Source: Sandaracinaceae bacterium (GTDB taxonomy: Bacteria > Myxococcota_A > Polyangia > Polyangiales > Sandaracinaceae). Taken from it: 64,000 bases of DNA. Made by a program: the position numbers and the translations under genes. The notes under the pieces were generated by a model that did no database searches, had not been told where the DNA came from, and saw only the letters and a program-made list of their open reading frames with translations. Positions 1 to 64,000 of this stretch are shown here, in pieces (the stretch's first letter is position 1; every line of letters starts with the position of its first letter). The stretch is from positions 1-64,000 of the forward strand of contig JAHBWG010000033.1 of the NCBI GenBank assembly GCA_019637095.1, in the 5' to 3' direction.

Positions 1-92
1 CGGCGGCGGCCGGTGGCGGCGGTGGCGAGGCGTCCCGTCCTGCGCGTGTCTCGCGCGAGAACGACCCGCTCGCCGGCCTCGACGGGCTTTAG
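1..92 (+). CDS. 3' end of an unidentified protein (partial)
   Basis: Only the last 29 codons are inside the window, read from base 3 to the TAG at 90-92. The frame gives a Gly-rich stretch followed by a tail ending NDPLAGLDGL. A strong hairpin (99-121) begins 7 bases after the stop, which fits the end of a transcription unit. The product cannot be identified. A second open frame continues to base 417 but runs through the hairpins and tandem repeats, so it is unlikely to be the real one. Confidence 0.4.
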   Translation, partial: AAAGGGGGEASRPARVSRENDPLAGLDGL

Positions 93-98
93 TTGGCT

Positions 99-121
99 GG
101 AGGGGTTGTTCCAACCCCTCC
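99..121 (+). terminator. hairpin after the first stop codon
   Basis: Bases 99-108 (GGAGGGGTTG) pair perfectly with 112-121 (CAACCCCTCC) around a 3-base loop. There is no T-run, so a classical intrinsic terminator is not proved. Its place directly after the stop at 92 suggests transcription termination or mRNA 3'-end protection. A related GGAGGG/CCCTCC hairpin lies at 21942-21972, also just after a stop codon. Confidence 0.5.
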
Positions 122-197
122 CCCCATGCGGCAAAGCCGCATGGGGCCCCCTCCCAAGACGAACGCGGCAGAGCCGCGTTCGACCCCATCGCGGCCA

Positions 198-366
198 ACG
201 GCCATCGCTGCGCGATGGCCTGGCCTCGCATGGCGCCGTCGGCCGCGTCGGCCTCCCGCGGGCAAGGGCCCCCGCGCGTGCGCTCGGCCGACGGCCATCG
301 CTGCGCGATGGCCTGGCCTCGAATGGTACCGTCGGCCGCGTCGGCCTCCCGCGGGCAAGGGCCCCC
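198..366 (+). repeat. two tandem copies of a 93-bp intergenic repeat
   Basis: The unit beginning ACGGCCATCGCTGCGCGATG starts at 198 and again at 291, a period of 93 bases. The copies are nearly identical as far as about 366, with GCATGGCGCC in the first and GAATGGTACC in the second. Each copy carries the 9-bp GGCCATCGC hairpin. The core (209-245) recurs inverted at 6425-6461 with two mismatches over 37 bases, so this is a dispersed family rather than a local duplication. Confidence 0.75.
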
Positions 367-465
367 TCGAGCGCGTGCGTTCGGTTGGTGCGCTCGACGG
401 CGTGGGCGCGTGACTGATCGACAGCGCAAGGCGCTCCGCGCCGGGCGCGTGCTATGTGCGCGGGC

Positions 466-1173
466 ATGCGCCTGCCCCGCGATCGTCTCGCCGTCGCGCT
501 CGACGTCTCCACGCTCGACGAGGCGCGCCACTTCGCGCGGCGCCTCGCGCCCGAGGTCGGCGTGCTCAAGGTCGGTCTCGAGCTCTTCGTGGCCGAGGGG
601 CCGGCGGCGGTGTGCGCGGTGCACGACGCGGGCGCGGCCTGCTTCCTCGACCTGAAGCTGCACGACATCCCGGCGACGGTCGCGGGCGCGGTGCGCTCGG
701 CCGTCGCGCTCGGCGTGCGCTACGCGACGCTCCACGCCGCGGCGGGGCCCGACGCGCTGCGCGCGGCCGCCGAGACCGCGCGAGGCAGCGCGACGCGCCT
801 CTGCGCGGTCACCGCGCTGACCTCGCTCGATCGCGCCGCGCTCGCGGCGATCGGGTTCGCCGCGCCGGCGCCGGAGGACGTCGTGCGCCGCCTCGCCGAC
901 CTAGCGCTCGAGGCGGGCATCGACGGCTTCGTCTGCTCCCCCGAGGAGGTCGCGGCGCTGCGCGCGCAGGCGGGCCGCGACGCGCTGCTCATCACTCCGG
1001 GCGTCCGCCCCGCCGGCGCGGAGGTGGCCGATCAGCGCCGCGTCGCGACGCCGGCCGAGGCGATCCGCGCGGGCGCCGACGTGCTCGTCGTCGGCCGCCC
1101 CGTGCGCGACGCGGCCGACCCCGCGGCCGCCGCGCGCGCGATCGTCGCCGCGATCCGCGAGGCGTCCGCGTGA
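466..1173 (+). CDS. pyrF: orotidine 5'-phosphate decarboxylase
   Basis: PyrF converts OMP to UMP, the last step of de novo pyrimidine synthesis in the cytoplasm. The 235-aa length is normal. The N-terminal RLAVALDV strand and the active-site LDLKLHDIP motif (catalytic Lys flanked by Asp) are present, and the C-terminal phosphate-binding loop appears as LLITPGVRP followed by [10 protein letters not shown]. The ATG at 466 was preferred to the one at 454 because it gives the usual family N-terminus ([13 protein letters not shown]). The stop overlaps the next start as GTGA, so rlmB is translationally coupled. Confidence 0.93.
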
Positions 1174-1901
1174 AGCGGCTCGTCGTCGGCCCCCGCGCCG
1201 TGCTCGAGGCGGCCCGCGCGGCGCCAGGCCGTGTCCACGTCGTCTACTTCCAGCGCGGCGCGCGCCGCACGCTGCGCGAGCTCGCCGACGAGCTCGCGCG
1301 CCGCGGCGTGCGGATCGAGGAGCGCGAGGCGCCCGAGCTCGACGCGCTCGCGGCCGGGCACCGGCACCAGGGCGTGGTCGCGATCACCGGCGAGTACGTC
1401 TACGCCGAGCTCGACGAGGTGCTCGCGGCGCGTGCGCCGCTCCTCATCGCGCTCGATCAGATCACCGATCCGCACAACCTCGGCGCGATCGTGCGCAGCG
1501 CGGTCGCGTTCGGCGCGGACGGTGTGCTCACGCTCAAGGATCGCGCGGCGCCGGTCACGCCGGTCGTCGTGCGCGCGTCCGCGGGCGCCACCGAGCACGC
1601 GCGCATCGTGCGCGTGACCAACCTCGCGCGCACGCTCGCGGCCCTCGCGGAGCGAGGGATGGACGTCGTCGGGCTCGACGCGGACGGCGAGGACGACCTC
1701 GCCGCGCTCGGCGCGGCGCCCGACGGGCGCGTGCTCGTCGTCGGTGCGGAGGGCGCCGGTCTGCGGCGCCTCGTCCGCGAGCGGTGCACGCGGCTCGCGC
1801 GCATCGCGCACCCCGGCCCCGTCGCGTCGCTCAACGCGAGCGTCGCCGCCTCGATCGCGCTCTTCTGCGCGTGGCGAGCGCGCGCCGCCGCGCCGGCGTG
1901 A
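1170..1901 (+). CDS. rlmB: 23S rRNA Gm2251-type 2'-O-methyltransferase (SpoU/TrmH family)
   Basis: A 243-aa SPOUT-fold methyltransferase predicted to methylate a ribose 2'-OH in 23S rRNA. The substrate-binding N-domain contains the RlmB-like HRHQGVVA segment. The three SpoU motifs follow: [13 protein letters not shown] (motif 1), [11 protein letters not shown] (motif 2) and [12 protein letters not shown] (motif 3). The GTG at 1170 overlaps the pyrF TGA by 4 bases and was chosen for that reason. Assignment to RlmB rather than another SpoU enzyme rests on the N-domain and length and is likely but not certain. A second SpoU gene lies at 55513-56250. Confidence 0.85.
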
Positions 1902-1914
1902 GCGGCCGCGGTGA

Positions 1915-3015
1915 TCAGGGGCCCGCGTCGTCCCAGCTCGGATCGTCGGTCGCGAACGCGACGAGCCACTCGCCCAGGACGGTGCCCTCGCTCGTCATGC
2001 GCGTCAGATCGCCGATGAGCACGTGCTCCTCGCCAGCGAGCACGAAGCTGCGCTGCGTGTCGGTCGCGCTCATCGCCGCGCGCACGGGCGCGAAGGCGCT
2101 CCGCACCTGGCCCGGCGCGAGACCGAAGAACGTGCGGATGACCGCGTCGTCGTCGAAGGCGAGCAGCGCGTAGCGGTGCGGCGCGCCGACGGTGCGCCCG
2201 TAGTGCGGGAGGACGCGCGAGAGCCCGTCGATGCAGTCGCCGCAGCCTGGGGGGAAGCCGAGATCCCAGCTCGCGGTCATCGCGGCCCACCGCTCCGCGA
2301 CGACGTCGACGAAGAGGCCGGAGTCCGCGAGCACGTCGACGCGGGCGCCCGGCCAGCGCGCGCGCACGCGCCAGTGGTTCAGCGTCGCCCCGTACGCGCC
2401 CGCGCTGACGCCGGCGACGGTCACGCGCGCGGGGGAGGGGACGGTCGCGAAGAGGCGGGCGAGGAGCAGCTCGACGTTGTGGCCACCCACGTGGTGGACC
2501 TCGCGCGGGCCGGTGACGGTGTCGTACGTGGCGACGCGTTGCCCCGCGTGGAGGTCGCCCGTGCAGTACGGCACGTACACCCAGGTCGCGTTCGCCCACG
2601 GGCCCGCGTCCCGCGTGAACCCGGGGGTCTGTGCGCGCAGGGCGGCTTCGTCGAAGGTGTCGTCGACGTGCGTCGCCGAGCGCACGACGAAGCACGTCGC
2701 CGCGTCCCAGCACGCGCCGCCGCCCTGCAGGTAGACGAGGATCGGCTCGCCGCCGGCGCCTCCGGGCGCGCGGTTCACGAGGACCGGCAGCGTGCTCCCG
2801 TTGGCGCAGCGCGCGCCCTCGATCGGCGCGTACTCCCACGCGCCCTCGGGCCCCTCGAACGGCCGCGCAGGCCCCGCGTCGGTCGTGCCTGCGTCGCGCG
2901 CCGACGCGTCGGTGCCGCTCGCCGCGTCGCCGGGCCCGGTCCCCGCGTCGGATCCGGCGCCTCCGTCGCACGCGCAGAAGAGCAGGGCGGCGAGGATCCA
3001 GCGGCGGCGCGACAT
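1915..3015 (-). CDS. pectinacetylesterase/Notum-like lipoprotein esterase
   Basis: A 366-aa exported protein. The N-terminus has a lipobox (LLFCAC) followed by a DAG-rich linker, so surface or outer-membrane anchoring is expected. The body matches the pectinacetylesterase (CE13) fold: an oxyanion-type LQGGGACWD, the disulfide-linked VPYCTGDLHAG, and the nucleophile elbow GVSAGAYG. Members remove acyl groups from polysaccharides or, in Notum, palmitoleate from proteins; the substrate here is unknown. The ATG at 3015 places the signal sequence at the very N-terminus. It is divergent from rraA across 42 bases and convergent with rlmB. Confidence 0.8.
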   Translation of the reverse strand: MSRRRWILAALLFCACDGGAGSDAGTGPGDAASGTDASARDAGTTDAGPARPFEGPEGAWEYAPIEGARCANGSTLPVLVNRAPGGAGGEPILVYLQGGGACWDAATCFVVRSATHVDDTFDEAALRAQTPGFTRDAGPWANATWVYVPYCTGDLHAGQRVATYDTVTGPREVHHVGGHNVELLLARLFATVPSPARVTVAGVSAGAYGATLNHWRVRARWPGARVDVLADSGLFVDVVAERWAAMTASWDLGFPPGCGDCIDGLSRVLPHYGRTVGAPHRYALLAFDDDAVIRTFFGLAPGQVRSAFAPVRAAMSATDTQRSFVLAGEEHVLIGDLTRMTSEGTVLGEWLVAFATDDPSWDDAGP

Positions 3016-3057
3016 CGCCGGACAGCGTAGCGTACGCGCGTGCTCTAGACTCGCGTC

Positions 3058-3540
3058 ATGACGGACTTCGCGTGTGCCGATCTCTACGACGCCCACGAGG
3101 GGCGAGTCCAAGTCGTCGTCGGGACGTTCGTGGCGCTCGGGCGCCGGACGCGGTTCCACGGGCCGATCGAGACGCTCGCGGTCTACGAAGACAACCCGCT
3201 CGTGAAGGCGGCGCTCGCCGAGCCGGGGCACGGGCGCGTGCTCGTCGTCGACGGCGGCGGCTCGCTCCGCTGCGCGCTCGTCGGCGACGTGCTCGCCGCG
3301 AGCGCGGTCGCGCATGGCTGGGCGGGCATCGTCGTGCACGGCTGCGTGCGCGACGCGCGCGCGATCGACGCGCTCGAGCTCGGCGTGCGCTGCCTCGGGA
3401 CCTCCCCGCGGCGCAGCAGCAAGCACGGCTTCGGCGAGCGCGGCGTGCCCGTCACGTTCGCCGGCGTGCGCTTCGAGCCGGGCGCGCACCTCTACGCGGA
3501 CGAGGACGGGATCCTCGTGTCGGCCGCCCCGCTCCTCTGA
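3058..3540 (+). CDS. rraA: RraA-family protein (RNase E regulator / HMG aldolase-like)
   Basis: A 160-aa protein of the normal RraA length. It carries the family core VVDGGGSLRCALVGDVLA and HGCVRDA, which form the aldolase-like active site in 4-hydroxy-4-methyl-2-oxoglutarate aldolases and the conserved pocket in RraA proteins. In E. coli RraA binds and inhibits RNase E; other members are class II aldolases. Sequence alone does not decide between the two, though the short length and the lack of nearby catabolic genes favour the RraA type. The gene stands alone, divergent from the esterase gene. Confidence 0.85.
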   Translation: MTDFACADLYDAHEGRVQVVVGTFVALGRRTRFHGPIETLAVYEDNPLVKAALAEPGHGRVLVVDGGGSLRCALVGDVLAASAVAHGWAGIVVHGCVRDARAIDALELGVRCLGTSPRRSSKHGFGERGVPVTFAGVRFEPGAHLYADEDGILVSAAPLL

Positions 3541-3562
3541 CGAAGGCTCCGCCGGCGCACGC

Positions 3563-4300
3563 TCAGAGGGGGCCGTCGACGAGGCCGTGCACGAACTGCC
3601 GCACCTCGGGCACCTCGCTCGCGCGCGCCTCTTCCACGGTGCCCTGCCAGATCAACCGGCCGCGGTGCAGCATCCCGACGCGATCCGCGATCGTCAGCAG
3701 CCCCGCGACGTCGCTCGAGATCACCAGGTTCGTCGTGCCGGCCGCGCGCTGCTCTTCCTTGATCAGGTCGTAGATCTTCTGGCTCGTCACGGGGTCGAGG
3801 CCCGCCGTCGGCTCGTCGTAGAGCAAGAGCCGCGGGCGGGCGACGGTCGCCCGCGCGACGCCGACGCGCTTCTTCTGGCCGCCCGAGAGGCCGCCGACCC
3901 CGCGGTCCTCGAAGCCGGAGAGCGCCATGCGCGCGAGCCGCTCGGCGACGCGCTCCGCGATCTCCGCCTCGGACAGGTCGAGCAGGCGGCGCAGCGGGAA
4001 GGCGATGTTCTCGCCCACCGTCATGTAGTCGAAGAGCGCGTAGTTCTGGAACAGCATGCCGACGTGGCGCCGCATCTCCATCAGCTGCGCCTCGTCCATG
4101 CGCGTGACCTCGCGGCCATCGATCGTCACCGAGCCGCGCGCGGGCGCGATGAGGCCGGCGATGACCTTCATCAGCGTGCTCTTGCCGGCCGCGCCCGGCC
4201 CGATCAGCGCGTAGATGCCCCCCTCGGGGACGCTCAAGCCGACGCCCTCGAGCACCGGCTTGCCCCCGAAGGAGACGTGGACGTCGCGGACCTCGATCAA
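3563..4300 (-). CDS. MlaF-like ABC transporter ATPase with altered H-loop
   Basis: A 245-aa ABC ATPase of the MlaF/Ttg2A type. Walker A reads GPGAAGKST, the Q-loop LFQNYALFD, the signature LSGGQKKRVGVARA and Walker B LLLYDEPTAGLD. The switch position reads VISSDVAG, where MlaF-type proteins have a His (SHDV), so the H-loop His is Ser here. The TTG start at 4300 overlaps the gdhA stop as TTGA, which supports this unusual start and indicates coupling. No MlaE permease or MlaD substrate-binding gene lies nearby, so its partner must be elsewhere. Confidence 0.82.
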   Translation of the reverse strand: MIEVRDVHVSFGGKPVLEGVGLSVPEGGIYALIGPGAAGKSTLMKVIAGLIAPARGSVTIDGREVTRMDEAQLMEMRRHVGMLFQNYALFDYMTVGENIAFPLRRLLDLSEAEIAERVAERLARMALSGFEDRGVGGLSGGQKKRVGVARATVARPRLLLYDEPTAGLDPVTSQKIYDLIKEEQRAAGTTNLVISSDVAGLLTIADRVGMLHRGRLIWQGTVEEARASEVPEVRQFVHGLVDGPL

Positions 4301-5532
4301 ACGCCGCGCAGCGCGGTGGCTCGGTGCACGCGGCCGACGCCGACCACGTACGCGGCCATCCGCATCGAGATGTTGCGGCTCTTGGTCTCGTGCCAGAGCG
4401 CGCCGAACGCGTTCTTCATCACGCGGCGGAGCTCCTCGTTGACCTTCTCCTCTTCCCAGTAGAAGTGCTGCATGTTCTGCGCCCACTCGAAGTAAGAGAC
4501 GGTGACTCCGCCCGCGTTCGCGTAGATGTCCGGGATCACGTGGACCCCCTTCTTCGCGAAGATCTCGTCGGCCTGCGGGGTGGTCGGCCCGTTGGCGCCC
4601 TCGACGATCACCTTCGCGGCGACGTCGCCTGCGTTCTCCTTGGTGAGCACGCCGCCGAGCGCCGCCGGGATGAGGATGTCGCAGTCCGTGACGAGGATCG
4701 CGCTGCCGTCGATGCGGTCGGCGCCGCTCCAGCCGGCGAGCGTGCGGTGCTGCGCGACGTACGCGATGGCGTCCTCGACGTCGATCCCCGCCTCGTTGAC
4801 GTAGCCGCCGGAGAGGTCGGCGACGCCGACGATCTTCGCGCCCTCGGCCGCGAACAGCCGCGCGGCCCACGAGCCGACGTTCCCGAAGCCCTGGATCGCG
4901 ACGCGCTTGCCGGCGAGCGTGCCGCCCGTGGCCTCGAGCAGGTTCTGGCAGGCGAAGAGGCAGCCGCGCCCCGTCGCCGCGGCGCGTCCGAGCGAGCCGC
5001 CGAGCTCCACCGGCTTGCCGGTGACGACGCCGGGCGCGTAGCCGCGGTACTTCGCGTACTGATCGAAGATCCACGCCATCGTCTGCGCGTTCGTGTACAT
5101 GTCCGGCGCCGGGATGTCGGTGGTCGGCCCGATCACCTCGTAGATCCCGTCCACGAACTTGCGCGTGAGCTGCGAGAGCTCGCTCTCGCTGAGCTTCGAC
5201 GTGTCCACGTTGATCCCGCCCTTGCCGCCGCCGAACGGGACGCCGACCACCGAGGTCTTCCACGTCATCAGCTGCGCGAGCGCGGTCACCTCCTGATCGT
5301 CGACCTCGTAGTGGTAGCGCAGGCCTCCCTTGAAGGGTCCGCGCGCGTTGTCGTGCTGCACGCGGTAGCCGACGTACGTGCCGATCGTCCCGTCGTCCTT
5401 CTGGATGGTGCACTCCACCTTGACCTGGCGGTGCGGGGTCTTGAGCTGGACGGAGACGTCGTGGCTCAGCCCGAGGATCTTCGCGGCGGAGTCGAAGTAG
5501 AAGTTGGCGTTCTCGAGCGCGTCCTTGCTCAT
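4297..5532 (-). CDS. gdhA: glutamate dehydrogenase (Glu/Leu/Phe/Val family)
   Basis: A 411-aa enzyme that interconverts glutamate with 2-oxoglutarate and ammonia using NAD(P). The active-site region contains GPFKGGLRYH and VPFGGGKGGI, with the two family lysines, followed by the D-containing DIPAPDM. The Rossmann domain has the dinucleotide motif GFGNVGSWAA. Length fits glutamate dehydrogenases of the RocG/GdhA hexameric type rather than leucine dehydrogenases of about 365 aa. It lies 24 bases downstream of sctJ on the same strand and overlaps the ABC ATPase start by 4 bases. Confidence 0.9.
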   Translation of the reverse strand: MSKDALENANFYFDSAAKILGLSHDVSVQLKTPHRQVKVECTIQKDDGTIGTYVGYRVQHDNARGPFKGGLRYHYEVDDQEVTALAQLMTWKTSVVGVPFGGGKGGINVDTSKLSESELSQLTRKFVDGIYEVIGPTTDIPAPDMYTNAQTMAWIFDQYAKYRGYAPGVVTGKPVELGGSLGRAAATGRGCLFACQNLLEATGGTLAGKRVAIQGFGNVGSWAARLFAAEGAKIVGVADLSGGYVNEAGIDVEDAIAYVAQHRTLAGWSGADRIDGSAILVTDCDILIPAALGGVLTKENAGDVAAKVIVEGANGPTTPQADEIFAKKGVHVIPDIYANAGGVTVSYFEWAQNMQHFYWEEEKVNEELRRVMKNAFGALWHETKSRNISMRMAAYVVGVGRVHRATALRGV

Positions 5533-5556
5533 GGCTCTCTCCTGTCGGTCACGGGG

Positions 5557-6324
5557 TCACTCGGTCACGGGGCTCGCGGCGGCCCCCTCGGCGCGGCGCG
5601 CGGAGCGACGTCGGCTCAGGACGAGCGCCGCGGCCAAGAGCAGGTTGAGGGCGAGCGAGCCGCCGAGCAGCGCCTTGAGCAACGCCGCCGTGCCGCGGCT
5701 CACCGCGATGGGGCCGACCCACGCGAGCTGCGGCTCGCGAGGCGCGGCGTCGCGCGCCGGGGTGATCACGACCGAGACGCGCTCCGCGGCGAGTCCGTCG
5801 ACCGCGCCCGCGACGAGGGCGCGCGCCGCGTCCGCGTCGGCGCTCGCGCCCGGTCGCATCGTCAACAGCACCGAGGCGCGCGCCTGGGGTGCGTCGCCGT
5901 CGAGCCGGCGCGCGCCCGTGTCGGGCAGGGCGAGGTGAACGCGCGCCCGCGCGACTCCGTCGAGCTCCTCGAGCGAGCGCGCGAGCTCTCCGCCGAGCGC
6001 CGCGGCGTGCCGCGCGCGCTCCTCGCCCGCGCTCGGCACGAGGCTCGAGCGCTCGAAGAGCGAGGCCCACCCGGGCTCGCGCTCGCGCGGCAGCTCGTGC
6101 GCGCGCAGCACCGCGAGCGCGGCGGGGACCTCCGACCGCGCCACCATCACGCGGTAGCGCGGCGGCTCGCGCGACGGATCGGTCCGCTCGCGCTCGGCGC
6201 CGATCCCGGCCTCGTCGAGCGCGATCACGATCGCGTCCGCCTGCTCCTCGTCGAGACCGGCGCTCAGCTCGGCCTGGCAACCGAGGAGCACGAGCGCGAG
6301 GCCCCAGCGAGATCCCCCGAACAC
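5557..6324 (-). CDS. sctJ: orphan type III secretion inner-ring lipoprotein SctJ/YscJ-like
   Basis: A 255-aa protein matching the YscJ/PrgK/FliF ring-building family. The N-terminal signal ends in a lipobox (VLLGC), then comes the typical SAGLDEEQADAIVIALDEAG, the RYRVMVARSEVPAALAVL strand-helix, the GVARARVHLALPD segment and the RASVLLTMRPG strand. A C-terminal membrane segment (SLALNLLLAAALVL) and a basic tail end the protein, as in SctJ. GTG at 6324 is the start. No other secretion or flagellar gene is nearby, so it either serves a system encoded elsewhere or has been recruited to another role. Confidence 0.75.
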   Translation of the reverse strand: MFGGSRWGLALVLLGCQAELSAGLDEEQADAIVIALDEAGIGAERERTDPSREPPRYRVMVARSEVPAALAVLRAHELPREREPGWASLFERSSLVPSAGEERARHAAALGGELARSLEELDGVARARVHLALPDTGARRLDGDAPQARASVLLTMRPGASADADAARALVAGAVDGLAAERVSVVITPARDAAPREPQLAWVGPIAVSRGTAALLKALLGGSLALNLLLAAALVLSRRRSARRAEGAAASPVTE

Positions 6325-6424
6325 GCGCCGAGCCTAACGCAGATCGCGCCGCCGCGGGTCCTTGCTCCGCGTGGGTGAGGGGTGCGAAGCACCCCAACTC
6401 GAGGCTGTCGATCGATCGCGGCCG

Positions 6425-6461
6425 CGGCCGACGGCGCCGTTCGAGGCCAGGCCATCGCGCA
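6425..6461 (-). repeat. inverted copy of the dispersed repeat seen at 209-245
   Basis: On the minus strand this 37-base stretch matches 209-245 with two mismatches (TGCGCGATGGCCTGGCCTCG, then AACGGCGCCGTCGGCCG). It is flanked by hairpins with 3-base loops at 6379-6395 (GGGGTGC/GCACCCC), 6462-6482 (GAACGCGGC/GCCGCGTTC) and 6495-6507 (GGTGC/GCACC). The last two lie just downstream of the pseudokinase stop and could end its transcript. The same GAACGCGGC stem occurs at 160-182. Confidence 0.7.
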
Positions 6462-6519
6462 GAACGCGGCTCCGCCGCGTTCGCACCGGGGAGCGGTGCG
6501 AAGCACCCTCAGCAAGAGC

Positions 6520-8436
6520 TCAGTTGGCGCTGAAGGAGTAGCTCGCGCCCATGCGGGGCGCGGGGAAGGACGGGAACTGGATCGCGCGCACGCGCCCCTC
6601 GACGCAGCGCTGGAACGCGGGCGTCCCGTTGCGCACGCTCGCGCCGAGCACGCGCCCGCTGCCCGCGATCGCGATGTCGATGCGGACGTTGCCGCCGCCG
6701 GAGCCCTGCGAGAGGCACGGGACCAGGCGGTTGATGTTCGCGTTCATCACGCCCGCGACCTGTCCCGCGCTCAGGCGCGCCTGGCTGCCGCCGGCCTCGC
6801 CGACGTTCCCGAGGTTCACGACCTGGTTCATCGCGTCCTCGTAGCTCGAGCCGCCGCGCGCGCCGCCGCCGCTCCGGCGGGGCCGGCTGGGATCCTGCGG
6901 CGGATCCGGCAGGAGGCCGGCGGTGCCGACGATCTCGATCTGGCCGGCCGCGTAGAGGTCGGCCAGGTCGGAGTCCGCGCGCTCGGCCTCGTCCTCGACG
7001 TCGGGGCGCGTGACGAGGAAGATCGCGACGCCGACGCCGACCGCGGCCGCGACGACGCCGAGGATCAGCGCCTTGGTCGCCATCGAGACCTTCTCGACCT
7101 TCGCGGAGCGCTCGAGCGCGACCGCGTGATCCGCGGCCTTCTTCTTGAGCTTCCACTGCTCGCAGAACTCCGCGAAGTCCGGCGCCTCACCGACCTTCTG
7201 TCGCGAGCCCGTGTCCATGTTCAAGAGGCCGTGCTCGGCGAGCACGTCGCCCTTGAGGATCAGGTTCACCAGCTCGCGCCCGGAGAACGGGCCGTGGTCG
7301 AGGTTGTCCTTCACGACCATCCAGCGCGGCGCGTCGTTCTCGGTGATCTTCGAGAGGAGGCTCGAGAGATCGACCTCGGCGCTCATCGCGGGCGCCGCGA
7401 CCGCGGGCGCGAGCGAGACGCGGAAGCTCTCCTCCACGGCGACCCGGCGCCCGACCTCGGGAGCGCCCGGCCGCGGCGGGCGCGGCGGGGCGACGCGCGG
7501 GGCGCTCGGCGCGGGCGGCGGCGTCGAGCCGATGTCGACGTCCACGTCCACCTCGACGCCGAAGTCTTCCTCGTCGTGCGAGGCGGTGACCTCCTTCTGC
7601 GCGGCGAGCGCGACGAGCGCGGCGCGCAGCGCCTCCGGCGTCTCGAAGCGTGACGACGGGTCCGCGGCGAGGCACCGCATGAGCACCTCGTCGAGCTCGC
7701 TCGTGGCCTCGGCGTGCGCCTCGGACGGCGCGACGAACTCGTCGAGGGGGCTGCGGCCGGTGAGCATCGTGTAGAGCAGCCCGCCGATCCCGAACACGTC
7801 GCTCTCTGTCGTCGGCCGGTGGCCCGCCTTGACCTCGGGCGCGAGGAACGCCTGCTCGCCCGCGCCGAGCGCGGCGGGCCCGGCCGTCTCGACCACGGCG
7901 AGGTCGACGCCGAGGCTCCCGATCTTCACGCGGCCCGATTTCGTGACGTAGACGACGGTCGGCCGCAGCGCGCCGTGACAAGACCCTTTGTCGCGCACCG
8001 CCTCGAGCGCGCGGCACACGTGCGCGATGACGTTGTACGCGCCGCGCAGGGACATCGGCTCGCCGCCGTGCGCCTTGCTCGCGACCACCTCGGCGAGGCT
8101 CTGCCCCTCGATCCACTCGTTGGCGACGTAGCGCGAGCCGCTCGCCTTGTCGGTGCCCATGCCGTAGGTCGCGACGACGTTCCGGTGCTGCAGCTCGGCG
8201 GCGACCTTGACGTGGCGCCGCAGCGTCTCGACCGCGTCCTCCGTGGCGATCAGGCCGGGCGCGAGGACCCGCACCGCGATCGCGCGCTGCGTCTTCTGAT
8301 CCTTGGCCGCGAGGATCGCCCCGAGCGAGTCCTCGCCGACCGCGCGCTCGATCACGAAGCGGCCGCCGACGACGGTCCCGGGGGCGAGGCCGGAGGGATG
8401 CGCGCCGCTCGCACGAGACGACAGAGGAGTGGGCAT
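6520..8436 (-). CDS. membrane-anchored pseudokinase with GYF-like and AgmX/PglI-type domains
   Basis: A 638-aa protein. Residues 25-285 follow the Ser/Thr kinase fold, but the catalytic sites are lost: the VAIK Lys is Arg56 (IAVRVL), the HRDLKxxN loop reads HGALRPTVV (154-162) and DFG reads SLG (174-176). The AxE/APE (FLAPE) and late kinase helices are kept. A GYF_2-like segment follows (WMVVKDNLDHGPFSGRELV), then one membrane helix (ALILGVVAAAVGVGVAIFLV) and a C-terminal AgmX/PglI-type domain with Cys-containing LVPCLSQG and FQRCVEGR. It probably acts as a scaffold or sensor across the inner membrane. The ATG at 8436 follows a GGGATCC stretch. Confidence 0.8.
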   Translation of the reverse strand: MPTPLSSRASGAHPSGLAPGTVVGGRFVIERAVGEDSLGAILAAKDQKTQRAIAVRVLAPGLIATEDAVETLRRHVKVAAELQHRNVVATYGMGTDKASGSRYVANEWIEGQSLAEVVASKAHGGEPMSLRGAYNVIAHVCRALEAVRDKGSCHGALRPTVVYVTKSGRVKIGSLGVDLAVVETAGPAALGAGEQAFLAPEVKAGHRPTTESDVFGIGGLLYTMLTGRSPLDEFVAPSEAHAEATSELDEVLMRCLAADPSSRFETPEALRAALVALAAQKEVTASHDEEDFGVEVDVDVDIGSTPPPAPSAPRVAPPRPPRPGAPEVGRRVAVEESFRVSLAPAVAAPAMSAEVDLSSLLSKITENDAPRWMVVKDNLDHGPFSGRELVNLILKGDVLAEHGLLNMDTGSRQKVGEAPDFAEFCEQWKLKKKAADHAVALERSAKVEKVSMATKALILGVVAAAVGVGVAIFLVTRPDVEDEAERADSDLADLYAAGQIEIVGTAGLLPDPPQDPSRPRRSGGGARGGSSYEDAMNQVVNLGNVGEAGGSQARLSAGQVAGVMNANINRLVPCLSQGSGGGNVRIDIAIAGSGRVLGASVRNGTPAFQRCVEGRVRAIQFPSFPAPRMGASYSFSAN

Positions 8437-8528
8437 GGATCCCGCAAATTACCGGACCCGGGGGGCCAAGCTCAACCGAGACCGCACCGCGGCGCGGGGA
8501 GAGGTGGGGCGGCGTGCTACCTTGGGGT

Positions 8529-9494
8529 ATGGTCGAGACGCGGCTGCGCACCCTCGGGCTCGTGATGGCGCTGGGGCTCGCGGGTTGTCCGGGCTCCCAC
8601 GGGGCGAGCGACGCAGGCGCGCGCGACGGCGCGGTCGGACGGGACGCGGGCGGGCCGGCGAGCGGTGGCTGCGTGGCGTACGACGCGCACGGCGAGGGCG
8701 CGTGCCGGCTCTTGCTCGGGTTCGGCTGGGACGGCGTGGCGTGCGCGTCCATCGGCGGGTGCGAGTGCGTGGGCCGAGACTGCGGCGCGCTCTTCGGCGA
8801 GCTCGACGCGTGCGAGCGCGCCCACGCGGGCTGCGCGCGGTGCGAGCGCATGGACGTGCGCGAGGAGGGCGGCTGCGAGCCGGTGCGCGGCTTCTTCTGG
8901 GATGGCGCGGACTGTCGCCTCCTCAGCGGCTGCTCGTGCGTGGGCCGCGACTGCGCGCGCGTCTTTCCCACCGACGACGCGTGCCGCGCCGCTTACCGCG
9001 CATGCCTCGCGCCTTCGCCCGTCTGCCGCACGGATCGGGACTGCCCGTCGCGCGAGTGGTGCGTCGAGGGCGCGTGCGTGCCGTGCGACGACAGCGGGAC
9101 GCGCTGTGACATCCTCTGCCCGAGCGGCTGGGGGCTCTACGAGCGCAACGGCTGCACCCCGTGCGAGTGCGCGCCCCCGAACGAGTGCGTGAGCGACGCG
9201 GACTGCCCGTTCGGGGCGCTCGAGCGGCGCTGCATGGCCGGCGCGTTCTGTGCGCTGGGGTGTACGCCCGGCGATCCGAGCTGCTGCTTCGGGAACCTCT
9301 GCGTCGCGTCCGGCTGCGAGAGCACGTCGCCGCCCCACGGGTGCCTCGCGCGCGGCTGTCCGCGGGGCGCGGTGTGCGAGCTCGATGTCGGCTGCGCGCC
9401 GAGCTCGTGCGGCTGCTCGAGCGCATCCGAGGGCTGGTTCTGCACCGACGACTGCGGCGGCGGCACCTGCGTCGCGTCGGGGGCCGCGCCGTGA
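8529..9494 (+). CDS. Cys-rich DAG-linker lipoprotein
   Basis: A 321-aa secreted lipoprotein. The signal peptide ends in a lipobox (ALGLAGC), then a DAG-rich linker, then many Cys residues in repeated blocks. Two consecutive segments are similar (GACRLLLGFGWDGVACASIG and GGCEPVRGFFWDGADCRLLS), each followed by CxCVGRDC, which indicates an internal duplication. Later parts resemble Cys-rich modules of myxobacterial surface proteins (CRTDRDCPSREWC). The ATG at 8529 was chosen because it begins the signal peptide directly. Function unknown. It is divergent from the pseudokinase gene across 92 bases. Confidence 0.75.
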   Translation: MVETRLRTLGLVMALGLAGCPGSHGASDAGARDGAVGRDAGGPASGGCVAYDAHGEGACRLLLGFGWDGVACASIGGCECVGRDCGALFGELDACERAHAGCARCERMDVREEGGCEPVRGFFWDGADCRLLSGCSCVGRDCARVFPTDDACRAAYRACLAPSPVCRTDRDCPSREWCVEGACVPCDDSGTRCDILCPSGWGLYERNGCTPCECAPPNECVSDADCPFGALERRCMAGAFCALGCTPGDPSCCFGNLCVASGCESTSPPHGCLARGCPRGAVCELDVGCAPSSCGCSSASEGWFCTDDCGGGTCVASGAAP

Positions 9495-9505
9495 TCGCGT
9501 CTTCG

Positions 9506-9533
9506 CAATCTACATTGCGTGCAACGTAGATTG
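9506..9533. terminator. bidirectional hairpin between convergent genes
   Basis: CAATCTAC (9506-9513) pairs with GTAGATTG (9526-9533), and inside it TTGC pairs with GCAA after a single mismatch. The hairpin is AT-rich against a very GC-rich background and fills the 47-base gap between two convergent genes. No long T-run follows on either strand, yet the placement supports a shared terminator. Confidence 0.55.
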
Positions 9534-9541
9534 TGATGCGC

Positions 9542-10375
9542 TCATCGCTGCGAGCGGCGGACGTAGTCGGGCACCTCGCCCTGCGCGGGGAGCGTCTGGC
9601 CGGGCGGGACGTAGCCGGGCGGCATCCCGCTCGGGCCGAGCGCGGGCAGCGTGTGCGCCGGCGCCACCTGCCCGGGGATCGTGGACGGGCCGATCGCCGG
9701 CGTGACGATCCCCGGCGCCTGCGCCCCGGGCGGCAGCGCCCCCGGCGCGGGCGTCCCCGCGCCCCAGTCCGCCACCCACTCGCCGTCGGTGCGGCTGCCC
9801 GGCGTGCCGCTCGCGCGGTACTCGATCGACGCCGTGATCGTACGCGGCGCGCCCTCGATGGGGGAGGGCAGGCGCAGCGCTTCCGCCCGTCGCGTCATGC
9901 AGGCGACGTCCTCGGCGCGCAGGCCCGGCGCGTTCACGCTCGCGCTCGTGACGCGCCCGGTCGGGGTCGCGCGCACGCTGACGCGGACGGTGAACTGGCC
10001 GCGGACCGTCTCGCGCGAGCCCTCGGAGATGCAGTCCGTCGGCGTGCCGAACGCGGCGCGCAGCGCGTCGGAGTAGTCGGGCTCGCGCGCGCTCGCGGGG
10101 CCCTCGACCGCTGCGACGGGCGCGGTCGCCGGCGCGGCGGTGAGGCCGGGTGTCCCGCGCGGCGCGGGTCCCGCGGGCGGGCTCGGCCGGCGGCTCGGGT
10201 CGCGCGCGCCCGGGCCCGGCAGATCGAGTGAGGGCGCCGGCGCGTGGACGTCGGTCGGCGAGCCCGCGCCGCGCTGTCGCGCCACGGGGACGGGCGCAGG
10301 GGCACCCGTCTCACAGCCCGCCCCGAGGGCGCAGGCCAGGAGGAGCCCGGCACCCGCGTGCCGGACCCGCGTCAC
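9542..10375 (-). CDS. lipoprotein with AgmX/TonB-like C-terminal domain
   Basis: A 277-aa lipoprotein (lipobox ALGAGC near residue 20) with a Pro/Ala-rich linker. A folded domain follows with FTVRVSVRATPTGRVTSASV, a Cys pair (DCISEG and VACMTRRAE) and ALRLPSP, the layout seen in AgmX/PglI and TonB C-terminal domains. The last 70 residues are Pro/Gly-rich, with repeated PPG and PGQ motifs. GTG at 10375 overlaps the helicase TGA as GTGA, so it is the third gene of the coupled set 12231-9542. The pseudokinase 1 kb away carries a similar C-terminal domain, but a link is only inferred. Confidence 0.7.
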   Translation of the reverse strand: MTRVRHAGAGLLLACALGAGCETGAPAPVPVARQRGAGSPTDVHAPAPSLDLPGPGARDPSRRPSPPAGPAPRGTPGLTAAPATAPVAAVEGPASAREPDYSDALRAAFGTPTDCISEGSRETVRGQFTVRVSVRATPTGRVTSASVNAPGLRAEDVACMTRRAEALRLPSPIEGAPRTITASIEYRASGTPGSRTDGEWVADWGAGTPAPGALPPGAQAPGIVTPAIGPSTIPGQVAPAHTLPALGPSGMPPGYVPPGQTLPAQGEVPDYVRRSQR

Positions 10376-12234
10376 CGCTGGGCTCGTGCGAGCTCCACGA
10401 CGAGCTCCTTGTCGTGCGATTCCTTGCCGGCGAGCTGCTCCACGATCTCGTCCGCGCGCTCGCGCGGGACGCCCACGAAGCTGTGGCGATCGCGGATCCG
10501 GATGCGGCCGACCTCGGTCTTGTCGACGTCGCACTCCGTCGCGAGCAGGCGGATGAGCTGGCCGGGGCGGATCCCGTCGCGCCGCCCGAGGTTCACGTAG
10601 AGGTACACGTCGTTCTCGTTCTCGTGCTCCGAGCCGAGGTCGTCCTCGCCGAGATCGAGCGTGCGGTCGTCCTCGCTGTCGGGCTCGTCGCCCTCGACGA
10701 CGACGTCGTCGCCGCGCTCGTCGTCGTCGTGCTCCTCGCCGGCGTGGGCGACGGCCTCGCGGACGGGTGCGGGGGCCGCGGGCGGCGCCGGCGGCCGCGC
10801 CGCCGGCAGCGTCCGGGCCACCTCTCGCGCCGCCGGCGTGTCGTCCTCGGGCGCCGCCGCGCTCGGCGGTGGCCGGCGCTCTCGCCGCGCCGCTGCCGCC
10901 GTCTCGTCGACGTCGGGCTTGGTGCCGAAGAACGACGCGAGCAGGCCGCCGAGCAGCCGCTCCGCCTCGGGGTGGGTGAGGAGGCGCCGCGCGACCGCGC
11001 GGTCGAGCGCCGCGGGCTCCTCGGGGAACGCCTCCGACAAGAGCTCGATGCGGTCCGTCTCGAGCCGGGTCTGGAGCTCGCCTTCGGTCGGCAGCGAGCG
11101 CTCGATCGGGAAGATCTTGTAGGTCAGCCGGAGGTAGTAGAGCGAGCCGAGCGCCTGCGGCGTCACGAGCGAGATCGCGGTGCCCGTCCGGCCCGCGCGG
11201 CCCGTGCGGCCCGTGCGGTGGATGTACGACTCGATGTTCTCGGGGAACTCGAAGTTGATCACGTGCGTGAGGTGCGAGATGTCGATGCCGCGCGCCGCGA
11301 CGTCGGTCGCGACGAGATAGCGCAGCTCCCCTTGGCGCGTCTTCTGGAGCACCCGCTCGCGATCGGACTGAGGGAGGTCCCCGTTCAGCCAGTCCGCGTC
11401 GAAGCCCGCGGCCTTCAGCTCGGAGGCGAGCTGTTGCGTCGCCGCGCGCGTGTTGCAGAAGATGATCGCGCTCTCCGGGTCCTCCGTCTCGAGGATGCGG
11501 ATGAGCTGGCGCCCGCGCCCGACCCCGCTCGTCGTCAGGTAGTACTGGTGCGTGATCGTCTTGGCGCCGACCGCGTCGGACGAGAGGCTCACGCGCTGCG
11601 GCTCGCGCAGCACCCGCTTGCCCATGCGCTCGACCGCGTCGTCGATCGTCGCGGAGAAGAGCATCGTCTGCCGCTTCGCGGGCAGCAGCGCCACGATCGC
11701 GTTGAGCTCCTTGGCGAAGCCCATCGAGAGCATCTCGTCCGCTTCGTCGAGGATCAGGACGCGCAGCCGATCCCCGTCGAGGGTGCCGCGCTTGAGGTGA
11801 TCGAGGACGCGCCCCGGCGTGCCGCTCACGATCTGCGCGCCGCCTTCGAGCTCCTTGACCTGGCGCTCCATCGGCGCGCCGCCGTAGACCGCGGCGGTGC
11901 GGATGCCCTTGCGCGCGCCGAGCCGGCCGATCTCGCGCGAGGACTGCAGCGCGAGCTCGCGCGTCGGCGCGAGGATCAGCACCTGCGGCCCGCCCGCGGG
12001 ATCGACGAGCCGGTCGACGAGCGGCAAGCCGAACGCCGCCGTCTTGCCGGTGCCGGTGCGCGCCTGGACGATCAGGTCCGCGCCCGTGCACGCCGGCTTG
12101 AACACCGCGAGCTGGACCGGCGTGGGGTCCACGAAGCCCATCTCGTCGATGGCGCGCCGCACGGCCTCGCCGAGGCCCAGAGAGTCGAAGCCGGGCAGGT
12201 CGTCGCCGGCGGGAGAAGTGGTTTGGTCGTTCAT
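10372..12234 (-). CDS. DEAD-box RNA helicase with DbpA-like RNA-binding domain
   Basis: A 620-aa ATP-dependent RNA helicase. The Q-motif region (FVDPTPVQLAVF), Walker A (ARTGTGKT), PTRELA, DEAD (ILDEADEM), SAT (LFSATIDD), the motif IV region (AIIFCNTRAAT), ARGIDI and HRTGRTGRAG are all present in order. A Pro/Ala and then highly acidic linker (about residues 430-540) leads to a C-terminal DbpA-type RNA-binding domain (VNLGRRDGIRPGQLIRLL). Such proteins act in ribosome assembly or cold-adapted RNA remodelling. ATG at 12234 overlaps the upstream stop as ATGA; a longer N-terminus is possible but lacks family similarity. Confidence 0.88.
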   Translation of the reverse strand: MNDQTTSPAGDDLPGFDSLGLGEAVRRAIDEMGFVDPTPVQLAVFKPACTGADLIVQARTGTGKTAAFGLPLVDRLVDPAGGPQVLILAPTRELALQSSREIGRLGARKGIRTAAVYGGAPMERQVKELEGGAQIVSGTPGRVLDHLKRGTLDGDRLRVLILDEADEMLSMGFAKELNAIVALLPAKRQTMLFSATIDDAVERMGKRVLREPQRVSLSSDAVGAKTITHQYYLTTSGVGRGRQLIRILETEDPESAIIFCNTRAATQQLASELKAAGFDADWLNGDLPQSDRERVLQKTRQGELRYLVATDVAARGIDISHLTHVINFEFPENIESYIHRTGRTGRAGRTGTAISLVTPQALGSLYYLRLTYKIFPIERSLPTEGELQTRLETDRIELLSEAFPEEPAALDRAVARRLLTHPEAERLLGGLLASFFGTKPDVDETAAAARRERRPPPSAAAPEDDTPAAREVARTLPAARPPAPPAAPAPVREAVAHAGEEHDDDERGDDVVVEGDEPDSEDDRTLDLGEDDLGSEHENENDVYLYVNLGRRDGIRPGQLIRLLATECDVDKTEVGRIRIRDRHSFVGVPRERADEIVEQLAGKESHDKELVVELARAQR

Positions 12235-12674
12235 GTCGATGTGTGTTGGATGGCGCGCGCGAGCTCCCCGTCCTCGCGGTCGTAACGTTCGAGCGTGCCT
12301 TGCAGCCGGTAGCGGAGGCGCCCGAGCAGCGCCCACCGCGCCTGCTCGCCCGCGCCGCAGCGCGGCGCGAGCGCGTGGTAGCGCCCGTCCCAGTCGCGGA
12401 GCCAGCGCCGCAGGGCGCTCGGGTCCGCCTCGCCGCCGGTGCGCACGCGCTCGGCCGCCCGATCGAGGAGCTCCACGCGCAGCGTCTCCACGCCTCGGGC
12501 GCAGGTGACGCTCGCTGGGAGCTCGGATGCGGGTGGGGAGAACACGCGGGGGATCACCGAGTAGAAGCCGACGCCGATGAGGTAGAGGATGCCTCCGGCG
12601 ACCACGGTCGCCGCGATCGCACGGCCGGTTCGCCGAGCGGGCGGCGAAGGCGTCTCAGGCTCGTTCTCCGCCAC
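12231..12674 (-). CDS. small single-pass membrane protein, unknown function
   Basis: A 147-aa protein with a short cytoplasmic N-terminus, one membrane helix (AIAATVVAGGILYLIGVGFY) and a soluble Arg-rich, helical C-terminal part with two Cys (TCARG and PRCGAG). No family is recognised. GTG at 12674 was preferred, with an AGG six bases before it; an alternative GTG at 12725 would add 17 Arg/Pro-rich residues. The stop overlaps the helicase start as ATGA, so the two are likely co-translated. It is the first gene of the set that ends at 9542. Confidence 0.6.
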   Translation of the reverse strand: MAENEPETPSPPARRTGRAIAATVVAGGILYLIGVGFYSVIPRVFSPPASELPASVTCARGVETLRVELLDRAAERVRTGGEADPSALRRWLRDWDGRYHALAPRCGAGEQARWALLGRLRYRLQGTLERYDREDGELARAIQHTST

Positions 12675-12750
12675 GTGGCGCCTGGGTCGAGGGTTGGCCC
12701 GCGCCCTCGTGGGCGGAGCGTGCACGTTCTACCGAGCCGGCGCGGGGGGG

Positions 12751-12785
12751 TCAAGGCGCGCTTGACCGCCCTCGAACGATTCGAG
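12751..12785. promoter_or_regulatory. paired inverted repeats in a divergent promoter region
   Basis: TCAAG-GCGCG-CTTGA (12751-12765) and CTCGAA-CGA-TTCGAG (12771-12785) lie between the minus-strand helicase operon and the plus-strand gene at 12848. Each is a perfect short palindrome. The site is suited to a dimeric regulator acting on both directions, but no cognate regulator is visible nearby. Confidence 0.3.
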
Positions 12786-12847
12786 ATCACGCAGAAACCC
12801 TCGCGTGCCCCGGTCGGCCGGATCGGGTACACCCACGCCGGCCCTCC

Positions 12848-14539
12848 GTGACCGCCCTTCCGTCGCGACGCCGCACCCTCGCCGCGCTGGCGCTCTGCGC
12901 CTTCGCCTACCTCTACGTCTTCCCGTATCAACCGCGAATCAACAACCCCAACGAGAACGTGCGGCTCTACATGACCGCGGCGCTCGCGGAGCAGGGCACG
13001 TACGTCATCGACGACTACCGCGCGCGCTGGGGCTGGGTGAACGACTGCGCGGTCCGCGACGGGCACGCCTACAGCGTGAAGGCGCCCGCGACGAGCTTCT
13101 TCGGGGTGCCCGCCTACTGGCTCTACCTGCGCTGGCTCGCGCTGACCGACGGCACGTTCGATCGCACGGTGGCGCTCTGGCTCTGCCGCGTGAGCGCCTC
13201 GATCGTCCCGTGGCTCGCGTTCCTGTGGGTCTTCCACCGCTGGCTCGGCCGCCACACCTCGAGCCCGCTCCTGCGCGACGCGGTGTTCGTGAGCCTCGCG
13301 CTCGGCTCGTGCCTCTACGGCTACGGGATGCTCTTCATGAGCCATACCCTCAGCGCCGCGGCGGCGTTCGGCGCGTTCATGCTGCTCTGCGACGCGAAGC
13401 ACGCCGGCCGCATGCGGCCGCTCCGCGCGTTCACGGCGGGCCTGCTCACCGCCGCGATCACGCTGCTCGAGTACCCGGGCCTGCTCGCGTCGGTCGCGCT
13501 CTCGCTCTACGCGCTCGTCGCGGTGCGCCCGTGGCTGCGCCTCGCCCCGTTCGCCCTGGGCGCCCTGATCCCCACCGGGGCGATGATGCACTTCCAATGG
13601 CGCTGCTTCGGCAGCCCGTTCTCGCCGGGGCACCTCTACGTCGAGGACGACTTCTTCCGCGGGCGCCACGAGGAGGGCTTCTTCGGCGCGGTCGGCGTGC
13701 AGCCCGAGGCGCTCTACGGGCTGCTGATACACCCGGGCGCCGGGCTGCTCCCGCTCACGCCGATCCTCGCCGCGGCGCTCGTCGGCCTCGTCCTCTCCCT
13801 CCGCGCACGGCGCACGCGCGCCGACGGTGTCGTCACCGTGGCCGTCTTCGTCTTCACGCTCCTGGCGATCGCCGTGATGAACAACTGGCGCGGCGGCTGG
13901 ACGATCGGGCCGCGCTATCTCGTCCTCGTCTATCCGTTCCTCGGGTGGGCGGCCCTCGTCGGCCTCGACCGGCTCGCGCGCGGCGCGCCGCGGGCGACGG
14001 CGGCGTTCGCGCTCGGCGCGACCGCGGTCGGGCTCCTGCTCAGCGGCGTCCCCTCCGCCTACTACCCCCACTACCCGATCCCCGTGGATCGCCCGGTGAC
14101 GCAGGTCGTGTCCATGTTCGTTGCGCACGACTACGCGCCGTACGCGTTCGCCAACGTCATCGGGATCCACGGCGGAGCGTCGATGCTCCCGCTCGCGGCG
14201 TGCGGCCTCGCCGCGCTCGCCTGGGTGGCGCTCGCCTCGCGCGAGCGGGGCGTGCGCGCGGGCGCGGCGCTCGGCGGCGCCGTGATCGCCGCGGTCCTCG
14301 CCGCGCCGCTCCTCGTCGATCCGCGGCCGGGGCACGCCGAGATCGACGAGGCGCGCTCGTTCATCGCGCGGAGCTGGACGCCCGAGGGGCACGACCTCGC
14401 CGCGCGCCTCGAGGTCGCGCTCGCCAGGGAGGCGAGCGCCGAAGGCTACGAGCGCCTCGGCGCCGTCTACGAGGCGGAGGGGCGTCACCAGGAGGCGCGG
14501 GCCGCGCGCGCCCGCGCCGCTCACCTCGCGCGCCGCTAG
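12848..14539 (+). CDS. polytopic membrane protein, GT-C/mannosyltransferase-like
   Basis: A 563-aa integral membrane protein with about ten predicted helices. The first extracytoplasmic loop carries acidic residues (NPNENVRLYMTAAL), as in GT-C glycosyltransferases, and a later segment reads NNWRGGWTIGPRYLVLVYPF, typical of bacterial PMT-like proteins. A short TPR-like helical pair closes the protein (EGYERLGAVYEAEGRHQEAR). The function is probably transfer of a sugar from a lipid carrier, but no catalytic motif is certain. GTG at 12848 is the start. The gene is transcribed alone and is convergent with the next. Confidence 0.65.
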   Translation: MTALPSRRRTLAALALCAFAYLYVFPYQPRINNPNENVRLYMTAALAEQGTYVIDDYRARWGWVNDCAVRDGHAYSVKAPATSFFGVPAYWLYLRWLALTDGTFDRTVALWLCRVSASIVPWLAFLWVFHRWLGRHTSSPLLRDAVFVSLALGSCLYGYGMLFMSHTLSAAAAFGAFMLLCDAKHAGRMRPLRAFTAGLLTAAITLLEYPGLLASVALSLYALVAVRPWLRLAPFALGALIPTGAMMHFQWRCFGSPFSPGHLYVEDDFFRGRHEEGFFGAVGVQPEALYGLLIHPGAGLLPLTPILAAALVGLVLSLRARRTRADGVVTVAVFVFTLLAIAVMNNWRGGWTIGPRYLVLVYPFLGWAALVGLDRLARGAPRATAAFALGATAVGLLLSGVPSAYYPHYPIPVDRPVTQVVSMFVAHDYAPYAFANVIGIHGGASMLPLAACGLAALAWVALASRERGVRAGAALGGAVIAAVLAAPLLVDPRPGHAEIDEARSFIARSWTPEGHDLAARLEVALAREASAEGYERLGAVYEAEGRHQEARAARARAAHLARR

Positions 14540-14564
14540 CGCGCTCGTCCTCGTGGGGACCTCC

Positions 14565-15008
14565 TCAGGGCGCGAGCCACGCGAAGAGCGCCACGAGCAG
14601 CCCCGCGAGGCCTGCGCCGATCGCGGCGGCGACCAACCACCTGCGGCCATCGACGCGGACGGGGTGGTCCTCGAGGTGGGGGCGCGCGAGGGCGGCGAGC
14701 TCCTCCGCCGGGACGTCGTGCGCAGACGCCAGCTCGGCGATCCACGCCGGCGCGCGCGCGCGCGCGAGCCCGCGGTAGAGCGCCCAGCCGCCGCCGAGCG
14801 TGACCGCGATCGCGAGGCCGACGATCGCGCCGAGCGAGCGGTCGGCCGCCGCTCGCGTGCCGCCGCCCCAGCCGAGCTCTATCCAGACGGCGCCCGCGGC
14901 GAAGGCGGCCACGAGGCAGAGGACGAGGCTCGGCATCATCACCGCGAGGCGCAGGCGCGTGACGCGCCGCTGGACCTCCCCCACGGCCTCGAGCTCGCGG
15001 TCGCTCAC
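14565..15008 (-). CDS. small membrane protein with three helices
   Basis: A 147-aa protein with an N-terminal amphipathic helix, two membrane helices (MPSLVLCLVAAFAAGAVWI and AIVGLAIAVTLGGGWALY), a soluble hinge with acidic residues and a final helix (WLVAAAIGAGLAGLLVALFA). No family is recognised. GTG at 15008 is the start. It follows the cytochrome gene (15018) by only 9 bases on the same strand, so it is probably its operon partner and may sit in the same membrane. Confidence 0.6.
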   Translation of the reverse strand: MSDRELEAVGEVQRRVTRLRLAVMMPSLVLCLVAAFAAGAVWIELGWGGGTRAAADRSLGAIVGLAIAVTLGGGWALYRGLARARAPAWIAELASAHDVPAEELAALARPHLEDHPVRVDGRRWLVAAAIGAGLAGLLVALFAWLAP

Positions 15009-15017
15009 CGCGGGCGA

Positions 15018-16826
15018 TCAGCGGGACTCGAGGTAGGCGACGAGGTCGCCGAGCGCGGCGTCCCCGAGGTGCGCGAAGTCGTGGCCCGACACCATCGTCA
15101 GCGAGTCGCCGAGCGTCGGGGCGCGGCCGTCGTGGAGGTACGGCGCGCGCAGGGCGACGCCCCGCAGCGGCGGCGTCTGCCAGGGGGCGCCGCCGATCAT
15201 GTGGCTCGCGCCGTCCGTGCCGAGCTCGCCCTGATGGCAGGACGCGCAGCCCGCCTCGTCGAAGGCCGCGCGCCCGCGCGCCACCGCGTCCGCGTCGCGC
15301 ACCGGGCCGCTCGGCGCCGCTGGCAGTCGCGCGAGCCAGCGCTCCGCCGCCACGATGTGCTGCTCGTTCAGCGGCGGGCTCGCCATCTGGTCCTCGAGAT
15401 CGCGCATCAACGCGAAGAACGTCGGGAGGTTGCCCGACCGGTGGTAGGGCGTGAGCCCGACCACGCCCTCGAGCGGCTGCGTGCGGATCGCGCGCGTCGC
15501 CGCGAAGTGCCAGACGTGTCCGTCGTCGCCGCCGCCCGGGTGGCAGGACGCGCACGCGATCGCGCCGCCGGTGTCGAGGTGGAAGATGTCGTGGCCGGTG
15601 TCGCGCACGCTCGCGCCGCCGAGCTCGACGACCGCTCCGTCGACGACGAGGCGCGCCGGCTCGCGGAGCTGCACGAGCTCGACCTCACCTGCGAAGGCGA
15701 CCGCGACGACCTGCCCGGGGTAGCGCCGGTCGGCGTCACCCTCGAGGCAGCCGCCGGCGTCGGGCGCGACCGCGAGCCCCATCGACGTCGAGACGACCTG
15801 GGGCCCGCGCGCGTAACCGGACTCCGGCTCACCCGCGAACGCGAGCAGCACGCGCCCGCTCGGCGAGACCGCCGCGTCGATCGGGACGACGCCCCGCGGG
15901 ACCGCCGGCGCCGTGTGCCGCGCGCGTCCGTCGCGGCCGACGAGCGTCGCCGCGGCGTGGACCACCGCGTTGTCGCACGGGTCTCGCCACGTCACGACGC
16001 CGTTGGAGACGGGGCGGTTCGAGTACGTGTAGCGGTCGGGCGGCGGCGCGCTCGACTCGCGGAAGACCGCCTCGGTGCCCACGCGCGCGCGCTGGTGGAG
16101 CACGAGCCCGCCGTCGCCGGCGGGGGTGAGGCGCACCGCGACGTTGGGCGTGTAGCGCTGGGTCAGCACCGTGGACGAGCTGCGGCTCTCGAGGGCCGCG
16201 ACGGGCAGCGCGGAGGTCGTGTCCACCGTGCCGTCCTCGCGGACGTGCAGGAGCTCCGCTGCGCGGAACCGGCTCACGAGCAGGCCGTCGGGCGTGGTGA
16301 TCACGTCGCGCAGATCGGGCGCGAGGGTGACGGTCTGCGCGACCGCGCGCGCCGCGTCGAGCGTGACGAGCGTTCCGTCGGCGCATGCGACGTAGACGCG
16401 ATCGGCGCCGCCGCGCCACGCGAGCCCGCGCGGGCTCGCGCAGACCTCGTGGCGAGCCGTCACCGCCGCGCTCGCGGGATCGATCGCGAGGATCGCGCCG
16501 CCCGCGCGCAGGGCGACGTACACGCGACCGGCGCCGTCCTCCACGAGGCGACCCGGCTCGGCGCGCGCGTCGACCGCGATCTCGCGCACCGCGCGCGTCG
16601 CGAGCTCGATGACGACCACGCGGTGCCGGTCGGGATCGGCCGCGACCGCGTAGCGCCCGTCGCGCGTCGCGAGGAGCGTCCCGCCCGCGATCGGCGGCGG
16701 CGCGTCGGCGAGCGTCACGATCGGCAGGTCGAGGTACGGGTCGTTCGCGTTGAAGCCACAGGAGGTGGCGAGGGCGAAGGAAGCCGCGGCGGTCAACGCT
16801 GCGAGGCTCGGTCGTCGTGTCGTCAT
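15018..16826 (-). CDS. di-haem c-type cytochrome with beta-propeller domain, lipoprotein
   Basis: A 602-aa exported protein. A signal peptide and lipobox (ALATSC) are followed by a YncE-like beta-propeller (RDGRYAVAADPDRHRVVVIE and similar blades, to about residue 400). Two haem-binding motifs, CASCH (GAIACASCHPGGG and GCASCHQGEL), lie in a MauG/cytochrome-c-peroxidase-like part with LRGVALRAPYLHDGRAPTL. It probably passes electrons or oxidises a substrate at the cell surface. The ATG at 16826 has a good ribosome site (AAGGGGGATCC). The downstream neighbour encodes a small membrane protein. Confidence 0.8.
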   Translation of the reverse strand: MTTRRPSLAALTAAASFALATSCGFNANDPYLDLPIVTLADAPPPIAGGTLLATRDGRYAVAADPDRHRVVVIELATRAVREIAVDARAEPGRLVEDGAGRVYVALRAGGAILAIDPASAAVTARHEVCASPRGLAWRGGADRVYVACADGTLVTLDAARAVAQTVTLAPDLRDVITTPDGLLVSRFRAAELLHVREDGTVDTTSALPVAALESRSSSTVLTQRYTPNVAVRLTPAGDGGLVLHQRARVGTEAVFRESSAPPPDRYTYSNRPVSNGVVTWRDPCDNAVVHAAATLVGRDGRARHTAPAVPRGVVPIDAAVSPSGRVLLAFAGEPESGYARGPQVVSTSMGLAVAPDAGGCLEGDADRRYPGQVVAVAFAGEVELVQLREPARLVVDGAVVELGGASVRDTGHDIFHLDTGGAIACASCHPGGGDDGHVWHFAATRAIRTQPLEGVVGLTPYHRSGNLPTFFALMRDLEDQMASPPLNEQHIVAAERWLARLPAAPSGPVRDADAVARGRAAFDEAGCASCHQGELGTDGASHMIGGAPWQTPPLRGVALRAPYLHDGRAPTLGDSLTMVSGHDFAHLGDAALGDLVAYLESR

Positions 16827-16876
16827 GGATCCCCCTTGGTGCGTTCTCTTCGATGTGAGGGCAGTGCGGTGGTCGG

Positions 16877-18334
16877 TCAAGGGCGCCACTCCATCCCGAG
16901 CCCGAGGTGAGGCCCGGTGTACCAGCGCGGCTCGCAGGTCGCGCCGAAGCGGCAGATGGGCTCGTAGAACACGCCGCTGCCGCCCGCATGCACGCTCAGC
17001 CCGAAGACGGGCACCGAGCGGACCGAGTGCAGCCAGAAGGTCAGCGCGAGCTCGCCGAGCGCGGTGCCGTCGTTGCCGCCGGCACCCCGCAGGGCGATCT
17101 CGACGCCCGGGAGCGGCAGCCGCGCGGTCAGCGCGATGGACATGACCTCCGCGTCGTCGCCGAAGAAGGCGGTCGAGAACTGGCCCTCGACGTGGAACAT
17201 GTTCAGCCGTCCGATGCGCGCGTGCGCGACGAGCACGCCCGCCTCCTGCTGCGCGAGCCCGCGCAGGCGCGTGGCGAGCGTGGCGACGCCGCCGCCGAGG
17301 CCGATCGCGACCACCTCGAGGTCCCACAGCAGCGAGAGGTGGATCGTGCCCGTCGCGACGCCGCCGTCGACGCCGCCCCCGAGGCCGAGGGGCGCGCCGC
17401 TCAGGCGCAGGACGAACATCTCGAGCCACCGCGCCTCGATCACCGCGTCCGCGACCAGCGCGCCGCCGCGACCCTCGACGTCGAGGAGCCCGCGCGCCAC
17501 GGTGGCGATCCGGAACGGCGGCGGAGGGGGCAACGGATCGTGCACGCGATAGGCGATCGTCCCGCCGCAGCTCGCGTCGCCGTAGCAGCCGGCGACGACG
17601 GTGTAGACGCCGGCGTCGCGGGCGGTGTGGCGGATGTTCGAGCCCAGCCCGCTGCACGCGTCGTCGTTGTACGCGACGGTGTCGCCGCTCGGGCCCAGCA
17701 CCCGGAGCGTGGTGTCGTCGACGTGCTGCGCGCCGGGGAGCCCGCAAGTGCCGACGACGAGGCGCTCGCCGCGCTCGAGGTGCACGCGGAGCGCGGGCGT
17801 GTCGCGGACGTGCGGCGCGCTCCCCTCGCGCTCGCTGCGGACGGCGGGCCCGGCCGGCGCGCCGTCGCCGGGCGTCGCGAGCGCGACCGCCGCCATCACG
17901 CGGGCCGTCCCGTACGCAGAGCCGAGCTTCCACGCGATCACGCCGCCGCAGCTCGTGCGGTTGCCGTAGCAGTCGGCGTGGAGCGTGTGCTCTCCCGCGA
18001 CCGTCGCGACGTGGCGCAGATGCGAGCCGAGGCCGCCGCAGGCGTCGTCGTTGTACGCGGCCTGACCGCCCGACGGGCCGCGCAGGGTCAGCGTCGTGTC
18101 GCCCCGGTGCGACGCGCCGTCGAGGCCGCACGTCCCGGCGACGATCTCGTCGCCCGGCGCGAGGTGGACCCTGAGGACGACGAGGCCCGGGACGTGGGTG
18201 ACGACGCCCTCGCTCGCGCCGGCGCCGGGCGGCGGCGGGGGGACGTCCTGCGCGGCGGCCGCGGCGGGGAGCGCGAAGAGGGCGAGCCCGGCGATGCCGG
18301 TCAGTCGAGCTCGTGTCGCGCGTCGCTCCCCCAC
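16877..18334 (-). CDS. exported protein with two PPC-like repeats
   Basis: A 485-aa protein with a cleavable signal peptide (LTGIAGLALFALPAAAAAQD). Two homologous blocks of about 75 aa follow: GTCGLDGASHRGDTTLTLRG with YNDDACGGLGSHLRH, and GTCGLPGAQHVDDTTLRVLG with YNDDACSGLGSNIRH. They resemble the bacterial pre-peptidase C-terminal (PPC) fold. The C-terminal half is beta-rich with alternating hydrophobics and could be a barrel or a coat-like sheet. GTG at 18334 has GGAGG four bases upstream and starts right before the signal. Function unknown. Confidence 0.65.
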   Translation of the reverse strand: MGERRATRARLTGIAGLALFALPAAAAAQDVPPPPPGAGASEGVVTHVPGLVVLRVHLAPGDEIVAGTCGLDGASHRGDTTLTLRGPSGGQAAYNDDACGGLGSHLRHVATVAGEHTLHADCYGNRTSCGGVIAWKLGSAYGTARVMAAVALATPGDGAPAGPAVRSEREGSAPHVRDTPALRVHLERGERLVVGTCGLPGAQHVDDTTLRVLGPSGDTVAYNDDACSGLGSNIRHTARDAGVYTVVAGCYGDASCGGTIAYRVHDPLPPPPPFRIATVARGLLDVEGRGGALVADAVIEARWLEMFVLRLSGAPLGLGGGVDGGVATGTIHLSLLWDLEVVAIGLGGGVATLATRLRGLAQQEAGVLVAHARIGRLNMFHVEGQFSTAFFGDDAEVMSIALTARLPLPGVEIALRGAGGNDGTALGELALTFWLHSVRSVPVFGLSVHAGGSGVFYEPICRFGATCEPRWYTGPHLGLGMEWRP

Positions 18335-18406
18335 GTGACCTCCACTGGTGGGTCCGTCGCCGCGGCCTGGCAACCCGGCGAAACCGGCGCGAGAGCGCGC
18401 GCGGCT

Positions 18407-20035
18407 TCAGAAGGGGAAGAAGCGCGCGTAGATCTCGCCGCCGTCCTCGGTGACGGCCATGAACACCGGGCGAGTGTCGGTCCCGCCCGACGCCAGGGCG
18501 ACCTCCGCGCCGGCGCCGAGGGAGAGCTCCGCCGTGGTCGGTGGCGCCTCGCGGTTCGGCAGCGGCGCGCCGCCGCTCGACACGTAGCGGCCGCGGATGC
18601 CGCTGGTGCCCACGAAGGCCACGGCGAACGTGCTCTCGCCCGCCGTGACCGCGGGCGCCGACTGGGCGCCGGCCGCGTCGGTGTTGAGCTGGAAGGGATC
18701 TTGACGCGGCGATCCGTCCGCCGCGAACGCGCGCGCGCCGATGCCGGAGCCGGACCCGTCGATGAGCTCGTCGCGCCAGGCGACCAGGAACTCGCCGGAG
18801 CGCAGCGCCCCGACGGCGACCTGATCCTGCGTGCCCGTCGCGTTGCTGACGACGACGGCGGCCGCGTCGCGGGCCGCGCCGTCCGCGCCGAAGCGCTGGA
18901 AGTGGACGTCGCCTCCCGCGCTCATCGCGACGACGAAGCCGTCGGCCGTCCCGGCGATCGCGGGCGCCGTCGCGCCGCTCAGGCCCGCGCCGATCGGGAA
19001 GGGCGCCGGCGTGAACACGCCGGGCGCGAAGGTCGCCCCGCTCAGGCCGGTCGCCGAGCTGCCGTCTTGGTAGACGACCATCAGCGTGCCGTCGCCCGCG
19101 AACGCCACCGCGGGCGCGCCGCCGGGCGCCCCGGAGCTGCCGTTGTAGACGAGGATGGAGTTGCCGCCGTTCTGCGGGAGGCGCATCGCGTCGAAGAGCC
19201 CGACGCGGATGTTCGGGCCGGCGTTGAAGTCCACGAACGCGATCCCGACGCGTCCGTCGGAGGCGACCGCGACGTCCGGCAGGAGCTGCGAGCCCAGCGC
19301 GACGTCGCGCAACAGGTCGTCGATGTCCGCGTCCATCGCGAGCACGCTCGGCGAGGTGATGGTCGAACCGTCGGGCGCGAGCGTGCGGAAGAGGAACGTG
19401 GTGTTCACCGAGTCGTAGGCGATGCTCCAGCGCTGGCCGCGCCCGCCCGCGACCGCCGGGTGGTTCTGCACGCCGTCGGTCGTCGTGTTGACCTGGAAGC
19501 GCTCGGTGCGGCAGCTCGCGCTGCAGCCGTCGCCGTCGGCCGTGTTCCCGTCGTCGCACTGCTCGTCGGGGCTGAGGACGTCGTCGCCGCAGACACCCAT
19601 CCCGACGATCGGCAGGAGCGTCAGGCGCACCTCGCGCGTCTCGCCGCTCGCGATCGCGTTGGTCGCGCAGGCGGTCGCGATGAACACGTTGGTCCGCATC
19701 GTGACGGGGTCGGTGCCCTTGCCGCGCACGAGGACGGTGTAGCTGCCCTCCGGGACGTCGAGGCGGGCGTTCGCCCGCGAGCCCTCGACGTCGAGCGACA
19801 GATCGACGATCGCGTCGGGGAACATCCCCTCGGGCACGTCGGCGACCTCTGGGCTCACGAGCCCGGTCGTCGTGTCACACGTGTAGGTCGCGCTCGGCAG
19901 GACGAAGAGGCGCAGCGGCCCCTGCACGTCGTCGATCAGCGCGAGGGGGTCGTGGATCGCGAGGCCCGTCGACGCGACGGGGGACGCGCAGGACACGAAC
20001 GCGAGCGCGAGCGCCGCCAGGCTCGATGAGCGCAT
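18407..20035 (-). CDS. lipoprotein with DUF4215 repeat and beta-propeller-like body
   Basis: A 542-aa protein. The lipobox (ALAFVSC) is followed by a beta domain, one DUF4215 'Myxococcus Cys-rich' module (QCDDGNTADGDGCSASC) and then repeated blades such as PAVAGGRGQRWSIAYDS, PDVAVASDGRVGIAFVD, PAVAFAGDGTLMVVYQD and PAVTAGESTFAVAFVG. The repeat pattern suggests a six- or seven-bladed propeller. A surface role in adhesion or substrate binding is plausible. The start at 20035 directly precedes the signal; the plus-strand VHL-like gene begins 62 bases away. Confidence 0.7.
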   Translation of the reverse strand: MRSSSLAALALAFVSCASPVASTGLAIHDPLALIDDVQGPLRLFVLPSATYTCDTTTGLVSPEVADVPEGMFPDAIVDLSLDVEGSRANARLDVPEGSYTVLVRGKGTDPVTMRTNVFIATACATNAIASGETREVRLTLLPIVGMGVCGDDVLSPDEQCDDGNTADGDGCSASCRTERFQVNTTTDGVQNHPAVAGGRGQRWSIAYDSVNTTFLFRTLAPDGSTITSPSVLAMDADIDDLLRDVALGSQLLPDVAVASDGRVGIAFVDFNAGPNIRVGLFDAMRLPQNGGNSILVYNGSSGAPGGAPAVAFAGDGTLMVVYQDGSSATGLSGATFAPGVFTPAPFPIGAGLSGATAPAIAGTADGFVVAMSAGGDVHFQRFGADGAARDAAAVVVSNATGTQDQVAVGALRSGEFLVAWRDELIDGSGSGIGARAFAADGSPRQDPFQLNTDAAGAQSAPAVTAGESTFAVAFVGTSGIRGRYVSSGGAPLPNREAPPTTAELSLGAGAEVALASGGTDTRPVFMAVTEDGGEIYARFFPF

Positions 20036-20082
20036 GGCGGCACTCTACCGCGTCCGCACGGCCTTGCGCACGCCAAGCGCGC

Positions 20083-20103
20083 GGGCACCCTTGTGGGGTG
20101 CCC
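20083..20103 (+). promoter_or_regulatory. stem-loop covering the start codon of the VHL-like gene
   Basis: GGGCACCC (20083-20090) can pair with GGGTGCCC (20096-20103) around the loop TTGTG. The GTG start at 20098-20100 lies inside the right arm, so the folded mRNA would hide it. This may limit translation, or it may mean that the true start differs. Confidence 0.35.
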
Positions 20104-20478
20104 TACCGCGACCAGCTCGAGGCCCTCGCCGCGCGGGTCGCCTGCCTCGAGGAGGAGAACGCGCGGTTGCGCGCCGCGCTGCGGGGCGAGGCTTCACCGC
20201 CGCCGCCGAGCTCCGAGGGCGACGCCCGGCCGTGCTCGGTCCGCGGCGGCGAGCCTACGACGATCGCGATCCGCAACGCCAGTCACCGCAAGCTCCGCGT
20301 GAGCTGGCTGAGCTACGAGGGGCTCGACCGCGCGCAGGGCACGCTCGTCCCGGGCGGCGCGATCCGCGTCGAGACCTACGTCGGGTTCTGCTGGCGGTTC
20401 GACGACGCCGACGGCGGAGAGGTCCTCGCGCACGTGCGCGTCGAGGCGCCGGCGCAGGAGATCGTCTACGAGGAGTGA
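20098..20478 (+). CDS. coiled-coil protein with von Hippel-Lindau beta-like domain
   Basis: A 126-aa protein. Residues 3-29 form a short coiled coil (LEALAARVACLEEENARLR). After a Pro/Ser linker, residues 54-112 match the VHL beta domain: IAIRNASHRKLRVSWLSYEG, then TLVPGGAIRVETYVGFCWRF, which line up with human VHL strands containing NRSPRVVLPVWLNFDG and [20 protein letters not shown]. In human VHL this domain binds hydroxyproline peptides; the partner here is unknown. No signal peptide is present, so it is probably cytoplasmic. GTG at 20098 was chosen because an ATG at 20026 would overlap the divergent start. It overlaps the next convergent gene by 13 bases. Confidence 0.72.
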   Translation: MPYRDQLEALAARVACLEEENARLRAALRGEASPPPPSSEGDARPCSVRGGEPTTIAIRNASHRKLRVSWLSYEGLDRAQGTLVPGGAIRVETYVGFCWRFDDADGGEVLAHVRVEAPAQEIVYEE

Positions 20479-21188
20479 GGCAGGCGCGCGAGCAGGGCCT
20501 GTGCGCGCGCCGCCCAGTCGTCGTGGCCGGCCTCGCCGAGCACTTCGCCGAGGGTGACGCGCGCCTCGACGAGCTGGGCGAGCGAGGCGATCGACGCCGC
20601 GCGGGCGCGCACGACCCAGCCCTCTGGATCTCGCTCCACGCCGGCGGCGATCCCCGCGTCGTCGAGGTCACCGGCCCAGAGCCGCGCCTCGTCCTCGTCG
20701 GCGGTGCGCGCGACGAGGGCCGGCCCGCGCTCGAAGCGCTCGAGCGCGTGCACGACCACGGCGGCGGGTGCGCCGACCTCCGCCTCGAGGAGCACGCGCG
20801 CCGCCTCGATCACGGGCTCGCTCACGCCGCCGGCCGAGACGTCCCAGTGCTCGACGTCGCAGTGGCCGTCCGCGTCGAAGTACGCGAAGGGGTCGACGCT
20901 CGCGACGCTGACCCGCCCGCTGCCGCCGACCTTCGTGCCGCGGCCGCCCGCGACGAGCTGCGCGCGCCCCTCCCCGCGCGTGCCCGCCTCGAAGCGCACG
21001 ACGTGGCTCGCCTCCCACGCTTCGGTGAGCGCGTAGTCCGCGTGGGCCTCGACCGCCGCGGTCCACTCGAGCGAGGGCGCGACGAGCGCGGCCGCCTGCT
21101 CCCCCCAGCGCGCCATGAGACGGCCGGTGTCCATGAGCGAGCGCGTCTGGCCGACGAACGACCACCGCGCGCGGTAGAGCACGAGCAC
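20466..21188 (-). CDS. conserved-type hypothetical protein
   Basis: A 240-aa soluble protein with mixed beta/alpha character (RARWSFVGQTRSLMDTGRL, DPFAYFDADGHCDVEHWDV) and no signal or membrane segment. No family is recognised. The start is uncertain between GTG at 21188 and GTG at 21182. Its 3' end overlaps the VHL-like gene on the other strand by 13 bases. The protein has a high share of acidic residues in its C-terminal half. Confidence 0.6.
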   Translation of the reverse strand: MLVLYRARWSFVGQTRSLMDTGRLMARWGEQAAALVAPSLEWTAAVEAHADYALTEAWEASHVVRFEAGTRGEGRAQLVAGGRGTKVGGSGRVSVASVDPFAYFDADGHCDVEHWDVSAGGVSEPVIEAARVLLEAEVGAPAAVVVHALERFERGPALVARTADEDEARLWAGDLDDAGIAAGVERDPEGWVVRARAASIASLAQLVEARVTLGEVLGEAGHDDWAARAQALLARLPHSS

Positions 21189-21249
21189 GAGGCGCAGCGT
21201 AGCGCGGCGTGCGGAGGATCTCCCGCGAGAGCCGCTCGTGGCGAGCGGC

Positions 21250-21840
21250 TCAGGCTTCGTCGTCGGGCCAGCGGTCGAGCTCGGCCCAGAGATCGTCGAG
21301 GTCGACGACGAGCCCCTCGCAGCCGGGGACCGCGTGCGCGCCCTCCGCTGCGGCGAGCACTTCGACGAAGCGCGCGTCGGCCCCGAGCGCGAGCACCTCG
21401 AGCGTGCGGGCCTCTGGATCGAGCAGCCAGTACTGGCCGACGCCGAGGCGCGCGTAGTCCGGCTTCTTCTCGACGCGATCGCGGCGCGCGTCGCGCGGCC
21501 GCGCGGTGACGACCTCGACGACGAGGTCGGGCGGGACGCTGCCGATGGAGGCGCGGCGGGGGGGCAACGCGCGACCGCCGAAGAACACGACGACGTCGGG
21601 CTTGCGGCCGCGGCCCGGGCTGATGGCGAGCTTCGTCTCGGAGCCCAGGGCGAAGCCGCCACGCGGGACCACCCAGCCGCGCAGCAGGCCGATGAGCCAG
21701 GAGACCACCAGCTCGTGGGTCCACGTCGGCAACTCTTCCTCCTCGAGCCGACCGTCGACGAGCTCGCCCGCGACGTCCTCATCGAGCGCCGCCCAGTCGT
21801 CGAGCGTCATCGCGTGCATGGGCGTCGCAGGATCGGCCAT
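21250..21840 (-). CDS. Uma2-family (DUF820) restriction-endonuclease-fold protein
   Basis: A 196-aa protein of the Uma2 family, which has a PD-(D/E)xK nuclease fold. The conserved core is visible: ELVDGRLEEEELPTWTHELV, RGRKPDVVVFF (first Asp), PPDLVVEVVT (Glu) and RRDRVEKKPDYARLGVGQYW (Lys), followed by LLDPEARTLEVL. Such genes are often multicopy and their biological role is unsettled. The likely start is ATG at 21840; the later ATG at 21819 would also keep the fold. It stands alone between a hypothetical gene and the dehydratase module. Confidence 0.85.
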   Translation of the reverse strand: MADPATPMHAMTLDDWAALDEDVAGELVDGRLEEEELPTWTHELVVSWLIGLLRGWVVPRGGFALGSETKLAISPGRGRKPDVVVFFGGRALPPRRASIGSVPPDLVVEVVTARPRDARRDRVEKKPDYARLGVGQYWLLDPEARTLEVLALGADARFVEVLAAAEGAHAVPGCEGLVVDLDDLWAELDRWPDDEA

Positions 21841-21941
21841 GCACCGAGGATAGCGCGAGCGAGGGTGACGCGCGTGCCATCGGGCCCGTTCGTCGCGAAG
21901 CGACGGGCGTCGGTCGAGGGGAGGCCAGGAGGAGGAGACGA

Positions 21942-21972
21942 GGAGGGTTGGAACGTTGGACCAACGCCCTCC
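21942..21972 (-). terminator. hairpin after the dehydratase gene
   Basis: GGAGGG (21942-21947) pairs with CCCTCC (21967-21972), and the inner CGTTGG (21954-21959) pairs with CCAACG (21961-21966), leaving a small bulge. It starts 6 bases beyond the stop of the minus-strand gene ending at 21979. Another hairpin (CGTCGC/GCGACG, loop GAA) is at 21891-21905. Confidence 0.45.
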
Positions 21973-21978
21973 GCCAAC

Positions 21979-23861
21979 TCAGGCGACGATGGGCAGGGCG
22001 GCCTCGCGCTCGGCGACGCGCGCCGGCGGCGCGGCCTCGGCGCGCGCGATGGCCGCCTGCTCCTCGTCGGTGGGCCGCACGAGCGAGGAGAGGACCTTGC
22101 GGTAGAGCGCGTCGGCCGAGGGGACGAGATCCTTGGCCTCGATCGCCACGCGGCGCAGCAGCGCGGGCATGTACGGCGCGACCTCGCGGACGGTCGCGGC
22201 GACCTTCGGGGCGTCCTTCGCGAGGAACGTGCGCGCCGACGCGGCGGCGCGCGCGGCGTGGACGCGCGCGCGCCCGAGCCGGCTCGCTCGCACGAGGGGG
22301 CCGACCTCGTGGATCAGGTTGGCGCTGATCACCGCGCCGGTGTGCGGCGAGCGGTGGAGCGAGCGCGCGTAGCGTGTGCCCCTCACGAACGCGCGGACCT
22401 CGTCCTCGGTCAGGCCGTACGCGTCGAGCGCGGCGGCGTGCTCGGCGAGCGCGCGCTGGCGCGCCTTGAAGAGGAACATCTGGACGCGCGAGTAGAAGTT
22501 CACCGCGCCGTCGCCGCTCGTCTCGACCGCGCAGAAGATCGCGTCGGGGTAGCGCTCCGTGATCAGCGACTGCACTCCGTCGGAGACGCCGCTCGAGGGC
22601 ATGCAGCCGAAGGGCTTCACGCTGAGCGTCATCGTCGCCTTCTGGTGCAGGACGTTCAGGATGAGCTTGGCGACCTCCATGTGGCCCTCGCCGCCGCGCA
22701 GCTCCTGGTGGTAGTGGGCGGTGCCGACCCGCGCGACCTCGTCCATGTCGGGCAGGTGGTGGCCGTGCAGGCCCATCAGGTGTGCCCACGACTGCCACCA
22801 CACGCGCAGGGCGAGCTCGCCGAGGAAGAGGCCCGCGAGCGTGAGCCCGACGTCCGAGCCCTCGAGCCCGAACTTGCCGCCGTCCGCGCCCTCGAGGTTC
22901 ATCCGCGCCTTGGTGTCGTGGCGGAACTCCCAGAGGTTGTAGAGGAGCAGGTTCGCGATCACCTGGATGCCCACCTCGGCGCCCTCCTGCTCGAGGAAGC
23001 GCTGGAGGTGGTAGTTGCCGTCGCCCTCGGTGGTCATCGCCCAGAACTCGCCGAGCACCGCGACGCTCGGCTTGGCGCGCAGGCGATCGACCTCGACCGC
23101 CGCGAAGATGCGCCGACAGCGCCAGATCGCCGCCAGGATCGAGGTGCGGTGCTCGAGCGCGCGGTAGATCTCCTTCTTGGCCGCGGCCGAAGCGCGGTCC
23201 GTCGCGCCGGGCTCGACCTCGTAGGGGCGCAGGCGGTAGCCGATGAGGTTGATGATGTCGCCGGCGAAGAGCGCCTTGCCGATGGTCACGAAGAACGTCT
23301 GGTCCAGGACCAGGCCGAGCTCCTCGCCGGTCGCCTGCTTCATGCCGCCCGTCTGCTGGAAGAGCAGCACGCGGAAGCCGTCGAAGCCCGCGTCGCGCAG
23401 GGCCTTGCGGTACTCGGTGACGTACATGCCGAAGCGGCAGGGGCCGCACGCGCCCGCGGTCATGAACAGGTAGTGCTCGACGATGTGCTCGGGGCTCAAG
23501 CCCTCCTCGTCGCGTAGCCGGCAAAGCTCCTTGACGAGGTTACCGACCGTGAAGTAGGTCGGGTTGCACTGCCCGCGGTTGCCGAACTCCTTGCCGAAGC
23601 GCAGCGCGGTCGTGTCGGGGCAGTCGAGCGCGCGGACCTGGTAGCCCAGGCCCTTGAGCGCGCCCTCGACGATCTCGTCGTGCGCGATCGTGAGCCCGCC
23701 GATCAGCATCGTGGTGTGCGGCCGCTGCTTCGCGGTGAAGAACGGGTCGATCATCTCGTCCCGCCAGTGATCCTTGCCGCGCCCGGCGTCGAGACCGAGC
23801 GCCGCGCGCTCGGCCGCCTCGAACTTCGCCAGCTCCGCCTCGATGTCCAGCTCCGTCGTCG

Positions 23862-23865
<4 letters not shown>
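21979..23865 (-). CDS. 2-hydroxyacyl-CoA dehydratase-like subunit (HgdB/BcrB-type)
   Basis: A 628-aa protein of the 2-hydroxyglutaryl-CoA dehydratase D-component family. Conserved stretches include LIGGLTIAHDEIVEGALKGLG, FGNRGQCNPTYF, MTAGACGPCRFGMY and KPFGCMPSSGVSDG, whose Cys residues probably bind an iron-sulfur cluster. The ATG at 23865 overlaps the activase stop as ATGA, so the pair is coupled. It probably works with the upstream ATP-dependent activase in radical dehydration or a related two-electron reduction. The substrate is unknown and no CoA-transferase gene is nearby. Confidence 0.8.
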
Positions 23866-27461
<3,596 letters not shown>

Positions 27462-27493
27462 GTGCTTCTCCCCAGGCCGGCGCTGGCGCCAAC

Positions 27494-27529
27494 GTCACTG
27501 ACGCGAGTGTCAGTGACACGAGCGTCAGT
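27494..27529 (-). promoter_or_regulatory. operator-like 15-bp direct repeats with GTCA/TGAC half-sites
   Basis: The block GTCACTGACGCGAGT repeats as GTCAGTGACACGAGC and then GTCAGT, with a period of 15 bases. Each unit forms an inverted repeat, ACTGAC-6-GTCAGT (27497-27514) and AGTGAC-6-GTCAGT (27512-27529), a typical two-site operator for a TetR-type dimer. A TTGACG stretch (27548-27553) overlaps the preceding stop and could be a -35 element. The array lies 33 bases upstream of the activase GTG, so a bound repressor would block it. The regulator is not identified. Confidence 0.55.
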
Positions 27530-27550
27530 ACACCGGCGAGCGGGGGGACG

Positions 27551-30500
27551 TCAATCGGACTCGACCGGGCGGTGCCGCAGCGTGCTCCACAGGCGGCCTC
27601 GACCGAGCAGGAGCCGGCGCAGCGCGTGGGTCACGGGCGAGCCGAGGAGGGGCTCGACGCGCTCGATGTCGGTGGCGGCGTCGACGTGGGGCGCGAGCGC
27701 GGCCACGACGGTCTCGTCGTCCGCGTCGTCGGGCAGCTCGGCGCCGGCGCGGAGCGCGTCGACGAGGTGCTCGACGGCGAGCTCTACGCGATCGAGGGCC
27801 GCGCCATCGAGCTCGGCGTCGGCGTCCGGGTGAGGCTCGTCGAAGTCGCCTTCGAGCGCGCGGTCGAAGCGCTCCCACACGGCGTGCCGTGCGCTCGCGT
27901 GGTCGGGCCCGAGCGCGAGCGCTCTATCCGTCGCGCGGCGCGCGAGCGAGCGCCACCCCCACCACCACGCCGAGTGCACCAGGTTGAGGAGCATCCACGG
28001 CCGCGGCGCGGCCCTGCGCGCGTAGTCTCGCAGCCAGATCAGGCACGCGAGCGAGTGCCCGGCGGCGAGCAGCGCGTACCCGAACGAGCCCCAGGTCTGG
28101 TCGTGCCGCCGCAGCCACCGGCCATGTCGGAGCCACGCCCCGAAGATCGCCCACGTACGGCGGGCGGCGCCGAGCCGCTCGATCCAGCCGGCGACCGCGG
28201 CCACGCCCGCGGGTCCGAGCGCGTCGGGCGCGCGCAGCAACCCGCCTGCGCGATCCAGCTCCGCTTCGCCTGCCACCTCGGCCCAGGCCCAGCCGATCGC
28301 GGGGCTCGCGTCCGGGTCGCCCATCCGCGCTTCGACGACGTCGAGCGCGCGCTCGAGCCGGGGTCGCTCCCCGAAGGCGCGCAGCGCCGCTGTCAAGGAA
28401 GATTGCGATACTTCTGGCGTGTCGAGCAGCTGTCCCAGCGCGTGGATCGCGCCGTCCCAGTCCCCGCGTCCGGCCTCGACGCGGACGCGCGCGGACGCCC
28501 GCTCGGGGGGCGCGAACGCGAGCCCACGGACGTCGAGCACGCGCGCCGCTCCCGCGGCGTCCCCGGTCTCGAGCCGCAGGTCGATCAGCGCCGAGACGGC
28601 GTAGGCGTGGCTCGGCAGCAACGCGGCCGTGCGCTCGAACGCCTCGATCGCGCCGGCCCGGTCGCCGGCGATTCGGCGCGCATCGGCGAGGTACAGGTGG
28701 CTCAGGCCGTCGGCGGGTGCGTGCGCCACGAGGAGCTCGGCCTGGCGGACGAACTCGTCCTGTCGCCCGAGATGGTCGAGCCAATCGCACACGGCGCGAC
28801 GGCCCCATGCGTAGCCGGGTGCGCGCTCCAGGACGCCGAGCATGTCGTCGATCGCCTCGGCGACCTCGCCACGGCGCGCGCGCACCCAGGCGCGCCGCCC
28901 GTCGATGGGGTGCGGGACCGGGCCGACCCACTCCGTCGGCGGACAGGCGGCGATCGCCTCGTCGAACCGTCCGGCCTCGGCGAGCACGACGGCGAGCAGA
29001 TCTGCCGCGCGCCCCTCGCGCGGCGAGCGCGCGAGCGCGGCCCGCAGGGCGCGGGCCCGCTCGTCGACAGCGTCGCGTCCGAGCACGAGGGCCAGGCGCA
29101 GCCAGCGGATCGGGTCGCGGTCGTCTTCGGCGAGCTGGGCGCGCAGGCGTCCCGCGGCTTCGTCGGCGCGTCCGAGCTCGTGCGCGTATCCTGCGAGCAG
29201 ATCGAAGGCCGCCTCGTCCAGGGTGTCCTCGTCGAGCGCGGCGAGCAGCTCGTCGAGCGCGTCGCCGCGTGCTCCCTCGGCCCACGCGACCCGAGCCCGC
29301 TCGGCGCGGAGGCTGCTCGAGCGCGGCGTCACCGTGAGCGCATCGTCGAGGACGGCGCGCGCCGCGACGAGATCGCCGCGCTCCCGAAGGAGCGCGGCGA
29401 GTCGAAGGCGCGGCTCGATGCTGCGGGGTGAGAGCGCGATGAGGGCGCGCAGGCTGGCCGCCTCGGCGGCGGCGTCGCCCGCGATCCGGTGTGCGTCGGC
29501 GTGGAGGCGATGGAGTCGGAACCACCGAGGGAACTGCGCGAGGGCTCGTTCGCAGAGGGCGAGGGCTTCACCGGCCTCGCCCGCGTCCAGGCGCGCGTCG
29601 ATGAGCGCCTCCCAAGCGTCGGGGCGGTGCGCGGCGCGCGCGAGCAGGGCCTCGAGGCGCTCGCGTCGCTCCCCGTGCGGGAGGCACGCCGCCGCGCGCG
29701 CGGCCTGGAGCAGACCTGGGCCGGCGCTGATCTTCGTGTCGAGCAGAGACAAGACGAAGCGCACGTCCTCGCGCGCGTCCTCTGCGCCGCCGCCGAGCGC
29801 GGCGAGCTCGTCGATCGCGATCGCGTCGTCGACCCACAGCTCGAGGGCGCGGCGCAGCGACGCGCGCGCGCCCTCGACGTCGCCGGCCCGCGCCAGCAAG
29901 TGCCCCAGGACGCTGTGGCTGGCGTCGTCGTTCGGGGCGCGCGCCACGGTGTCGCGGGCGAGCTCGAGCGCGTGATCCATCGCGCCGAGCGAGGCGTGCA
30001 CGAGCGCGAGCTCGCGGCGAGCCCAGCGATCCTCGGGGCGGGCCCTCAGCCAGGACTCGAGCCGAGCCCGCGCGTCGTCGTCGTCGCGGCCGCGCAGCCA
30101 CCGGCACAGCTCGACCAGCAGGCCGGGCTCCTCGGGCAGCGCGTCGAACGCCGCCGTGACGCGCGCCGTCGCCGCCTCGGCGCCCTCGAGCTGCGCGAGG
30201 ACGTCCGCCAGCATGCCGAGCAGGTCCGAGCGCCACGGCGCGAGCGCGAGCGCCTCCTCGAGCGCGCTGCGCGCCGGCGCGAGCGCGCCGACCGCGAGGT
30301 GGACCTGCGCCGCGGTGGTGTGGCGATCGATCGCGGGCGCCGTCCGCTCGCGGCTCGCCTCGAGCCAGCGCATCGCGGCGGCCGGATCGCCGGCGCCGAT
30401 CTGCGCGCGCGCGATGAGGAGCGCGAGCTCTCCGTCCTCGGGCCGGCGCTCGGCGAGCTCCTCGAGCACCCGCACGCCGCGCTCGGGGTTGCCCGCGTCG

Positions 30501-32530
30501 AGGTAGGCGGCGTGGAGGGTCCGCGCGGGGCCGAGCGCGCGATCCCCGGCGTGGGCCACGCGCTCCTCGAGCAGCGCGAGGGCCTCCTCGCCGCGGCCTT
30601 CGGTGCATGCCCGCTCGTAGTAGGCCATCGCGAAGTGGTCGTCCGCGACGGTGAGGCAGGCGGCGAGCCGGTAGCTGTCGAGGATCGCGGTCGCGCGCGA
30701 CCCGTCGTCCCAGGAGGCCTCGAGATCGGCCAGGACGTGGTGGGCCATGGCGTGGAGCGGCGCGATCCGCAGGGCTCGCCGCAGCAGTCGACGCGCCTCG
30801 TCCACGTGGGCGACCTCGTGGCGCAGGTCCTCCGCCATCGACGTGAGCAGCGCGGGGTCATCGATGCGCACATGCGCCCTCCAGAAGTCGAGGCGCGCCG
30901 CGAGCGGCTGCGTGTGCCGCATGGCCTCGCCCCGCCGCAGGACGAACGCGCCGCACTCGGGGTGGAGCGCCATCAGCGCGTCGTACAGGGGCACGCAGTC
31001 CCCGCGCCGCCCCTCGTAGTGGGCGAGCGCGAGCGCGCCCGAGAGCGCGATGCGCGAGCCGGGACCCTCCTCGGCGAGCGCGGCGGCCGCGGCCCGCGCG
31101 GTCTCGACGTCGTGTGCGTCGAGCGCGCTGTCGATCGCCACGAGGCGGTCCCACAGCCGCGGCGTCGGTCCGAGGTCGAGCGCCTCGAGCGCACCGGCCC
31201 GCCCCCGGGGCGCGAGGACGAGCCCGTGGGGCCCGAACCACGCCTGCTCCTCGAGCGCCTCCTCGGCGAGCTCCACGAGGCTCGTCGTCGAAGGGTCGCG
31301 GAGGAGGAGCGTGCGCCGCGCGAGGTCGTACCCGACGACCGCGGTGCTGTGGGCCTCGACGGTGTGCGCGATGCTCAGAAGGAACGGGAAGCCGGCGTCG
31401 ATCAGGAGCCGGGCACGCGCGAAGTCGACGTCGAGCTGCCGGACGGCGTAGCCCCGCGCGGTCGCCCAGTCGACGGCGCGATGCAGCGGCGTGCCCGCGT
31501 AGCAGATCGCGTCCGCGATCTCGACGTGATCGACGGGGTCGCCGTGAAAAGCGCAGAGCGAGGCGAGGCTCGACGGCAGGCAGGTGACGTGGCGCTGGCG
31601 GATGTGCGGCACTCCGTCGAGCTCGACCCGTGGCAGCGGTGTGCCCTCCTCGAGCGCGGCGAGGGCCGCCGCGAAACGCTCGGGGAAGCCGCGACCGGCG
31701 TCACGCGCGAGCGCCTCGGCGCGGCGGTACGCGCCGCGCAGGTAGGCGGCCTCCGCGCGGCTCCGCGCGATCACCTGGGCGAGCGGGCGCTCGCAGAGGC
31801 GCGCGGCCGTCGCGGCGAGCTCCAGATCTGCTTCGCACGCGTCGTAGCGGCGCAGGGTGAACGCGAGCTCCGCGCGGTGCATCGCGAGCTCGAAGCTCTC
31901 GGGGGTGCGGGGATGCTCGAGCGAGGCGAGCGCCTCTTCGTGTCGGCCGAGCTCACCGAGGAGCGTAGCGCGCTTCGAGAGCAGGCCCGTGCTCGCGAGG
32001 CCGGCGTCGAGGGCCTCCTCGACGATGGCGAGCGCGCCGGCTCGGTCGTCGGCGGCGGAGGCGATCCAGGCGCGGTGCTTCGCGACCCACGCGCGATCGG
32101 CGCCGGCGGCGGCGGCGCGCTCGAGCTCGGCGCGGGCGCGGCCGAAGTCGCGCAGGCTCGCGAGGAAGCCGGCGCGCGCGGCGTGGGCGTCGCCGTACCC
32201 GTCGAGCACCGCGGCGCGGTGTCGCATCCACTCGAGGGCGTGCCAGGGCCCGCGGCGCCCGTGGATGACCAGGGCCATGAAGTGGGCCGCCTCCGCGTCC
32301 GCCGGCGCGTCGCGGTACGCGCGGAACGTCAGCGCCTGAGCGAGGCCTCCCGCGCCGAGCCGCATGGCGAGCCGCGCCGCGAGGATCCGCCCGCGCGGTG
32401 CCGGCCAGAGACGCAGATCGTCGGGCATCCCTGCGCCGAGCGCGCTGGCGAACCGACCCGCGTCGTAGAGCGCGCGTACGGCCTCGAGCGGCTCCGATGG
32501 AGGCGGCAGGGGGAGGGTCACGTGGGTCAT
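27551..32530 (-). CDS. giant TPR protein with embedded C39-like peptidase domain
   Basis: A 1659-aa protein made mostly of TPR helical repeats. Between residues 304 and 429 a C39-like papain-fold domain interrupts them: Gln312, Cys317 (HVTCLPSSLAS), His394 (VEAHSTAVVGYD) and Asp412 (LLLRDPST) fit the oxyanion Gln and Cys-His-Asp triad. More than 20 TPR pairs follow. No signal peptide is visible. In ABC exporters C39 domains cut Gly-Gly leaders, but here no transporter is fused. The ATG at 32530 gives MTHVTLPLPPP; an ATG at 32575 would add 15 residues. It is one of the largest genes of the window and stands upstream of the activase operon. Confidence 0.82.
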   Translation of the reverse strand: MTHVTLPLPPPSEPLEAVRALYDAGRFASALGAGMPDDLRLWPAPRGRILAARLAMRLGAGGLAQALTFRAYRDAPADAEAAHFMALVIHGRRGPWHALEWMRHRAAVLDGYGDAHAARAGFLASLRDFGRARAELERAAAAGADRAWVAKHRAWIASAADDRAGALAIVEEALDAGLASTGLLSKRATLLGELGRHEEALASLEHPRTPESFELAMHRAELAFTLRRYDACEADLELAATAARLCERPLAQVIARSRAEAAYLRGAYRRAEALARDAGRGFPERFAAALAALEEGTPLPRVELDGVPHIRQRHVTCLPSSLASLCAFHGDPVDHVEIADAICYAGTPLHRAVDWATARGYAVRQLDVDFARARLLIDAGFPFLLSIAHTVEAHSTAVVGYDLARRTLLLRDPSTTSLVELAEEALEEQAWFGPHGLVLAPRGRAGALEALDLGPTPRLWDRLVAIDSALDAHDVETARAAAAALAEEGPGSRIALSGALALAHYEGRRGDCVPLYDALMALHPECGAFVLRRGEAMRHTQPLAARLDFWRAHVRIDDPALLTSMAEDLRHEVAHVDEARRLLRRALRIAPLHAMAHHVLADLEASWDDGSRATAILDSYRLAACLTVADDHFAMAYYERACTEGRGEEALALLEERVAHAGDRALGPARTLHAAYLDAGNPERGVRVLEELAERRPEDGELALLIARAQIGAGDPAAAMRWLEASRERTAPAIDRHTTAAQVHLAVGALAPARSALEEALALAPWRSDLLGMLADVLAQLEGAEAATARVTAAFDALPEEPGLLVELCRWLRGRDDDDARARLESWLRARPEDRWARRELALVHASLGAMDHALELARDTVARAPNDDASHSVLGHLLARAGDVEGARASLRRALELWVDDAIAIDELAALGGGAEDAREDVRFVLSLLDTKISAGPGLLQAARAAACLPHGERRERLEALLARAAHRPDAWEALIDARLDAGEAGEALALCERALAQFPRWFRLHRLHADAHRIAGDAAAEAASLRALIALSPRSIEPRLRLAALLRERGDLVAARAVLDDALTVTPRSSSLRAERARVAWAEGARGDALDELLAALDEDTLDEAAFDLLAGYAHELGRADEAAGRLRAQLAEDDRDPIRWLRLALVLGRDAVDERARALRAALARSPREGRAADLLAVVLAEAGRFDEAIAACPPTEWVGPVPHPIDGRRAWVRARRGEVAEAIDDMLGVLERAPGYAWGRRAVCDWLDHLGRQDEFVRQAELLVAHAPADGLSHLYLADARRIAGDRAGAIEAFERTAALLPSHAYAVSALIDLRLETGDAAGAARVLDVRGLAFAPPERASARVRVEAGRGDWDGAIHALGQLLDTPEVSQSSLTAALRAFGERPRLERALDVVEARMGDPDASPAIGWAWAEVAGEAELDRAGGLLRAPDALGPAGVAAVAGWIERLGAARRTWAIFGAWLRHGRWLRRHDQTWGSFGYALLAAGHSLACLIWLRDYARRAAPRPWMLLNLVHSAWWWGWRSLARRATDRALALGPDHASARHAVWERFDRALEGDFDEPHPDADAELDGAALDRVELAVEHLVDALRAGAELPDDADDETVVAALAPHVDAATDIERVEPLLGSPVTHALRRLLLGRGRLWSTLRHRPVESD

Positions 32531-32578
32531 GGCGGGCTCATCGGTGCTGGGCGGTGACGGTTTCGCGCGAACCATCAC

Positions 32579-32749
32579 GGATCGTGCCGCGTCTGATCAG
32601 CGCGATGCCGCGCTCTGGGGTGGCGCCGTGGGGATAAGCGCCGCGCCGTACGGCGAGCCCACCACGCGACGAACGCTCGAGCGCGCGGCCCCCTTCCATC
32701 GGGGGCGCCGAGAGATCGTCGCGATCGGCGACGGCGATGGGCCGGGCTT
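32579..32749. other. non-coding gap between the TPR gene and the V4R operon
   Basis: A gap of 171 bases between two minus-strand genes. No hairpin, repeat or gene can be supported. It should hold the end of the V4R operon transcript and perhaps the promoter of the TPR gene. Confidence 0.5.
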
Positions 32750-33367
32750 TCAGGCGTGGGCCCAGCCGTGCGCGGCGTCCGGGTCGGTGAAGGAGGCGAT
32801 GCGGCACCAGGGGCAGCGCAGCGCGAGCGACGAGGCGAGGAACCCGAGCGCGCTCGACGGATGCACGAGCGCGACCCGCGTGACGTGCCGTTGCGCAGAG
32901 AGGATGCCGCCGAGCTCGTCGATGAACGCGCGATCGGGCCGCTCTCCCGGGGGCAGGGGCACGACGAGCGCGCTCGCGCGAGGATCCCTCGCGGCCCGCT
33001 CGAGCTCGCCGAGCGCGGCGGCGAGCGTCGGCGCCGCGCTCACCGCGGGCGAGGCGGGCGCGATGGAGCGGCGGTCGGCCACCTGGCGCTCCGCGCGGAC
33101 CTCGACCCGCGGCAGGCGCAGCGAGAGGCTCGACGCGAAGAAGCCGACCGCGGCATGCGAGGAGACGAGCAGGAGGCGCGCGGGCGGCGTGGCCGCGATC
33201 GCGCGCGCGACCGCGTCGGCGTCCGCTCGCAGGTGCTCGAGGTCCGGGGCGACGACGCGCAGGACGCGCGCGCCGCGGGTCTGCATGGTGGTCAACGCGC
33301 GTCGCACCTGCGCGGCGGCGGGCGAGTCGCTCCGCAGCTCGAGCTCGTAGATGGGCTCGTCGCTCAT
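32750..33367 (-). CDS. tandem SpoIIAA/STAS-like protein, unknown role
   Basis: A 205-aa protein with an internal duplication. The first half contains RLLLVSSHAAVGFFASSLSL, the second half RVALVHPSSALGFLASSLAL followed by CPWCRIASFTDPDAAHGWA. This ending resembles SpoIIAA-like (STAS/SEC14-type) proteins, in which a strand, a helix and a FxDxxxAxxW motif close the domain. Only the second copy has the CPWC pair. The ATG at 33367 overlaps the upstream stop as ATGA. It is the last gene of the operon that starts at 35894. Confidence 0.65.
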   Translation of the reverse strand: MSDEPIYELELRSDSPAAAQVRRALTTMQTRGARVLRVVAPDLEHLRADADAVARAIAATPPARLLLVSSHAAVGFFASSLSLRLPRVEVRAERQVADRRSIAPASPAVSAAPTLAAALGELERAARDPRASALVVPLPPGERPDRAFIDELGGILSAQRHVTRVALVHPSSALGFLASSLALRCPWCRIASFTDPDAAHGWAHA

Positions 33368-34455
33368 CGCGTCCTCGCGGCGAGCCGTGTGAGCACGTCG
33401 GTGAGGGCGGCGAGATCGTCGGTGGTGGTGCCCGCGCCGGCCGAGGCGCGCACCGCGCCGCCCTCGGCGAGCGTGCCGAGGTGCGCGTGCGCCGCGGGCG
33501 CGCAGTGCAGGCCCGCGCGCACGACGAGGTCGAACGCGCGATCGAGGATCTCCTCGACCTCGAGGGGCGCGACGCCGTCGATCGCGAACAGCACGATCGG
33601 CAGCTCGCCCGCGGCGAGGACGCGCGCGCCGCTGCGGTCCACCGCGCGTTGGAGCGCCGCGGCGAGGGGCGCCGGGTCGAACGGCTCGGCGAGCGCGTGG
33701 CGCGCGGCGCGTCCGAGCGCCGCGATCGCGGGCAGCGCGTGGGTGCCCGCCTCGAGCCGCCCGGGCAGCTCCGCGGGCATCTCGGGGTCGGCCGCGTCCG
33801 CGCCGGTGCCGCCGTAGGCGCGCGGCTCGAGCGCGACGCCGCCGCGCACGACGAGCGCGCCGGCGCCGGCGGGCGCCCGCAGCGCCTTGTGCGAGGAGAA
33901 CGCGATCAGCTCCGCGTCGCCGACGTCGAGCGCGCCGCCGAGCCCCGCGGTCTGCGCGCAGTCGACGACGGTGCGCGCGCCGCGGGCCCGCGCGAGCTCG
34001 GCGAGGGCGGCCACCGGCTGGAGGGCGCCGGTCACGTTGCTCGCGTGTCCGACGACGACGAGCTCGATCTCGGCGGGCCACTCGCGCGCGCTCGCCGCGA
34101 CGTCGACGCGCCCGCGCGCGTCGTGCGGCAGCGTCCACACCGGGACCCCGAGCGCGTGGACGGGGCGCCGCGCCGCGTTGTGGAGGAGCGGGTCGACGGC
34201 GACCGCGCGCGGCGCGGGACGCAGCCCGAGGATCGCCTGGTTGAGCGCGGCGGTGGCCCCCGACGTGAAGCAGACGGTGCCGCCGCCGGCGAGCGCGGCG
34301 ACCGCGCCTCGCGCCTCGGCGAGCGCGGCGCTCGCGCCCGCCGCCACGCGGTGGTGTCCGCGTCCCGGTGAGCCGAGGGCGGCCGCGTCTGCGAGCGCGG
34401 CGAGCGCGGCGGGCAGGCGCGGCAGGCCGGTCGCGGCGTGGTCGAGGTAGATCAC
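33364..34455 (-). CDS. cysteine desulfurase-like class V aminotransferase
   Basis: A 363-aa PLP enzyme of the SufS/CsdA type. The N-terminus reads IYLDHAATGLPRLP; PLP-binding residues include NQAILGL, GHASNVTGALQP, DCAQTAGLG and the Lys in FSSHKALRAPAG. The C-terminal RAGLHCAPAAHAHLGT keeps the group II Cys expected to accept sulfur, followed by GGAVRASAG. It would release sulfur from cysteine for a cofactor or thio-product. GTG at 34455 overlaps the upstream stop as GTGA and gives the normal family N-terminus; GTG at 34467 is a possible alternative. Its neighbours are not the usual Suf genes. Confidence 0.82.
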   Translation of the reverse strand: MIYLDHAATGLPRLPAALAALADAAALGSPGRGHHRVAAGASAALAEARGAVAALAGGGTVCFTSGATAALNQAILGLRPAPRAVAVDPLLHNAARRPVHALGVPVWTLPHDARGRVDVAASAREWPAEIELVVVGHASNVTGALQPVAALAELARARGARTVVDCAQTAGLGGALDVGDAELIAFSSHKALRAPAGAGALVVRGGVALEPRAYGGTGADAADPEMPAELPGRLEAGTHALPAIAALGRAARHALAEPFDPAPLAAALQRAVDRSGARVLAAGELPIVLFAIDGVAPLEVEEILDRAFDLVVRAGLHCAPAAHAHLGTLAEGGAVRASAGAGTTTDDLAALTDVLTRLAARTR

Positions 34456-34736
34456 GCCCCGAGCCACCGCGCCGCCGTCTCGCGCGCGAGCTCTACGGCG
34501 CGCCCGCGCGCGGCGAGCCGCACCGTGAAGCGCACGCGCGGCTCGCCGACGATCCCGGTGAGGAGGAACGCGCCGGGCACGTCGAGCCGGAAGAACGGGC
34601 GCGGCAGATCGGCGAGCACGGTCCGGCTCGTCACGCCCTCGACGCGATCGAGATCCGCGAGGGCGACGCCCCGCGGCAGGTGCAGCTCGACGATGCGGTC
34701 CCCGCCGAGGCAGTCACGTGTCAAGACGACTTCCAT
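34452..34736 (-). CDS. 94-aa protein of unknown function
   Basis: A short, soluble protein that begins MEVVLTRDCLGGDRIVELHL and ends with an Arg/Ala-rich helix. The central part (FFRLDVPGAFLLTGIVGEP) looks like a compact beta-sheet domain. A single Cys occurs near the N-terminus. No family is recognised. The stop overlaps the cysteine desulfurase start as GTGA, so the two proteins are likely made together. A role as a sulfur acceptor or as a partner of the desulfurase is only a guess from position. Confidence 0.6.
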   Translation of the reverse strand: MEVVLTRDCLGGDRIVELHLPRGVALADLDRVEGVTSRTVLADLPRPFFRLDVPGAFLLTGIVGEPRVRFTVRLAARGRAVELARETAARWLGA

Positions 34737-34743
34737 TCGAGAG

Positions 34744-35400
34744 TCACCCGGCGACGCGCCGCGCGACGACCTCGCAGCGATCGGCGCCGGCGGCGCGGCA
34801 GGCGACCTCGCGCGCGTTGAAGCGCCCGGGCGCGTGGAAGAGCTGCTGGTAGAAGGCGTCGTCGAGGGCTGGCCGCGCGGCGATGTCCCCGTGGTAGACG
34901 AGGTTCATGATCCCGGCGACGCCGCCCGTGGCGAGGAAGCACACGCCGCCCGAGTCGCGCCTCGGGTAGTCGGCGAGGTAGCCCTCGGACTCGTAGCTGT
35001 TCGCGATCGAGACGGTGAGCTCCTCGCCCCCTCGCAGCGCCTCGACGCGCCACCGGCCCCAGCCGAGCGCGTTGACGACCCCGACGATGCCGTGGACCCA
35101 GTCCTCTGTCGACTCGACCATCGGCATGACGACGGCCTCCCACTCCTGCGAGAGCATGATCCCGCCGAACGTGTTGAACGCGCAGACGTGGCCCGCCTCG
35201 ACGAGGGAGGCGCGGGCGACGGCCGCGGCCTCGGGCGACCGCGCCTCCGCGGCGTGCAGCAGCGCGAACGAGGTGCGGTTGTAGAACGTCGCGAAGTGTC
35301 GCGTGAGGTAGAGGCCGAACGCCGGGATGAGGCCCTCCTCGTTGCCGACGAGCGGGAGGGTCCCCACCGCGCGTACGATCGCGTCGCCGTCGACGGCCAT
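34744..35400 (-). CDS. V4R-domain protein (second copy)
   Basis: A 218-aa protein with a C-terminal V4R-like segment (REVACRAAGADRCEVVAR), whose Cys pair resembles the metal-binding end of 4-vinyl reductase domains. The N-terminal part is helical (LIPAFGLYLTRHFATFYNR) and the middle holds GHVCAFNTFGGIMLSQEWE. V4R domains bind small hydrophobic molecules in BchJ and in regulators such as DmpR. ATG at 35400 shares its first base with the upstream stop (TGATG) and has GGAGG 7 bases before it. It is paired with the next gene upstream, another V4R protein. Confidence 0.68.
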   Translation of the reverse strand: MAVDGDAIVRAVGTLPLVGNEEGLIPAFGLYLTRHFATFYNRTSFALLHAAEARSPEAAAVARASLVEAGHVCAFNTFGGIMLSQEWEAVVMPMVESTEDWVHGIVGVVNALGWGRWRVEALRGGEELTVSIANSYESEGYLADYPRRDSGGVCFLATGGVAGIMNLVYHGDIAARPALDDAFYQQLFHAPGRFNAREVACRAAGADRCEVVARRVAG

Positions 35401-35894
35401 CAGCGCACCTCCACGCGGAACGCGCAGCGCTCGGCACCGCACGCGAAGCACTCGGCCTCGCGCACCCGGACCCGCTCCGGCGTCAGCCCGTGCGCGACGA
35501 TCACGGCCGCGGCGACGAAGCCCTCGACGAACGCGCAGGCCGGGGTCGGGCGCGTACCCCGCGTCGCGACCCAGCCCATCGCATAGTGCGAGCTTGGGCT
35601 GTACGCGAGCCCGCCGCGCGGACCGACGCCCGCGAGGTCGAGCGTGCCGAACCCGAGCTGTCGGAACAGGGCGCTCGCGCGCCCGAGGACCTCGGCGCCT
35701 GGGCCGCCGAGCTCCGCGAGCGAGAGGCGGACCGCCTCCTGCGCCGCGGCGCGCTGCACGTCGCCCGCGTCCTCGCCGAGCCCGGCCTCGATCGCCTCCT
35801 GGAGCGCGCAGTTGTAGAAGTGACAGTGGAACACCAGCGGCTGCCCTCCGAGCAGCGCCGTGTTGCTGTCCGCGTCGTGTGCGATCTCGATCAC
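35400..35894 (-). CDS. V4R-domain protein (first copy, operon leader)
   Basis: A 164-aa protein. The C-terminus carries the V4R signature with two Cys pairs (VREAECFACGAERCAFRVEV) and is preceded by FVAAAVIVAHG, the helix before the Cys motif. The N-terminal HCHFYNCALQEAI contains further His/Cys residues that could bind metal. It is likely a small-molecule sensor or carrier. GTG at 35894 has a very good ribosome site, GGAGG, six bases upstream. It starts a five-gene coupled operon ending at 32750. Confidence 0.72.
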   Translation of the reverse strand: MIEIAHDADSNTALLGGQPLVFHCHFYNCALQEAIEAGLGEDAGDVQRAAAQEAVRLSLAELGGPGAEVLGRASALFRQLGFGTLDLAGVGPRGGLAYSPSSHYAMGWVATRGTRPTPACAFVEGFVAAAVIVAHGLTPERVRVREAECFACGAERCAFRVEVR

Positions 35895-35993
35895 CCAGGC
35901 CTCCGTTCGTGGCGGCGCACCGCCCCGGCGACCGCACCCGAGGGCGTTTGTACGGTGCCGGCGGGCCGCACCGCAAGCCCGAGAACGGGGACA

Positions 35994-36503
35994 TCAGCGC
36001 GCAGGCAGGAGCACGCGCGCGCAGGGCGGATCGAACGCGCGCTCATCGCAGTCGTCCTCGGTGCCGTCGGCGGCGAGGAGGTTGACGAAGTCGATCGGCG
36101 CGTCGAGCGCGACCATCGGGTGGTGCCAGACGCCCGGCGCGTACGTGATCGCACGGGCGCCGTCGGCGACGAACGCGGCGAGCGTGGCGAGGTCCGGCGC
36201 GTCGCCGCCGCGCGCGACGACGAGCAGGTAGCGGCCACCGCCGAGCGGCGCGAAGAGCTGCGTCGAGCGCGGGTGCCGCTCGAGTCGGCGCACGTCGAGG
36301 TGCGGCGCGTCGAGCGGGGCGCAGCGGAAGAGCGCGGCGCCGAAGGCGACGCCGGGCCGGGCGCTCTCGAGCACGGCGAGGCCGTCCCACGCCTCGGCCG
36401 TCCCGTGGTTGGCGCTCCGCGGCGCGGTCGGGCGCGCGGCGATCACGGCGCCGAAGGGCGCGTAGCCCTCGACCGTCAGCGGACGCGCGATCAGCTCCCG
36501 CAC
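35994..36503 (-). CDS. allA: ureidoglycolate lyase
   Basis: A 169-aa cupin-fold enzyme that splits ureidoglycolate into glyoxylate and urea in purine/allantoin degradation. Typical features are PLTVEGYAPFGAVIA at the N-terminus, the RHPRSTQLFAPLGG block, and the metal-binding GVWHHPMVAL. The length is normal for AllA. No other allantoin-pathway gene is seen in the window. GTG at 36503 is the start and lies 13 bases after the Tat lipoprotein gene, so the two may be co-transcribed. Confidence 0.82.
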   Translation of the reverse strand: MRELIARPLTVEGYAPFGAVIAARPTAPRSANHGTAEAWDGLAVLESARPGVAFGAALFRCAPLDAPHLDVRRLERHPRSTQLFAPLGGGRYLLVVARGGDAPDLATLAAFVADGARAITYAPGVWHHPMVALDAPIDFVNLLAADGTEDDCDERAFDPPCARVLLPAR

Positions 36504-36516
36504 GCGCGGCGCTCGC

Positions 36517-36963
36517 TCACGCCGCGCACACGAGGATCACGTCGTGCGTGTGGAGGTCGACGCCCATGTCCTCGGAGGACGTGATCGTGACCGTCTCGCC
36601 CCGGGCGAGCGCGGCGAAGTGCGCGGCCGTGACGACGACCGTGTGCGGGTGCCGCGAGTCGCCGGTGATGTCGTAGGTGCGCTCCGTGCCGGCCATGACG
36701 TGCGCGATGGGGACGTCGATGGAGTGATCGAGGCCGCGCGGGTGGCGGTTGGTCATCATCCAGTCGATCCGGTTGCACTCGAGCGGCCCCGCGTCGGCGC
36801 CGCCGCCGCCTGCGTCCGTGCCGCCGCCCGCGTCGGCCCCGCCGCCGCCCGCGTCGGCCCCGCCGCCGTCGCCGTCACACGCTGCGAGCCACGCCGCGCC
36901 CAGCGCACCGACCGCGCCGGCGAGGAGCTCGCGCCGCGTGGGCTTGATCGAGGAGTCGTCCAT
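36517..36963 (-). CDS. Tat-exported lipoprotein with His-rich C-terminal domain
   Basis: A 148-aa protein. The N-terminus has a twin-arginine motif (TRRELLAGAVG) followed by a lipobox (WLAAC), so folded export and lipid anchoring are expected. A Gly/Ala/Asp linker made of 7-residue repeats comes next. The C-terminal domain contains HPHTVVVTAAHF and GVDLHTHDVIL, with several His residues and Cys near the end, which suggests binding of a metal, perhaps in a cupredoxin-like fold. Function unknown. ATG at 36963. Confidence 0.68.
   Translation of the reverse strand: MDDSSIKPTRRELLAGAVGALGAAWLAACDGDGGGADAGGGGADAGGGTDAGGGGADAGPLECNRIDWMMTNRHPRGLDHSIDVPIAHVMAGTERTYDITGDSRHPHTVVVTAAHFAALARGETVTITSSEDMGVDLHTHDVILVCAA
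36788..36868. repeat. 21-bp in-frame repeat in the Tat lipoprotein linker
   Basis: The unit GCGTCGGCCCCGCCGCCGCC and close variants recur about four times with a 21-base period, encoding a seven-residue Gly/Ala/Asp block. The period is a multiple of three, so changes in copy number would only alter linker length. Confidence 0.6.
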
Positions 36964-37050
36964 AGGCCGAGGACGCTAGCGCAGCGGCCGGCCGCGGGGA
37001 AGCACGGCGGCGCGGGTCGGGTCGCTCCCCACCGGGGCGCATGGTACGCC

Positions 37051-37890
37051 GTGCGCTCGGTGCGCCTCCTCGCTCACGCCGGCTCGCTCGCGGTGCTCGC
37101 GCTCCTCGCGCCGAGCCCGTCCGCGCTCGCGCAGGACGGCTCGCGGGCGCACCCGGAGGCCGACCCGCTCGCGCCCCTCGAGGCGGAGGCGGCGCCCGAC
37201 GCGGGGCCACCGGCGCCCGACGAGGCGGCCCCCGACCCGCGCGCGGACGGCGAGGCTGCGCCCGACGCGGATCGCGAAGCAGTTCCGGAAGCGTTTACCG
37301 AAGGGGAGGGCGCGGAGGACGCCTCCCTCGCATGGGAGAGCGAGGAGGAGGAGGTCCCCCTGGGGCCGCCGCCGCCGTACGACGTGCGGCTCGGCGCGGA
37401 GATCCTCGGCGCGGCGCTCGGCGCGCTCGCGGTCGGCGCGCTGGGCTTCGGCGTCGGCCTCGCGGCGGCCAGCGTCGATCGCGAGGGCGACCGCGCGCGC
37501 CCGATCGAGGACGTGCTCCTCGGCGGCGTCGTAGGCGCCGCGATCGGGTGGCCGATCGGCGCGGCGCTCGGGACGTACCTCGGCGGGCAGAGCCACCGCG
37601 GCACCGGCCAGCCCGCGGGGCCCATCCTCGGCGCGCTCCTCGGGGCGGGCGTCGGCGCGGGCCTCGGGACGATCGTCGGGCTCGCGACCGAGGACGTCGC
37701 CGCCGGGCTCGTGACCGGGCTCGTGGTCGGCGGGCTCGCGGCGCCGCTCGGCGCGGTGCTGGGCTACGAGCTGACGTCCGGGCCGCACCCGAGCCCCGAG
37801 GCGGGCGAGGACGCCGCCGGTGCGCGCGTCGTGCCGGTCGTCGCGCCGAGCCCCCACGGGCTCACGCTCGGCGCCGCCGGCAGCTTCTGA
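37051..37890 (+). CDS. exported glycine-zipper-like membrane protein
   Basis: A 279-aa protein. A signal peptide (SLAVLALLAPSPSALAQ) precedes an acidic Pro/Ala/Glu linker. The C-terminal half consists of Gly/Ala-rich hydrophobic segments (ILGAALGALAVGALGFGVGL, GVVGAAIGWPIGAALGTYLG, ILGALLGAGVGAGLGTIVGL) of glycine-zipper type, likely inserted in a membrane. GTG at 37051 starts directly before the signal; GTG at 37060 is possible. It precedes the receiver-like gene by 18 bases and probably opens the operon that ends with the ABC permeases. Confidence 0.65.
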   Translation: MRSVRLLAHAGSLAVLALLAPSPSALAQDGSRAHPEADPLAPLEAEAAPDAGPPAPDEAAPDPRADGEAAPDADREAVPEAFTEGEGAEDASLAWESEEEEVPLGPPPPYDVRLGAEILGAALGALAVGALGFGVGLAAASVDREGDRARPIEDVLLGGVVGAAIGWPIGAALGTYLGGQSHRGTGQPAGPILGALLGAGVGAGLGTIVGLATEDVAAGLVTGLVVGGLAAPLGAVLGYELTSGPHPSPEAGEDAAGARVVPVVAPSPHGLTLGAAGSF

Positions 37891-37908
37891 ATGGGGTACA
37901 ACCGCGGG

Positions 37909-38556
37909 ATGTCCGGCGAGCCAGCGTACATCGGCGTGCTCCGCGAGTCGGTGGAGGCCGAGGTCACGCCGTCGGTCGCCTCCGCGGCGATGTTCGCCGC
38001 GCTCGCGGAGTGGGGTCCGCGCGTTCCGTCGAGCTTCGCCGAGGTCGTCGATCTCGTGCGCGGCCCGCTGCGTCGCGAGCTCGCGAAGCGCCTCGGGGAC
38101 GCGCGCGCCGCCGAGCTCGAGAAGCGCCTCGAGGCGCGCCTGCGGCTCGCCGAGATGCCGACGGGGACGATCGCGTCGGCGCCGCGCGAGAGCTTCGAGG
38201 ACGTCCCGACGCACGCGCTCCCGCGGCCCGAGGGGCCGGTCCTGCTGCGCGTCGTCGCCGCGAGCCCGGTGCTCGAGACGCTGATCCTCTCCGCGCTCGG
38301 GCCGCGCCGCGTCGAGCTCGAGGGCGACGCGCCCGACATCCTGCTCCTCGACGCGACCGACGCGCCGGCGTCGTGGGGAGCGGACCTCGAGCTGCGCGCG
38401 CACGCGGCGCCGCTCACGCTGCTCTACGGCGCCGACACCGCGCAGGGCCGCGCGCTCGCGGCGCGCCTCGGCTCCGCGAGCGTCGCCTTCCTCGGCTTCG
38501 ACGTCGAGCACGGCGCGGGGCCGATCCTGGATCTCCTGCGCTCGCGGGCCGCATGA
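37909..38556 (+). CDS. protein with degenerate receiver-like C-terminal domain
   Basis: A 215-aa protein. The N-terminal 100 residues are helical and begin EPAYIGVLRESVEAEVTPSV. The C-terminal part (LLRVVAASPVLETLILSAL, APDILLLDATDAP, LTLLYGADTAQGRALAARLG) follows the order of a CheY fold, though the acidic phosphate pocket is not complete, so phosphorylation is doubtful. ATG at 37909 was preferred to ATG at 37891. The stop overlaps the TetR start as ATGA, which ties it to the regulator and ABC genes. Confidence 0.6.
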   Translation: MSGEPAYIGVLRESVEAEVTPSVASAAMFAALAEWGPRVPSSFAEVVDLVRGPLRRELAKRLGDARAAELEKRLEARLRLAEMPTGTIASAPRESFEDVPTHALPRPEGPVLLRVVAASPVLETLILSALGPRRVELEGDAPDILLLDATDAPASWGADLELRAHAAPLTLLYGADTAQGRALAARLGSASVAFLGFDVEHGAGPILDLLRSRAA

Positions 38557-39143
38557 GCCGCAAGCCTCGAGCGCTCCGACGGCGCGAGCTCCTCGACGCG
38601 GCGCGCGACGCGTTCGTCGAGCGCGGCTTCTCGGCCGCCACCGTGGACGACGTCGTCGGCAACGCGGGCGTCGCGCGCGGCACCTTCTACCTCTACTTCC
38701 GGGACAAGCGCGCCGTCTTCGAGGCGCTCGTCGACGAGTTCCTCGCGCGCATCGAGGCGTGCGTGAAGAGCATCGATCTGTCCGCGCCCGAGACACCCGT
38801 GGAGCAGCTGACCGCGAACATCCGGCGCGTGGTCGAGCTCGCGCTCGCGGAGCCCGCGATCGTCAAGCTCGCCCTGCACGACGCGACGGGGCTCGACCCC
38901 GACCTCGACGAGAAGCTCCACGGCTACTACGAGCGGCTGCGCGCGCTCATCGACGAGAGCCTCCAGCAGGGCCAGATGCTCGGGATGGTGCGCCCCGGGG
39001 ATCGGCGCGTGATGGTCGCGATCGGGCTCGGCGGCCTCAAGGAGGTGCTCGTCGACGCGGTCGCGGGCGAGCTGACTTCCGATGCGGCCGTGATCACCGA
39101 AGAGATCATGCGCTTCCTCGCCGGAGGGCTGCTCGCGCGATGA
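38553..39143 (+). CDS. TetR-family transcriptional regulator
   Basis: A 196-aa regulator. The N-terminal HTH fits TetR: RRELLDAARDAFVERGFSAA, then TVDDVVGNAGVARGTFYLYF and RDKRAVFEALVDEF. The C-terminal part is all-helical for ligand binding and dimer formation. It lies 7 bases before the ABC ATPase gene and is coupled (ATGA) to the gene before it, so it probably controls this operon, likely as a repressor. No operator could be assigned near it. Confidence 0.9.
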   Translation: MSRKPRALRRRELLDAARDAFVERGFSAATVDDVVGNAGVARGTFYLYFRDKRAVFEALVDEFLARIEACVKSIDLSAPETPVEQLTANIRRVVELALAEPAIVKLALHDATGLDPDLDEKLHGYYERLRALIDESLQQGQMLGMVRPGDRRVMVAIGLGGLKEVLVDAVAGELTSDAAVITEEIMRFLAGGLLAR

Positions 39144-39150
39144 GGGCGGC

Positions 39151-40008
39151 GTGACCGAGCCGCTCGTCGAGACGCGCGGCCTCGTCAAGCGCTACGGCAA
39201 GGTCGGCGCGCTCGCCGGGCTCGATCTGCGCGTCGGCGCGGGCGAGGTCTACGGGTTCCTCGGCCGCAACGGCGCGGGCAAGTCGACGACGATCCGCGTC
39301 CTGATGGGGATCACCAAGCCGGACGGCGGGCTCGTGCGGCTCTTCGGCGAGGCGGTCCGCGGCACGCCCGTGCACCTGCGCCAGCGCATCGGGTACGTCG
39401 CGCAGGAGCAGACCTTCTACGACTGGATGACCGCGGGGCGGCTCGCCAAGTTCGTCTCGCGCTTCTACCCGACCTGGGACGACGCCGCGTTCGCGCACCA
39501 CGCGCGCGCGCAGGCGATCCCGCTCGATCGCAAGGTCGGCGGGTTCTCGGGCGGGATGAAGATGAAGCTCGCGCTCGCCCTCGCGCTCGGGCACCGGCCG
39601 CCGCTCCTGATCCTCGACGAGCCGTCGGCGGGGCTCGATCCCGTCGCGCGGCGCGAGTTCCTCGAGCGCGTGCGCGAGGACGCCGAGCGCACGGGGCGCA
39701 CGACGTTCTTCAGCACGCACCTCGTCGACGAGGTGGAGCTCGTCGCCGACCGCGTCGGCATCCTCGACGAGGGCCGCATGCGCTACGAGGGCTCCGTCGC
39801 CGAGCTGTCCGCGCGCGTGCGGCAGGCCGTCGGGCTCGTCGGCGAGGCGCCGCTCGCGCCCGGCGTGCGGCGGCTCTCCGATCGCGAGCTGCGCGGGGTG
39901 CGGCGCACGGTCTACGAGGCCGAGCACCCCGCCGCGTTCGGCGCCCTCGGCCTCGCGCTCGAGCCGCTGCCCCTCGAGGAGATCTTCATCGAGATGGTGC
40001 GGCGGTGA
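39151..40008 (+). CDS. ABC transporter ATP-binding protein
   Basis: A 285-aa ABC ATPase of the ABC-2/exporter type. Walker A is GRNGAGKST, the Q-loop YVAQEQTFYD, the signature GFSGGMKMKL, Walker B LLILDEPSAGLD and the H-loop FFSTHLVDEVE, all intact. The C-terminal extension (about residues 220-285) is typical of such exporter ATPases. GTG at 39151. The stop overlaps the next gene as GTGA, so it forms one unit with the two permease-peptidase proteins. Confidence 0.9.
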   Translation: MTEPLVETRGLVKRYGKVGALAGLDLRVGAGEVYGFLGRNGAGKSTTIRVLMGITKPDGGLVRLFGEAVRGTPVHLRQRIGYVAQEQTFYDWMTAGRLAKFVSRFYPTWDDAAFAHHARAQAIPLDRKVGGFSGGMKMKLALALALGHRPPLLILDEPSAGLDPVARREFLERVREDAERTGRTTFFSTHLVDEVELVADRVGILDEGRMRYEGSVAELSARVRQAVGLVGEAPLAPGVRRLSDRELRGVRRTVYEAEHPAAFGALGLALEPLPLEEIFIEMVRR

Positions 40009-41846
40009 GGCGGCTCGGGGGGCTCCTCGAGAAAGAGCTCCGGCACCACGGCGCGCTGCTCGCGATGCTCCTCGCGTTCGTCGGCTCGATCGACCTCGTC
40101 CTGCTCTTCGGGGCCAGCGTCGGGCCGCGCACGATCACGATGCTCGAGGCCCACGCGAACTTCACGCGCGTCTTCTTGCCGCTCGTCGCGCTCGCGCTCG
40201 GGCACCGCCTCGTCGTGCGCGAGTACCACGAGCGCACGCAGCGCTTCCTCGAGGCGCTGCCGGTGCGGCGGATCGAGGTGCTCGCGGTGAAGCTCGGGCT
40301 CGGGCTCGCGGTGCTCGGGCTCGTCGCCGCGCTCTCGCTCGGCGCGAGCGCGCTCGCCGCGGCGACGCGGGAGCCGCTCACCCTGCGCTGGCTCGGGCTC
40401 GTCGCGCTCCGCACCGCCGCGATCGTGACGACGCTGTGGAGCGCGCTGTTCGCGATGGGGCTGCTCGGCCGATGGCGCGTCCCGACCTACCTCGCGATCG
40501 GGCTCGTGCTCGTGTTCCTCGATCAGGGAACGGCCTTCGAGGTGGGGCGGTTCGGGCCGTTCGGCCTCGCCGGCGAGCGCCTCGTGCTCGAGCGGTTCGC
40601 CGTCCCGTGGGAGGAGCTCGGCGTGTCGGCGGCGATCGCCGCGGGGGCGCTCGCGCTCGCGATCACGCTCGCGCTCGTCGACGAGGGATCGGTCGCGGAG
40701 TCGCTGGCCAAGCCGATGAGCCGCCGCGAGCGCATCGCGGTCGGGGTCGTCCTCGCGCTCGCGCTCATCGGGTTCGAGGTCGTCGAGCCGCGCCGCGACA
40801 AGCCCGTCTACGCGATGGTCCACCCCCAGACCGTGCATCGGCCGGACGCGCGCGTGTCCGTGCAGCACGTCGATCCGTCGCTGCGCCAGGACGCGGAGGC
40901 GCTCGCCGACGCGATCGCGGGCGATCTGGTGCGCGCGCGCGAGGCGCTCGGCTACCGCGCGCCGCTCGGACCGGTGCACGTCGCGTCTCGCCCCTCGCTG
41001 CCGGCGCACGCGCGCGAGTCGGTCGCGCTCGCCGATCGCGCCGACGGGGTCCTCGTGCGCGCTCCGTTCGGGGCGCCGGGCTTCGACGCGGCCGGCCTGC
41101 GCGCGTGGCTGCTCGAGCGGGTGGTCGACCACGCGACCGAAGGGCGCGCGGCGTTCGAGCCGAACGCGTGGGTGCGCGCGGGCAGCGCCGCGCTCCTCGT
41201 GCACGAGCGGCCGCCTGCGCCCGGCCTCGCCGCGTTCCACCGGCGTCATCGCGCCCCGCGCTACGAGGCGCTCGCGCGCTACCGGCGCACCGAGGAGCGC
41301 TTCGGCGCCGAGGTCGCGCGCGCGCTCGCCGCGAGCGCGGCGTTCGCCTTCGTCGAGGTCGCCGGCTCGGACGCGTGGTGGGCGTTCGCGCGCGAGGTGC
41401 TCGCGCCGCCGCCGCCGGGCGTCTTCGCGATGCTGCGGCCGACGGCGCGCGCTCGCTTCGAGGCCGCGGTGGACCCCGCCGCGTTCGACGCCGCGTGGGA
41501 GCGCGCGCTCACCGCGCCCTCGGACGTGCCGCGCGCGCGCGGCTGGATCGCGATCGAGCCGGCCGAGGGGCGCCTGCGCGCGGTGCGCTGGGGCGTTCGC
41601 TTCGAGGCGCCGCCGCCCCCGGGGGCGCGGTGCGCGCTCGCGCACGCCGAGCTCGGCCCCTTCGACGAGGTCCTCGCCGACGCGGACCTCGCGCGCGAGG
41701 AGGTGGCGTGCGGCGCGCTCGGCGAGGACGGCGCGACGCTGGCGGGCGGCGGCTACGGCGCGGGCGACCGCGCGCTCTTCGTCGTCGAGCTCGCGACCGG
41801 CGGCGCGCCGGTGCGCCTCCTCGCCGAGCGCAGGGAGCTCGACTGA
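40005..41846 (+). CDS. ABC permease fused to a degenerate peptidase-like domain
   Basis: A 613-aa protein. Residues 1-260 form an ABC-2-type permease with six helices, including VREYHERTQRFLEALPVRR, the cytoplasmic coupling element. Residues 270-613 are soluble and similar in layout to the C-terminal domain of the next protein. At the place of its HETAH this protein reads RVVDH (372-376), and the later Glu (FAEGG) is replaced by Ala (VRAGS), so zinc-peptidase activity is not expected. GTG at 40005 overlaps the ATPase stop. It probably pairs with the 41846 permease as a heterodimer. Confidence 0.78.
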   Translation: MRRLGGLLEKELRHHGALLAMLLAFVGSIDLVLLFGASVGPRTITMLEAHANFTRVFLPLVALALGHRLVVREYHERTQRFLEALPVRRIEVLAVKLGLGLAVLGLVAALSLGASALAAATREPLTLRWLGLVALRTAAIVTTLWSALFAMGLLGRWRVPTYLAIGLVLVFLDQGTAFEVGRFGPFGLAGERLVLERFAVPWEELGVSAAIAAGALALAITLALVDEGSVAESLAKPMSRRERIAVGVVLALALIGFEVVEPRRDKPVYAMVHPQTVHRPDARVSVQHVDPSLRQDAEALADAIAGDLVRAREALGYRAPLGPVHVASRPSLPAHARESVALADRADGVLVRAPFGAPGFDAAGLRAWLLERVVDHATEGRAAFEPNAWVRAGSAALLVHERPPAPGLAAFHRRHRAPRYEALARYRRTEERFGAEVARALAASAAFAFVEVAGSDAWWAFAREVLAPPPPGVFAMLRPTARARFEAAVDPAAFDAAWERALTAPSDVPRARGWIAIEPAEGRLRAVRWGVRFEAPPPPGARCALAHAELGPFDEVLADADLAREEVACGALGEDGATLAGGGYGAGDRALFVVELATGGAPVRLLAERRELD

Positions 41847-43765
41847 TGCGCGCCCTCTACCTGAAGGAGCTGCGCAGCCTCTGGCCGTTCCTGATCCTCA
41901 CCGGCCTGCTCCTCAGCGGGGATCTCCTGTTCCGTCCCTTCACCGAGCGGCTCGACGAGCAGACGTGGGAGGGCATCGCGTCCTACCTGCGGCCCGGACA
42001 AGACGGCACGTTCGGCTGGATCCTCGGGATCCTCTCGGTCTGCGTCGCGTACGCGGCGTTCCCGCGCGAGCACGACGAGCGCACGATCCACTTCCTCTAC
42101 GCGCTCCCCATCCGGCGCCCTTGGATCTTCGTCACCAAGGCGGCCGCCGGGCTCACGATCCTGTGGGCCGGGGTGGGGCTCCTCTTGGTGTCCGACGCCG
42201 CGCAGAGCGTCTGGAACTCGCAGTCGTTCGAGGGCGCGCACTGGCGCGCGGACGTCGCGCTGTCGCACGCGGTGTTGCAGGCAACGTTCTGTGCGATCGT
42301 CTATGCGCACGGGCTCGCCGCCTCGGTCCTGCGCCGCTTCGGCGTCCTGCCGTACGCGCTGCTCCTGTTCGTCGCGTGGATCGTGAGGGACGTCTTGCCG
42401 CCCGCGGCGTGGATCGATCCGAGCGCGCTCCTCGTCGCGCGCTACGAGGGCGCGCGCCTCTCGATCGCGTGGGGCCCGTGGATCGTGCACGCGCTGGTCG
42501 GCGTCGTCGCCGCGCTGACCGCGTACGCGGCGTGGATGGGCCCGGCCGAGGCGATCGGGCTGGGCCTGCGGCGGACGCAGGCGAGCCTCGCGGGCAAGCT
42601 CGCCCTCGGCTGCGGCGGCGCGGGGCTCGTCGTGGTGTCGTTCGCGCTCGTCGGGATCGTCACGCAGATCGGGCCGCCCGACGCGGCGAGCGCGGAGGCG
42701 CCGGCTCCGGCCGAGCGCCCGTCGCGTGCGTCGCAGAACCACCGCACCGCGCGCTACGAGCTCACGTACCCGGTGAGCCACGAGGCGCGCGCGCTCGCGC
42801 TCGCCGCGGACGCGGACGCGATCCACGCGGCGATCCAGCGCGAGCTCGGCGCCGAACCGGGGCCGCTCCTCGCGGCCGACCTCACCGAAGAGAGCGCGGA
42901 GCACCGCGGCATCGCGTCGTGGACGCACCTGCGGATCGGGCTCGCGGCCGAGCCCGATCCCATACGCCTGCGCCACGTCTTCGCCCACGAGACCGCGCAC
43001 GCCTTCCAGCACACGATCAGCGATCAGCGGCAGAGCGACGCGGGCGACGCGACGCGCTTCTTCGCGGAGGGTGGGGCGGAGCACCTCGCGGACCGCGTCG
43101 TGCCGAACGAGGCGGCCCGCCGCGCGGCGCGCGCGGTCGCTGCGGCGACCTGGGCTCGGCACGGCATGCGCTCGGACGATCTGCTCGACGAGCGTCGCCT
43201 GCGCGAGCGCTTCGACACGACGCTCGTGTACTCGCTCGGGGAGCGCTGGGTGGACGCGCTCTCTCGCGTGTGCGGCGCGGGCGCCGTCGGGGACGCGCTG
43301 CGCGCGATGGCGCGCGAGGGGGCGCCGCGGGACCTCGGCCCACGCGCGTTCTGGGAGGACACGCTCGCGGCGTTCGGGTGCGACCTCGAGGCGGTCGACG
43401 CGGCGTTCGCGGCGCAACTGGCCGACGACGCGCTCGCCCTCGCCGACGCGATCGAGCCGCTGCCGCGCATGAGCGGCGGGGTGGTCGGGCGCGACGGCGG
43501 GGTGCTCCTCGTCGCGGCGCGGCTCGACCGGGACGTGCCGGCGAGCGCGCTGTTCTTCGTGCGCGTGCGCGCGACGGTCGACGCAGAGGACACCCGCACG
43601 TTCTCGTTCCGCGGCCGGCTCGACCCGGCCGACCCGCGCCGCGTCGCGTTCCGGCTCACGCGCGCGGTGCTGCCCTCGACGCGCTTCCAGCTCCAGCTCT
43701 GCGCGCTCGTCGACGAGCGCGGCTGGCCGTTCTGCGAGACCTGGCGCTGGGCCACCGACCGCTAG
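41846..43765 (+). CDS. ABC permease fused to an HExxH zinc-peptidase domain
   Basis: A 639-aa protein. Residues 1-275 form an ABC-2-type permease (EHDERTIHFLYALPIRRPW marks the coupling loop). Residues 300-639 form a soluble domain with HETAH (381-385) in HVFAHETAHAFQH and a Glu (408) in FFAEGGAEHLAD, fitting a gluzincin-type zinc site. The domain likely lies on the outer side of the membrane. ATG at 41846 shares its A with the upstream stop (TGATG). ABC permease/M1-aminopeptidase fusions are known elsewhere; this peptidase part lacks an obvious M1 GxMEN motif. Confidence 0.8.
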   Translation: MRALYLKELRSLWPFLILTGLLLSGDLLFRPFTERLDEQTWEGIASYLRPGQDGTFGWILGILSVCVAYAAFPREHDERTIHFLYALPIRRPWIFVTKAAAGLTILWAGVGLLLVSDAAQSVWNSQSFEGAHWRADVALSHAVLQATFCAIVYAHGLAASVLRRFGVLPYALLLFVAWIVRDVLPPAAWIDPSALLVARYEGARLSIAWGPWIVHALVGVVAALTAYAAWMGPAEAIGLGLRRTQASLAGKLALGCGGAGLVVVSFALVGIVTQIGPPDAASAEAPAPAERPSRASQNHRTARYELTYPVSHEARALALAADADAIHAAIQRELGAEPGPLLAADLTEESAEHRGIASWTHLRIGLAAEPDPIRLRHVFAHETAHAFQHTISDQRQSDAGDATRFFAEGGAEHLADRVVPNEAARRAARAVAAATWARHGMRSDDLLDERRLRERFDTTLVYSLGERWVDALSRVCGAGAVGDALRAMAREGAPRDLGPRAFWEDTLAAFGCDLEAVDAAFAAQLADDALALADAIEPLPRMSGGVVGRDGGVLLVAARLDRDVPASALFFVRVRATVDAEDTRTFSFRGRLDPADPRRVAFRLTRAVLPSTRFQLQLCALVDERGWPFCETWRWATDR

Positions 43766-43772
43766 CGCGCGC

Positions 43773-46292
43773 TCACCCGAGGCCGGGGCAGTGCACGTCC
43801 CCGAAGACGGTGAGGTTGTTCCCCTCGTTGCACTCGACGCGCTCGCTCTCGTCGTCGGCGCGGGCCCAGACCTCCGCGCCGGGCCGCTCGGTCGGCACGT
43901 CGGGCCACGCGCAGCTGACCGCCTCGCACGCGCCCGGATCGAGCACGCCGGTGGTGTACGCGCGGCAGATGAGCGTCCCGCCCGCGCGCGGATCACCGAC
44001 GTAGAAGCCCACCGCGAGCCCGCCCCCGACCGACTCCGTCCCGCGGTTGCACGCGTTCACGCGCAAGGTCGCCGCGCCGTCGACGCCGCACTCCACCGGC
44101 GTCCCGCGCGCGGTGAGGTCCGGCGCCGCGTCGGGGACCGCGCTGCCCTGATCGTTCTGGCGGAAGTTGTTGAGCGCGGGGTCGAGCCAGTTCGAGCTCA
44201 TCGCGGAGGTGGTCGGCACGACGCCCGCTTCGCTCACGTTCGTGACGAAGTACGCGTGCTGGTTCCAGATGCGCCGCGAGCGCACCCAGCGGTCGGCCGC
44301 GTCGCGGTAGACGCGGATGCCGTACGTGCCGGTCGGGCGCGCGGAGCGGCAGGTGTCGCCGATGCCGGGCGTGCCCGCCGGCGGCGCGGCGCAGTAGAAG
44401 GGCGTCGACGCGCAGCCCGCGCCGGCGCAGCACTCGGCGTCGCTCGAGCAGCGGCAGAAGCCGTCCTGGCAGCGCCCCGACACGCAGTCCGCGTTCTCGC
44501 CGCACCGCAGGCCCGCGAAGATGGGATCGAGCCACCGGTTGGCCGCCGTGACCCCGAACGCGTCGCACGGGCGGGGGAGGGCCGCGCTCCCGCCAGGACC
44601 GCAATTGAAGTTGTCACCGATCACGATCTCGGCGTTGAAGTCTCCGTCGACGTCCGCGATGACCGGGTTCTCGTACCAGGTGCACGACGAGCGGGCCTGG
44701 CTGAACAGCACGTCGCCCGACTGTCCGTCGTACACGCGCAGGAAGCACTCGTCGCCGTAGACGACCTCCGCGCGCCCGTCGCCCTCGAAGTCGAACACGC
44801 TCGAGCCGGTGACGTTGCTCGACTGATCCTGCGCCGGCTGCGACCAGAGGACGCCGTCGGTCCGGCCCGGGCCGCACGTCCCGATCGCGCCGGCCGGTGT
44901 GCAGTCGAGGTCGAAGACGCTCAGCGCGTTCGCGCCCGCGAGCGAGAACTCGGGCCGGCCGTCTCCGTCGAAGTCCGCGATGGTCGGCGGGCCCCCGGTG
45001 CCGCCGCCGGGGATCGCGACCGGCCCGAATACGAGCGTTCCGTCGAGCGTCTGCACGCGCGCCTGCCCGGCGCTGATCACGGCGACCTCGGGCGTCTGCG
45101 CCGGCCAGTCGTTGCGCCCGGGGAAGTGCCCGAAGTCGGCCAGCGCCACGTGCCCCGCCGCGGTGCCGCCCGCGAAGTACGGCTCCGGCGTCCACGCCGA
45201 CGCGGCGCGGTCCCACTCCCAGACGCTGTGTCCCGCGACGAGCTCGGGGTTTCCGTCCGCGTCGACGTCCGCGACCACGCCGAAGATCCCCTGGCTGTAG
45301 ATCAGCTGCCCGATCGAGCCGTCGATCAGGCGTCCGTCCGCGCCGTAGACGAGCCCGCCGCGCAGGATCTCGGGCACGCCGTCGTCGTCGAGGTCGACGA
45401 GGCTCGGGCCGGCCCACCCGCCCCCGGTCGGCTCGTGCGCCGTCACTCCGTCGGCCAGCGTGCTGCGCCAGAGCACGCTCCAGGCGCCCGCCGCGTCGTC
45501 GTAGCCGAACGCGACGAGCCCGCCGCCCGCCTTGTACGCGACGATCTCGGGGCGCCCGTCGCCCGTCAGGTCGCCGACCGCCGGCGGCGAGGAGTGGCTG
45601 ACGAGCTGGAGCGAGCCGAGCTCGGCCGTCAGCGCGCAGGTCGCGCCGTCGAGGATGCGGATCACGCCCGTCGGCTGCTCGCTGCTGCCGTCGACGCCGT
45701 CGTCGAACACCGCGACGATCGACGGGCGCGGCGCCTCGCCGGGCCGCCGGCCGATGCCGAAGTCCACGACCAGCGGCGTGCTGAGGACGTGGACGTGGCT
45801 GGGGAACGCGTCGCCCGCGGGCGCGGTGTCGAAGGCGCACTGGAGCGTCGGGGCGAACACGCCCGCGAGCACGAAGCGGTTGCAGCTCGGATCGCGATCG
45901 CGCGTCGGCGGCACGCCGTACGGCAGGCAGCGCCCGCTCTCGTGGCAGTACGCGTCGTCGAGGCAGTCATCGCTCGTCGTGCACTCGGGCCCGGGCGTGA
46001 CGCACGCGCTCTCGACGCACACCTCGCCCTCCGCGCAGCACGCCGCGCCGCAGGGCGTGCACGGCCCGGCGTCGTCTCCGCCGCCCGCGTCGCGCCCGCC
46101 CCCGTCGACGCGCTCGCCCCCGTCCATCCCGCCGCCGTCGCCGCGGGGCACGCAGCGCCCGTCGATGCAGCGCTCGAGGCCGCAGTCGTCGTCGGAGTCG
46201 CAGCCGGCCGGTGGGGTGCCCGCGCAGTCGCAGCCGGCGAGCGAGAGGGTGACGAGCGCGAGCGTGACGCGAGTGAGCAGGCGGAGAAGCAT
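43773..46292 (-). CDS. large lipoprotein with FG-GAP/VCBS repeats and CARDB-like tail
   Basis: An 839-aa surface protein. A lipobox (LSLAGC) is followed by Cys-rich modules (CDSDDDCGLERCIDGRC) and a DAG/GG linker. Several FG-GAP-type repeats follow, such as AVGDLTGDGRPEIVAYKAGG, SLVDLDDDGVPEILRGG, VVADVDADGNPELVAGH and TIADFDGDGRPEFSLAG, whose DxDxDG loops bind calcium and form a propeller. Further Cys-rich blocks lie near residue 620. The tail (APDLTARGTPVECGVDGAAT) resembles a CARDB domain. A role in adhesion is likely. ATG at 46292. Confidence 0.78.
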   Translation of the reverse strand: MLLRLLTRVTLALVTLSLAGCDCAGTPPAGCDSDDDCGLERCIDGRCVPRGDGGGMDGGERVDGGGRDAGGGDDAGPCTPCGAACCAEGEVCVESACVTPGPECTTSDDCLDDAYCHESGRCLPYGVPPTRDRDPSCNRFVLAGVFAPTLQCAFDTAPAGDAFPSHVHVLSTPLVVDFGIGRRPGEAPRPSIVAVFDDGVDGSSEQPTGVIRILDGATCALTAELGSLQLVSHSSPPAVGDLTGDGRPEIVAYKAGGGLVAFGYDDAAGAWSVLWRSTLADGVTAHEPTGGGWAGPSLVDLDDDGVPEILRGGLVYGADGRLIDGSIGQLIYSQGIFGVVADVDADGNPELVAGHSVWEWDRAASAWTPEPYFAGGTAAGHVALADFGHFPGRNDWPAQTPEVAVISAGQARVQTLDGTLVFGPVAIPGGGTGGPPTIADFDGDGRPEFSLAGANALSVFDLDCTPAGAIGTCGPGRTDGVLWSQPAQDQSSNVTGSSVFDFEGDGRAEVVYGDECFLRVYDGQSGDVLFSQARSSCTWYENPVIADVDGDFNAEIVIGDNFNCGPGGSAALPRPCDAFGVTAANRWLDPIFAGLRCGENADCVSGRCQDGFCRCSSDAECCAGAGCASTPFYCAAPPAGTPGIGDTCRSARPTGTYGIRVYRDAADRWVRSRRIWNQHAYFVTNVSEAGVVPTTSAMSSNWLDPALNNFRQNDQGSAVPDAAPDLTARGTPVECGVDGAATLRVNACNRGTESVGGGLAVGFYVGDPRAGGTLICRAYTTGVLDPGACEAVSCAWPDVPTERPGAEVWARADDESERVECNEGNNLTVFGDVHCPGLG

Positions 46293-46322
46293 CTCGCGCC
46301 AGTCTACTCTCGCGCCGCCGTC

Positions 46323-47336
46323 TCAGAAGGGGCCGTCGGAGATCCACATCGGATCGTCGGCGTCCGGCGTCGTGAGGCGCCCGAGGATCGCGACGTTCCC
46401 CGTCGCGGTGTAGTCGAGCGCGATCTGCCCGCCCTCGTTGAGCCTCCAGTACGCGACCATCCCGGGGATCGAGCCGTCGATCTGGCGCATCATGTTCTCG
46501 CGGATCGCGCTCTGCTCGCGCGCCACGCGCCAGATGCGGATCTCGTCGACGTCGAAGTCGGCGCGCCCGCACGTGTACAGTCGGTCGTTGAGCGCGCGCG
46601 TGATCTCGGGCACGTCCGCGGCGCGCGCGACGAGCTCCCCGTCGACGTAGAGGAACTGCATGTGCCGGCCGTCGGGCTGCACGCGCGCGACGAAGGCGAT
46701 GTGCGTCCAGCGGTCGACGACGAGCTCGGGCCCGACGAGCACGTGCGAGAGCGGCGCCACCTCCCAGCCGGCCACGACGCGGCCGCCGCGCAGGCCGACG
46801 AAGTTGTGCCGGGCCACGGCGTCGCCCTTGAAGCAGAAGTTCGCGTCGCCTCGCTCGCGGGAGCGGACCCACAGCTCGAACGCGGAGTCGTTCGGCGTGC
46901 TGAAGACCGGAGAGTCGCGGACGGTGAAGTACGTCGTCGGGCCGAACCGCAGCGCGGGACGCCGCGGGCCCGCGTCGAGCGCCGCGTCGAAGCCCGCGTC
47001 CCGCGGGCCGGCGTCGGGGCGCGGCCCGGCGTCCGGGCGGCCGGCGTCGAACGGCATCACGACGCCTGCGTCGAAGGGCATCACGACGCCCGCGTCGAAC
47101 CCCGTCCCCGCGTCGAAGGGCATGACGACCCCGGCGTCGAAGCCGGCCCCGCCGTCGAACGGCGTCACGACGCCCGCGTCGAAGGGCACCACCACGCCCG
47201 CGTCCATCGCCACGAGGCCCGCGTCGAAGCCGCCGCCGGCGTCCCGCGGGCCGGCGGCGCCGTCGTGCGCGAGGTAGCACCCCGCGAGCAGCGCGCCTGC
47301 GGCGGGGACGGCGAACCGGTGGGAGCCTCGGGGCAT
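46323..47336 (-). CDS. lipoprotein with repeat linker and LamG-like domain
   Basis: A 337-aa protein. The lipobox (GALLAGC) is followed by a tandem-repeat linker (units like VVMPFDAG) and, from about residue 125, by a concanavalin/LamG-like domain: FELWVRSRERGDANFCFKGD, WTHIAFVARVQPDGRHMQFL, VDGELVARA and VDEIRIWRVAR. Such domains bind carbohydrates or proteins. ATG at 47336 starts directly before the signal peptide. It is followed by the larger lipoprotein gene at 46292 on the same strand and may be co-expressed. Confidence 0.75.
   Translation of the reverse strand: MPRGSHRFAVPAAGALLAGCYLAHDGAAGPRDAGGGFDAGLVAMDAGVVVPFDAGVVTPFDGGAGFDAGVVMPFDAGTGFDAGVVMPFDAGVVMPFDAGRPDAGPRPDAGPRDAGFDAALDAGPRRPALRFGPTTYFTVRDSPVFSTPNDSAFELWVRSRERGDANFCFKGDAVARHNFVGLRGGRVVAGWEVAPLSHVLVGPELVVDRWTHIAFVARVQPDGRHMQFLYVDGELVARAADVPEITRALNDRLYTCGRADFDVDEIRIWRVAREQSAIRENMMRQIDGSIPGMVAYWRLNEGGQIALDYTATGNVAILGRLTTPDADDPMWISDGPF
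47038..47226. repeat. minisatellite of about 24 bp in a lipoprotein linker
   Basis: Repeats of the type GTCGAAGGGCATCACGACGC occur about seven times, partly with an intervening shorter variant. On the coding (minus) strand they encode PFDAGVVM-like units. The period is a multiple of three, so copy-number change would lengthen or shorten the linker without a frameshift. Confidence 0.6.
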
Positions 47337-47403
47337 CCGGGCAACATACCGCGGCCCCGCGCGGGGGGCACGGAACCCGCCCATCGCTGCTATGGTGCGC
47401 CGC

Positions 47404-48429
47404 ATGGACGAGAACCTGAACGCGGCCGTCCTCGGGGCGGGCTCGTGGGGCACGGCGCTCGCGAAGCTGCTCGCGGACAACGGCCACCACGTGCGGCTCT
47501 GGTGCCGCCGCGAGGAGCAGGCCCAGGGCATCGAGGCCGCGCGCGAGAACGCGACCTACCTCCCCGGGATCACGCTGCCCGCGTCGCTGTGCGCGACGAG
47601 CGACCTCGCGGCCGCGCTCGACGGCGTCGGCCTCGTGCTCAGCGTCGTGCCGACCCATGGGCTGCGCGCCGTGCTCGAGGAGGCGGCGCCGAGCCTCCCC
47701 GCGGACGCGCCGGTGCTCTCGTGCACGAAGGGCATCGAGCAAGGCACCTTGCAGATGGTCTCGGAGATCTTCGAGGAGCACGTCCCGAAGGAGCGCCACC
47801 ACCTCCTGACCTTCCTCGCCGGGCCCAGCTTCGCGCGCGAGGTCGCGGCGCGGATGCCGACGGCGGTCACCGTCGCCGGGCACGACGAGGCGGTCACCCG
47901 CCGCGTGCAGCGCCACCTCGCGAGCCCCGCGATGCGCGTCTACACGACCGACGACGTGATCGGCGCCGAGGTCGGCGGCGCGCTCAAGAACGTCATCGCG
48001 ATCGCCGCCGGCGTCGGGGACGGGCTCGGCTTCGGGCACAACGCGCGCGCGGCGATCATCACCCGCGGGCTCGTCGAGATCGGCCGGCTCGGCCAGCGCC
48101 TCGGGGCGCACCCGATGACCGTGCACGGGCTCGCCGGGATGGGCGATCTCGTCCTGACCTGCACCGGCGACCTCAGCCGCAACCGCAAGGTCGGCCTCGC
48201 GCTCGGCCGCGGCCAGAAGCTCGCGGACATCCTCGCGGGGATGAACATGGTCGCGGAGGGCGTGCGTACCACCAAGAGCGCGTACGAGCTCGCCGCGCGC
48301 GTCGGCGTCGAGATGCCGATCACCGAGGCGATGTACCGGATCCTCTACGAGGACCACGACCCGAAGCTGGCGGTGACCGAGCTGATGACGCGCCGCGCCC
48401 GCGCCGAGCGCGACGAAGATCACGACTGA
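47404..48429 (+). CDS. gpsA: glycerol-3-phosphate dehydrogenase [NAD(P)+]
   Basis: A 341-aa enzyme that reduces dihydroxyacetone phosphate to sn-glycerol 3-phosphate for phospholipid synthesis. The N-terminal Rossmann motif GAGSWGTALAKLL, the CTKGIE loop, the catalytic Lys in GGALKNVIAIAAG and the C-terminal GLAGMGDLVLTCTGDLSRNR are all as expected. ATG at 47404 (MDENLNAAVLGAG) was preferred to the ATG at 47392. Its last 10 bases overlap the convergent MFS gene. Confidence 0.93.
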   Translation: MDENLNAAVLGAGSWGTALAKLLADNGHHVRLWCRREEQAQGIEAARENATYLPGITLPASLCATSDLAAALDGVGLVLSVVPTHGLRAVLEEAAPSLPADAPVLSCTKGIEQGTLQMVSEIFEEHVPKERHHLLTFLAGPSFAREVAARMPTAVTVAGHDEAVTRRVQRHLASPAMRVYTTDDVIGAEVGGALKNVIAIAAGVGDGLGFGHNARAAIITRGLVEIGRLGQRLGAHPMTVHGLAGMGDLVLTCTGDLSRNRKVGLALGRGQKLADILAGMNMVAEGVRTTKSAYELAARVGVEMPITEAMYRILYEDHDPKLAVTELMTRRARAERDEDHD

Positions 48430-49751
48430 GCTTCGCGCGCGGCCACCTCCGCGCGCAGCTCGCGCTGGAGCTTCTCGTCGAGCGGGAAGCGCCACATCGC
48501 CGCCGCGGCCGCGAGCAGGCTCGCGGCGGGCACGATCACGTAGACCAGGCGCAGCCCGAGGATCGCCTCCGGCGAGTTCTCGGCCTGCGGGTCGAACCCG
48601 ACGAGGTCGAGGAGCGGGTAGGCGACGCCGACCGAGAGCGCGAAGCCGAGCTTGTTGGTCATCGCGAGCAGCGAGTAGAAGAGGCCCGCGCGCCGGGTCC
48701 CCGAGCGCAGCGCGTCGTGATCGGTCACGTCCGCGATGATCGACTTCAGCAGCACGGGCGCCGCGCCGTAGCCCAGTCCGTAGATCACGTACGCGCCCAC
48801 CACGGCCCACACCGGGTCGCCGGGCCCGAGCAACAGGACGAACGGCAACACCGCGGCCATGTAGAGCATCGCGACCGCGAAGGTCGTGTGCTTGCCGAGC
48901 CGATAGCTGATGCGCACCCACATCGGCACGCTCAGCAGCCCCGCGACGAAGTACGTGAGCAGGAACAGGCTCGTCCAGCGGTCCATGTCGAGCGCGTGCT
49001 CGACGAAGAAGATGTAGAGCGAGGCGGTCACCCCCGCGGCGAGCCCGGCGCCGAGATCGGCGGCGAGCACGCGGAGCATGAAGCGGTTGGTGATCGCGAG
49101 GCGGAACGCGCGCAGCATCCCGACGGGCTCGCCGGTCTGCGGCGCGATCGCCCGCTCGCCGACGCCGAGCGTCGCGGCGGCGACCGTGATCGGCAGGAGC
49201 GCGAGGATGAACCACCCGATCGCGCCGGCGCGCGTCGCCCCGCCACCGCCGATTCGCTGCTCGATCCACGAGGGCAGGGCCAGCACGAGCACCATGCCGA
49301 AGAGCAAGCCGCCTTGTCGCCACCCCTGCAAGCGACTGCGCACGTGGTAGTCGTCGGACAGCTCGGCGCCCCACGCCATGTGCGAGATGGTGAGCATCGT
49401 CCAGCCCACGTAGAGCAGCACCAGCCACACGAGCAGGTAGAGCCACGACACCTCCTCGGGCGGCAGGAAGACGCGCCACACGCACAGCAGCAGGATCGGC
49501 ACGGCGGCCACGATGAGCGGGCGGCGCCGGCCCCAGCGCGTGCGCGCGCGATCGGCGACCGCGCCGAGCATCACGTCGGTCGCCACGTCCCACAGGCGCG
49601 TGATCATGAACACGGTCCCGACGATCGAGAGCCCGAGCCCGAGATCCTCCGCGTAGAACGGCGGCAGGTAGATCACGAGCGGCATGCCGAGCGCCGCGAT
49701 CGGGATCGAGGGCGCGGCGAAGAGGGCGAGGTGACGCGTCGCGAGCTTCAT
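48420..49751 (-). CDS. MFS transporter of the GPH (sugar:cation symporter) type
   Basis: A 443-aa carrier with 12 membrane helices. The first loop holds TRLWDVATDVMLGAVADRAR and RWGRRRPLIVAAVP, the pattern of glycoside-pentoside-hexuronide:cation symporters (MelB-like). The second half repeats the fold (YRLGKHTTFAVAMLYMAAV, GYGAAPVLLKSIIADVTDHD). It probably imports a sugar or related solute; substrate unknown. ATG at 49751. The 3' end overlaps gpsA by 10 bases, tail to tail. Confidence 0.85.
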   Translation of the reverse strand: MKLATRHLALFAAPSIPIAALGMPLVIYLPPFYAEDLGLGLSIVGTVFMITRLWDVATDVMLGAVADRARTRWGRRRPLIVAAVPILLLCVWRVFLPPEEVSWLYLLVWLVLLYVGWTMLTISHMAWGAELSDDYHVRSRLQGWRQGGLLFGMVLVLALPSWIEQRIGGGGATRAGAIGWFILALLPITVAAATLGVGERAIAPQTGEPVGMLRAFRLAITNRFMLRVLAADLGAGLAAGVTASLYIFFVEHALDMDRWTSLFLLTYFVAGLLSVPMWVRISYRLGKHTTFAVAMLYMAAVLPFVLLLGPGDPVWAVVGAYVIYGLGYGAAPVLLKSIIADVTDHDALRSGTRRAGLFYSLLAMTNKLGFALSVGVAYPLLDLVGFDPQAENSPEAILGLRLVYVIVPAASLLAAAAAMWRFPLDEKLQRELRAEVAAREAQS

Positions 49752-49856
49752 GAGGGCCGCGCGGGGGGGCCAGCATACACGAGGGCGCGCGCGAGTCGCG
49801 CGCCACGGAAGGCGGCCGTTGCGCGCGAACGCGCCGACGCCCATGCTCCGCCCGCC

Positions 49857-50645
49857 GTGGCGGACACCGTCCTGATCGTCCCTTGCTACAACGAGGCCGC
49901 GCGGCTCGACGCCGACGCGTTCCTCGCGGGGCTCGAGGCGATCGAGGGGCTCCGCCTGAGGTTCGTGGACGACGGATCCCAGGACGACACGCTCGCGGTG
50001 CTCGAGGCGCTCCGCGCGCGGGCGCCGTCGCGCATCGAGATCACCGCGTGCCCGAAGAACGGCGGCAAGTCCGAGGCGGTCCGCGCGGGCGTCCACGCGG
50101 CGCTCGCGGACGCGCCGCCGGAGTACCTGGGCTACTGGGACGCCGACCTCGCGACGCCGCTCGCCGAGGTCCCGCGGTTCGTGCGCGTGCTCGACACGCG
50201 GCCGGACGTGCGCGTCGTGCTCGGCTCGCGCGTGCGGCTGCTCGGGCGCCGCATCAAGCGCAAGGTCTCTCGCCACCTCTTCGGCCGCGTGTTCGCGACG
50301 GCGGTCTCCACGATGCTCTCGCTCCACGTCTACGACACGCAGTGCGGCGCCAAGGTGTTCCGCGTCGCGCCGGATCTGGCCGCCGCGTTCGGCGCGCCGT
50401 TCATGTCGCGCTGGGTCTTCGACGTGGAGCTGCTGGTGCGGCTGATGATCGGCTGGGAGGCACGCGGCCTCGAGGCGGCGGACGTGATCGTCGAGCTCCC
50501 GCTCGAGACGTGGGAGGACGTCGCGGGCTCCAAGGTGAGCTTCGCGGACGGGCTGCGCGCGATCGGCGAGGTCGCCGCCATCGGGGCGCGCTACCGCGAC
50601 GTGCTCGTCCCGCGCCGGGCGCGCCTGGGCTGGGACGACCCCTGA
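49857..50645 (+). CDS. family 2 glycosyltransferase (dolichyl-phosphate sugar type)
   Basis: A 262-aa glycosyltransferase with GT-A fold. The start is IVPCYNEAARLD, followed by RFVDDGSQDDTLAVL and the acidic YWDADLATPLAEV that binds the nucleotide-sugar metal. The later parts (VVLGSRVRLLGRRIKRK, DTQCGAKVFR) are typical of dolichol/undecaprenyl-phosphate glycosyltransferases (DPM1-like). It would transfer a sugar to a polyprenyl phosphate on the cytoplasmic side. GTG at 49857 is the only fitting start. It lies 30 bases before the sensor kinase. Confidence 0.85.
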   Translation: MADTVLIVPCYNEAARLDADAFLAGLEAIEGLRLRFVDDGSQDDTLAVLEALRARAPSRIEITACPKNGGKSEAVRAGVHAALADAPPEYLGYWDADLATPLAEVPRFVRVLDTRPDVRVVLGSRVRLLGRRIKRKVSRHLFGRVFATAVSTMLSLHVYDTQCGAKVFRVAPDLAAAFGAPFMSRWVFDVELLVRLMIGWEARGLEAADVIVELPLETWEDVAGSKVSFADGLRAIGEVAAIGARYRDVLVPRRARLGWDDP

Positions 50646-50674
50646 GCGACCGATTGCGCTAAGAATGGAGCGCG

Positions 50675-52306
50675 GTGGAAGGCTGGTGGAGACGGCTCGT
50701 GTACTGGGGGGTGCTGCCGAGCATCGCCGCGGCGGCGGGCATCCTCGGGTACTACTCGTACCGCTCTGCCGAGCAGTTCGCGACGCTCGGCGAGCAGTCG
50801 ATCGTCTCGTCGACCGTGCTGCTCGTCGACGAGAAGGTCGACCGCATCGAGGAGCAGATCATCAACGCGGACAACGCGGTCTTCCACCTCGTCGATCTCG
50901 AGGCGCTCGATGTGCTCGAGGCCGCGTGGCTCCCGCTCGCCGAGCGCATCAGCCCGAGCGTGCGCGCGGTGCTCGTGCTCGACGAGGCGGGCGAGACGCT
51001 CGCCTACGCGTATCGCGGCGGACCGCGCGGCCGGCAGGACTTCCACAAGGTGTTCCTCGAGCGGATCCTTCCGGACCTCGAGCTCCAGCGGCAGCGGCCC
51101 GAGCAGCTCCGGCACCTGCACCGCAGCTACGGCGATCGGTCCTACCTCATCTCGTACAAGGCGGTGCGCGCGGGCGGCCGGCGCAACTACCTCGTCGCCT
51201 ATCACGACACGCAGTACTACGTGCGCGAGGTGTTCCCTTCGCTCTTCGTCAGCGACGAGGAGGGCGAGGGGCAGCGCTACAACGTCGTCGACTCCGACAA
51301 CCACCGGATCTTCGGCCCGAGCCTGAGCCGCGCGGGTGACTACCTCGTCGGCCGTCGCTTCCCGACGACCCTCTACAACTGGCGGCTCCAGATCGCGCCG
51401 AAGGAGGCGCCCCTGCTCGAAGCGCAGCGCCGCAGCGGCTTTGCGACCGAGGTCGGCCTCGTCGGCCTCTCCTTCGCGGTGATCCTCATCGGCATCCTCC
51501 TGCTCGTCTACGTGTCGGCCAAGGAGAGCCGGCTCAACGCGCTGCGCTCGGAGTTCGTCGCGAACGTGTCGCACGAGCTGAAGACGCCGCTCTCCGTCGT
51601 CCGCATGTTCGCGGAGATGCTGCTGACCAAGCGCGTGCGCACGCCCGAGAAGGAGCAGGAGTACCTCGAGATCATCCTGCGCGAGTCCGAGCGCCTGAGC
51701 GCGCTGATCGAGAACGTGCTCGACTTCTCGGCGATCGAGCGCGGCAAGCAGAGCTACCAGCTGCGCGAGGGCGACCTCGGCGAGGTGGTCGGCCGCGCGA
51801 TCGACGCGTTCCGGTTCCGGCTGGAGCGCGACGGGATCGCGCTCGAGGTGGTGGTGCCCGAGGACCTCCCGCCGGTGCGCTTCGACGAGCAAGCCATCTT
51901 GCTCTCGATCATGAACCTCCTCGACAACGCGGTGAAGTACGGCGACAAGACCGCCATCGAGGTGCGGGTCGAGCGCGGGCGCCGTCACCTCTACGTGCGC
52001 GTGCGCGATCACGGCCCGGGGATCCCGCCCGCCGAGACGCGGCGCGTGTTCGAGCGCTTCTACCGGGTGCGGCGCGCCGGCGAGAGCACGCGCGGCTCGG
52101 GGATCGGGCTGTCGCTGGTGCGGCGCATCGTCGAGGCGCACGGCGGCCGGGCCTGGGCGGAGAACCACGCCGAGGGCGGCGCGCTCGTGTCGATCTCGCT
52201 GCCGCTCGGCTCGGGTTGGTCGGCGGCGGGGGACGTACCCGCGCCGGCGCTCGACGAGGCGCCGTCGCGCGCCACTCCGTCCGAGCGGCCGCACGCCGCG
52301 GGGTGA
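50675..52306 (+). CDS. membrane sensor histidine kinase
   Basis: A 543-aa kinase. Helices at residues 8-28 and 260-280 enclose an extracytoplasmic sensor of about 230 residues with no recognised name, possibly a dCache-like fold. The H-box is FVANVSHELKTPLSVV with His300; the N-box MNLLDNAVKYGDK, the G1-type RVRDHGPGIPP, the F-box FERFYRV and the G2-type GSGIGLSLVRRIVEAHGG follow. The C-terminal tail is Pro/Ala-rich. GTG at 50675 has GGAG five bases upstream. The cognate regulator gene is 23 bases downstream. Confidence 0.9.
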   Translation: MEGWWRRLVYWGVLPSIAAAAGILGYYSYRSAEQFATLGEQSIVSSTVLLVDEKVDRIEEQIINADNAVFHLVDLEALDVLEAAWLPLAERISPSVRAVLVLDEAGETLAYAYRGGPRGRQDFHKVFLERILPDLELQRQRPEQLRHLHRSYGDRSYLISYKAVRAGGRRNYLVAYHDTQYYVREVFPSLFVSDEEGEGQRYNVVDSDNHRIFGPSLSRAGDYLVGRRFPTTLYNWRLQIAPKEAPLLEAQRRSGFATEVGLVGLSFAVILIGILLLVYVSAKESRLNALRSEFVANVSHELKTPLSVVRMFAEMLLTKRVRTPEKEQEYLEIILRESERLSALIENVLDFSAIERGKQSYQLREGDLGEVVGRAIDAFRFRLERDGIALEVVVPEDLPPVRFDEQAILLSIMNLLDNAVKYGDKTAIEVRVERGRRHLYVRVRDHGPGIPPAETRRVFERFYRVRRAGESTRGSGIGLSLVRRIVEAHGGRAWAENHAEGGALVSISLPLGSGWSAAGDVPAPALDEAPSRATPSERPHAAG

Positions 52307-52329
52307 GGATCTGGTAAGGTGGGCCAGCG

Positions 52330-53019
52330 ATGAGTGAGACGCAGCGGATCCTGCTCATCGAGGACGATCCCGCGATCGCGCTCGGGCTCTGCGACACGCT
52401 CGAGTTCGAGGGGTTCGAGGTCGAGCACGCGCGGACGGGGCACGAGGGGATCGCGGCCGCGCGGCGCCACCGGCCGGACTGCATCCTGCTCGACCTGATG
52501 CTGCCCGACACGAACGGGTACCGGGTCTGCGAGCAGCTGCGCGAGGGCGATCCCGTCGTGCCGATCATCATGCTGACGGCGCGCTCGCAGGAGGCCGACA
52601 AGATCCGCGGGCTCGACGCGGGCGCGGACGACTACGTGACGAAGCCCTTCGGGGTGGGGGAGCTGGTGGCGCGGATCCGGGCGATCTTCCGGCGGCTGAA
52701 CCGCGGGGCGCGCAGCGAGGCGCCGATCGAGATCGGCGACGCCGTGATCGATCCGATCGCGCAGGTGCTGAAGCGAGGGCGGAGCGAGACGAAGCTGTCG
52801 TTCTACGAGGTCGCGCTCCTGAAGCTCTTGCACGAGCGCGGCGGGCAGCCGGTCGGGCGCGACGAGATCCTCGATCGGGTGTGGGGGATCGAGGGCTCGC
52901 CGACGAACCGCACCGTCGACAACTTCGTGGTGAAGCTGCGCAAGAAGCTCGAGCCGCGCCCCGACGAGCCGCGGCACATCCTCACGGTGTACGGGATCGG
53001 CTACAAGCTGGTCGTCTGA
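52330..53019 (+). CDS. OmpR/PhoB-type response regulator
   Basis: A 229-aa regulator. The receiver has the acidic EDDP, the phosphorylation Asp55 in [10 protein letters not shown], Thr in MLTARS and Lys in [12 protein letters not shown]. The C-terminal winged helix reads [39 protein letters not shown] and [11 protein letters not shown], typical of OmpR/PhoB proteins. It is most probably phosphorylated by the kinase encoded just upstream (50675-52306). The target genes are unknown; no repeated half-sites were noticed near it. Confidence 0.93.
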
Positions 53020-53059
53020 TCGGCGCGCGCGCCGCCTCGCCACAGACCTTCACAGCGTC

Positions 53060-54613
53060 TCACAGCGTCGCGGCGTGCTCGCGCAGGGCGAGCTCTTCGG
53101 GTGGGGGGCGGGGGCGCCGCGGGAGGAGCGGGACGCGGTCGGGGAGGGCGGGCACCTCGGCGCGCTCGCGCTCGCCGAACAGCGACGCCTCGATCTCTGC
53201 GGCGAGCACGTAGAGGCCCCACAGCGTCGGGCCCTCGCAGCCGAACGGGAGGATCGCCTCGAGCACCGCCTCGCGCGCGGCGCCCTGCGTGCCGCCGCCG
53301 GCCGGGGTCGCGCACGCCTGGAAGAGGGCGAGGTAGCCCAGGCCCGCGGTCGACATCGCGGCGAGGTACGCCGACACCTCCGCGCGCGCGAGGCCGTCGA
53401 GGCCCTCGGGGCAGCCGGGGCAGGGGATCGCGTCGCCGTCGTCGCCGTCGGCCGCGTGCCGCAGCTCGTGCGCGGCGACCGAGCGCGCGACCACCATCGC
53501 GAGCCGCTCGATCGCGTCCTCGAGCCCGCGCGTCGTCGCGAGGCGCTCGGAGGCGCCGACGAGCTGCGCCGCCTCCTCCACGGTCACCTCGGGGCACTCG
53601 GTGTTGCCGCGGCTGCGCGCGAGCGCGCGCTCGAGGGCGGCGAGGCTGTCGCGCGAGATGCCGTTGTACGGCAGGCCGCTCATCCGGAAGCGGCTGCCGC
53701 AGAACTGCCGCGACTCGATCTCCGCGGCGACCTCGATCAGCGCTTGCTGGTCCTCGGCGGTCTCCTCGAGCAGGGCGTAGGTGGCCGGGTCGAGGGCGGC
53801 GTGCACCTCCTGGCGCACCCACGGCAGCCACGAGCGCTCGCGCGCGGGGCGGCGGGCGTCGATCGCCGCGTGGAGCGCGGGCCAGACGTGGCGGACGGTG
53901 AAGTGCAGCACGCGGCGCATGAGCACGAAGGCGTCGTCGCCGTGGCGCCCCGTGCGGCCGAGCCACCCCTCGACGGAGCCGAGCCGGTCGGCGCGCCGCA
54001 AGAGGCGCACGCGGTGACCGGCGCCGTTGCGCGCGTCGGCGAGCACCTCGTAGCTGCGCGTCTCGAGCATCGGGGCGCGGCGCTCGCGCACGACGAAGGA
54101 CGCCTCGAGGCGCCAGGGCACCCCCGAGTCGTCGAGGTAGCGGTTGTAGGCCCAGAGCCAGTAGTCGAGCCGGTGCGCGCGCCCGAGCGGGTCGCCGCGC
54201 AGGGCCTCGTGCGTGCGCGCGAACAGCTCGCTCACGTTCGGGTCGGGCTCGAGCTCGGCGGCGAGGCGCGCGAACCGCTCGTCGGCCTGCCGCGTCCAGT
54301 AGCGCGAGCCGAACCGCGACGCGTAGGCCAGCCCGATCGTCCAGGCCGGGATGAGCTCGCCGTGCACGCGGTCGAAGTCGATCGCGCGCCGCGCGTAGTC
54401 GCTCATCGGTCGCTCGGGTGCGTACACCGGGGCGCCCTCGATCGTCGCCTCGCCGCGCACGAACGCGCGCACGCGCCGGCCCGCGAGCGGCCAGCCGAGC
54501 AGCACGACGGACGCGAGCGCCGCCGCGCCGAGGCCCCAGAGGAGCCGGCGGCGCCGCTCGCGCAGGATCCGCGCGACCGCGTCGTCGATCTCGTCTCGCC
54601 GGGCGCCGTCCAT
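53060..54613 (-). CDS. membrane-anchored HExxH protein (predicted zinc peptidase)
   Basis: A 517-aa protein with an N-terminal basic stretch and one membrane helix (about residues 23-45), the rest being extracytoplasmic. HELRH (382-386) follows a hydrophobic helix (MVVARSVAAHELRHAADG) and a Glu at 412 (ARAEVSAYL) could be the third zinc ligand, the pattern of gluzincins. Four Cys in pairs (CPGC, EC) may form disulfides. No peptidase family is recognised. ATG at 54613 lies directly beside a 22-base palindrome (54618-54639). Confidence 0.68.
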   Translation of the reverse strand: MDGARRDEIDDAVARILRERRRRLLWGLGAAALASVVLLGWPLAGRRVRAFVRGEATIEGAPVYAPERPMSDYARRAIDFDRVHGELIPAWTIGLAYASRFGSRYWTRQADERFARLAAELEPDPNVSELFARTHEALRGDPLGRAHRLDYWLWAYNRYLDDSGVPWRLEASFVVRERRAPMLETRSYEVLADARNGAGHRVRLLRRADRLGSVEGWLGRTGRHGDDAFVLMRRVLHFTVRHVWPALHAAIDARRPARERSWLPWVRQEVHAALDPATYALLEETAEDQQALIEVAAEIESRQFCGSRFRMSGLPYNGISRDSLAALERALARSRGNTECPEVTVEEAAQLVGASERLATTRGLEDAIERLAMVVARSVAAHELRHAADGDDGDAIPCPGCPEGLDGLARAEVSAYLAAMSTAGLGYLALFQACATPAGGGTQGAAREAVLEAILPFGCEGPTLWGLYVLAAEIEASLFGERERAEVPALPDRVPLLPRRPRPPPEELALREHAATL

Positions 54614-54617
54614 GCTC

Positions 54618-54639
54618 CTACGGCCCGCGCGGGCCGTAG
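54618..54639. promoter_or_regulatory. perfect 22-base palindrome in a divergent promoter region
   Basis: CTACGGCCCGC is followed by its exact reverse complement GCGGGCCGTAG. It lies 4 bases upstream of the HExxH gene start and within the region shared with the plus-strand lipoprotein gene at 54723. It may be an operator or an mRNA hairpin; the choice cannot be made from sequence alone. Confidence 0.45.
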
Positions 54640-54722
54640 CCTCAGACTACGTCGCGCGCCGGAAGTTCTCATCTCGCGCGAAGCGCAGCGCCGACCGGGC
54701 CGGGAGAGGCTAGAGTCGGGGC

Positions 54723-55508
54723 ATGCGCCTCGCCCTCGCCTCGATGCTGATCCTCTGTGCGTGTGGCGGCTCGGACGAGCCGGCTCCGTCCGCTGCGTCT
54801 TCGTCGAGCGCCGGCGGCGAGGAGGCCAGCTCCGCGCCGACCGGGCCCGACCCGGCGGGGGTCGAGGAGGTGCGCGACCTCGTGCGCGGCATCGGGCTCG
54901 GGCCGACCGCGGACGCCGCCCGGCGCCTGCGCGACGCGTCCTACCGCGTGCAGGGGGTCGAGTCCGTCCGCCTCGCGTGCCTGCAGCTCGTCGAGGCGTT
55001 CGTCGCGGGCTCGGTCGAGGCGTTCGACGCGGACGCGCAGTGCTTCGCGAGGCTCGACGCGCTGCGCACGACCTACGAGGTCGCGGACGCGCCGGACCTC
55101 TCCGGTTTCCGGGCGCTGATCGCGGAGGCGCGCGCCGAGCGGCACCGCAACCTCCCGCCCCTGCCGCCCGGGTTCGCGTCGGACAACGACGAGCGCGTCC
55201 TGCAGGGCGAGCTCACCGACGACGACCCGCGCCTGCCGAACGGGACCGCGTACGACGAGCACGTCGTCGAGCTGACGCCGGGCTGGACGGTGACGATCGA
55301 CCTCGTCAGCAGCGCGTACGACACGTTCCTCTACCTTCACGGCGCGGACGGTCGCGAGCTCGCCGCCGACGACGACGGTGGCGAGGGCCTCAACAGCCGC
55401 ATCGTCCATCGCGTCACCGCGGCGGGCGCCTACCGCGTGCGCGCGGGGGCGTTCAGCGCGCGGGGCCGCGGCCCGTACCGCCTCACCGTGGCGCTCTCGG
55501 CCGAGTAG
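54723..55508 (+). CDS. lipoprotein with C-terminal PPC-like domain
   Basis: A 261-aa lipoprotein (lipobox ILCAC) with a Ser/Ala-rich linker and a helical central part that contains a Cys pair (RLACLQLVEAF, AQCFARLD). The C-terminal 110 residues form a beta domain resembling PPC: LTPGWTVTIDLVSSAYDTFL, YLHGADGRELAADDDGGEG and AAGAYRVRAGAFSARGRGPY. Such domains occur at the end of secreted peptidases and surface proteins. ATG at 54723. The next gene starts 4 bases after its stop. Confidence 0.7.
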   Translation: MRLALASMLILCACGGSDEPAPSAASSSSAGGEEASSAPTGPDPAGVEEVRDLVRGIGLGPTADAARRLRDASYRVQGVESVRLACLQLVEAFVAGSVEAFDADAQCFARLDALRTTYEVADAPDLSGFRALIAEARAERHRNLPPLPPGFASDNDERVLQGELTDDDPRLPNGTAYDEHVVELTPGWTVTIDLVSSAYDTFLYLHGADGRELAADDDGGEGLNSRIVHRVTAAGAYRVRAGAFSARGRGPYRLTVALSAE

Positions 55509-55512
55509 CCCC

Positions 55513-56250
55513 ATGCCGCCCCGCGATCACACGTTCCACGGTGAGAACGCCTGTCGCGCCCTCTTCGCGTGCCGGCCCGACGCCATCCATCGCGCGCTCC
55601 TGAGCGAGGAGGCCGCGCCGCGCTTCGCCGACCTCATGCGCGCGCTCGCGAAGCGCCGCCGTCCGTACCGCGTCGTCCCGGAGGCGGAGCTCGAGAAGGT
55701 CGCGGGCAGCCGGCACCACGAGGGGATCTGCATCGTCGCCGATCCGATCGAGCCGCCGCGCGCCGCCGACCTGCTCGGCGCGCTCGGCGCGCGCCCGGCG
55801 CGCTACGTCTTCCTCGACGGCGTGCGCAACCCGCACAACGTCGGCGCGCTCTTGCGCGCGGCGGCGCACTTCGGCGACGCGGCGCTCGCGGGCCTGCCCG
55901 GCGACCTGCCGAACGTCTCCGGCGCGGTCGCGCGCATCGCCGAGGGCGGCGCCGAGCACGTCCCCGTGCTCGTGTGGCCCGATCCGCGCCGCGCGCTCTC
56001 GCGCCTGCGCGAGCACGGCTTCGTGGTGATCGCCGCGGAGACGCGCGGCGGGGCGTCGGTCTTCGACGCGAAGCTGCCGCGCCGCGCGGTCTTCCTCGTC
56101 GGCGCAGAGCGCGAAGGGCTCAGCGCCTCCGCTCGCCTCGAGGCGTCGCTCGCCGTGACCATCCCCGGCACCGGCGCCGTCGAGAGCCTCAACGTCGCGG
56201 TGGCGTGCTCGGTCCTGCTCGCGGAGCACCGGCGCCAGCACCCGTCGTGA
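55513..56250 (+). CDS. TrmH/SpoU-family RNA 2'-O-methyltransferase
   Basis: A 245-aa SPOUT methyltransferase. An N-terminal substrate-binding part (RRRPYRVVPEAELEKVAGSR) precedes the SpoU motifs: RNPHNVGALLRAA (motif 1), VFLVGAEREGLS (motif 2) and ESLNVAVACSVLLA (motif 3). It would methylate a ribose in tRNA or rRNA; the exact site cannot be told. ATG at 55513. The stop overlaps the next gene as GTGA, so two RNA 2'-O-methyltransferases are coupled here. Confidence 0.85.
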   Translation: MPPRDHTFHGENACRALFACRPDAIHRALLSEEAAPRFADLMRALAKRRRPYRVVPEAELEKVAGSRHHEGICIVADPIEPPRAADLLGALGARPARYVFLDGVRNPHNVGALLRAAAHFGDAALAGLPGDLPNVSGAVARIAEGGAEHVPVLVWPDPRRALSRLREHGFVVIAAETRGGASVFDAKLPRRAVFLVGAEREGLSASARLEASLAVTIPGTGAVESLNVAVACSVLLAEHRRQHPS

Positions 56251-57137
56251 TCGGCTACCTGGCCGCGGAGGGCTTCGAGGAGGAGCTCGCGCGCGAGCTC
56301 GGCGCGCCGCACGAGCGCCACGGGCGCCTCTTCCTCGCGCCGGGCCCCGAGCGCAGCGCGGCGTGGGCGGCCAACGTCTGGCGTACGCCGGTGCGGCTCG
56401 AGGTGCGCTCCATCGCCGACGCGGCCGCGCAGCTCCGCGCGCTCCAGCGGAACTGGGCGCTCTACTCCGCTCGCGATCATCGCCGCGCGGCGCTGATCGA
56501 CGCGCGCCTGCCGCACGTCTCCGCCAAGCCGATCGCGCCGTTCTCGCCGCTGCCCGCTGCCCCGCTCGGCTCCTTCACGCTCCTCGACCGCGACACCGTG
56601 CTCGCGTCGGCCGACTGCGCGAGCCCGTTCCCCCACGGCGAGGTGCGCTTCGTCGAGGACCACGAGGGACCGCCGAGCCGCGCGTACCTCAAGCTGTGGG
56701 AGCTCTTCACGCTGAGCGGGCGCTGGCCGGCGCCTGGCGAGCGCGTGGTGGATCTCGGCGCGGCGCCCGGCGGCTGGACGTGGGTGCTCGCAAGCCTCGG
56801 GTGCCGGGTGCTCAGCGTCGACAAGGCCCCGCTCGATCCGCGCGTCGCGGCGCTCCCCAACGTCGAGCACCGGACGCAGAGCGCGTTCGCGCTCGATCCC
56901 GCGGAGGTCGGGCCGATCGATTGGCTGTTCTCGGACGTGATCTGTTACCCGAAGCGGCTCCTCGGGCTGGTCGAGCGGTGGCTCGCGGCGGGCAACGTCC
57001 GCAACTTCGCTTGCACGATCAAGTTCCAGGGCGAGACCGATCACGAGACCGCGACGCGCTTCGCGGCGATCGAGGGCGCCCGGCTGCGCCACCTCTCGCA
57101 CAACCGCCACGAGCTGACGTGGACGCGGCTCGCGTGA
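56247..57137 (+). CDS. RlmM/FtsJ-like RNA 2'-O-methyltransferase
   Basis: A 296-aa SAM-dependent methyltransferase. The N-terminal region resembles the THUMP-like start of RlmM (GYLAAEGFEEELARELG). The Rossmann part has RAYLKLWE (Lys), VVDLGAAPGGWTWVLASLGC (SAM motif), DWLFSDVICYP (Asp) and CTIKFQGETDHE (Lys, Glu), giving the K-D-K-E tetrad of FtsJ-type 2'-O-methyltransferases. E. coli RlmM (about 366 aa) modifies C2498 of 23S rRNA; this protein is shorter. GTG at 56247 overlaps the previous stop. Confidence 0.82.
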   Translation: MIGYLAAEGFEEELARELGAPHERHGRLFLAPGPERSAAWAANVWRTPVRLEVRSIADAAAQLRALQRNWALYSARDHRRAALIDARLPHVSAKPIAPFSPLPAAPLGSFTLLDRDTVLASADCASPFPHGEVRFVEDHEGPPSRAYLKLWELFTLSGRWPAPGERVVDLGAAPGGWTWVLASLGCRVLSVDKAPLDPRVAALPNVEHRTQSAFALDPAEVGPIDWLFSDVICYPKRLLGLVERWLAAGNVRNFACTIKFQGETDHETATRFAAIEGARLRHLSHNRHELTWTRLA

Positions 57138-57304
57138 TCGCGCCGGCTTCGAGGTCTGTCGACGAGTCTCCCGTCGCCCCGCGGCCGATGCGGGCCCATC
57201 CGCGGCGTTGCCGCGGCTCGCCGTCCTCTCGCACGACCCCTCGCGTCGCCTTGCGGCTGGACGCACCTCGACCCCGGTGCTCGGCCCGATTCGTCGACGG
57301 ACCT
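57138..57304. other. non-coding gap with one hairpin
   Basis: A gap of 167 bases between two convergent genes. It contains the hairpin CCGCGGC-GTT-GCCGCGG (57200-57216), again with a 3-base loop, which could end transcription from either side. Nothing else is recognised. Confidence 0.5.
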
Positions 57305-58984
57305 TCAGGGGCAGCGCGAGCGGATGCGGCGGATCGCGGCGGCGTCGAAGCCCTGCGGCGCGCGCTCGAGGTAGCGCGTGGCGAGCTCGCACGCCTCGAG
57401 CCCCTCGACGGTCTGCGCGAGGAGCGCGATCGCCATCGGCGCCGGGTCGCGCCCCTCCATCGCCTGACGCAGGTGCGTCTCGGCGGGCTGGTTGCGCAGC
57501 CGCGCGATGCGCGCGAGCACGAGCGCGGCCTCTGCGGAGCGGCCGTCGAGCCGCCGGGCGATCTCCGCCTCGCGCTGCGCCGACGAGACCTCGCCGTTCT
57601 CGAGCAGCACGAGCGCCTCGGTCGCGTGCAGGCGCGCCCCGAGGATCGCGTCGGTGTTGGCGCTCGCGCCCGCCGCGTCGGTCGCCTCGCGCACGTAGCG
57701 GCGCGCGACGCTGAACTCCGCGGCGCGCGCGTGGATGCCGGCGAGCCCGAGCCGTCCGTGCACGTCGGTCGACGAGAGCGTGAGCGCGCTGCGGAACGCG
57801 TCGCTCGCCTGCCGGTCGCGCTCCGCTTGCACGAGGACGCGGCCGAGCGCGACGTAGATCGGCGCGTCGCGGTGCGCCTCGGCGAGCTCGCGCAGGCGCG
57901 CGACCGCGAGCGCGCCGTCGCCGCGCAGGACGGCGAGGCCCGCCTCGATGCGCGCGAGCGCGAGGGCATCCGCGCCCGCCTCGCGCGCGCGCGCCAGCGC
58001 GCTGGCCGCGCCCTCTGCGTCCCCGTCGCGCAGCGCCAGGCCGGCCTCCTCGAGCGGGTCGATGGCCGGCGGCGGCTCCGGCTCCGGCTCCGGCTCGGGC
58101 TCCGGCTCCGGGGTCGCCTCCGCGACGACCACCGGCTCGGGCTCGGGCTCCGGCTCCGGCGCTGCCTCGACCACGTCCTCGACCGCCGGCTCGGGCGCGG
58201 GCTCGGGCGCCGTCGTCGCGCTCTGGGTCGCGCTCGGCGCCGGGACGTCGTCGCGCTGATTGGCGGTGAGCCCGACGGCGGTGCCGATCGCCACGCCGCC
58301 GGCGACGCAGAGCGCGCCGATGATCACGACGCGCCCCCTCCGGCTCTTGGCCGGCGTGCGCGGGACCACGTACGTGCCGCTGTCGTTGCCAGCGCGGATC
58401 GGCTCGAGCGTCCGCTCCGGGGGCTTCTGCAGCGCGGGCGCCGTGTCGATCGGCGCGTCCCACGGGTTCGAACGCTCGTCCGGGAGGTTGCCGCGATCGA
58501 AGAACTTGGTGCGGACGAGCTCATCGGGGACCTGCGGGCCCCACCCGCGGTACTCGTCTCGCGGAGCCGCGGGAGCCGGCTCGTAGTACGGGTCCATCGC
58601 CGGCGGCAGGGGCGCGTGGGGCGGCGCCTCCGGGGGCACCTCGTACGGATGCGCGGGGAGCCCGGCGAGATCGAGCTGAGACAGATCGACCTGCGTCGTC
58701 GGTGCGTCGTCTCCGCCCGTCCCTTGCGAGAACGCGACACGCGTGGGCGCGCCCTCGAAGCCGTCGTCGATCGGCGGGTGGAGATCGGGGTCGGGGTAGG
58801 CGCGGGCGGCGGCGTCGTGGCTCACGTCACCCCAGGGCCTCGCAAGGCGCGTGCTACGGCCTGCTTTTTCGCGTTCGTCGGGCTGCCAGAACCCGGTCGC
58901 GTCGGACTGGGGACTCGACTCCCCCCCACGCTCGCCGCCGCCGAGGTCGTCGGGCCCCGGTGAATCGTCGGGCGGTCGGCTCAT
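57305..58984 (-). CDS. single-pass TPR protein with Pro-Glu linker
   Basis: A 559-aa protein. A long cytoplasmic, Pro/Asp-rich and probably disordered N-terminus (to residue 215) leads to one membrane helix (218-240). A Pro-Glu repeat linker (about 262-310) follows and then TPR-like helical pairs from 312 to the end. The layout suggests a periplasmic TPR scaffold on a stalk, perhaps in a gliding or cell-envelope complex, but no partner is shown. ATG at 58984. It is followed by a hairpin-containing gap. Confidence 0.7.
   Translation of the reverse strand: MSRPPDDSPGPDDLGGGERGGESSPQSDATGFWQPDEREKAGRSTRLARPWGDVSHDAAARAYPDPDLHPPIDDGFEGAPTRVAFSQGTGGDDAPTTQVDLSQLDLAGLPAHPYEVPPEAPPHAPLPPAMDPYYEPAPAAPRDEYRGWGPQVPDELVRTKFFDRGNLPDERSNPWDAPIDTAPALQKPPERTLEPIRAGNDSGTYVVPRTPAKSRRGRVVIIGALCVAGGVAIGTAVGLTANQRDDVPAPSATQSATTAPEPAPEPAVEDVVEAAPEPEPEPEPVVVAEATPEPEPEPEPEPEPPPAIDPLEEAGLALRDGDAEGAASALARAREAGADALALARIEAGLAVLRGDGALAVARLRELAEAHRDAPIYVALGRVLVQAERDRQASDAFRSALTLSSTDVHGRLGLAGIHARAAEFSVARRYVREATDAAGASANTDAILGARLHATEALVLLENGEVSSAQREAEIARRLDGRSAEAALVLARIARLRNQPAETHLRQAMEGRDPAPMAIALLAQTVEGLEACELATRYLERAPQGFDAAAIRRIRSRCP
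58074..58157. repeat. hexanucleotide (GGCTCC/GGCTCG) arrays encoding Pro-Glu
   Basis: Six consecutive units lie at 58074-58109 and four at 58134-58157, each GGCTCC or GGCTCG on the plus strand. On the coding strand they give Glu-Pro dipeptides. Slippage would change the stalk length by two residues per unit without breaking the frame. Confidence 0.65.
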
Positions 58985-59074
58985 GATCGGGCTCCCGGCG
59001 AAGGCACGCCCGAAGGATAGCGTGCCTTCGCCCCGGCGCGGGCTCGTCGTGGATCGGAGCGCGTCACGGCTCCG

Positions 59075-61525
59075 TCACGCCGGCGGCGGTGCCGCCTTCT
59101 GCCGCGCGTGCTTCGCGCCGCTCTTCTGGTCCTCGAGCAGCTCGATGGCCGGCAGGTCGAGCTTGCCCGGCTCCTCGAGCGCGAGCTCGAGCACCTCGGT
59201 CATGTGGCTGACGCCGATGAACTCGAGCTCCTCCTTGATCTCGGCGGGGACCTCCTCGAGATCGGCGACGTTGCGCTCGGGGAGGATCACGCGCTTGATG
59301 CCGGCGCGGTGCGCCGCGAGGACCTTCTCCTTCACGCCGCCGACGGGGAGCACCCGCCCGCGCAGGGTGATCTCGCCGGTCATGGCGACGTCGTGCCGCA
59401 CCCGGATCCCTGCGAGGAGCGAGACGAGGGCGGTCATCATCGTCACGCCCGCGCTCGGTCCGTCCTTGGGCATCGCGCCCGCCGGGATGTGGATGTGGAT
59501 GTCGTGCTTCTCGAGGAAGTCCTCGGTGATCGTCAGCGACTTGGCGCGGGTGCGCACCCAGCTGAGGGCGGCCTGCGCCGACTCCTTCATCACCTCGCCG
59601 AGCTGGCCGGTGAGCTGCAGCTTGCCCGTCCCCTTCATCTGAGTGGCCTCGATGAAGAGGATCTCGCCGCCGACCGCCGTCCACGCGAGGCCGGTCGCGA
59701 CGCCGGTGTCCTCCGTGCGCTCGGCGATCTCCGACTCGTAGCGCGGCGCGCCGAGGTAGGTGCGGATCGTCTCCGCGTCGTCGATCGGGTAGGGGCCCTC
59801 CTCGCCCTGCGCGATCTTCACGGCCACGCCGCGGATCACGCCGGCGAGCTTGCGCTCGAGGTTGCGCACGCCGGCCTCGCGCGTGTAGCTGTCGATGACC
59901 ACCTCGATCGCCTCGCGCGTGAAGGTGATCTGCCCCTCCTTGATCCCGTGCTCCTCGAGCTGCTTGGGGATCAGGTGGTGGCGCGCGATGTCGAGCTTCT
60001 CGTTGCGCGTGTAGCCGGGGATGTCGATGACCTCCATCCGGTCGCGCAGCGGGGGCGGGATGGTGTCGCCGACGTTCGCCGTCGCGAAGAACATCACCTT
60101 CGAGAGGTCGTACGGGATCTCGAGGTAGTGGTCGGCGAAGGTGTCGTTCTGCTCCGGGTCGAGCACCTCGAGCAGCGCCGCCGCCGGGTCGCCGCGGAAG
60201 TCGTGCCCGATCTTGTCGATCTCGTCGAGCATGAAGACCGGGTTGATGGTGCTGGCCTTCTTCATCGACTGGATGATCTGGCCGGGCAGCGCGCCGACGT
60301 AGGTGCGGCGGTGGCCGCGGATCGCGGCCTCGTCGTGCACGCCGCCGAGCGAGATGCGGACGAACTTGCGGCCGAGCGCGCGCGCCACCGAGCGACCGAG
60401 CGAGGTCTTGCCGACGCCCGGCGGCCCGATGAGGCAGAGGATCGGGCCCTTCTTGTCCTTCTTCAGCTTGCGGACCGCGAGGAACTCGACGATGCGCTTC
60501 TTGACCTTGTCGAGGCCCGAGTGGTCCTCGTCGAGCACCTGACGCACGGTCGCGATGTCGAGGTTGTCGGTCGTGAGCTGCGTCCACGGCACGTCGAGGA
60601 TCCAGTCGATGTACGTGCGCACGACCGTGTACTCGGCCGAGCCGACCTGCATCGAGCGCAGCCGCTTGAGCTGCTTGCGCGCGACCTCCTCCGCCTCGCG
60701 CGGGAGGTTCGCCTTCGTGATGCGCTCGTCGAGCACGTCGAGGTCGCCGGCGTCGCCGTCCTCCTCGCCGAGCTCCTCCTTGATCGCCTTGAGCTGCTGG
60801 CGCAGGACGTACTCGCGCTGGTTCTTGCCCATCTCCTCCTTGATCTGGGAGTTGATGCGCTCGCGCATCTTGAGGATCTCGAGCTGGCGCGTGAGCAGGC
60901 GCAGGACCTTGCGGATGCGCTCCTTCACCTCGATCGTCTCGAGGAGCTGCGCCTTCTCGTCGACCGGCGCGTCGAGGTTGGCCGCGACGAGATCCGCGAG
61001 CTGCCCCGCCTCCTGGATCGAGTCGATGAGCGAGCCGGCCTCGCGGGGGAGCTCGGGCATGAGCTGGATGACCTGCTTGGCGATGTCGCGCAGGCTCATC
61101 GCGAGCGCCTCGGTCTCGACGTCCTCGTCGCGCGGCTCGCCGAGGCGCGAGATCCGCGCCTTGAGGTACGGCTTCTCGCCGACCATCCCCTCCATGCGGA
61201 CGCGCACGAGGCCTTGCAGGATGAGCGAGTAGTTGCCGGAGCTGTGCTTGAGCGCCTTCAGCACCCGCGCCGCGACGCCGACCGGGTAGAGGTCGGGCTG
61301 CGTCGGGTCGTCCGTCGACGGATCGCGCTGCGCGAAGATCGCGATCACCGGCTGCTCGAGCCCCTCGATGTCTTCGACGAGCGAGACGGACTTCTCGCGT
61401 CCCACGTCGAACGGGGCGACCGCCCCGGGGAACAGGACGGCGTTGCGAATGGGCAGGACGGGGAGCTCGTCGGCGAAGCGCAGATCCTGCTCTCCCACCT
61501 CGGGCGTCGAGTCGTCATCGGACAT
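59075..61525 (-). CDS. lon: ATP-dependent Lon protease
   Basis: An 816-aa LonA protease of normal length. The N-terminal substrate domain begins [18 protein letters not shown]. The AAA+ module has Walker A GPPGVGKT (367-374), Walker B LDEID (433-437) and the arginine-containing [11 protein letters not shown]. The protease domain carries Ser691 in [10 protein letters not shown] and Lys734 in [12 protein letters not shown], the Ser-Lys dyad. It degrades misfolded and regulatory proteins. The ATG at 61525 has GAGGTG four bases upstream. A likely sigma-70-type promoter lies at 61602-61630. Confidence 0.97.
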
Positions 61526-61601
61526 GGTTCACCTCAGACCTTGGGGACCGCTCGGCACCTCTACCACATCGAAGCGGCTCGGTGATCCCGCCGGACGGTC
61601 G

Positions 61602-61630
61602 AACATAGTGACCGCGCGGCATTCCGGCAA
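61602..61630 (-). promoter_or_regulatory. possible sigma-70-type promoter of lon
   Basis: On the minus strand TTGCCG (61625-61630) and TATGTT (61602-61607) are separated by 17 bases. Each hexamer matches four of six consensus positions. The implied start of transcription would leave a leader of about 70 bases before the lon ATG. It lies just upstream of lon in a 120-base gap. Confidence 0.4.
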
Positions 61631-61645
61631 CGGCCACGGGGGGGC

Positions 61646-62590
61646 TCACCTCCACTCGATCTCCGCCAAGGCGGCGCCGATCCGGTGGTGCGAGCGGACG
61701 TTGAAGCGGATCTGCTCGACGCGGTCGAGGCCGACCGGGTGCTCCACCCAGCCCGGCTGCTCCTCGAAGGTCTCGAACTCTCCGTCGATCGCCCGGGCGA
61801 CCGAGCCGCCCACGTAGAGCTCGACCCGGTACCCGCGCACCGCGCGGTCGTTGTACCAGCGGTTGTGTCCGTTCAGCAGCCGGAGGGTCTCGACGCGGAC
61901 GGGCGGCTCGATCGTGATCGTGACGTGGCCCAGGGTGCGATCCGGGAGCTGCCACTCGGTCGCCTCGTCGCCGTCGACGGTGAGCGATCCGTCGTAGACG
62001 TTGGTGTAGTCGCTCGCGACGGCGGTCACGCCCTCGGGGCGTCGCGTCAGGAGCCACGTCCCGACCGCGGCGCCGGCGAGCACCAGCACGGTCAGCCCGA
62101 TGCGAAACGCGCGGGTCCACGCGAGCGCGGACGGGGTCGACGCCGCGGGCGCGAGCGCTCCGTCGATCGCGGCGCGCGCCTGGATCACGCGGTGGAAGAG
62201 CTCACCGTCCGCCGCCTCGACGTCGGCGTCGAGCGACGGGAGCGCGCGCTCGCGGAGGGCGGCCTCGACGTCGAGCAGGCCGTCGATGCGACCCTTCGAA
62301 AGGCCGCGCTCCGCGAGCACGGGGCGGAACGCCGCCGTGCCCTCGCCCGGCTCCTTGCGCGCCCCGCTCGCGTCCGCGAACGCGGGCAGCGCCTCGCGCG
62401 TGAGGCCGTACGCCTCGACCGCGAGACGGAGCCCCTCCGCCGTGTGCCCGTTGGCCCACAGGCGCTCCGCCGCCTCCGCGCGACGCCGCGCGACGCCGAG
62501 CGTACGCGCGATGCGCGCGCGCGCGTCCTCTGGCACCCGCTTCGCGGCCGCCTGCGCGCCGGAGAGGAGGAAGTACTCCTTGAGGCTCAC
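61646..62590 (-). CDS. membrane-anchored protein with discoidin-like (NADase-type glycan-binding) domain
   Basis: A 314-aa protein. A helical N-terminal part of about 160 residues, predicted to be cytoplasmic, precedes one membrane helix (IGLTVLVLAGAAVGTWLLTR). The outer part is a jelly-roll domain: NVYDGSLTVDGDEATEWQLP, VRVETLRLLNGHNRWYNDRA and FNVRSHHRIGAALAEIEWR, similar to the NADase-type glycan-binding and F5/8 (discoidin) families. It may bind sugars at the cell surface. ATG at 62590. It follows the LpoA-like gene by 74 bases. Confidence 0.68.
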   Translation of the reverse strand: MSLKEYFLLSGAQAAAKRVPEDARARIARTLGVARRRAEAAERLWANGHTAEGLRLAVEAYGLTREALPAFADASGARKEPGEGTAAFRPVLAERGLSKGRIDGLLDVEAALRERALPSLDADVEAADGELFHRVIQARAAIDGALAPAASTPSALAWTRAFRIGLTVLVLAGAAVGTWLLTRRPEGVTAVASDYTNVYDGSLTVDGDEATEWQLPDRTLGHVTITIEPPVRVETLRLLNGHNRWYNDRAVRGYRVELYVGGSVARAIDGEFETFEEQPGWVEHPVGLDRVEQIRFNVRSHHRIGAALAEIEWR

Positions 62591-62664
62591 GCGCCACTCC
62601 TACCGCGAGCGCGCCCGCGCTGTCGAGGGCTCGCGAAGGGGGGCGAGCGCGGGGACCGGCGCCG

Positions 62665-64000
62665 CTAGCTGCCCGGGACCGCGTCGGCGGGGACGAACGC
62701 GCCGCCGCGCACCTCGAGCAGGCGGGCCGCCCGCCGCGGCGCGCGCTGGGCGCTGAGCCCGCCGCTCGCGCCGGCCGTCGGCCGCTCCGCGCCGGTCAGC
62801 CACTCGGCCACCTCGCGCCGCGTCGTACGACCCGCCTCGACCGCGCCGCGCACGAGCCGGAAGGCGTCGTAGGCGAGCGCCGCGTACGCGTCGGGCGCGG
62901 CGCCGAAGCGCGCCTGGTACGCCTCGGTGAACGCCCGCCCGTCGCCGTCCGCCGCGACCGCGTGGAACGCAGTGGCGAAGAGCGCGCCCTGGAAGTAGCG
63001 CGAGGCGGCGAGGATGCGGGCGTCGACGCCGACGCTCGGCGCGAGCAGCGTGATCGCGCGCCCGCCGCGCGGCGGCGCGCCCCCCGCCGGGACCGAGTGG
63101 AGCCCGGCCGCGGCGAGCGCGGGCCCGATCAGGTTGAGCTGCCGCCCCGCGTCCGGCACGAACACCGCGTCGGGGGTGGCCGCTGCGACGCGCCGGATCT
63201 CGTCGCCGAACGCCGTCGCGCTCGGCGCGTAGCTCTCGCTCGCGACGAGCGTGCCGCCCGCCTCCTGCACGACGGCGACGAACGCCTCGGCCATCGTTCG
63301 CCCGTACGGGTGATCCGGCCGCAGGATGGCAAACCTCGTTGCTCCGCGCGCGCGCGCTGCGCGCACGAGCGCGCCCACCTCTTCGCGCGGCGCCGGCATC
63401 AGGCGGAACGCCATCGTCGACTCGGTCACGTTCGGGTCCGGCACGAGCACCAGGAGCGGCACCCCGAGGTCTTGCGCGCGTCGCGCCGCGAGCCGCGCGC
63501 CGCGCCCCTCGGCCGGCCCGATGATCGCGATCGCCCGGTGCTCCGACACCAGCTCCTCGACCGCCGCCGCCGCGCGCGCGGGGTCGCCGCCGTCGTCGCG
63601 CAAGACGATCTGCGGCGCGTCGGGCCGCGGCGGCCCGTCGGCGGGGACGCCCGCCGCCAGCATCAGCCCGCGCGAGATCGCCTGCCCGACCTGGCGCGCG
63701 CGGCCGGTCATCGGCGCGATCGCCCCGATCACGCGAGGGTCCGCGCGCACCGTGCGATCCGCGCGCACCGCGAGCTCGGCGAGCTCCTCGCTCATCGGGA
63801 CGTCGCGCGCGCGCAGCTCCTCCACGATCGCCGCGACGCGCGCCATGTTGCCCGCGTCGAACGCGAGCCGGATCGCGCGCGCCGCGACCTCCTGCCACGC
63901 GAAGCGCCCGCGGGTCAGCTCCTCGTAGGCGCGGTCGATCGCCTCCGCGTCGGCGCCCGCCACCATGGCGCGGATCTGCCGGCGCGCCTCGGCGCGATCC
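62665..64000 (-). CDS. LpoA-like penicillin-binding protein activator / periplasmic binding protein (partial)
   Basis: The frame is open to the window edge, so the N-terminus, including any signal peptide, is missing; 444 codons are visible. After a short TPR-like helical segment (AIDRAYEELTRGRFAWQEVA) comes a type I periplasmic-binding fold: IGAIAPMTGRARQVGQAISR, AIAIIGPAEGRGARLAARRA, FAILRPDHPYGRTMAEAFVA and YDAFRLVRGAVEAG. TPR plus Peripla_BP_6 is the arrangement of LpoA, which stimulates penicillin-binding proteins. A branched-chain amino acid binding protein is the alternative. Confidence 0.75.
   Translation of the reverse strand, partial: DRAEARRQIRAMVAGADAEAIDRAYEELTRGRFAWQEVAARAIRLAFDAGNMARVAAIVEELRARDVPMSEELAELAVRADRTVRADPRVIGAIAPMTGRARQVGQAISRGLMLAAGVPADGPPRPDAPQIVLRDDGGDPARAAAAVEELVSEHRAIAIIGPAEGRGARLAARRAQDLGVPLLVLVPDPNVTESTMAFRLMPAPREEVGALVRAARARGATRFAILRPDHPYGRTMAEAFVAVVQEAGGTLVASESYAPSATAFGDEIRRVAAATPDAVFVPDAGRQLNLIGPALAAAGLHSVPAGGAPPRGGRAITLLAPSVGVDARILAASRYFQGALFATAFHAVAADGDGRAFTEAYQARFGAAPDAYAALAYDAFRLVRGAVEAGRTTRREVAEWLTGAERPTAGASGGLSAQRAPRRAARLLEVRGGAFVPADAVPGS

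Follow-up and report, generated by a model that had tools for sequence, protein, structure and literature searches.

An inner-membrane GYF/AgmX-type protein of Sandaracinaceae that carries a genuine pseudokinase and is most likely a scaffold

The gene at positions 6520-8436 of the window (the whole stretch of Sandaracinaceae bacterium DNA analysed here, 64,000 nucleotides) encodes a genuine pseudokinase carried on an inner-membrane protein of the GYF/AgmX type, and this protein is most likely a scaffold. We put at slightly better than even the chance that the kinase C-lobe serves this inner-membrane scaffold as a docking surface and that one large clade of the family is coupled to a SctJ ring resembling that of a needleless type III secretion system (T3SS*). 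The topology, the docking and the identity of the partners are the parts of this reading that we infer. No description of this pseudokinase family was found in the open-licence literature searched. The phylum was already known to have pseudokinases, since 11 of the 99 kinases of Myxococcus xanthus have been reported to be such (PMC6791715).

Results

Domain organization of the window protein

The following features were assigned to the gene.

6520-8436, minus strand: whole gene of the pseudokinase-GYF-TM-AgmX-tail protein, ATG start, 638 aa
7624-8355, minus strand: pseudokinase domain, aa 28-271, with K to R56, HRD to HGA154-156, N to V161 and DFG to SLG174-176
7372-7593, minus strand: Pro-rich cytoplasmic linker, about aa 282-355, with 13 Pro and mostly low pLDDT
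7204-7326, minus strand: GYF-like domain, about aa 371-411, with the DHGPF motif D380-F384
7012-7068, minus strand: membrane helix, hydrophobic peak aa 457-475 inside helix 422-476
6526-6768, minus strand: AgmX/PglI (TonB-like) C-terminal domain, about aa 557-637, with invariant C574 and C611

The N-terminal domain is, by its model, a Hanks-type kinase fold. Pfam Pkinase matched aa 28-271 above its cut-off (E 4.4e-22), and the AF2 model, which was built on a 67-row alignment and had a mean pLDDT of 84, reached 93-98 per ten-residue block over the kinase part (aa 21-280). The best Foldseek matches for this fold were PknA, PknB and PknI. These results uphold the statement of the preliminary description that the kinase fold is retained, and the four catalytic changes that it had listed (R56, A156, V161 and S174) were read directly in the sequence. 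After the linker, the model shows three further elements in this order: aa 371-414 form a small alpha/beta domain, 422-476 a long helix and 557-637 the tail domain. The gene has an open frame with a GC content by codon position of 0.73/0.51/0.97.

Distribution and tree of the family

The C-terminal half was matched in 10 of the 10 genomes of the window's family and in 250 of the 289 genomes of the class, with a single copy in most genomes listed. The class-wide search scored the best candidates per genome and matched the tail alone, so the figure of 250 may include GltJ-like proteins and may miss relatives. With 75 and 73% identity, the closest named relatives of the tail belong to metagenome bins that carry the labels Polyangia and Sandaracinaceae. 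One relative (L165) lies inside a record labelled Micrococcales bacterium, probably a mislabelled metagenome bin.

From the class list, 80 loci were chosen to cover families and not at random; the frames of three of them (L069, L088 and L089) reach contig ends. A quick tree of the C-terminal part, from which L123 was excluded, divides the family into two clades. On this tree the state of the N-lobe changes once, the VAIK Lys at least 2 times and the DFG Asp at least 13 times.

Loss of the catalytic residues and conservation of the fold

The kinase-region alignment comprised 78 rows, the window protein included, and residues were counted over the rows with a residue at the column in question; L089, L090 and L123 were excluded because they hold too little of the kinase region. 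The HRD Asp was found in 0 of 77 rows and the catalytic-loop Asn in 6 of 77. The VAIK Lys (3 of 66 rows) and the DFG Asp (38 of 77) are approximate counts, because in the half-kinase rows described below 17-55 of the 84 N-lobe columns were aligned to frame residues that lie mostly before the start codon, which makes those columns unreliable. Three rows, that of L118 among them, keep the VAIK Lys together with the DFG Asp, so these proteins may still bind nucleotide.

In the window protein, H154-G155-A156, V161 and S174-L175-G176 stand at the catalytic motifs, while A199-P200-E201, D213 and R263 are kept. Over the family, H154 was present in 64 of 77 rows, P200 and E201 (the APE Glu) in 76 of 78, G218 in 74 of 78 and R263 in all 78, and 61 of the 67 members of the full-length alignment received a Pfam kinase call. 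A family-specific HG motif replaces HR in the alignment: all of the 63 rows that have a complete N-lobe carry H154, and 97% of them have Gly as the next residue (G155), where seven control kinases in the same alignment have Arg. As judged from these alignments, the ATP site is not conserved in the family and the fold is, from which we infer that selection acts on the fold and not on catalysis.

The other kinases of the window genome served as controls. When 150 of 356 candidates were scored, at least 141 matches to the window protein were obtained, itself included, and the next best had 33% identity. The 47 best-scoring of the 140 other matches all had the catalytic set intact (Lys, Asp, Asn and Asp). 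The replacements are therefore not a sequencing error, since they are common to the family while all 47 controls from the same genome stay intact. A catalytic version with the same domain layout was also considered and was rejected, with the HRD Asp in none of the 77 rows. A sequencing error or a pseudogene is thus contradicted by changes that the relatives have in common.

A clade with half a kinase and a locus with none

One clade has lost the N-lobe, as read from its sequences. It comprises 13 loci (SH-aLRT 100) with family codes f2 and f6, which are perhaps Polyangiaceae. Its proteins have 514-540 aa and their sequence starts about where the hinge would be. Three of these loci (L102, L110 and L113) come from genomes of one contig, so the half-kinase is not an assembly artefact. 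No significant match to an N-lobe was found in or directly before the frame in any of the 13 loci (best E 0.44, in L102); the same search detected the N-lobe of six full-length controls at E 2.6e-17 or better. A split gene with a separate N-lobe was rejected on this ground. N-lobe matches in L103, L110, L113 and L119 lie more than 1.5 kb away and resemble other kinases.

The model of the L110 protein had a mean pLDDT of 69.9, with 80-95 per block over aa 21-190, and its Foldseek matches, PknB and further kinases, covered about 170-195 columns (best E 6.7e-8). The remaining half is identified as the C-lobe by the sequence alignment, in which the half-kinase rows fill 155-157 of the 167 C-lobe columns, since the Foldseek table gives no ranges. 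This clade supports the view that the kinase fold was retained for the surface of its C-lobe. In a further locus (L090:9221-10126, plus strand) the frame consists of GYF, helix and tail, and no kinase part was found in the frame or in the fetched surrounding DNA; sctJ is still adjacent. The pseudokinase is therefore not needed everywhere.

The C-terminal half

The GYF and AgmX labels given in the preliminary description fall below the curated cut-offs on the window protein itself, but each of the two profiles matches part of its relatives. GYF_2 (PF14237) had no Pfam match in the window protein, and it matched 13 of the 80 aligned C-terminal parts at E <= 0.01 (best 7.8e-5) and 2 of the 67 full-length members at E <= 0.001. 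G382 and P383 of the DHGPF motif are invariant. The myxo_SS_tail model (NF033768) gave 20.9 and 22.7 bits on the window protein against a curated cut-off of 40 and matched 59 of the 80 C-terminal parts (E <= 0.01, best 1.6e-11); the tail cysteines are invariant as well. The GltJ model (NF033761) matched 32 of the 80 members and the GltG model 22 (E <= 0.01), with the window protein reaching 15.9 bits against a GltJ cut-off of 450 and 15.7 against a GltG cut-off of 650. Among solved structures, nothing convincingly similar to the C-terminal half was found (best E 0.04). A second weak AgmX/TonB-like tail (E 0.0015, below cut-off) lies near the pseudokinase gene, at window positions 9542-10231 on the minus strand.

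Neighbouring genes

Directly downstream of the pseudokinase gene lies the following gene.

5557-6324, minus strand: SctJ-like YscJ/FliF-type ring lipoprotein, 255 aa

This protein matched PF01514 with 90.9 bits (cut-off 24.4, E 1.2e-25) and the SctJ model TIGR02544 with 132.6 bits, below the cut-off of 161.95, and an LGC lipobox-like start is visible in its sequence. With a profile made from these proteins, 49 of 81 loci were seen to have sctJ immediately after the gene in the same orientation; setting aside the four that end too soon leaves 49 of the 77 loci with room. The spacing, taken between the frame end and the aligned domain and not the sctJ start codon, is 9-395 bases in 47 loci, and two overlap by 12. 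The 49 loci cover 15 family codes.

The arrangement follows the two clades. In the larger clade sctJ is adjacent in 49 of the 58 loci with room, against 0 of 18 in the other, and at least 6 changes of this state are needed on the tree. Of the 19 loci of this second clade, 11 have a gene for a 7TM-HD membrane protein immediately downstream in the same orientation (L091, L096, L099, L100, L104, L105, L106, L111, L115, L116 and L118), and this neighbour is absent in 9 of 9 sampled loci of the sctJ clade. HD and 7TM-7TMR_HD matches were obtained in all four of these proteins that were scanned, and we take them to be of the cyclic-dinucleotide hydrolase type. Since the downstream gene differs between the clades, the neighbour was exchanged once or more, so that two different genes have been close partners of the pseudokinase gene.

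In many loci, the genes beyond sctJ encode an ABC ATPase, a permease and an MCE protein, and one example of each, when scanned, matched ABC_tran, MlaE and MlaD. Genes of Mla/MCE-type ABC transporters were seen at window positions 3563-4297 (minus strand) and in L107, L117, L119 and others. A DEAD-box helicase resembling that of the window was found in 19 of 80 loci. The preliminary description had associated the architecture with gliding motility and envelope complexes. A gliding complex in particular is not what the neighbourhood points to: the conserved downstream neighbour is a SctJ-type lipoprotein or a 7TM-HD protein, and no gliding gene was identified among the conserved neighbours examined, which were a subset of the clusters.

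The gap between the pseudokinase and sctJ genes gave no sign of RNA structure (z-score 0.02). A 13-base hairpin-like motif occurs twice in it (6381-6393 and 6495-6507, where 0.01 would be expected by chance), and in the fetched loci this motif was present only in three copies of this same place.

Type III secretion genes in the class

YscJ-family matches were obtained in 214 of the 289 class genomes and FHIPEP matches in 244, flagella included in both counts. The window genome has a single YscJ match, which is the gene at window 5557-6324, and a single FliP/SctR-family match; FHIPEP had no match in this assembly of 197 contigs. With a FliP/SctR-family gene present and the assembly in 197 contigs, the absence of FHIPEP may be an assembly gap or a real loss alike. 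The presence of the FliP/SctR-family gene also led us to reject an orphan ring without an export machine. No other T3SS gene was found among the 26 window proteins scanned with Pfam. Elsewhere in the window, an open frame of 1675 aa (27551-32578, minus strand) combines TPR repeats with a C39-like peptidase domain.

A T3SS cluster around sctJ, sctV or sctR was considered and was not seen among the conserved genes of the stretches compared. In 10 of the 12 FHIPEP loci fetched and in 10 FliP loci, no other T3SS gene was recognised among the conserved neighbours, so the T3SS appears to be scattered. The sctV (FHIPEP) and sctR (FliP) genes of L125-L131, L134-L136 and L137-L146 lie near genes such as dnaX, recR and alaS, as named from sequence. 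In genus g8, nine genomes with the pseudokinase gene are listed without YscJ and without FHIPEP (G031 and G040, for example); the pseudokinase match of G031 has an E value of 3.2e-56, and FliP is also absent in the two genomes of the genus that were tested. These genomes keep the gene without a T3SS, which therefore cannot be the only client.

Discussion

Comparison with known systems

A layout like that of the window protein, with a cytoplasmic N-terminal pseudokinase, a single helix and an outer C-terminal domain, is known from EssB/YukC, a hub of the secretion machine in the type VIIb secretion system (T7SSb). In our reading the window protein would work in a similar way. The window protein differs in having no EssB-family Pfam match (only Pkinase and PK_Tyr_Ser-Thr at E <= 0.1), in its GYF-like domain, Pro-rich linker and AgmX/TonB-like tail, and in having sctJ as its neighbour and not ess genes. 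FHA domains of the ATPase copurify with the pseudokinase part of EssB/YukC, in a manner that the authors consider phosphorylation-independent, and YukC did not bind ATP (PMC10765036, PMC9600267). The preliminary description had called a dead kinase as an inner-membrane scaffold unusual; such proteins are indeed rare, but EssB/YukC provides a precedent.

GltJ (AgmX) carries a zinc ribbon and a GYF domain. With GltG (PglI), it shares with the window protein a cytoplasmic head, one helix and an AgmX/TonB-like tail; the window protein differs in its pseudokinase head, in scores far under the cut-offs and in that no gliding genes were identified adjacent to it. MviN of Mycobacterium, which is polytopic, has a membrane-linked kinase-like domain as the window protein does. 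It is described as a peptidoglycan-synthesis protein that is phosphorylated by PknB and binds the FHA protein FhaA (PMC3601408). EcpK of Myxococcus xanthus is likewise a myxobacterial pseudokinase and has been proposed as a scaffold of an inner-membrane machine, but it resembles bacterial tyrosine kinases (PMC12004946), whereas the window protein is Hanks-type. As for the secretion system itself, the T3SS* of Myxococcus xanthus is reported to have SctJ and to lack the secretin and the needle (PMC10433427, PMC3459982, PMC12075869), and in Myxococcus the T3SS is reported to act in predation (PMC10433427, PMC12075869). Its parts are described as one cluster there, in contrast to sctV and sctR, which have no conserved T3SS neighbours in the loci compared here.

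Alternative explanations

The alternative that deserves most weight, although we doubt it, is a GltJ/GltG-like protein of the envelope or of energy transduction (gliding-type or TonB/Tol-like), in which a pseudokinase has replaced the FHA or zinc head and sctJ is merely an inherited gene order. GltG, with its FHA plus TonB layout, shares the cytoplasmic head, the one helix and the TonB-like tail (PMC3169522), the GltJ and GltG models match 32 and 22 of the 80 members, and both one clade and genus g8 retain the gene in the absence of sctJ. However, the window protein reaches only 15.9 of 450 and 15.7 of 650 bits with these models, no glt gene was identified among the conserved neighbours examined, and the sctJ adjacency extends over 15 family codes.

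We consider it distinctly improbable that the protein is a nucleotide-sensing pseudokinase, that is, one that binds ATP or relays a nucleotide signal (with the 7TM-HD protein) without catalysis and so switches a membrane complex. The DFG Asp that persists in about half of the rows (38 of 77) and the VAIK Lys in 3 of 66 would fit it, as would the neighbour of the hydrolase type in 11 of 19 loci of one clade. Against it, both residues are lost in the window protein, the N-lobe is absent in 13 loci, and the tree shows no fewer than 13 changes of the DFG Asp. Least credible by far is a decaying pseudogene, a sequencing artefact or an unselected relic. Decay would explain the lost catalytic residues, the missing N-lobe of one clade and the complete absence of a kinase part in L090; but the frame is open with its GC content by codon position as given above, the C-terminal half occurs in 250 of the 289 class genomes, the residues of the fold are conserved, and the family has its own HG motif (G155 in 97% of 63 rows).

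A possible mechanism

A scaffold role is likely for the family, and the evidence suggests that its kinase part is now a docking surface rather than an enzyme. In the scaffold that we favour, the kinase fold has lost catalysis and, over much of the family, also the residues that bind ATP and magnesium. Its C-lobe, the part that is conserved most of all, would be the docking surface for a cytoplasmic partner, perhaps an FHA domain by analogy with EssB/YukC, and the Pro-rich linker with the GYF-like domain would form a second contact site. The single helix would span the inner membrane. On the periplasmic side, the AgmX/TonB-like tail and its pair of invariant cysteines would bind a component of the envelope. 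In the larger clade the inner-membrane ring formed by SctJ, as part of a needleless T3SS*-like machine, would be the likeliest client, because the gene stands directly before sctJ; in the other clade the protein may serve the 7TM-HD membrane protein. The link to the T3SS is plausible from gene order and limited to part of the family, and the link to gliding is weak.

A more specific proposal, which we think unlikely as it stands, places the protein, as a structural component, in a needleless T3SS-like machine for predation. It would partner the SctJ ring, and its C-lobe would recruit an FHA-bearing component of the ring or the sorting platform, a solution reached independently of EssB/YukC. 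Part of the family would have kept the C-lobe only because the docking face alone was needed.

Implications

The family presents, side by side, a full kinase fold, a half-kinase without the ATP lobe and a protein with no kinase part. On evolutionary grounds alone, this series speaks for the view that a kinase fold of bacteria can persist as a protein surface. The model in which the C-lobe docks an FHA domain is testable, and the conserved sctJ neighbour offers an entry to the poorly understood needleless T3SS* that Myxococcus uses against its prey.

Follow-up and report, generated by a model that had tools for sequence, protein, structure and literature searches.

A five-gene operon pairs two V4R-fold proteins with a predicted cysteine desulfurase

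We analyzed a window of 64,000 nucleotides (contig JAHBWG010000033.1 of a Sandaracinaceae bacterium, positions 1 to 64,000), in which an earlier note had proposed a coupled five-gene operon. All five open reading frames (ORFs) lie on the minus strand. The two V4R-fold proteins of the pair, V4Ra (35400..35894, 164 aa) and V4Rb (34744..35400, 218 aa), are encoded by genes that have one base in common (TGATG). After a gap of 7 bases comes the gene for a 94-aa protein whose only cysteine is C9 (34452..34736). A GTGA overlap joins it to the gene for a PLP-dependent, cysteine desulfurase-like protein (33364..34455, 363 aa), which in turn overlaps by ATGA the gene for a 205-aa tandem-repeat protein (32750..33367). 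Reading the junctions directly thus confirmed the operon. Scans for promoters and terminators found none, a result of little weight in a genome of this type.

The fourth protein matches Pfam Aminotran_5 (2.6e-43) and falls in the EF2568/SufS branch. Its ORF has a longer alternative start at 34467 (367 aa); the N termini of relatives (MIYLDH/MSYFDH) favor the GTG start at 34455. The best family match, over the whole length, was to the EF2568-type enzymes of TIGR01977 (1.2e-66), at 225.3 bits against a cut-off of 377, and desulfurases of this operon type score 207 to 240 bits against the same cut-off. The score for the SufS subfamily TIGR01979 was 102.9 bits, below the cut-off of 475.1. In an alignment to solved SufS-type enzymes, H96, K194, and C322 (367-aa numbering) match the catalytic His, the PLP-binding Lys, and the catalytic loop Cys. 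The protein is therefore, judged from its sequence, a predicted cysteine desulfurase with its catalytic residues kept, whereas the label "SufS-type" given to it earlier is only roughly right. Unlike EF2568-type enzymes, it is encoded beside V4R genes and not beside selD/yedF.

As the earlier note had stated, no standard Suf or Isc genes stand alongside: we saw no SufBCD or IscU scaffold genes among the genes neighboring the desulfurase in the window. Isc genes are present elsewhere in the source genome, where the only NifU_N (IscU-type) match is on another contig (C128).

The V4R pair is a distinct family with invariant residues

The usual description of V4R domains is that they form pockets for small hydrophobic compounds and are likely ancestors of the Bet3 subunit of TRAPP; to our knowledge, few of their ligands have been established. 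The assignment of two V4R proteins to this operon held for V4Ra in the profile search (34.6 bits against PF02830, cut-off 31). It did not hold at that level for V4Rb (24.7 bits, under the same cut-off), for which the fold of a fused relative provided support. Among 19 relatives of V4Rb, 15 matched PF02830 at an E value of 1 or less (best, 3.6e-6). The pair, split in the window, is elsewhere fused into a protein of about 410 aa, and the fold test was run on an AF2 model of one such fused relative, L028 (410 aa, pLDDT 96), standing in for the window proteins. In this model, domain A superimposed on PoxR (Z 17.3, rmsd 3.2, 176 residues aligned) and domain B on TRAPP subunits (Z 9 to 9.7, rmsd 3.3 to 3.7), so that both domains have the V4R/Bet3 fold as modeled. 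On this basis V4Rb is a predicted V4R-fold protein and not a member of the Pfam V4R family. A test against the BchJ 4-vinyl reductase family (TIGR02019) gave 12.9 bits, below the cut-off of 74.3.

H23, C24, N28, and H103 of V4Ra are invariant in its family. For V4Rb, alignments of 19 relatives and of 64 fused relatives gave C73, T77, F78, S84, and E137 as invariant, with the motif CAFNTFGGIMxSxEW. In the 64 fused proteins, H26, N31, H111, C270, T274, and E333 are invariant and C27 is present in 63. The equation of the invariant V4Rb cysteine with the acylated cysteine of Bet3 was dropped, as the positions appear to be out of line.

Among the known proteins closest to the pair are the phenol sensors MopR, PoxR, and DmpR, NtrC-type regulators with XylR_N-V4R domains. 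C155, E178, C181, and C189 of MopR, which ligate zinc, align with C120, E146, C149, and C157 of V4Ra in an alignment with MopR, PoxR, and MJ1460; V4Rb C154, E198, C201, and C209 match them by analogous motif only. These metal-ligand positions are not conserved across the family of the pair. Unlike the phenol sensors, the window pair consists of V4R domains only, two of them, and carries neither an AAA+ ATPase nor a DNA-binding domain. It also differs in the invariant HC..N, H, and CxFxTF residues and in its single-cysteine and desulfurase partners. Bet3/TRAPPC3 of TRAPP and archaeal V4R proteins (PMC2253512) have the V4R/Bet3 fold in common with the pair, but the conserved residues differ, and no vesicle machinery was seen near the operon. 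Like the pair, the methanogen redox regulator MsvR has a V4R domain with conserved cysteines, which act in redox sensing (PMC3729527); MsvR, however, is methanogen specific and has an HTH domain, and the best match here scored 19 bits, below the family's cut-off of 220.

The V4R pair constitutes a separate family of V4R fold, with members in many bacterial phyla and among archaea.

A small single-cysteine family accompanies the pair

The 94-aa protein belongs to a family of about 100 aa that usually adjoins V4R pairs and is absent from Pfam. The HMM family has 54 members, 49 of them with the cysteine, and was recovered again in loci outside those used to build the HMM. Its members have no Pfam family in common, and we recognized no known sulfur-carrier motif in them. 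The AF2 model of the 94-aa protein has a mean pLDDT of 93; a fold search with it gave no Foldseek match under E 0.24, and VIA Z scores of at most 8.0 were at background level, a result that does not establish a new fold. Two arrangements tie the family to other proteins: in L053, the small domain and a 2[4Fe-4S] ferredoxin make up a fusion protein, and in L030/L073, the small domain forms a single 531-aa protein with a desulfurase. In archaeal split pairs (L060, L071, and L089) and beside Calditrichota V4R proteins, no small partner was recognizable.

Dedicated relays from a desulfurase to a carrier include SufS-SufE/SufU, CsdA-CsdE, and IscS-TusA. The operon resembles them in that a desulfurase gene adjoins one for a small protein with one conserved cysteine; it differs in that this protein matches no known carrier in Pfam and that the relay would presumably serve a V4R pair.

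Conservation of the five genes and repeated recruitment of desulfurases

Three other lineages at the level of genus have the five genes in identical order (L022 and L126, which belong to one genus; L023/L043; L042), and their proteins are 26 to 74% identical, so the order is not due to chance. The expectation that the genes stay together in relatives was thereby borne out in four genus-level lineages of Polyangiales. True matches to the 205-aa protein were found in 4 of 145 Polyangiales genomes, always within the five-gene operon; a further match, in G103, was spurious and lay antisense over an Isc operon. This protein had been described as a tandem SpoIIAA-like protein. The tandem repeat is real (z 4.9 to 15.9 in four members), but the SpoIIAA-like/STAS identity found no backing: the protein had no Pfam match up to E 5, the only match of the four family members at E values of up to 10 was DUF6584 (0.22), and a PDB profile search gave a chance-level match only.

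Of the five genes, those of the V4R pair alone are ancient and broadly distributed. The five-gene combination represents a regional form of a far more extensive module of V4R pair and single-cysteine protein, mostly without a desulfurase. Among the open papers searched, none contained both "V4R domain" and "cysteine desulfurase."

A desulfurase gene lies inside the V4R operon in 10 of 110 nonredundant loci, and two additional desulfurase-bearing V4R loci were found in Acidobacteriota; cysteine desulfurases have joined V4R modules in 12 distinct lineages. In the same loci, desulfurases made up 10 of 331 near genes versus 3 of 661 more distant ones (odds ratio 6.8, p 0.0016). These enzymes come from three separate clades (the window type, DndA-like, and IscS) and joined the module independently: the distribution of desulfurase-bearing loci over the V4R tree requires 7 changes, at least 4 of them forced by strongly supported branches. 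The gene order varies as well, with the small gene preceding the desulfurase gene in most Myxococcota and in L053/L063, the reverse in L241/L242, and an upstream desulfurase in L220. This repeated recruitment is the best evidence, drawn from gene neighborhoods, that sulfur chemistry may serve the V4R module. With the fusion to the 94-aa family, it makes likely a transfer of sulfur linked with the V4R pair; the earlier note had suggested sulfur transfer or a sensing pathway tied to a hydrophobic ligand. Since most V4R/single-cysteine loci have no desulfurase, the enzyme cannot be needed in cis, and those loci would have to rely on a housekeeping enzyme.

Signaling proteins neighbor other V4R loci (PAS-HisKA-REC-REC, ODP, and GAF-SpoIIE), and general enrichment of one kinase-rich neighbor cluster near V4R genes fell short of significance (p 0.08).

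A possible persulfide relay to the V4R pair

We tentatively favor, at somewhat short of an even chance, a relay in which the desulfurase delivers a persulfide to C9. The 94-aa protein would in turn load or maintain a center of sulfur or metal-thiolate type in the V4R pair, a sensor. The genes of the operon would thus divide three roles among them, those of desulfurase, carrier, and client, the last being a two-domain V4R-fold protein split into two genes. The PLP enzyme would remove sulfur from cysteine and bind it as a persulfide at C322 of its loop, C9 would accept it, and the carrier would load or maintain a center in the pair (a persulfide, an Fe-S site, or a metal-thiolate site) at the invariant His, Cys, and Glu residues. 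The pair may act as a sensor or signaling adaptor whose state depends on that center, a role that fits the sensor-type neighbors found elsewhere (histidine kinases, response regulators, and ODP). In this lineage, the output may pass through the 205-aa protein.

A broader proposal, which we consider doubtful, is that of a prokaryotic module that is widespread but so far undescribed. In it, a new single-cysteine family would load desulfurase-derived persulfide onto a two-domain V4R protein with a sulfur-dependent cofactor at its invariant His/Cys residues, the signal being sulfur or Fe-S status and not a hydrocarbon. If true, it would provide a cofactor and a function open to testing for a V4R family that occurs in bacteria and in archaea, Heimdallarchaeota among them.

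The V4R sites could also bind a metal or an organic ligand with no involvement of sulfur. In a rival reading, the pair and the single-cysteine protein form a ligand or redox sensor that itself needs no sulfur, with the co-regulated desulfurase maturing the Fe-S cofactor of another protein. The lack of a desulfurase at most loci, the resemblance of the V4Ra-type domain to MopR/PoxR (Z about 17 over about 175 residues), and the redox role of the MsvR cysteines (PMC3729527) all agree with this reading. We nevertheless think it rather unlikely, as recruitment from three desulfurase clades and fusion to the single-cysteine domain argue for a direct partnership, and the source genome already has its Isc genes. 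Alternatively, the pair might be an enzyme whose His/Cys/Glu active site uses sulfur, or frees cysteine for the desulfurase, in making or breaking a small thio-compound; residues invariant across bacteria and archaea do resemble an active or cofactor site more than a variable ligand pocket. ATC hydrolase, which is V4R related, cleaves a C-S bond. Its similarity to V4R has been reported (PMC5847659), but PF14196 had no match at an E value of 1 or less in the operon's own genome and none among V4Rb relatives, so we rejected a relationship of the pair to ATC hydrolase. Neighbors in other lineages include many signaling proteins and no shared pathway, and we judge an enzymatic role unlikely.

EF2568, the type member of TIGR01977, has been proposed to be a selenocysteine lyase (PMC2276186), and SelD scores above its cut-off in the window's genome; the desulfurase might thus supply selenium to the module. 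Three of the four operon-bearing genomes (G150, G188, and G302), however, have no SelD above the family cut-off, on which ground the selenium trait was rejected, and other lineages use DndA- or IscS-like enzymes, which makes a selenium supply very improbable. There is hardly any chance that this is an ordinary myxobacterial cluster whose V4R and desulfurase genes have no functional link. Large genomes do have a high gene density and many paralogues, with 16 class V aminotransferase matches in this one, but the overlapping genes keep their order in four genus-level lineages, and the association recurs in other phyla with other desulfurases and gene orders and, in one case, as a fusion.

Anatomy and conservation of the five-gene operon

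The five genes on the minus strand, from 35894 to 32750, are packed as tightly as the earlier note described. The genes of the V4R-fold pair, V4Ra (35400-35894) and V4Rb (34744-35400), join in TGATG with one base in common, and 7 bases separate V4Rb from the gene of a 94-aa protein (34452-34736). The latter overlaps the cysteine desulfurase gene (33364-34455) by GTGA, and an ATGA overlap leads on to the gene of a 205-aa tandem-repeat protein (32750-33367). The desulfurase start, GTG at 34455, is backed by relatives. The genome measures 9.25 Mb, with the operon on its contig C125, and a Sandaracinaceae MAG is among its nearest operon-bearing relatives.

That these genes belong together, as the same note proposed, was borne out by the recovery of all five in identical order in two genomes of one genus from the window's own family (L022 and L126), in a different family (L023/L043), and in a Polyangiaceae MAG (L042). 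Identity among operon copies is 65-71% for V4Rb, 57-74% for the 94-aa protein, about 51-56% for the desulfurase, and 26-36% for the 205-aa protein. The operon is real and its distribution is narrow, since it occurs in few lineages and true copies of the 205-aa protein are confined to 4 of 145 Polyangiales-order genomes, each time inside the operon. A fifth, weak match in these genomes was rejected, being antisense to an Isc operon.

The next gene downstream of the operon, after a gap of 219, is a minus-strand gene (27551-32530) for a 1659-aa protein; Pfam places a C39-like peptidase domain inside it (9.5e-9), and its TPR repeats are numerous. An adjacent gene pair at 21979-27461, also on the minus strand, encodes proteins of 1199 and 628 aa whose starts resemble, by eye, the acyl-CoA dehydratase activase/HgdC type.

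Fold and invariant residues of the V4R pair

With V4Rb as a single query sequence, 17 of 284 genomes from the phylum gave matches; with a profile, 83 of 318 from the class did so. A scan of 84,980 species yielded 117 relatives. The best 80 of these 117 span bacteria (Myxococcota, Acidobacteriota, Planctomycetota, Sericytochromatia, sulfur-oxidising Gammaproteobacteria, Bacteroidota, Calditrichota, and Spirochaetota) and archaea (haloarchaea and Heimdallarchaeota). In most relatives, V4Ra and V4Rb form a single protein of about 400-420 aa. The 64 fused relatives compared show no variation at H26, N31, and H111 of domain A or at Y239, C270, T274, F275, S281, and E333 of domain B, and 63 of them keep C27. 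The window's equivalents of such positions are H23, C24, N28, and H103 in V4Ra and C73, T77, F78, S84, and E137 in V4Rb.

In a model of the fused relative L028 (mean pLDDT 96), domain A could be aligned over 176 residues with the PoxR/MopR phenol sensor (Z about 17, rmsd about 3.2), and it also matched the V4R protein MJ1460 (Z 11.8); for domain B the matches were Bet3-type subunits of TRAPP (Z about 9-9.7, rmsd 3.3-3.7). MopR binds zinc through C155, E178, C181, and C189, and the aligned positions are all retained in the window's V4Ra; in contrast to the family-invariant residues, this four-residue site varies across the family. In three archaeal loci (L060, L071, and L089, two of them from Heimdallarchaeota), a split V4Ra-V4Rb pair adjoins a 447-464-aa protein; these split pairs bear on the origin of V4R/Bet3.

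Repeated association with cysteine desulfurases and a single-cysteine protein

Of 110 non-redundant loci, 10 have a cysteine desulfurase gene in the same orientation as the V4R gene and no more than three genes away from it, and desulfurases account for 10 of 331 near genes versus 3 of 661 farther ones (odds ratio, 6.8; p 0.0016). L241 and L242, two further loci, belong to the same phylum as the Holophagae genome; in both, a group II desulfurase and the single-cysteine protein accompany V4R genes in swapped order. Counting these, 12 distinct lineages join a desulfurase to V4R genes. Mapping the trait onto the V4R tree takes 7 changes, and strongly supported branches force at least 4 of them. 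The V4R-linked desulfurases occupy three separate places among enzymes: the window type next to SufS, a DndA-like group (L029, L030, L063, and L195, with L220 nearby), and IscS (L053). Neither chance nor descent of a single operon from a common ancestor readily accounts for desulfurases of different lineages having been recruited to the same partners. The window's desulfurase retains the catalytic His, Lys, and Cys and scored under the cut-offs of both the TIGR01977 (EF2568-type) and SufS families. As Isc genes are present elsewhere in the genome, it is an extra enzyme.

A profile of the 94-aa family, grown from neighbours of V4R genes, reached 54 members, 49 of which share the same cysteine (C9 in the window's protein); the remaining five look truncated at the start. 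In genomes outside profile building, the family stood beside V4R genes in 13 of 15 new loci from three phyla, once on the opposite strand. No Pfam family corresponds to these proteins, and the model of the 94-aa protein (pLDDT 93) had no significant match among solved structures, though this is no proof that the fold is new. The single-cysteine domain is fused to a cysteine desulfurase in L030/L073 and to a 2[4Fe-4S] ferredoxin in L053. The latter, dicluster fusion (L053:7667-8116, Sericytochromatia) is encoded between the V4R pair and the IscS-like desulfurase. In Gammaproteobacteria, several of them sulfur oxidisers (L080, L088, L091, L093, and L110), genes for a single-cysteine protein, an about 130-aa protein, and a tandem V4R protein are consecutive, without a desulfurase.

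Neighbours of V4R genes and possible function

PAS-HisKA-REC-REC kinases are encoded 5' of the fused V4R gene in L035-L038, response regulators (by sequence reading) 5' of the V4R genes in L241 and L242, proteins of the oxygen-binding ODP type immediately before the V4R gene in Calditrichota, and a GAF-SpoIIE phosphatase after it in L057. Together these neighbours point to signalling, and the phosphatase suggests a partner-switching output. The kinase-rich cluster as a whole was not significantly enriched near V4R genes (p 0.08), so the sensor role is one that we infer.

The Calditrichota ODP-family proteins (PF19583, diiron; L101:1799-3244, L109, and L111) precede a tandem V4R gene, with an 11-base overlap in L101 and L109. 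In L057 (1664-3520) and L067 (7659-9809), the gene directly downstream lies 5-7 bases from the tandem V4R gene; the L057 protein was assigned by Pfam and that of L067 by clustering only. A gene from a phasin-containing cluster adjoins in L081 (Pfam Phasin_2), L087, and L104. Proteins of about 65-80 aa, forming several separate clusters, are often encoded just 5' of V4R genes (L082:3846-4055, L045, L062, and L195:2568-2762, among others); the window has none.

What is established is limited to the anatomy, the fold, the conserved residues, and the repeated association. We propose that the desulfurase would form a persulfide and pass sulfur to C9 of the 94-aa protein, from which a sulfur-containing or metal-thiolate centre may be built on the V4R pair; the pair with its centre would act as a sensor or adaptor, with the 205-aa protein as a possible local output. 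The module thus conceived resembles known kinds, a V4R sensor and a desulfurase-carrier relay. Among the open-access papers searched, none names both a V4R domain and a cysteine desulfurase. The module might be a sulfur-loaded sensor of a categorically new sort.

Two main rivals compete with this sulfur relay. V4R domains are known from the literature as sensors of hydrophobic ligands or of redox state (PMC2253512, PMC3729527). The pair might sense independently of sulfur, the desulfurase being co-regulated with it. Alternatively, the pair might be an enzyme acting on a thio-compound, like ATC hydrolase, which is related to V4R (PMC5847659); however, support from the ATC hydrolase profile was sought and none was found. 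A role in selenium rather than sulfur chemistry is disfavoured, because SelD scored over the cut-off in only one of four operon-bearing genomes. In the window's own genome, a SelD gene over the cut-off (G000:C138:38192-39124) contains an in-frame TGA and may encode a selenoprotein SelD.
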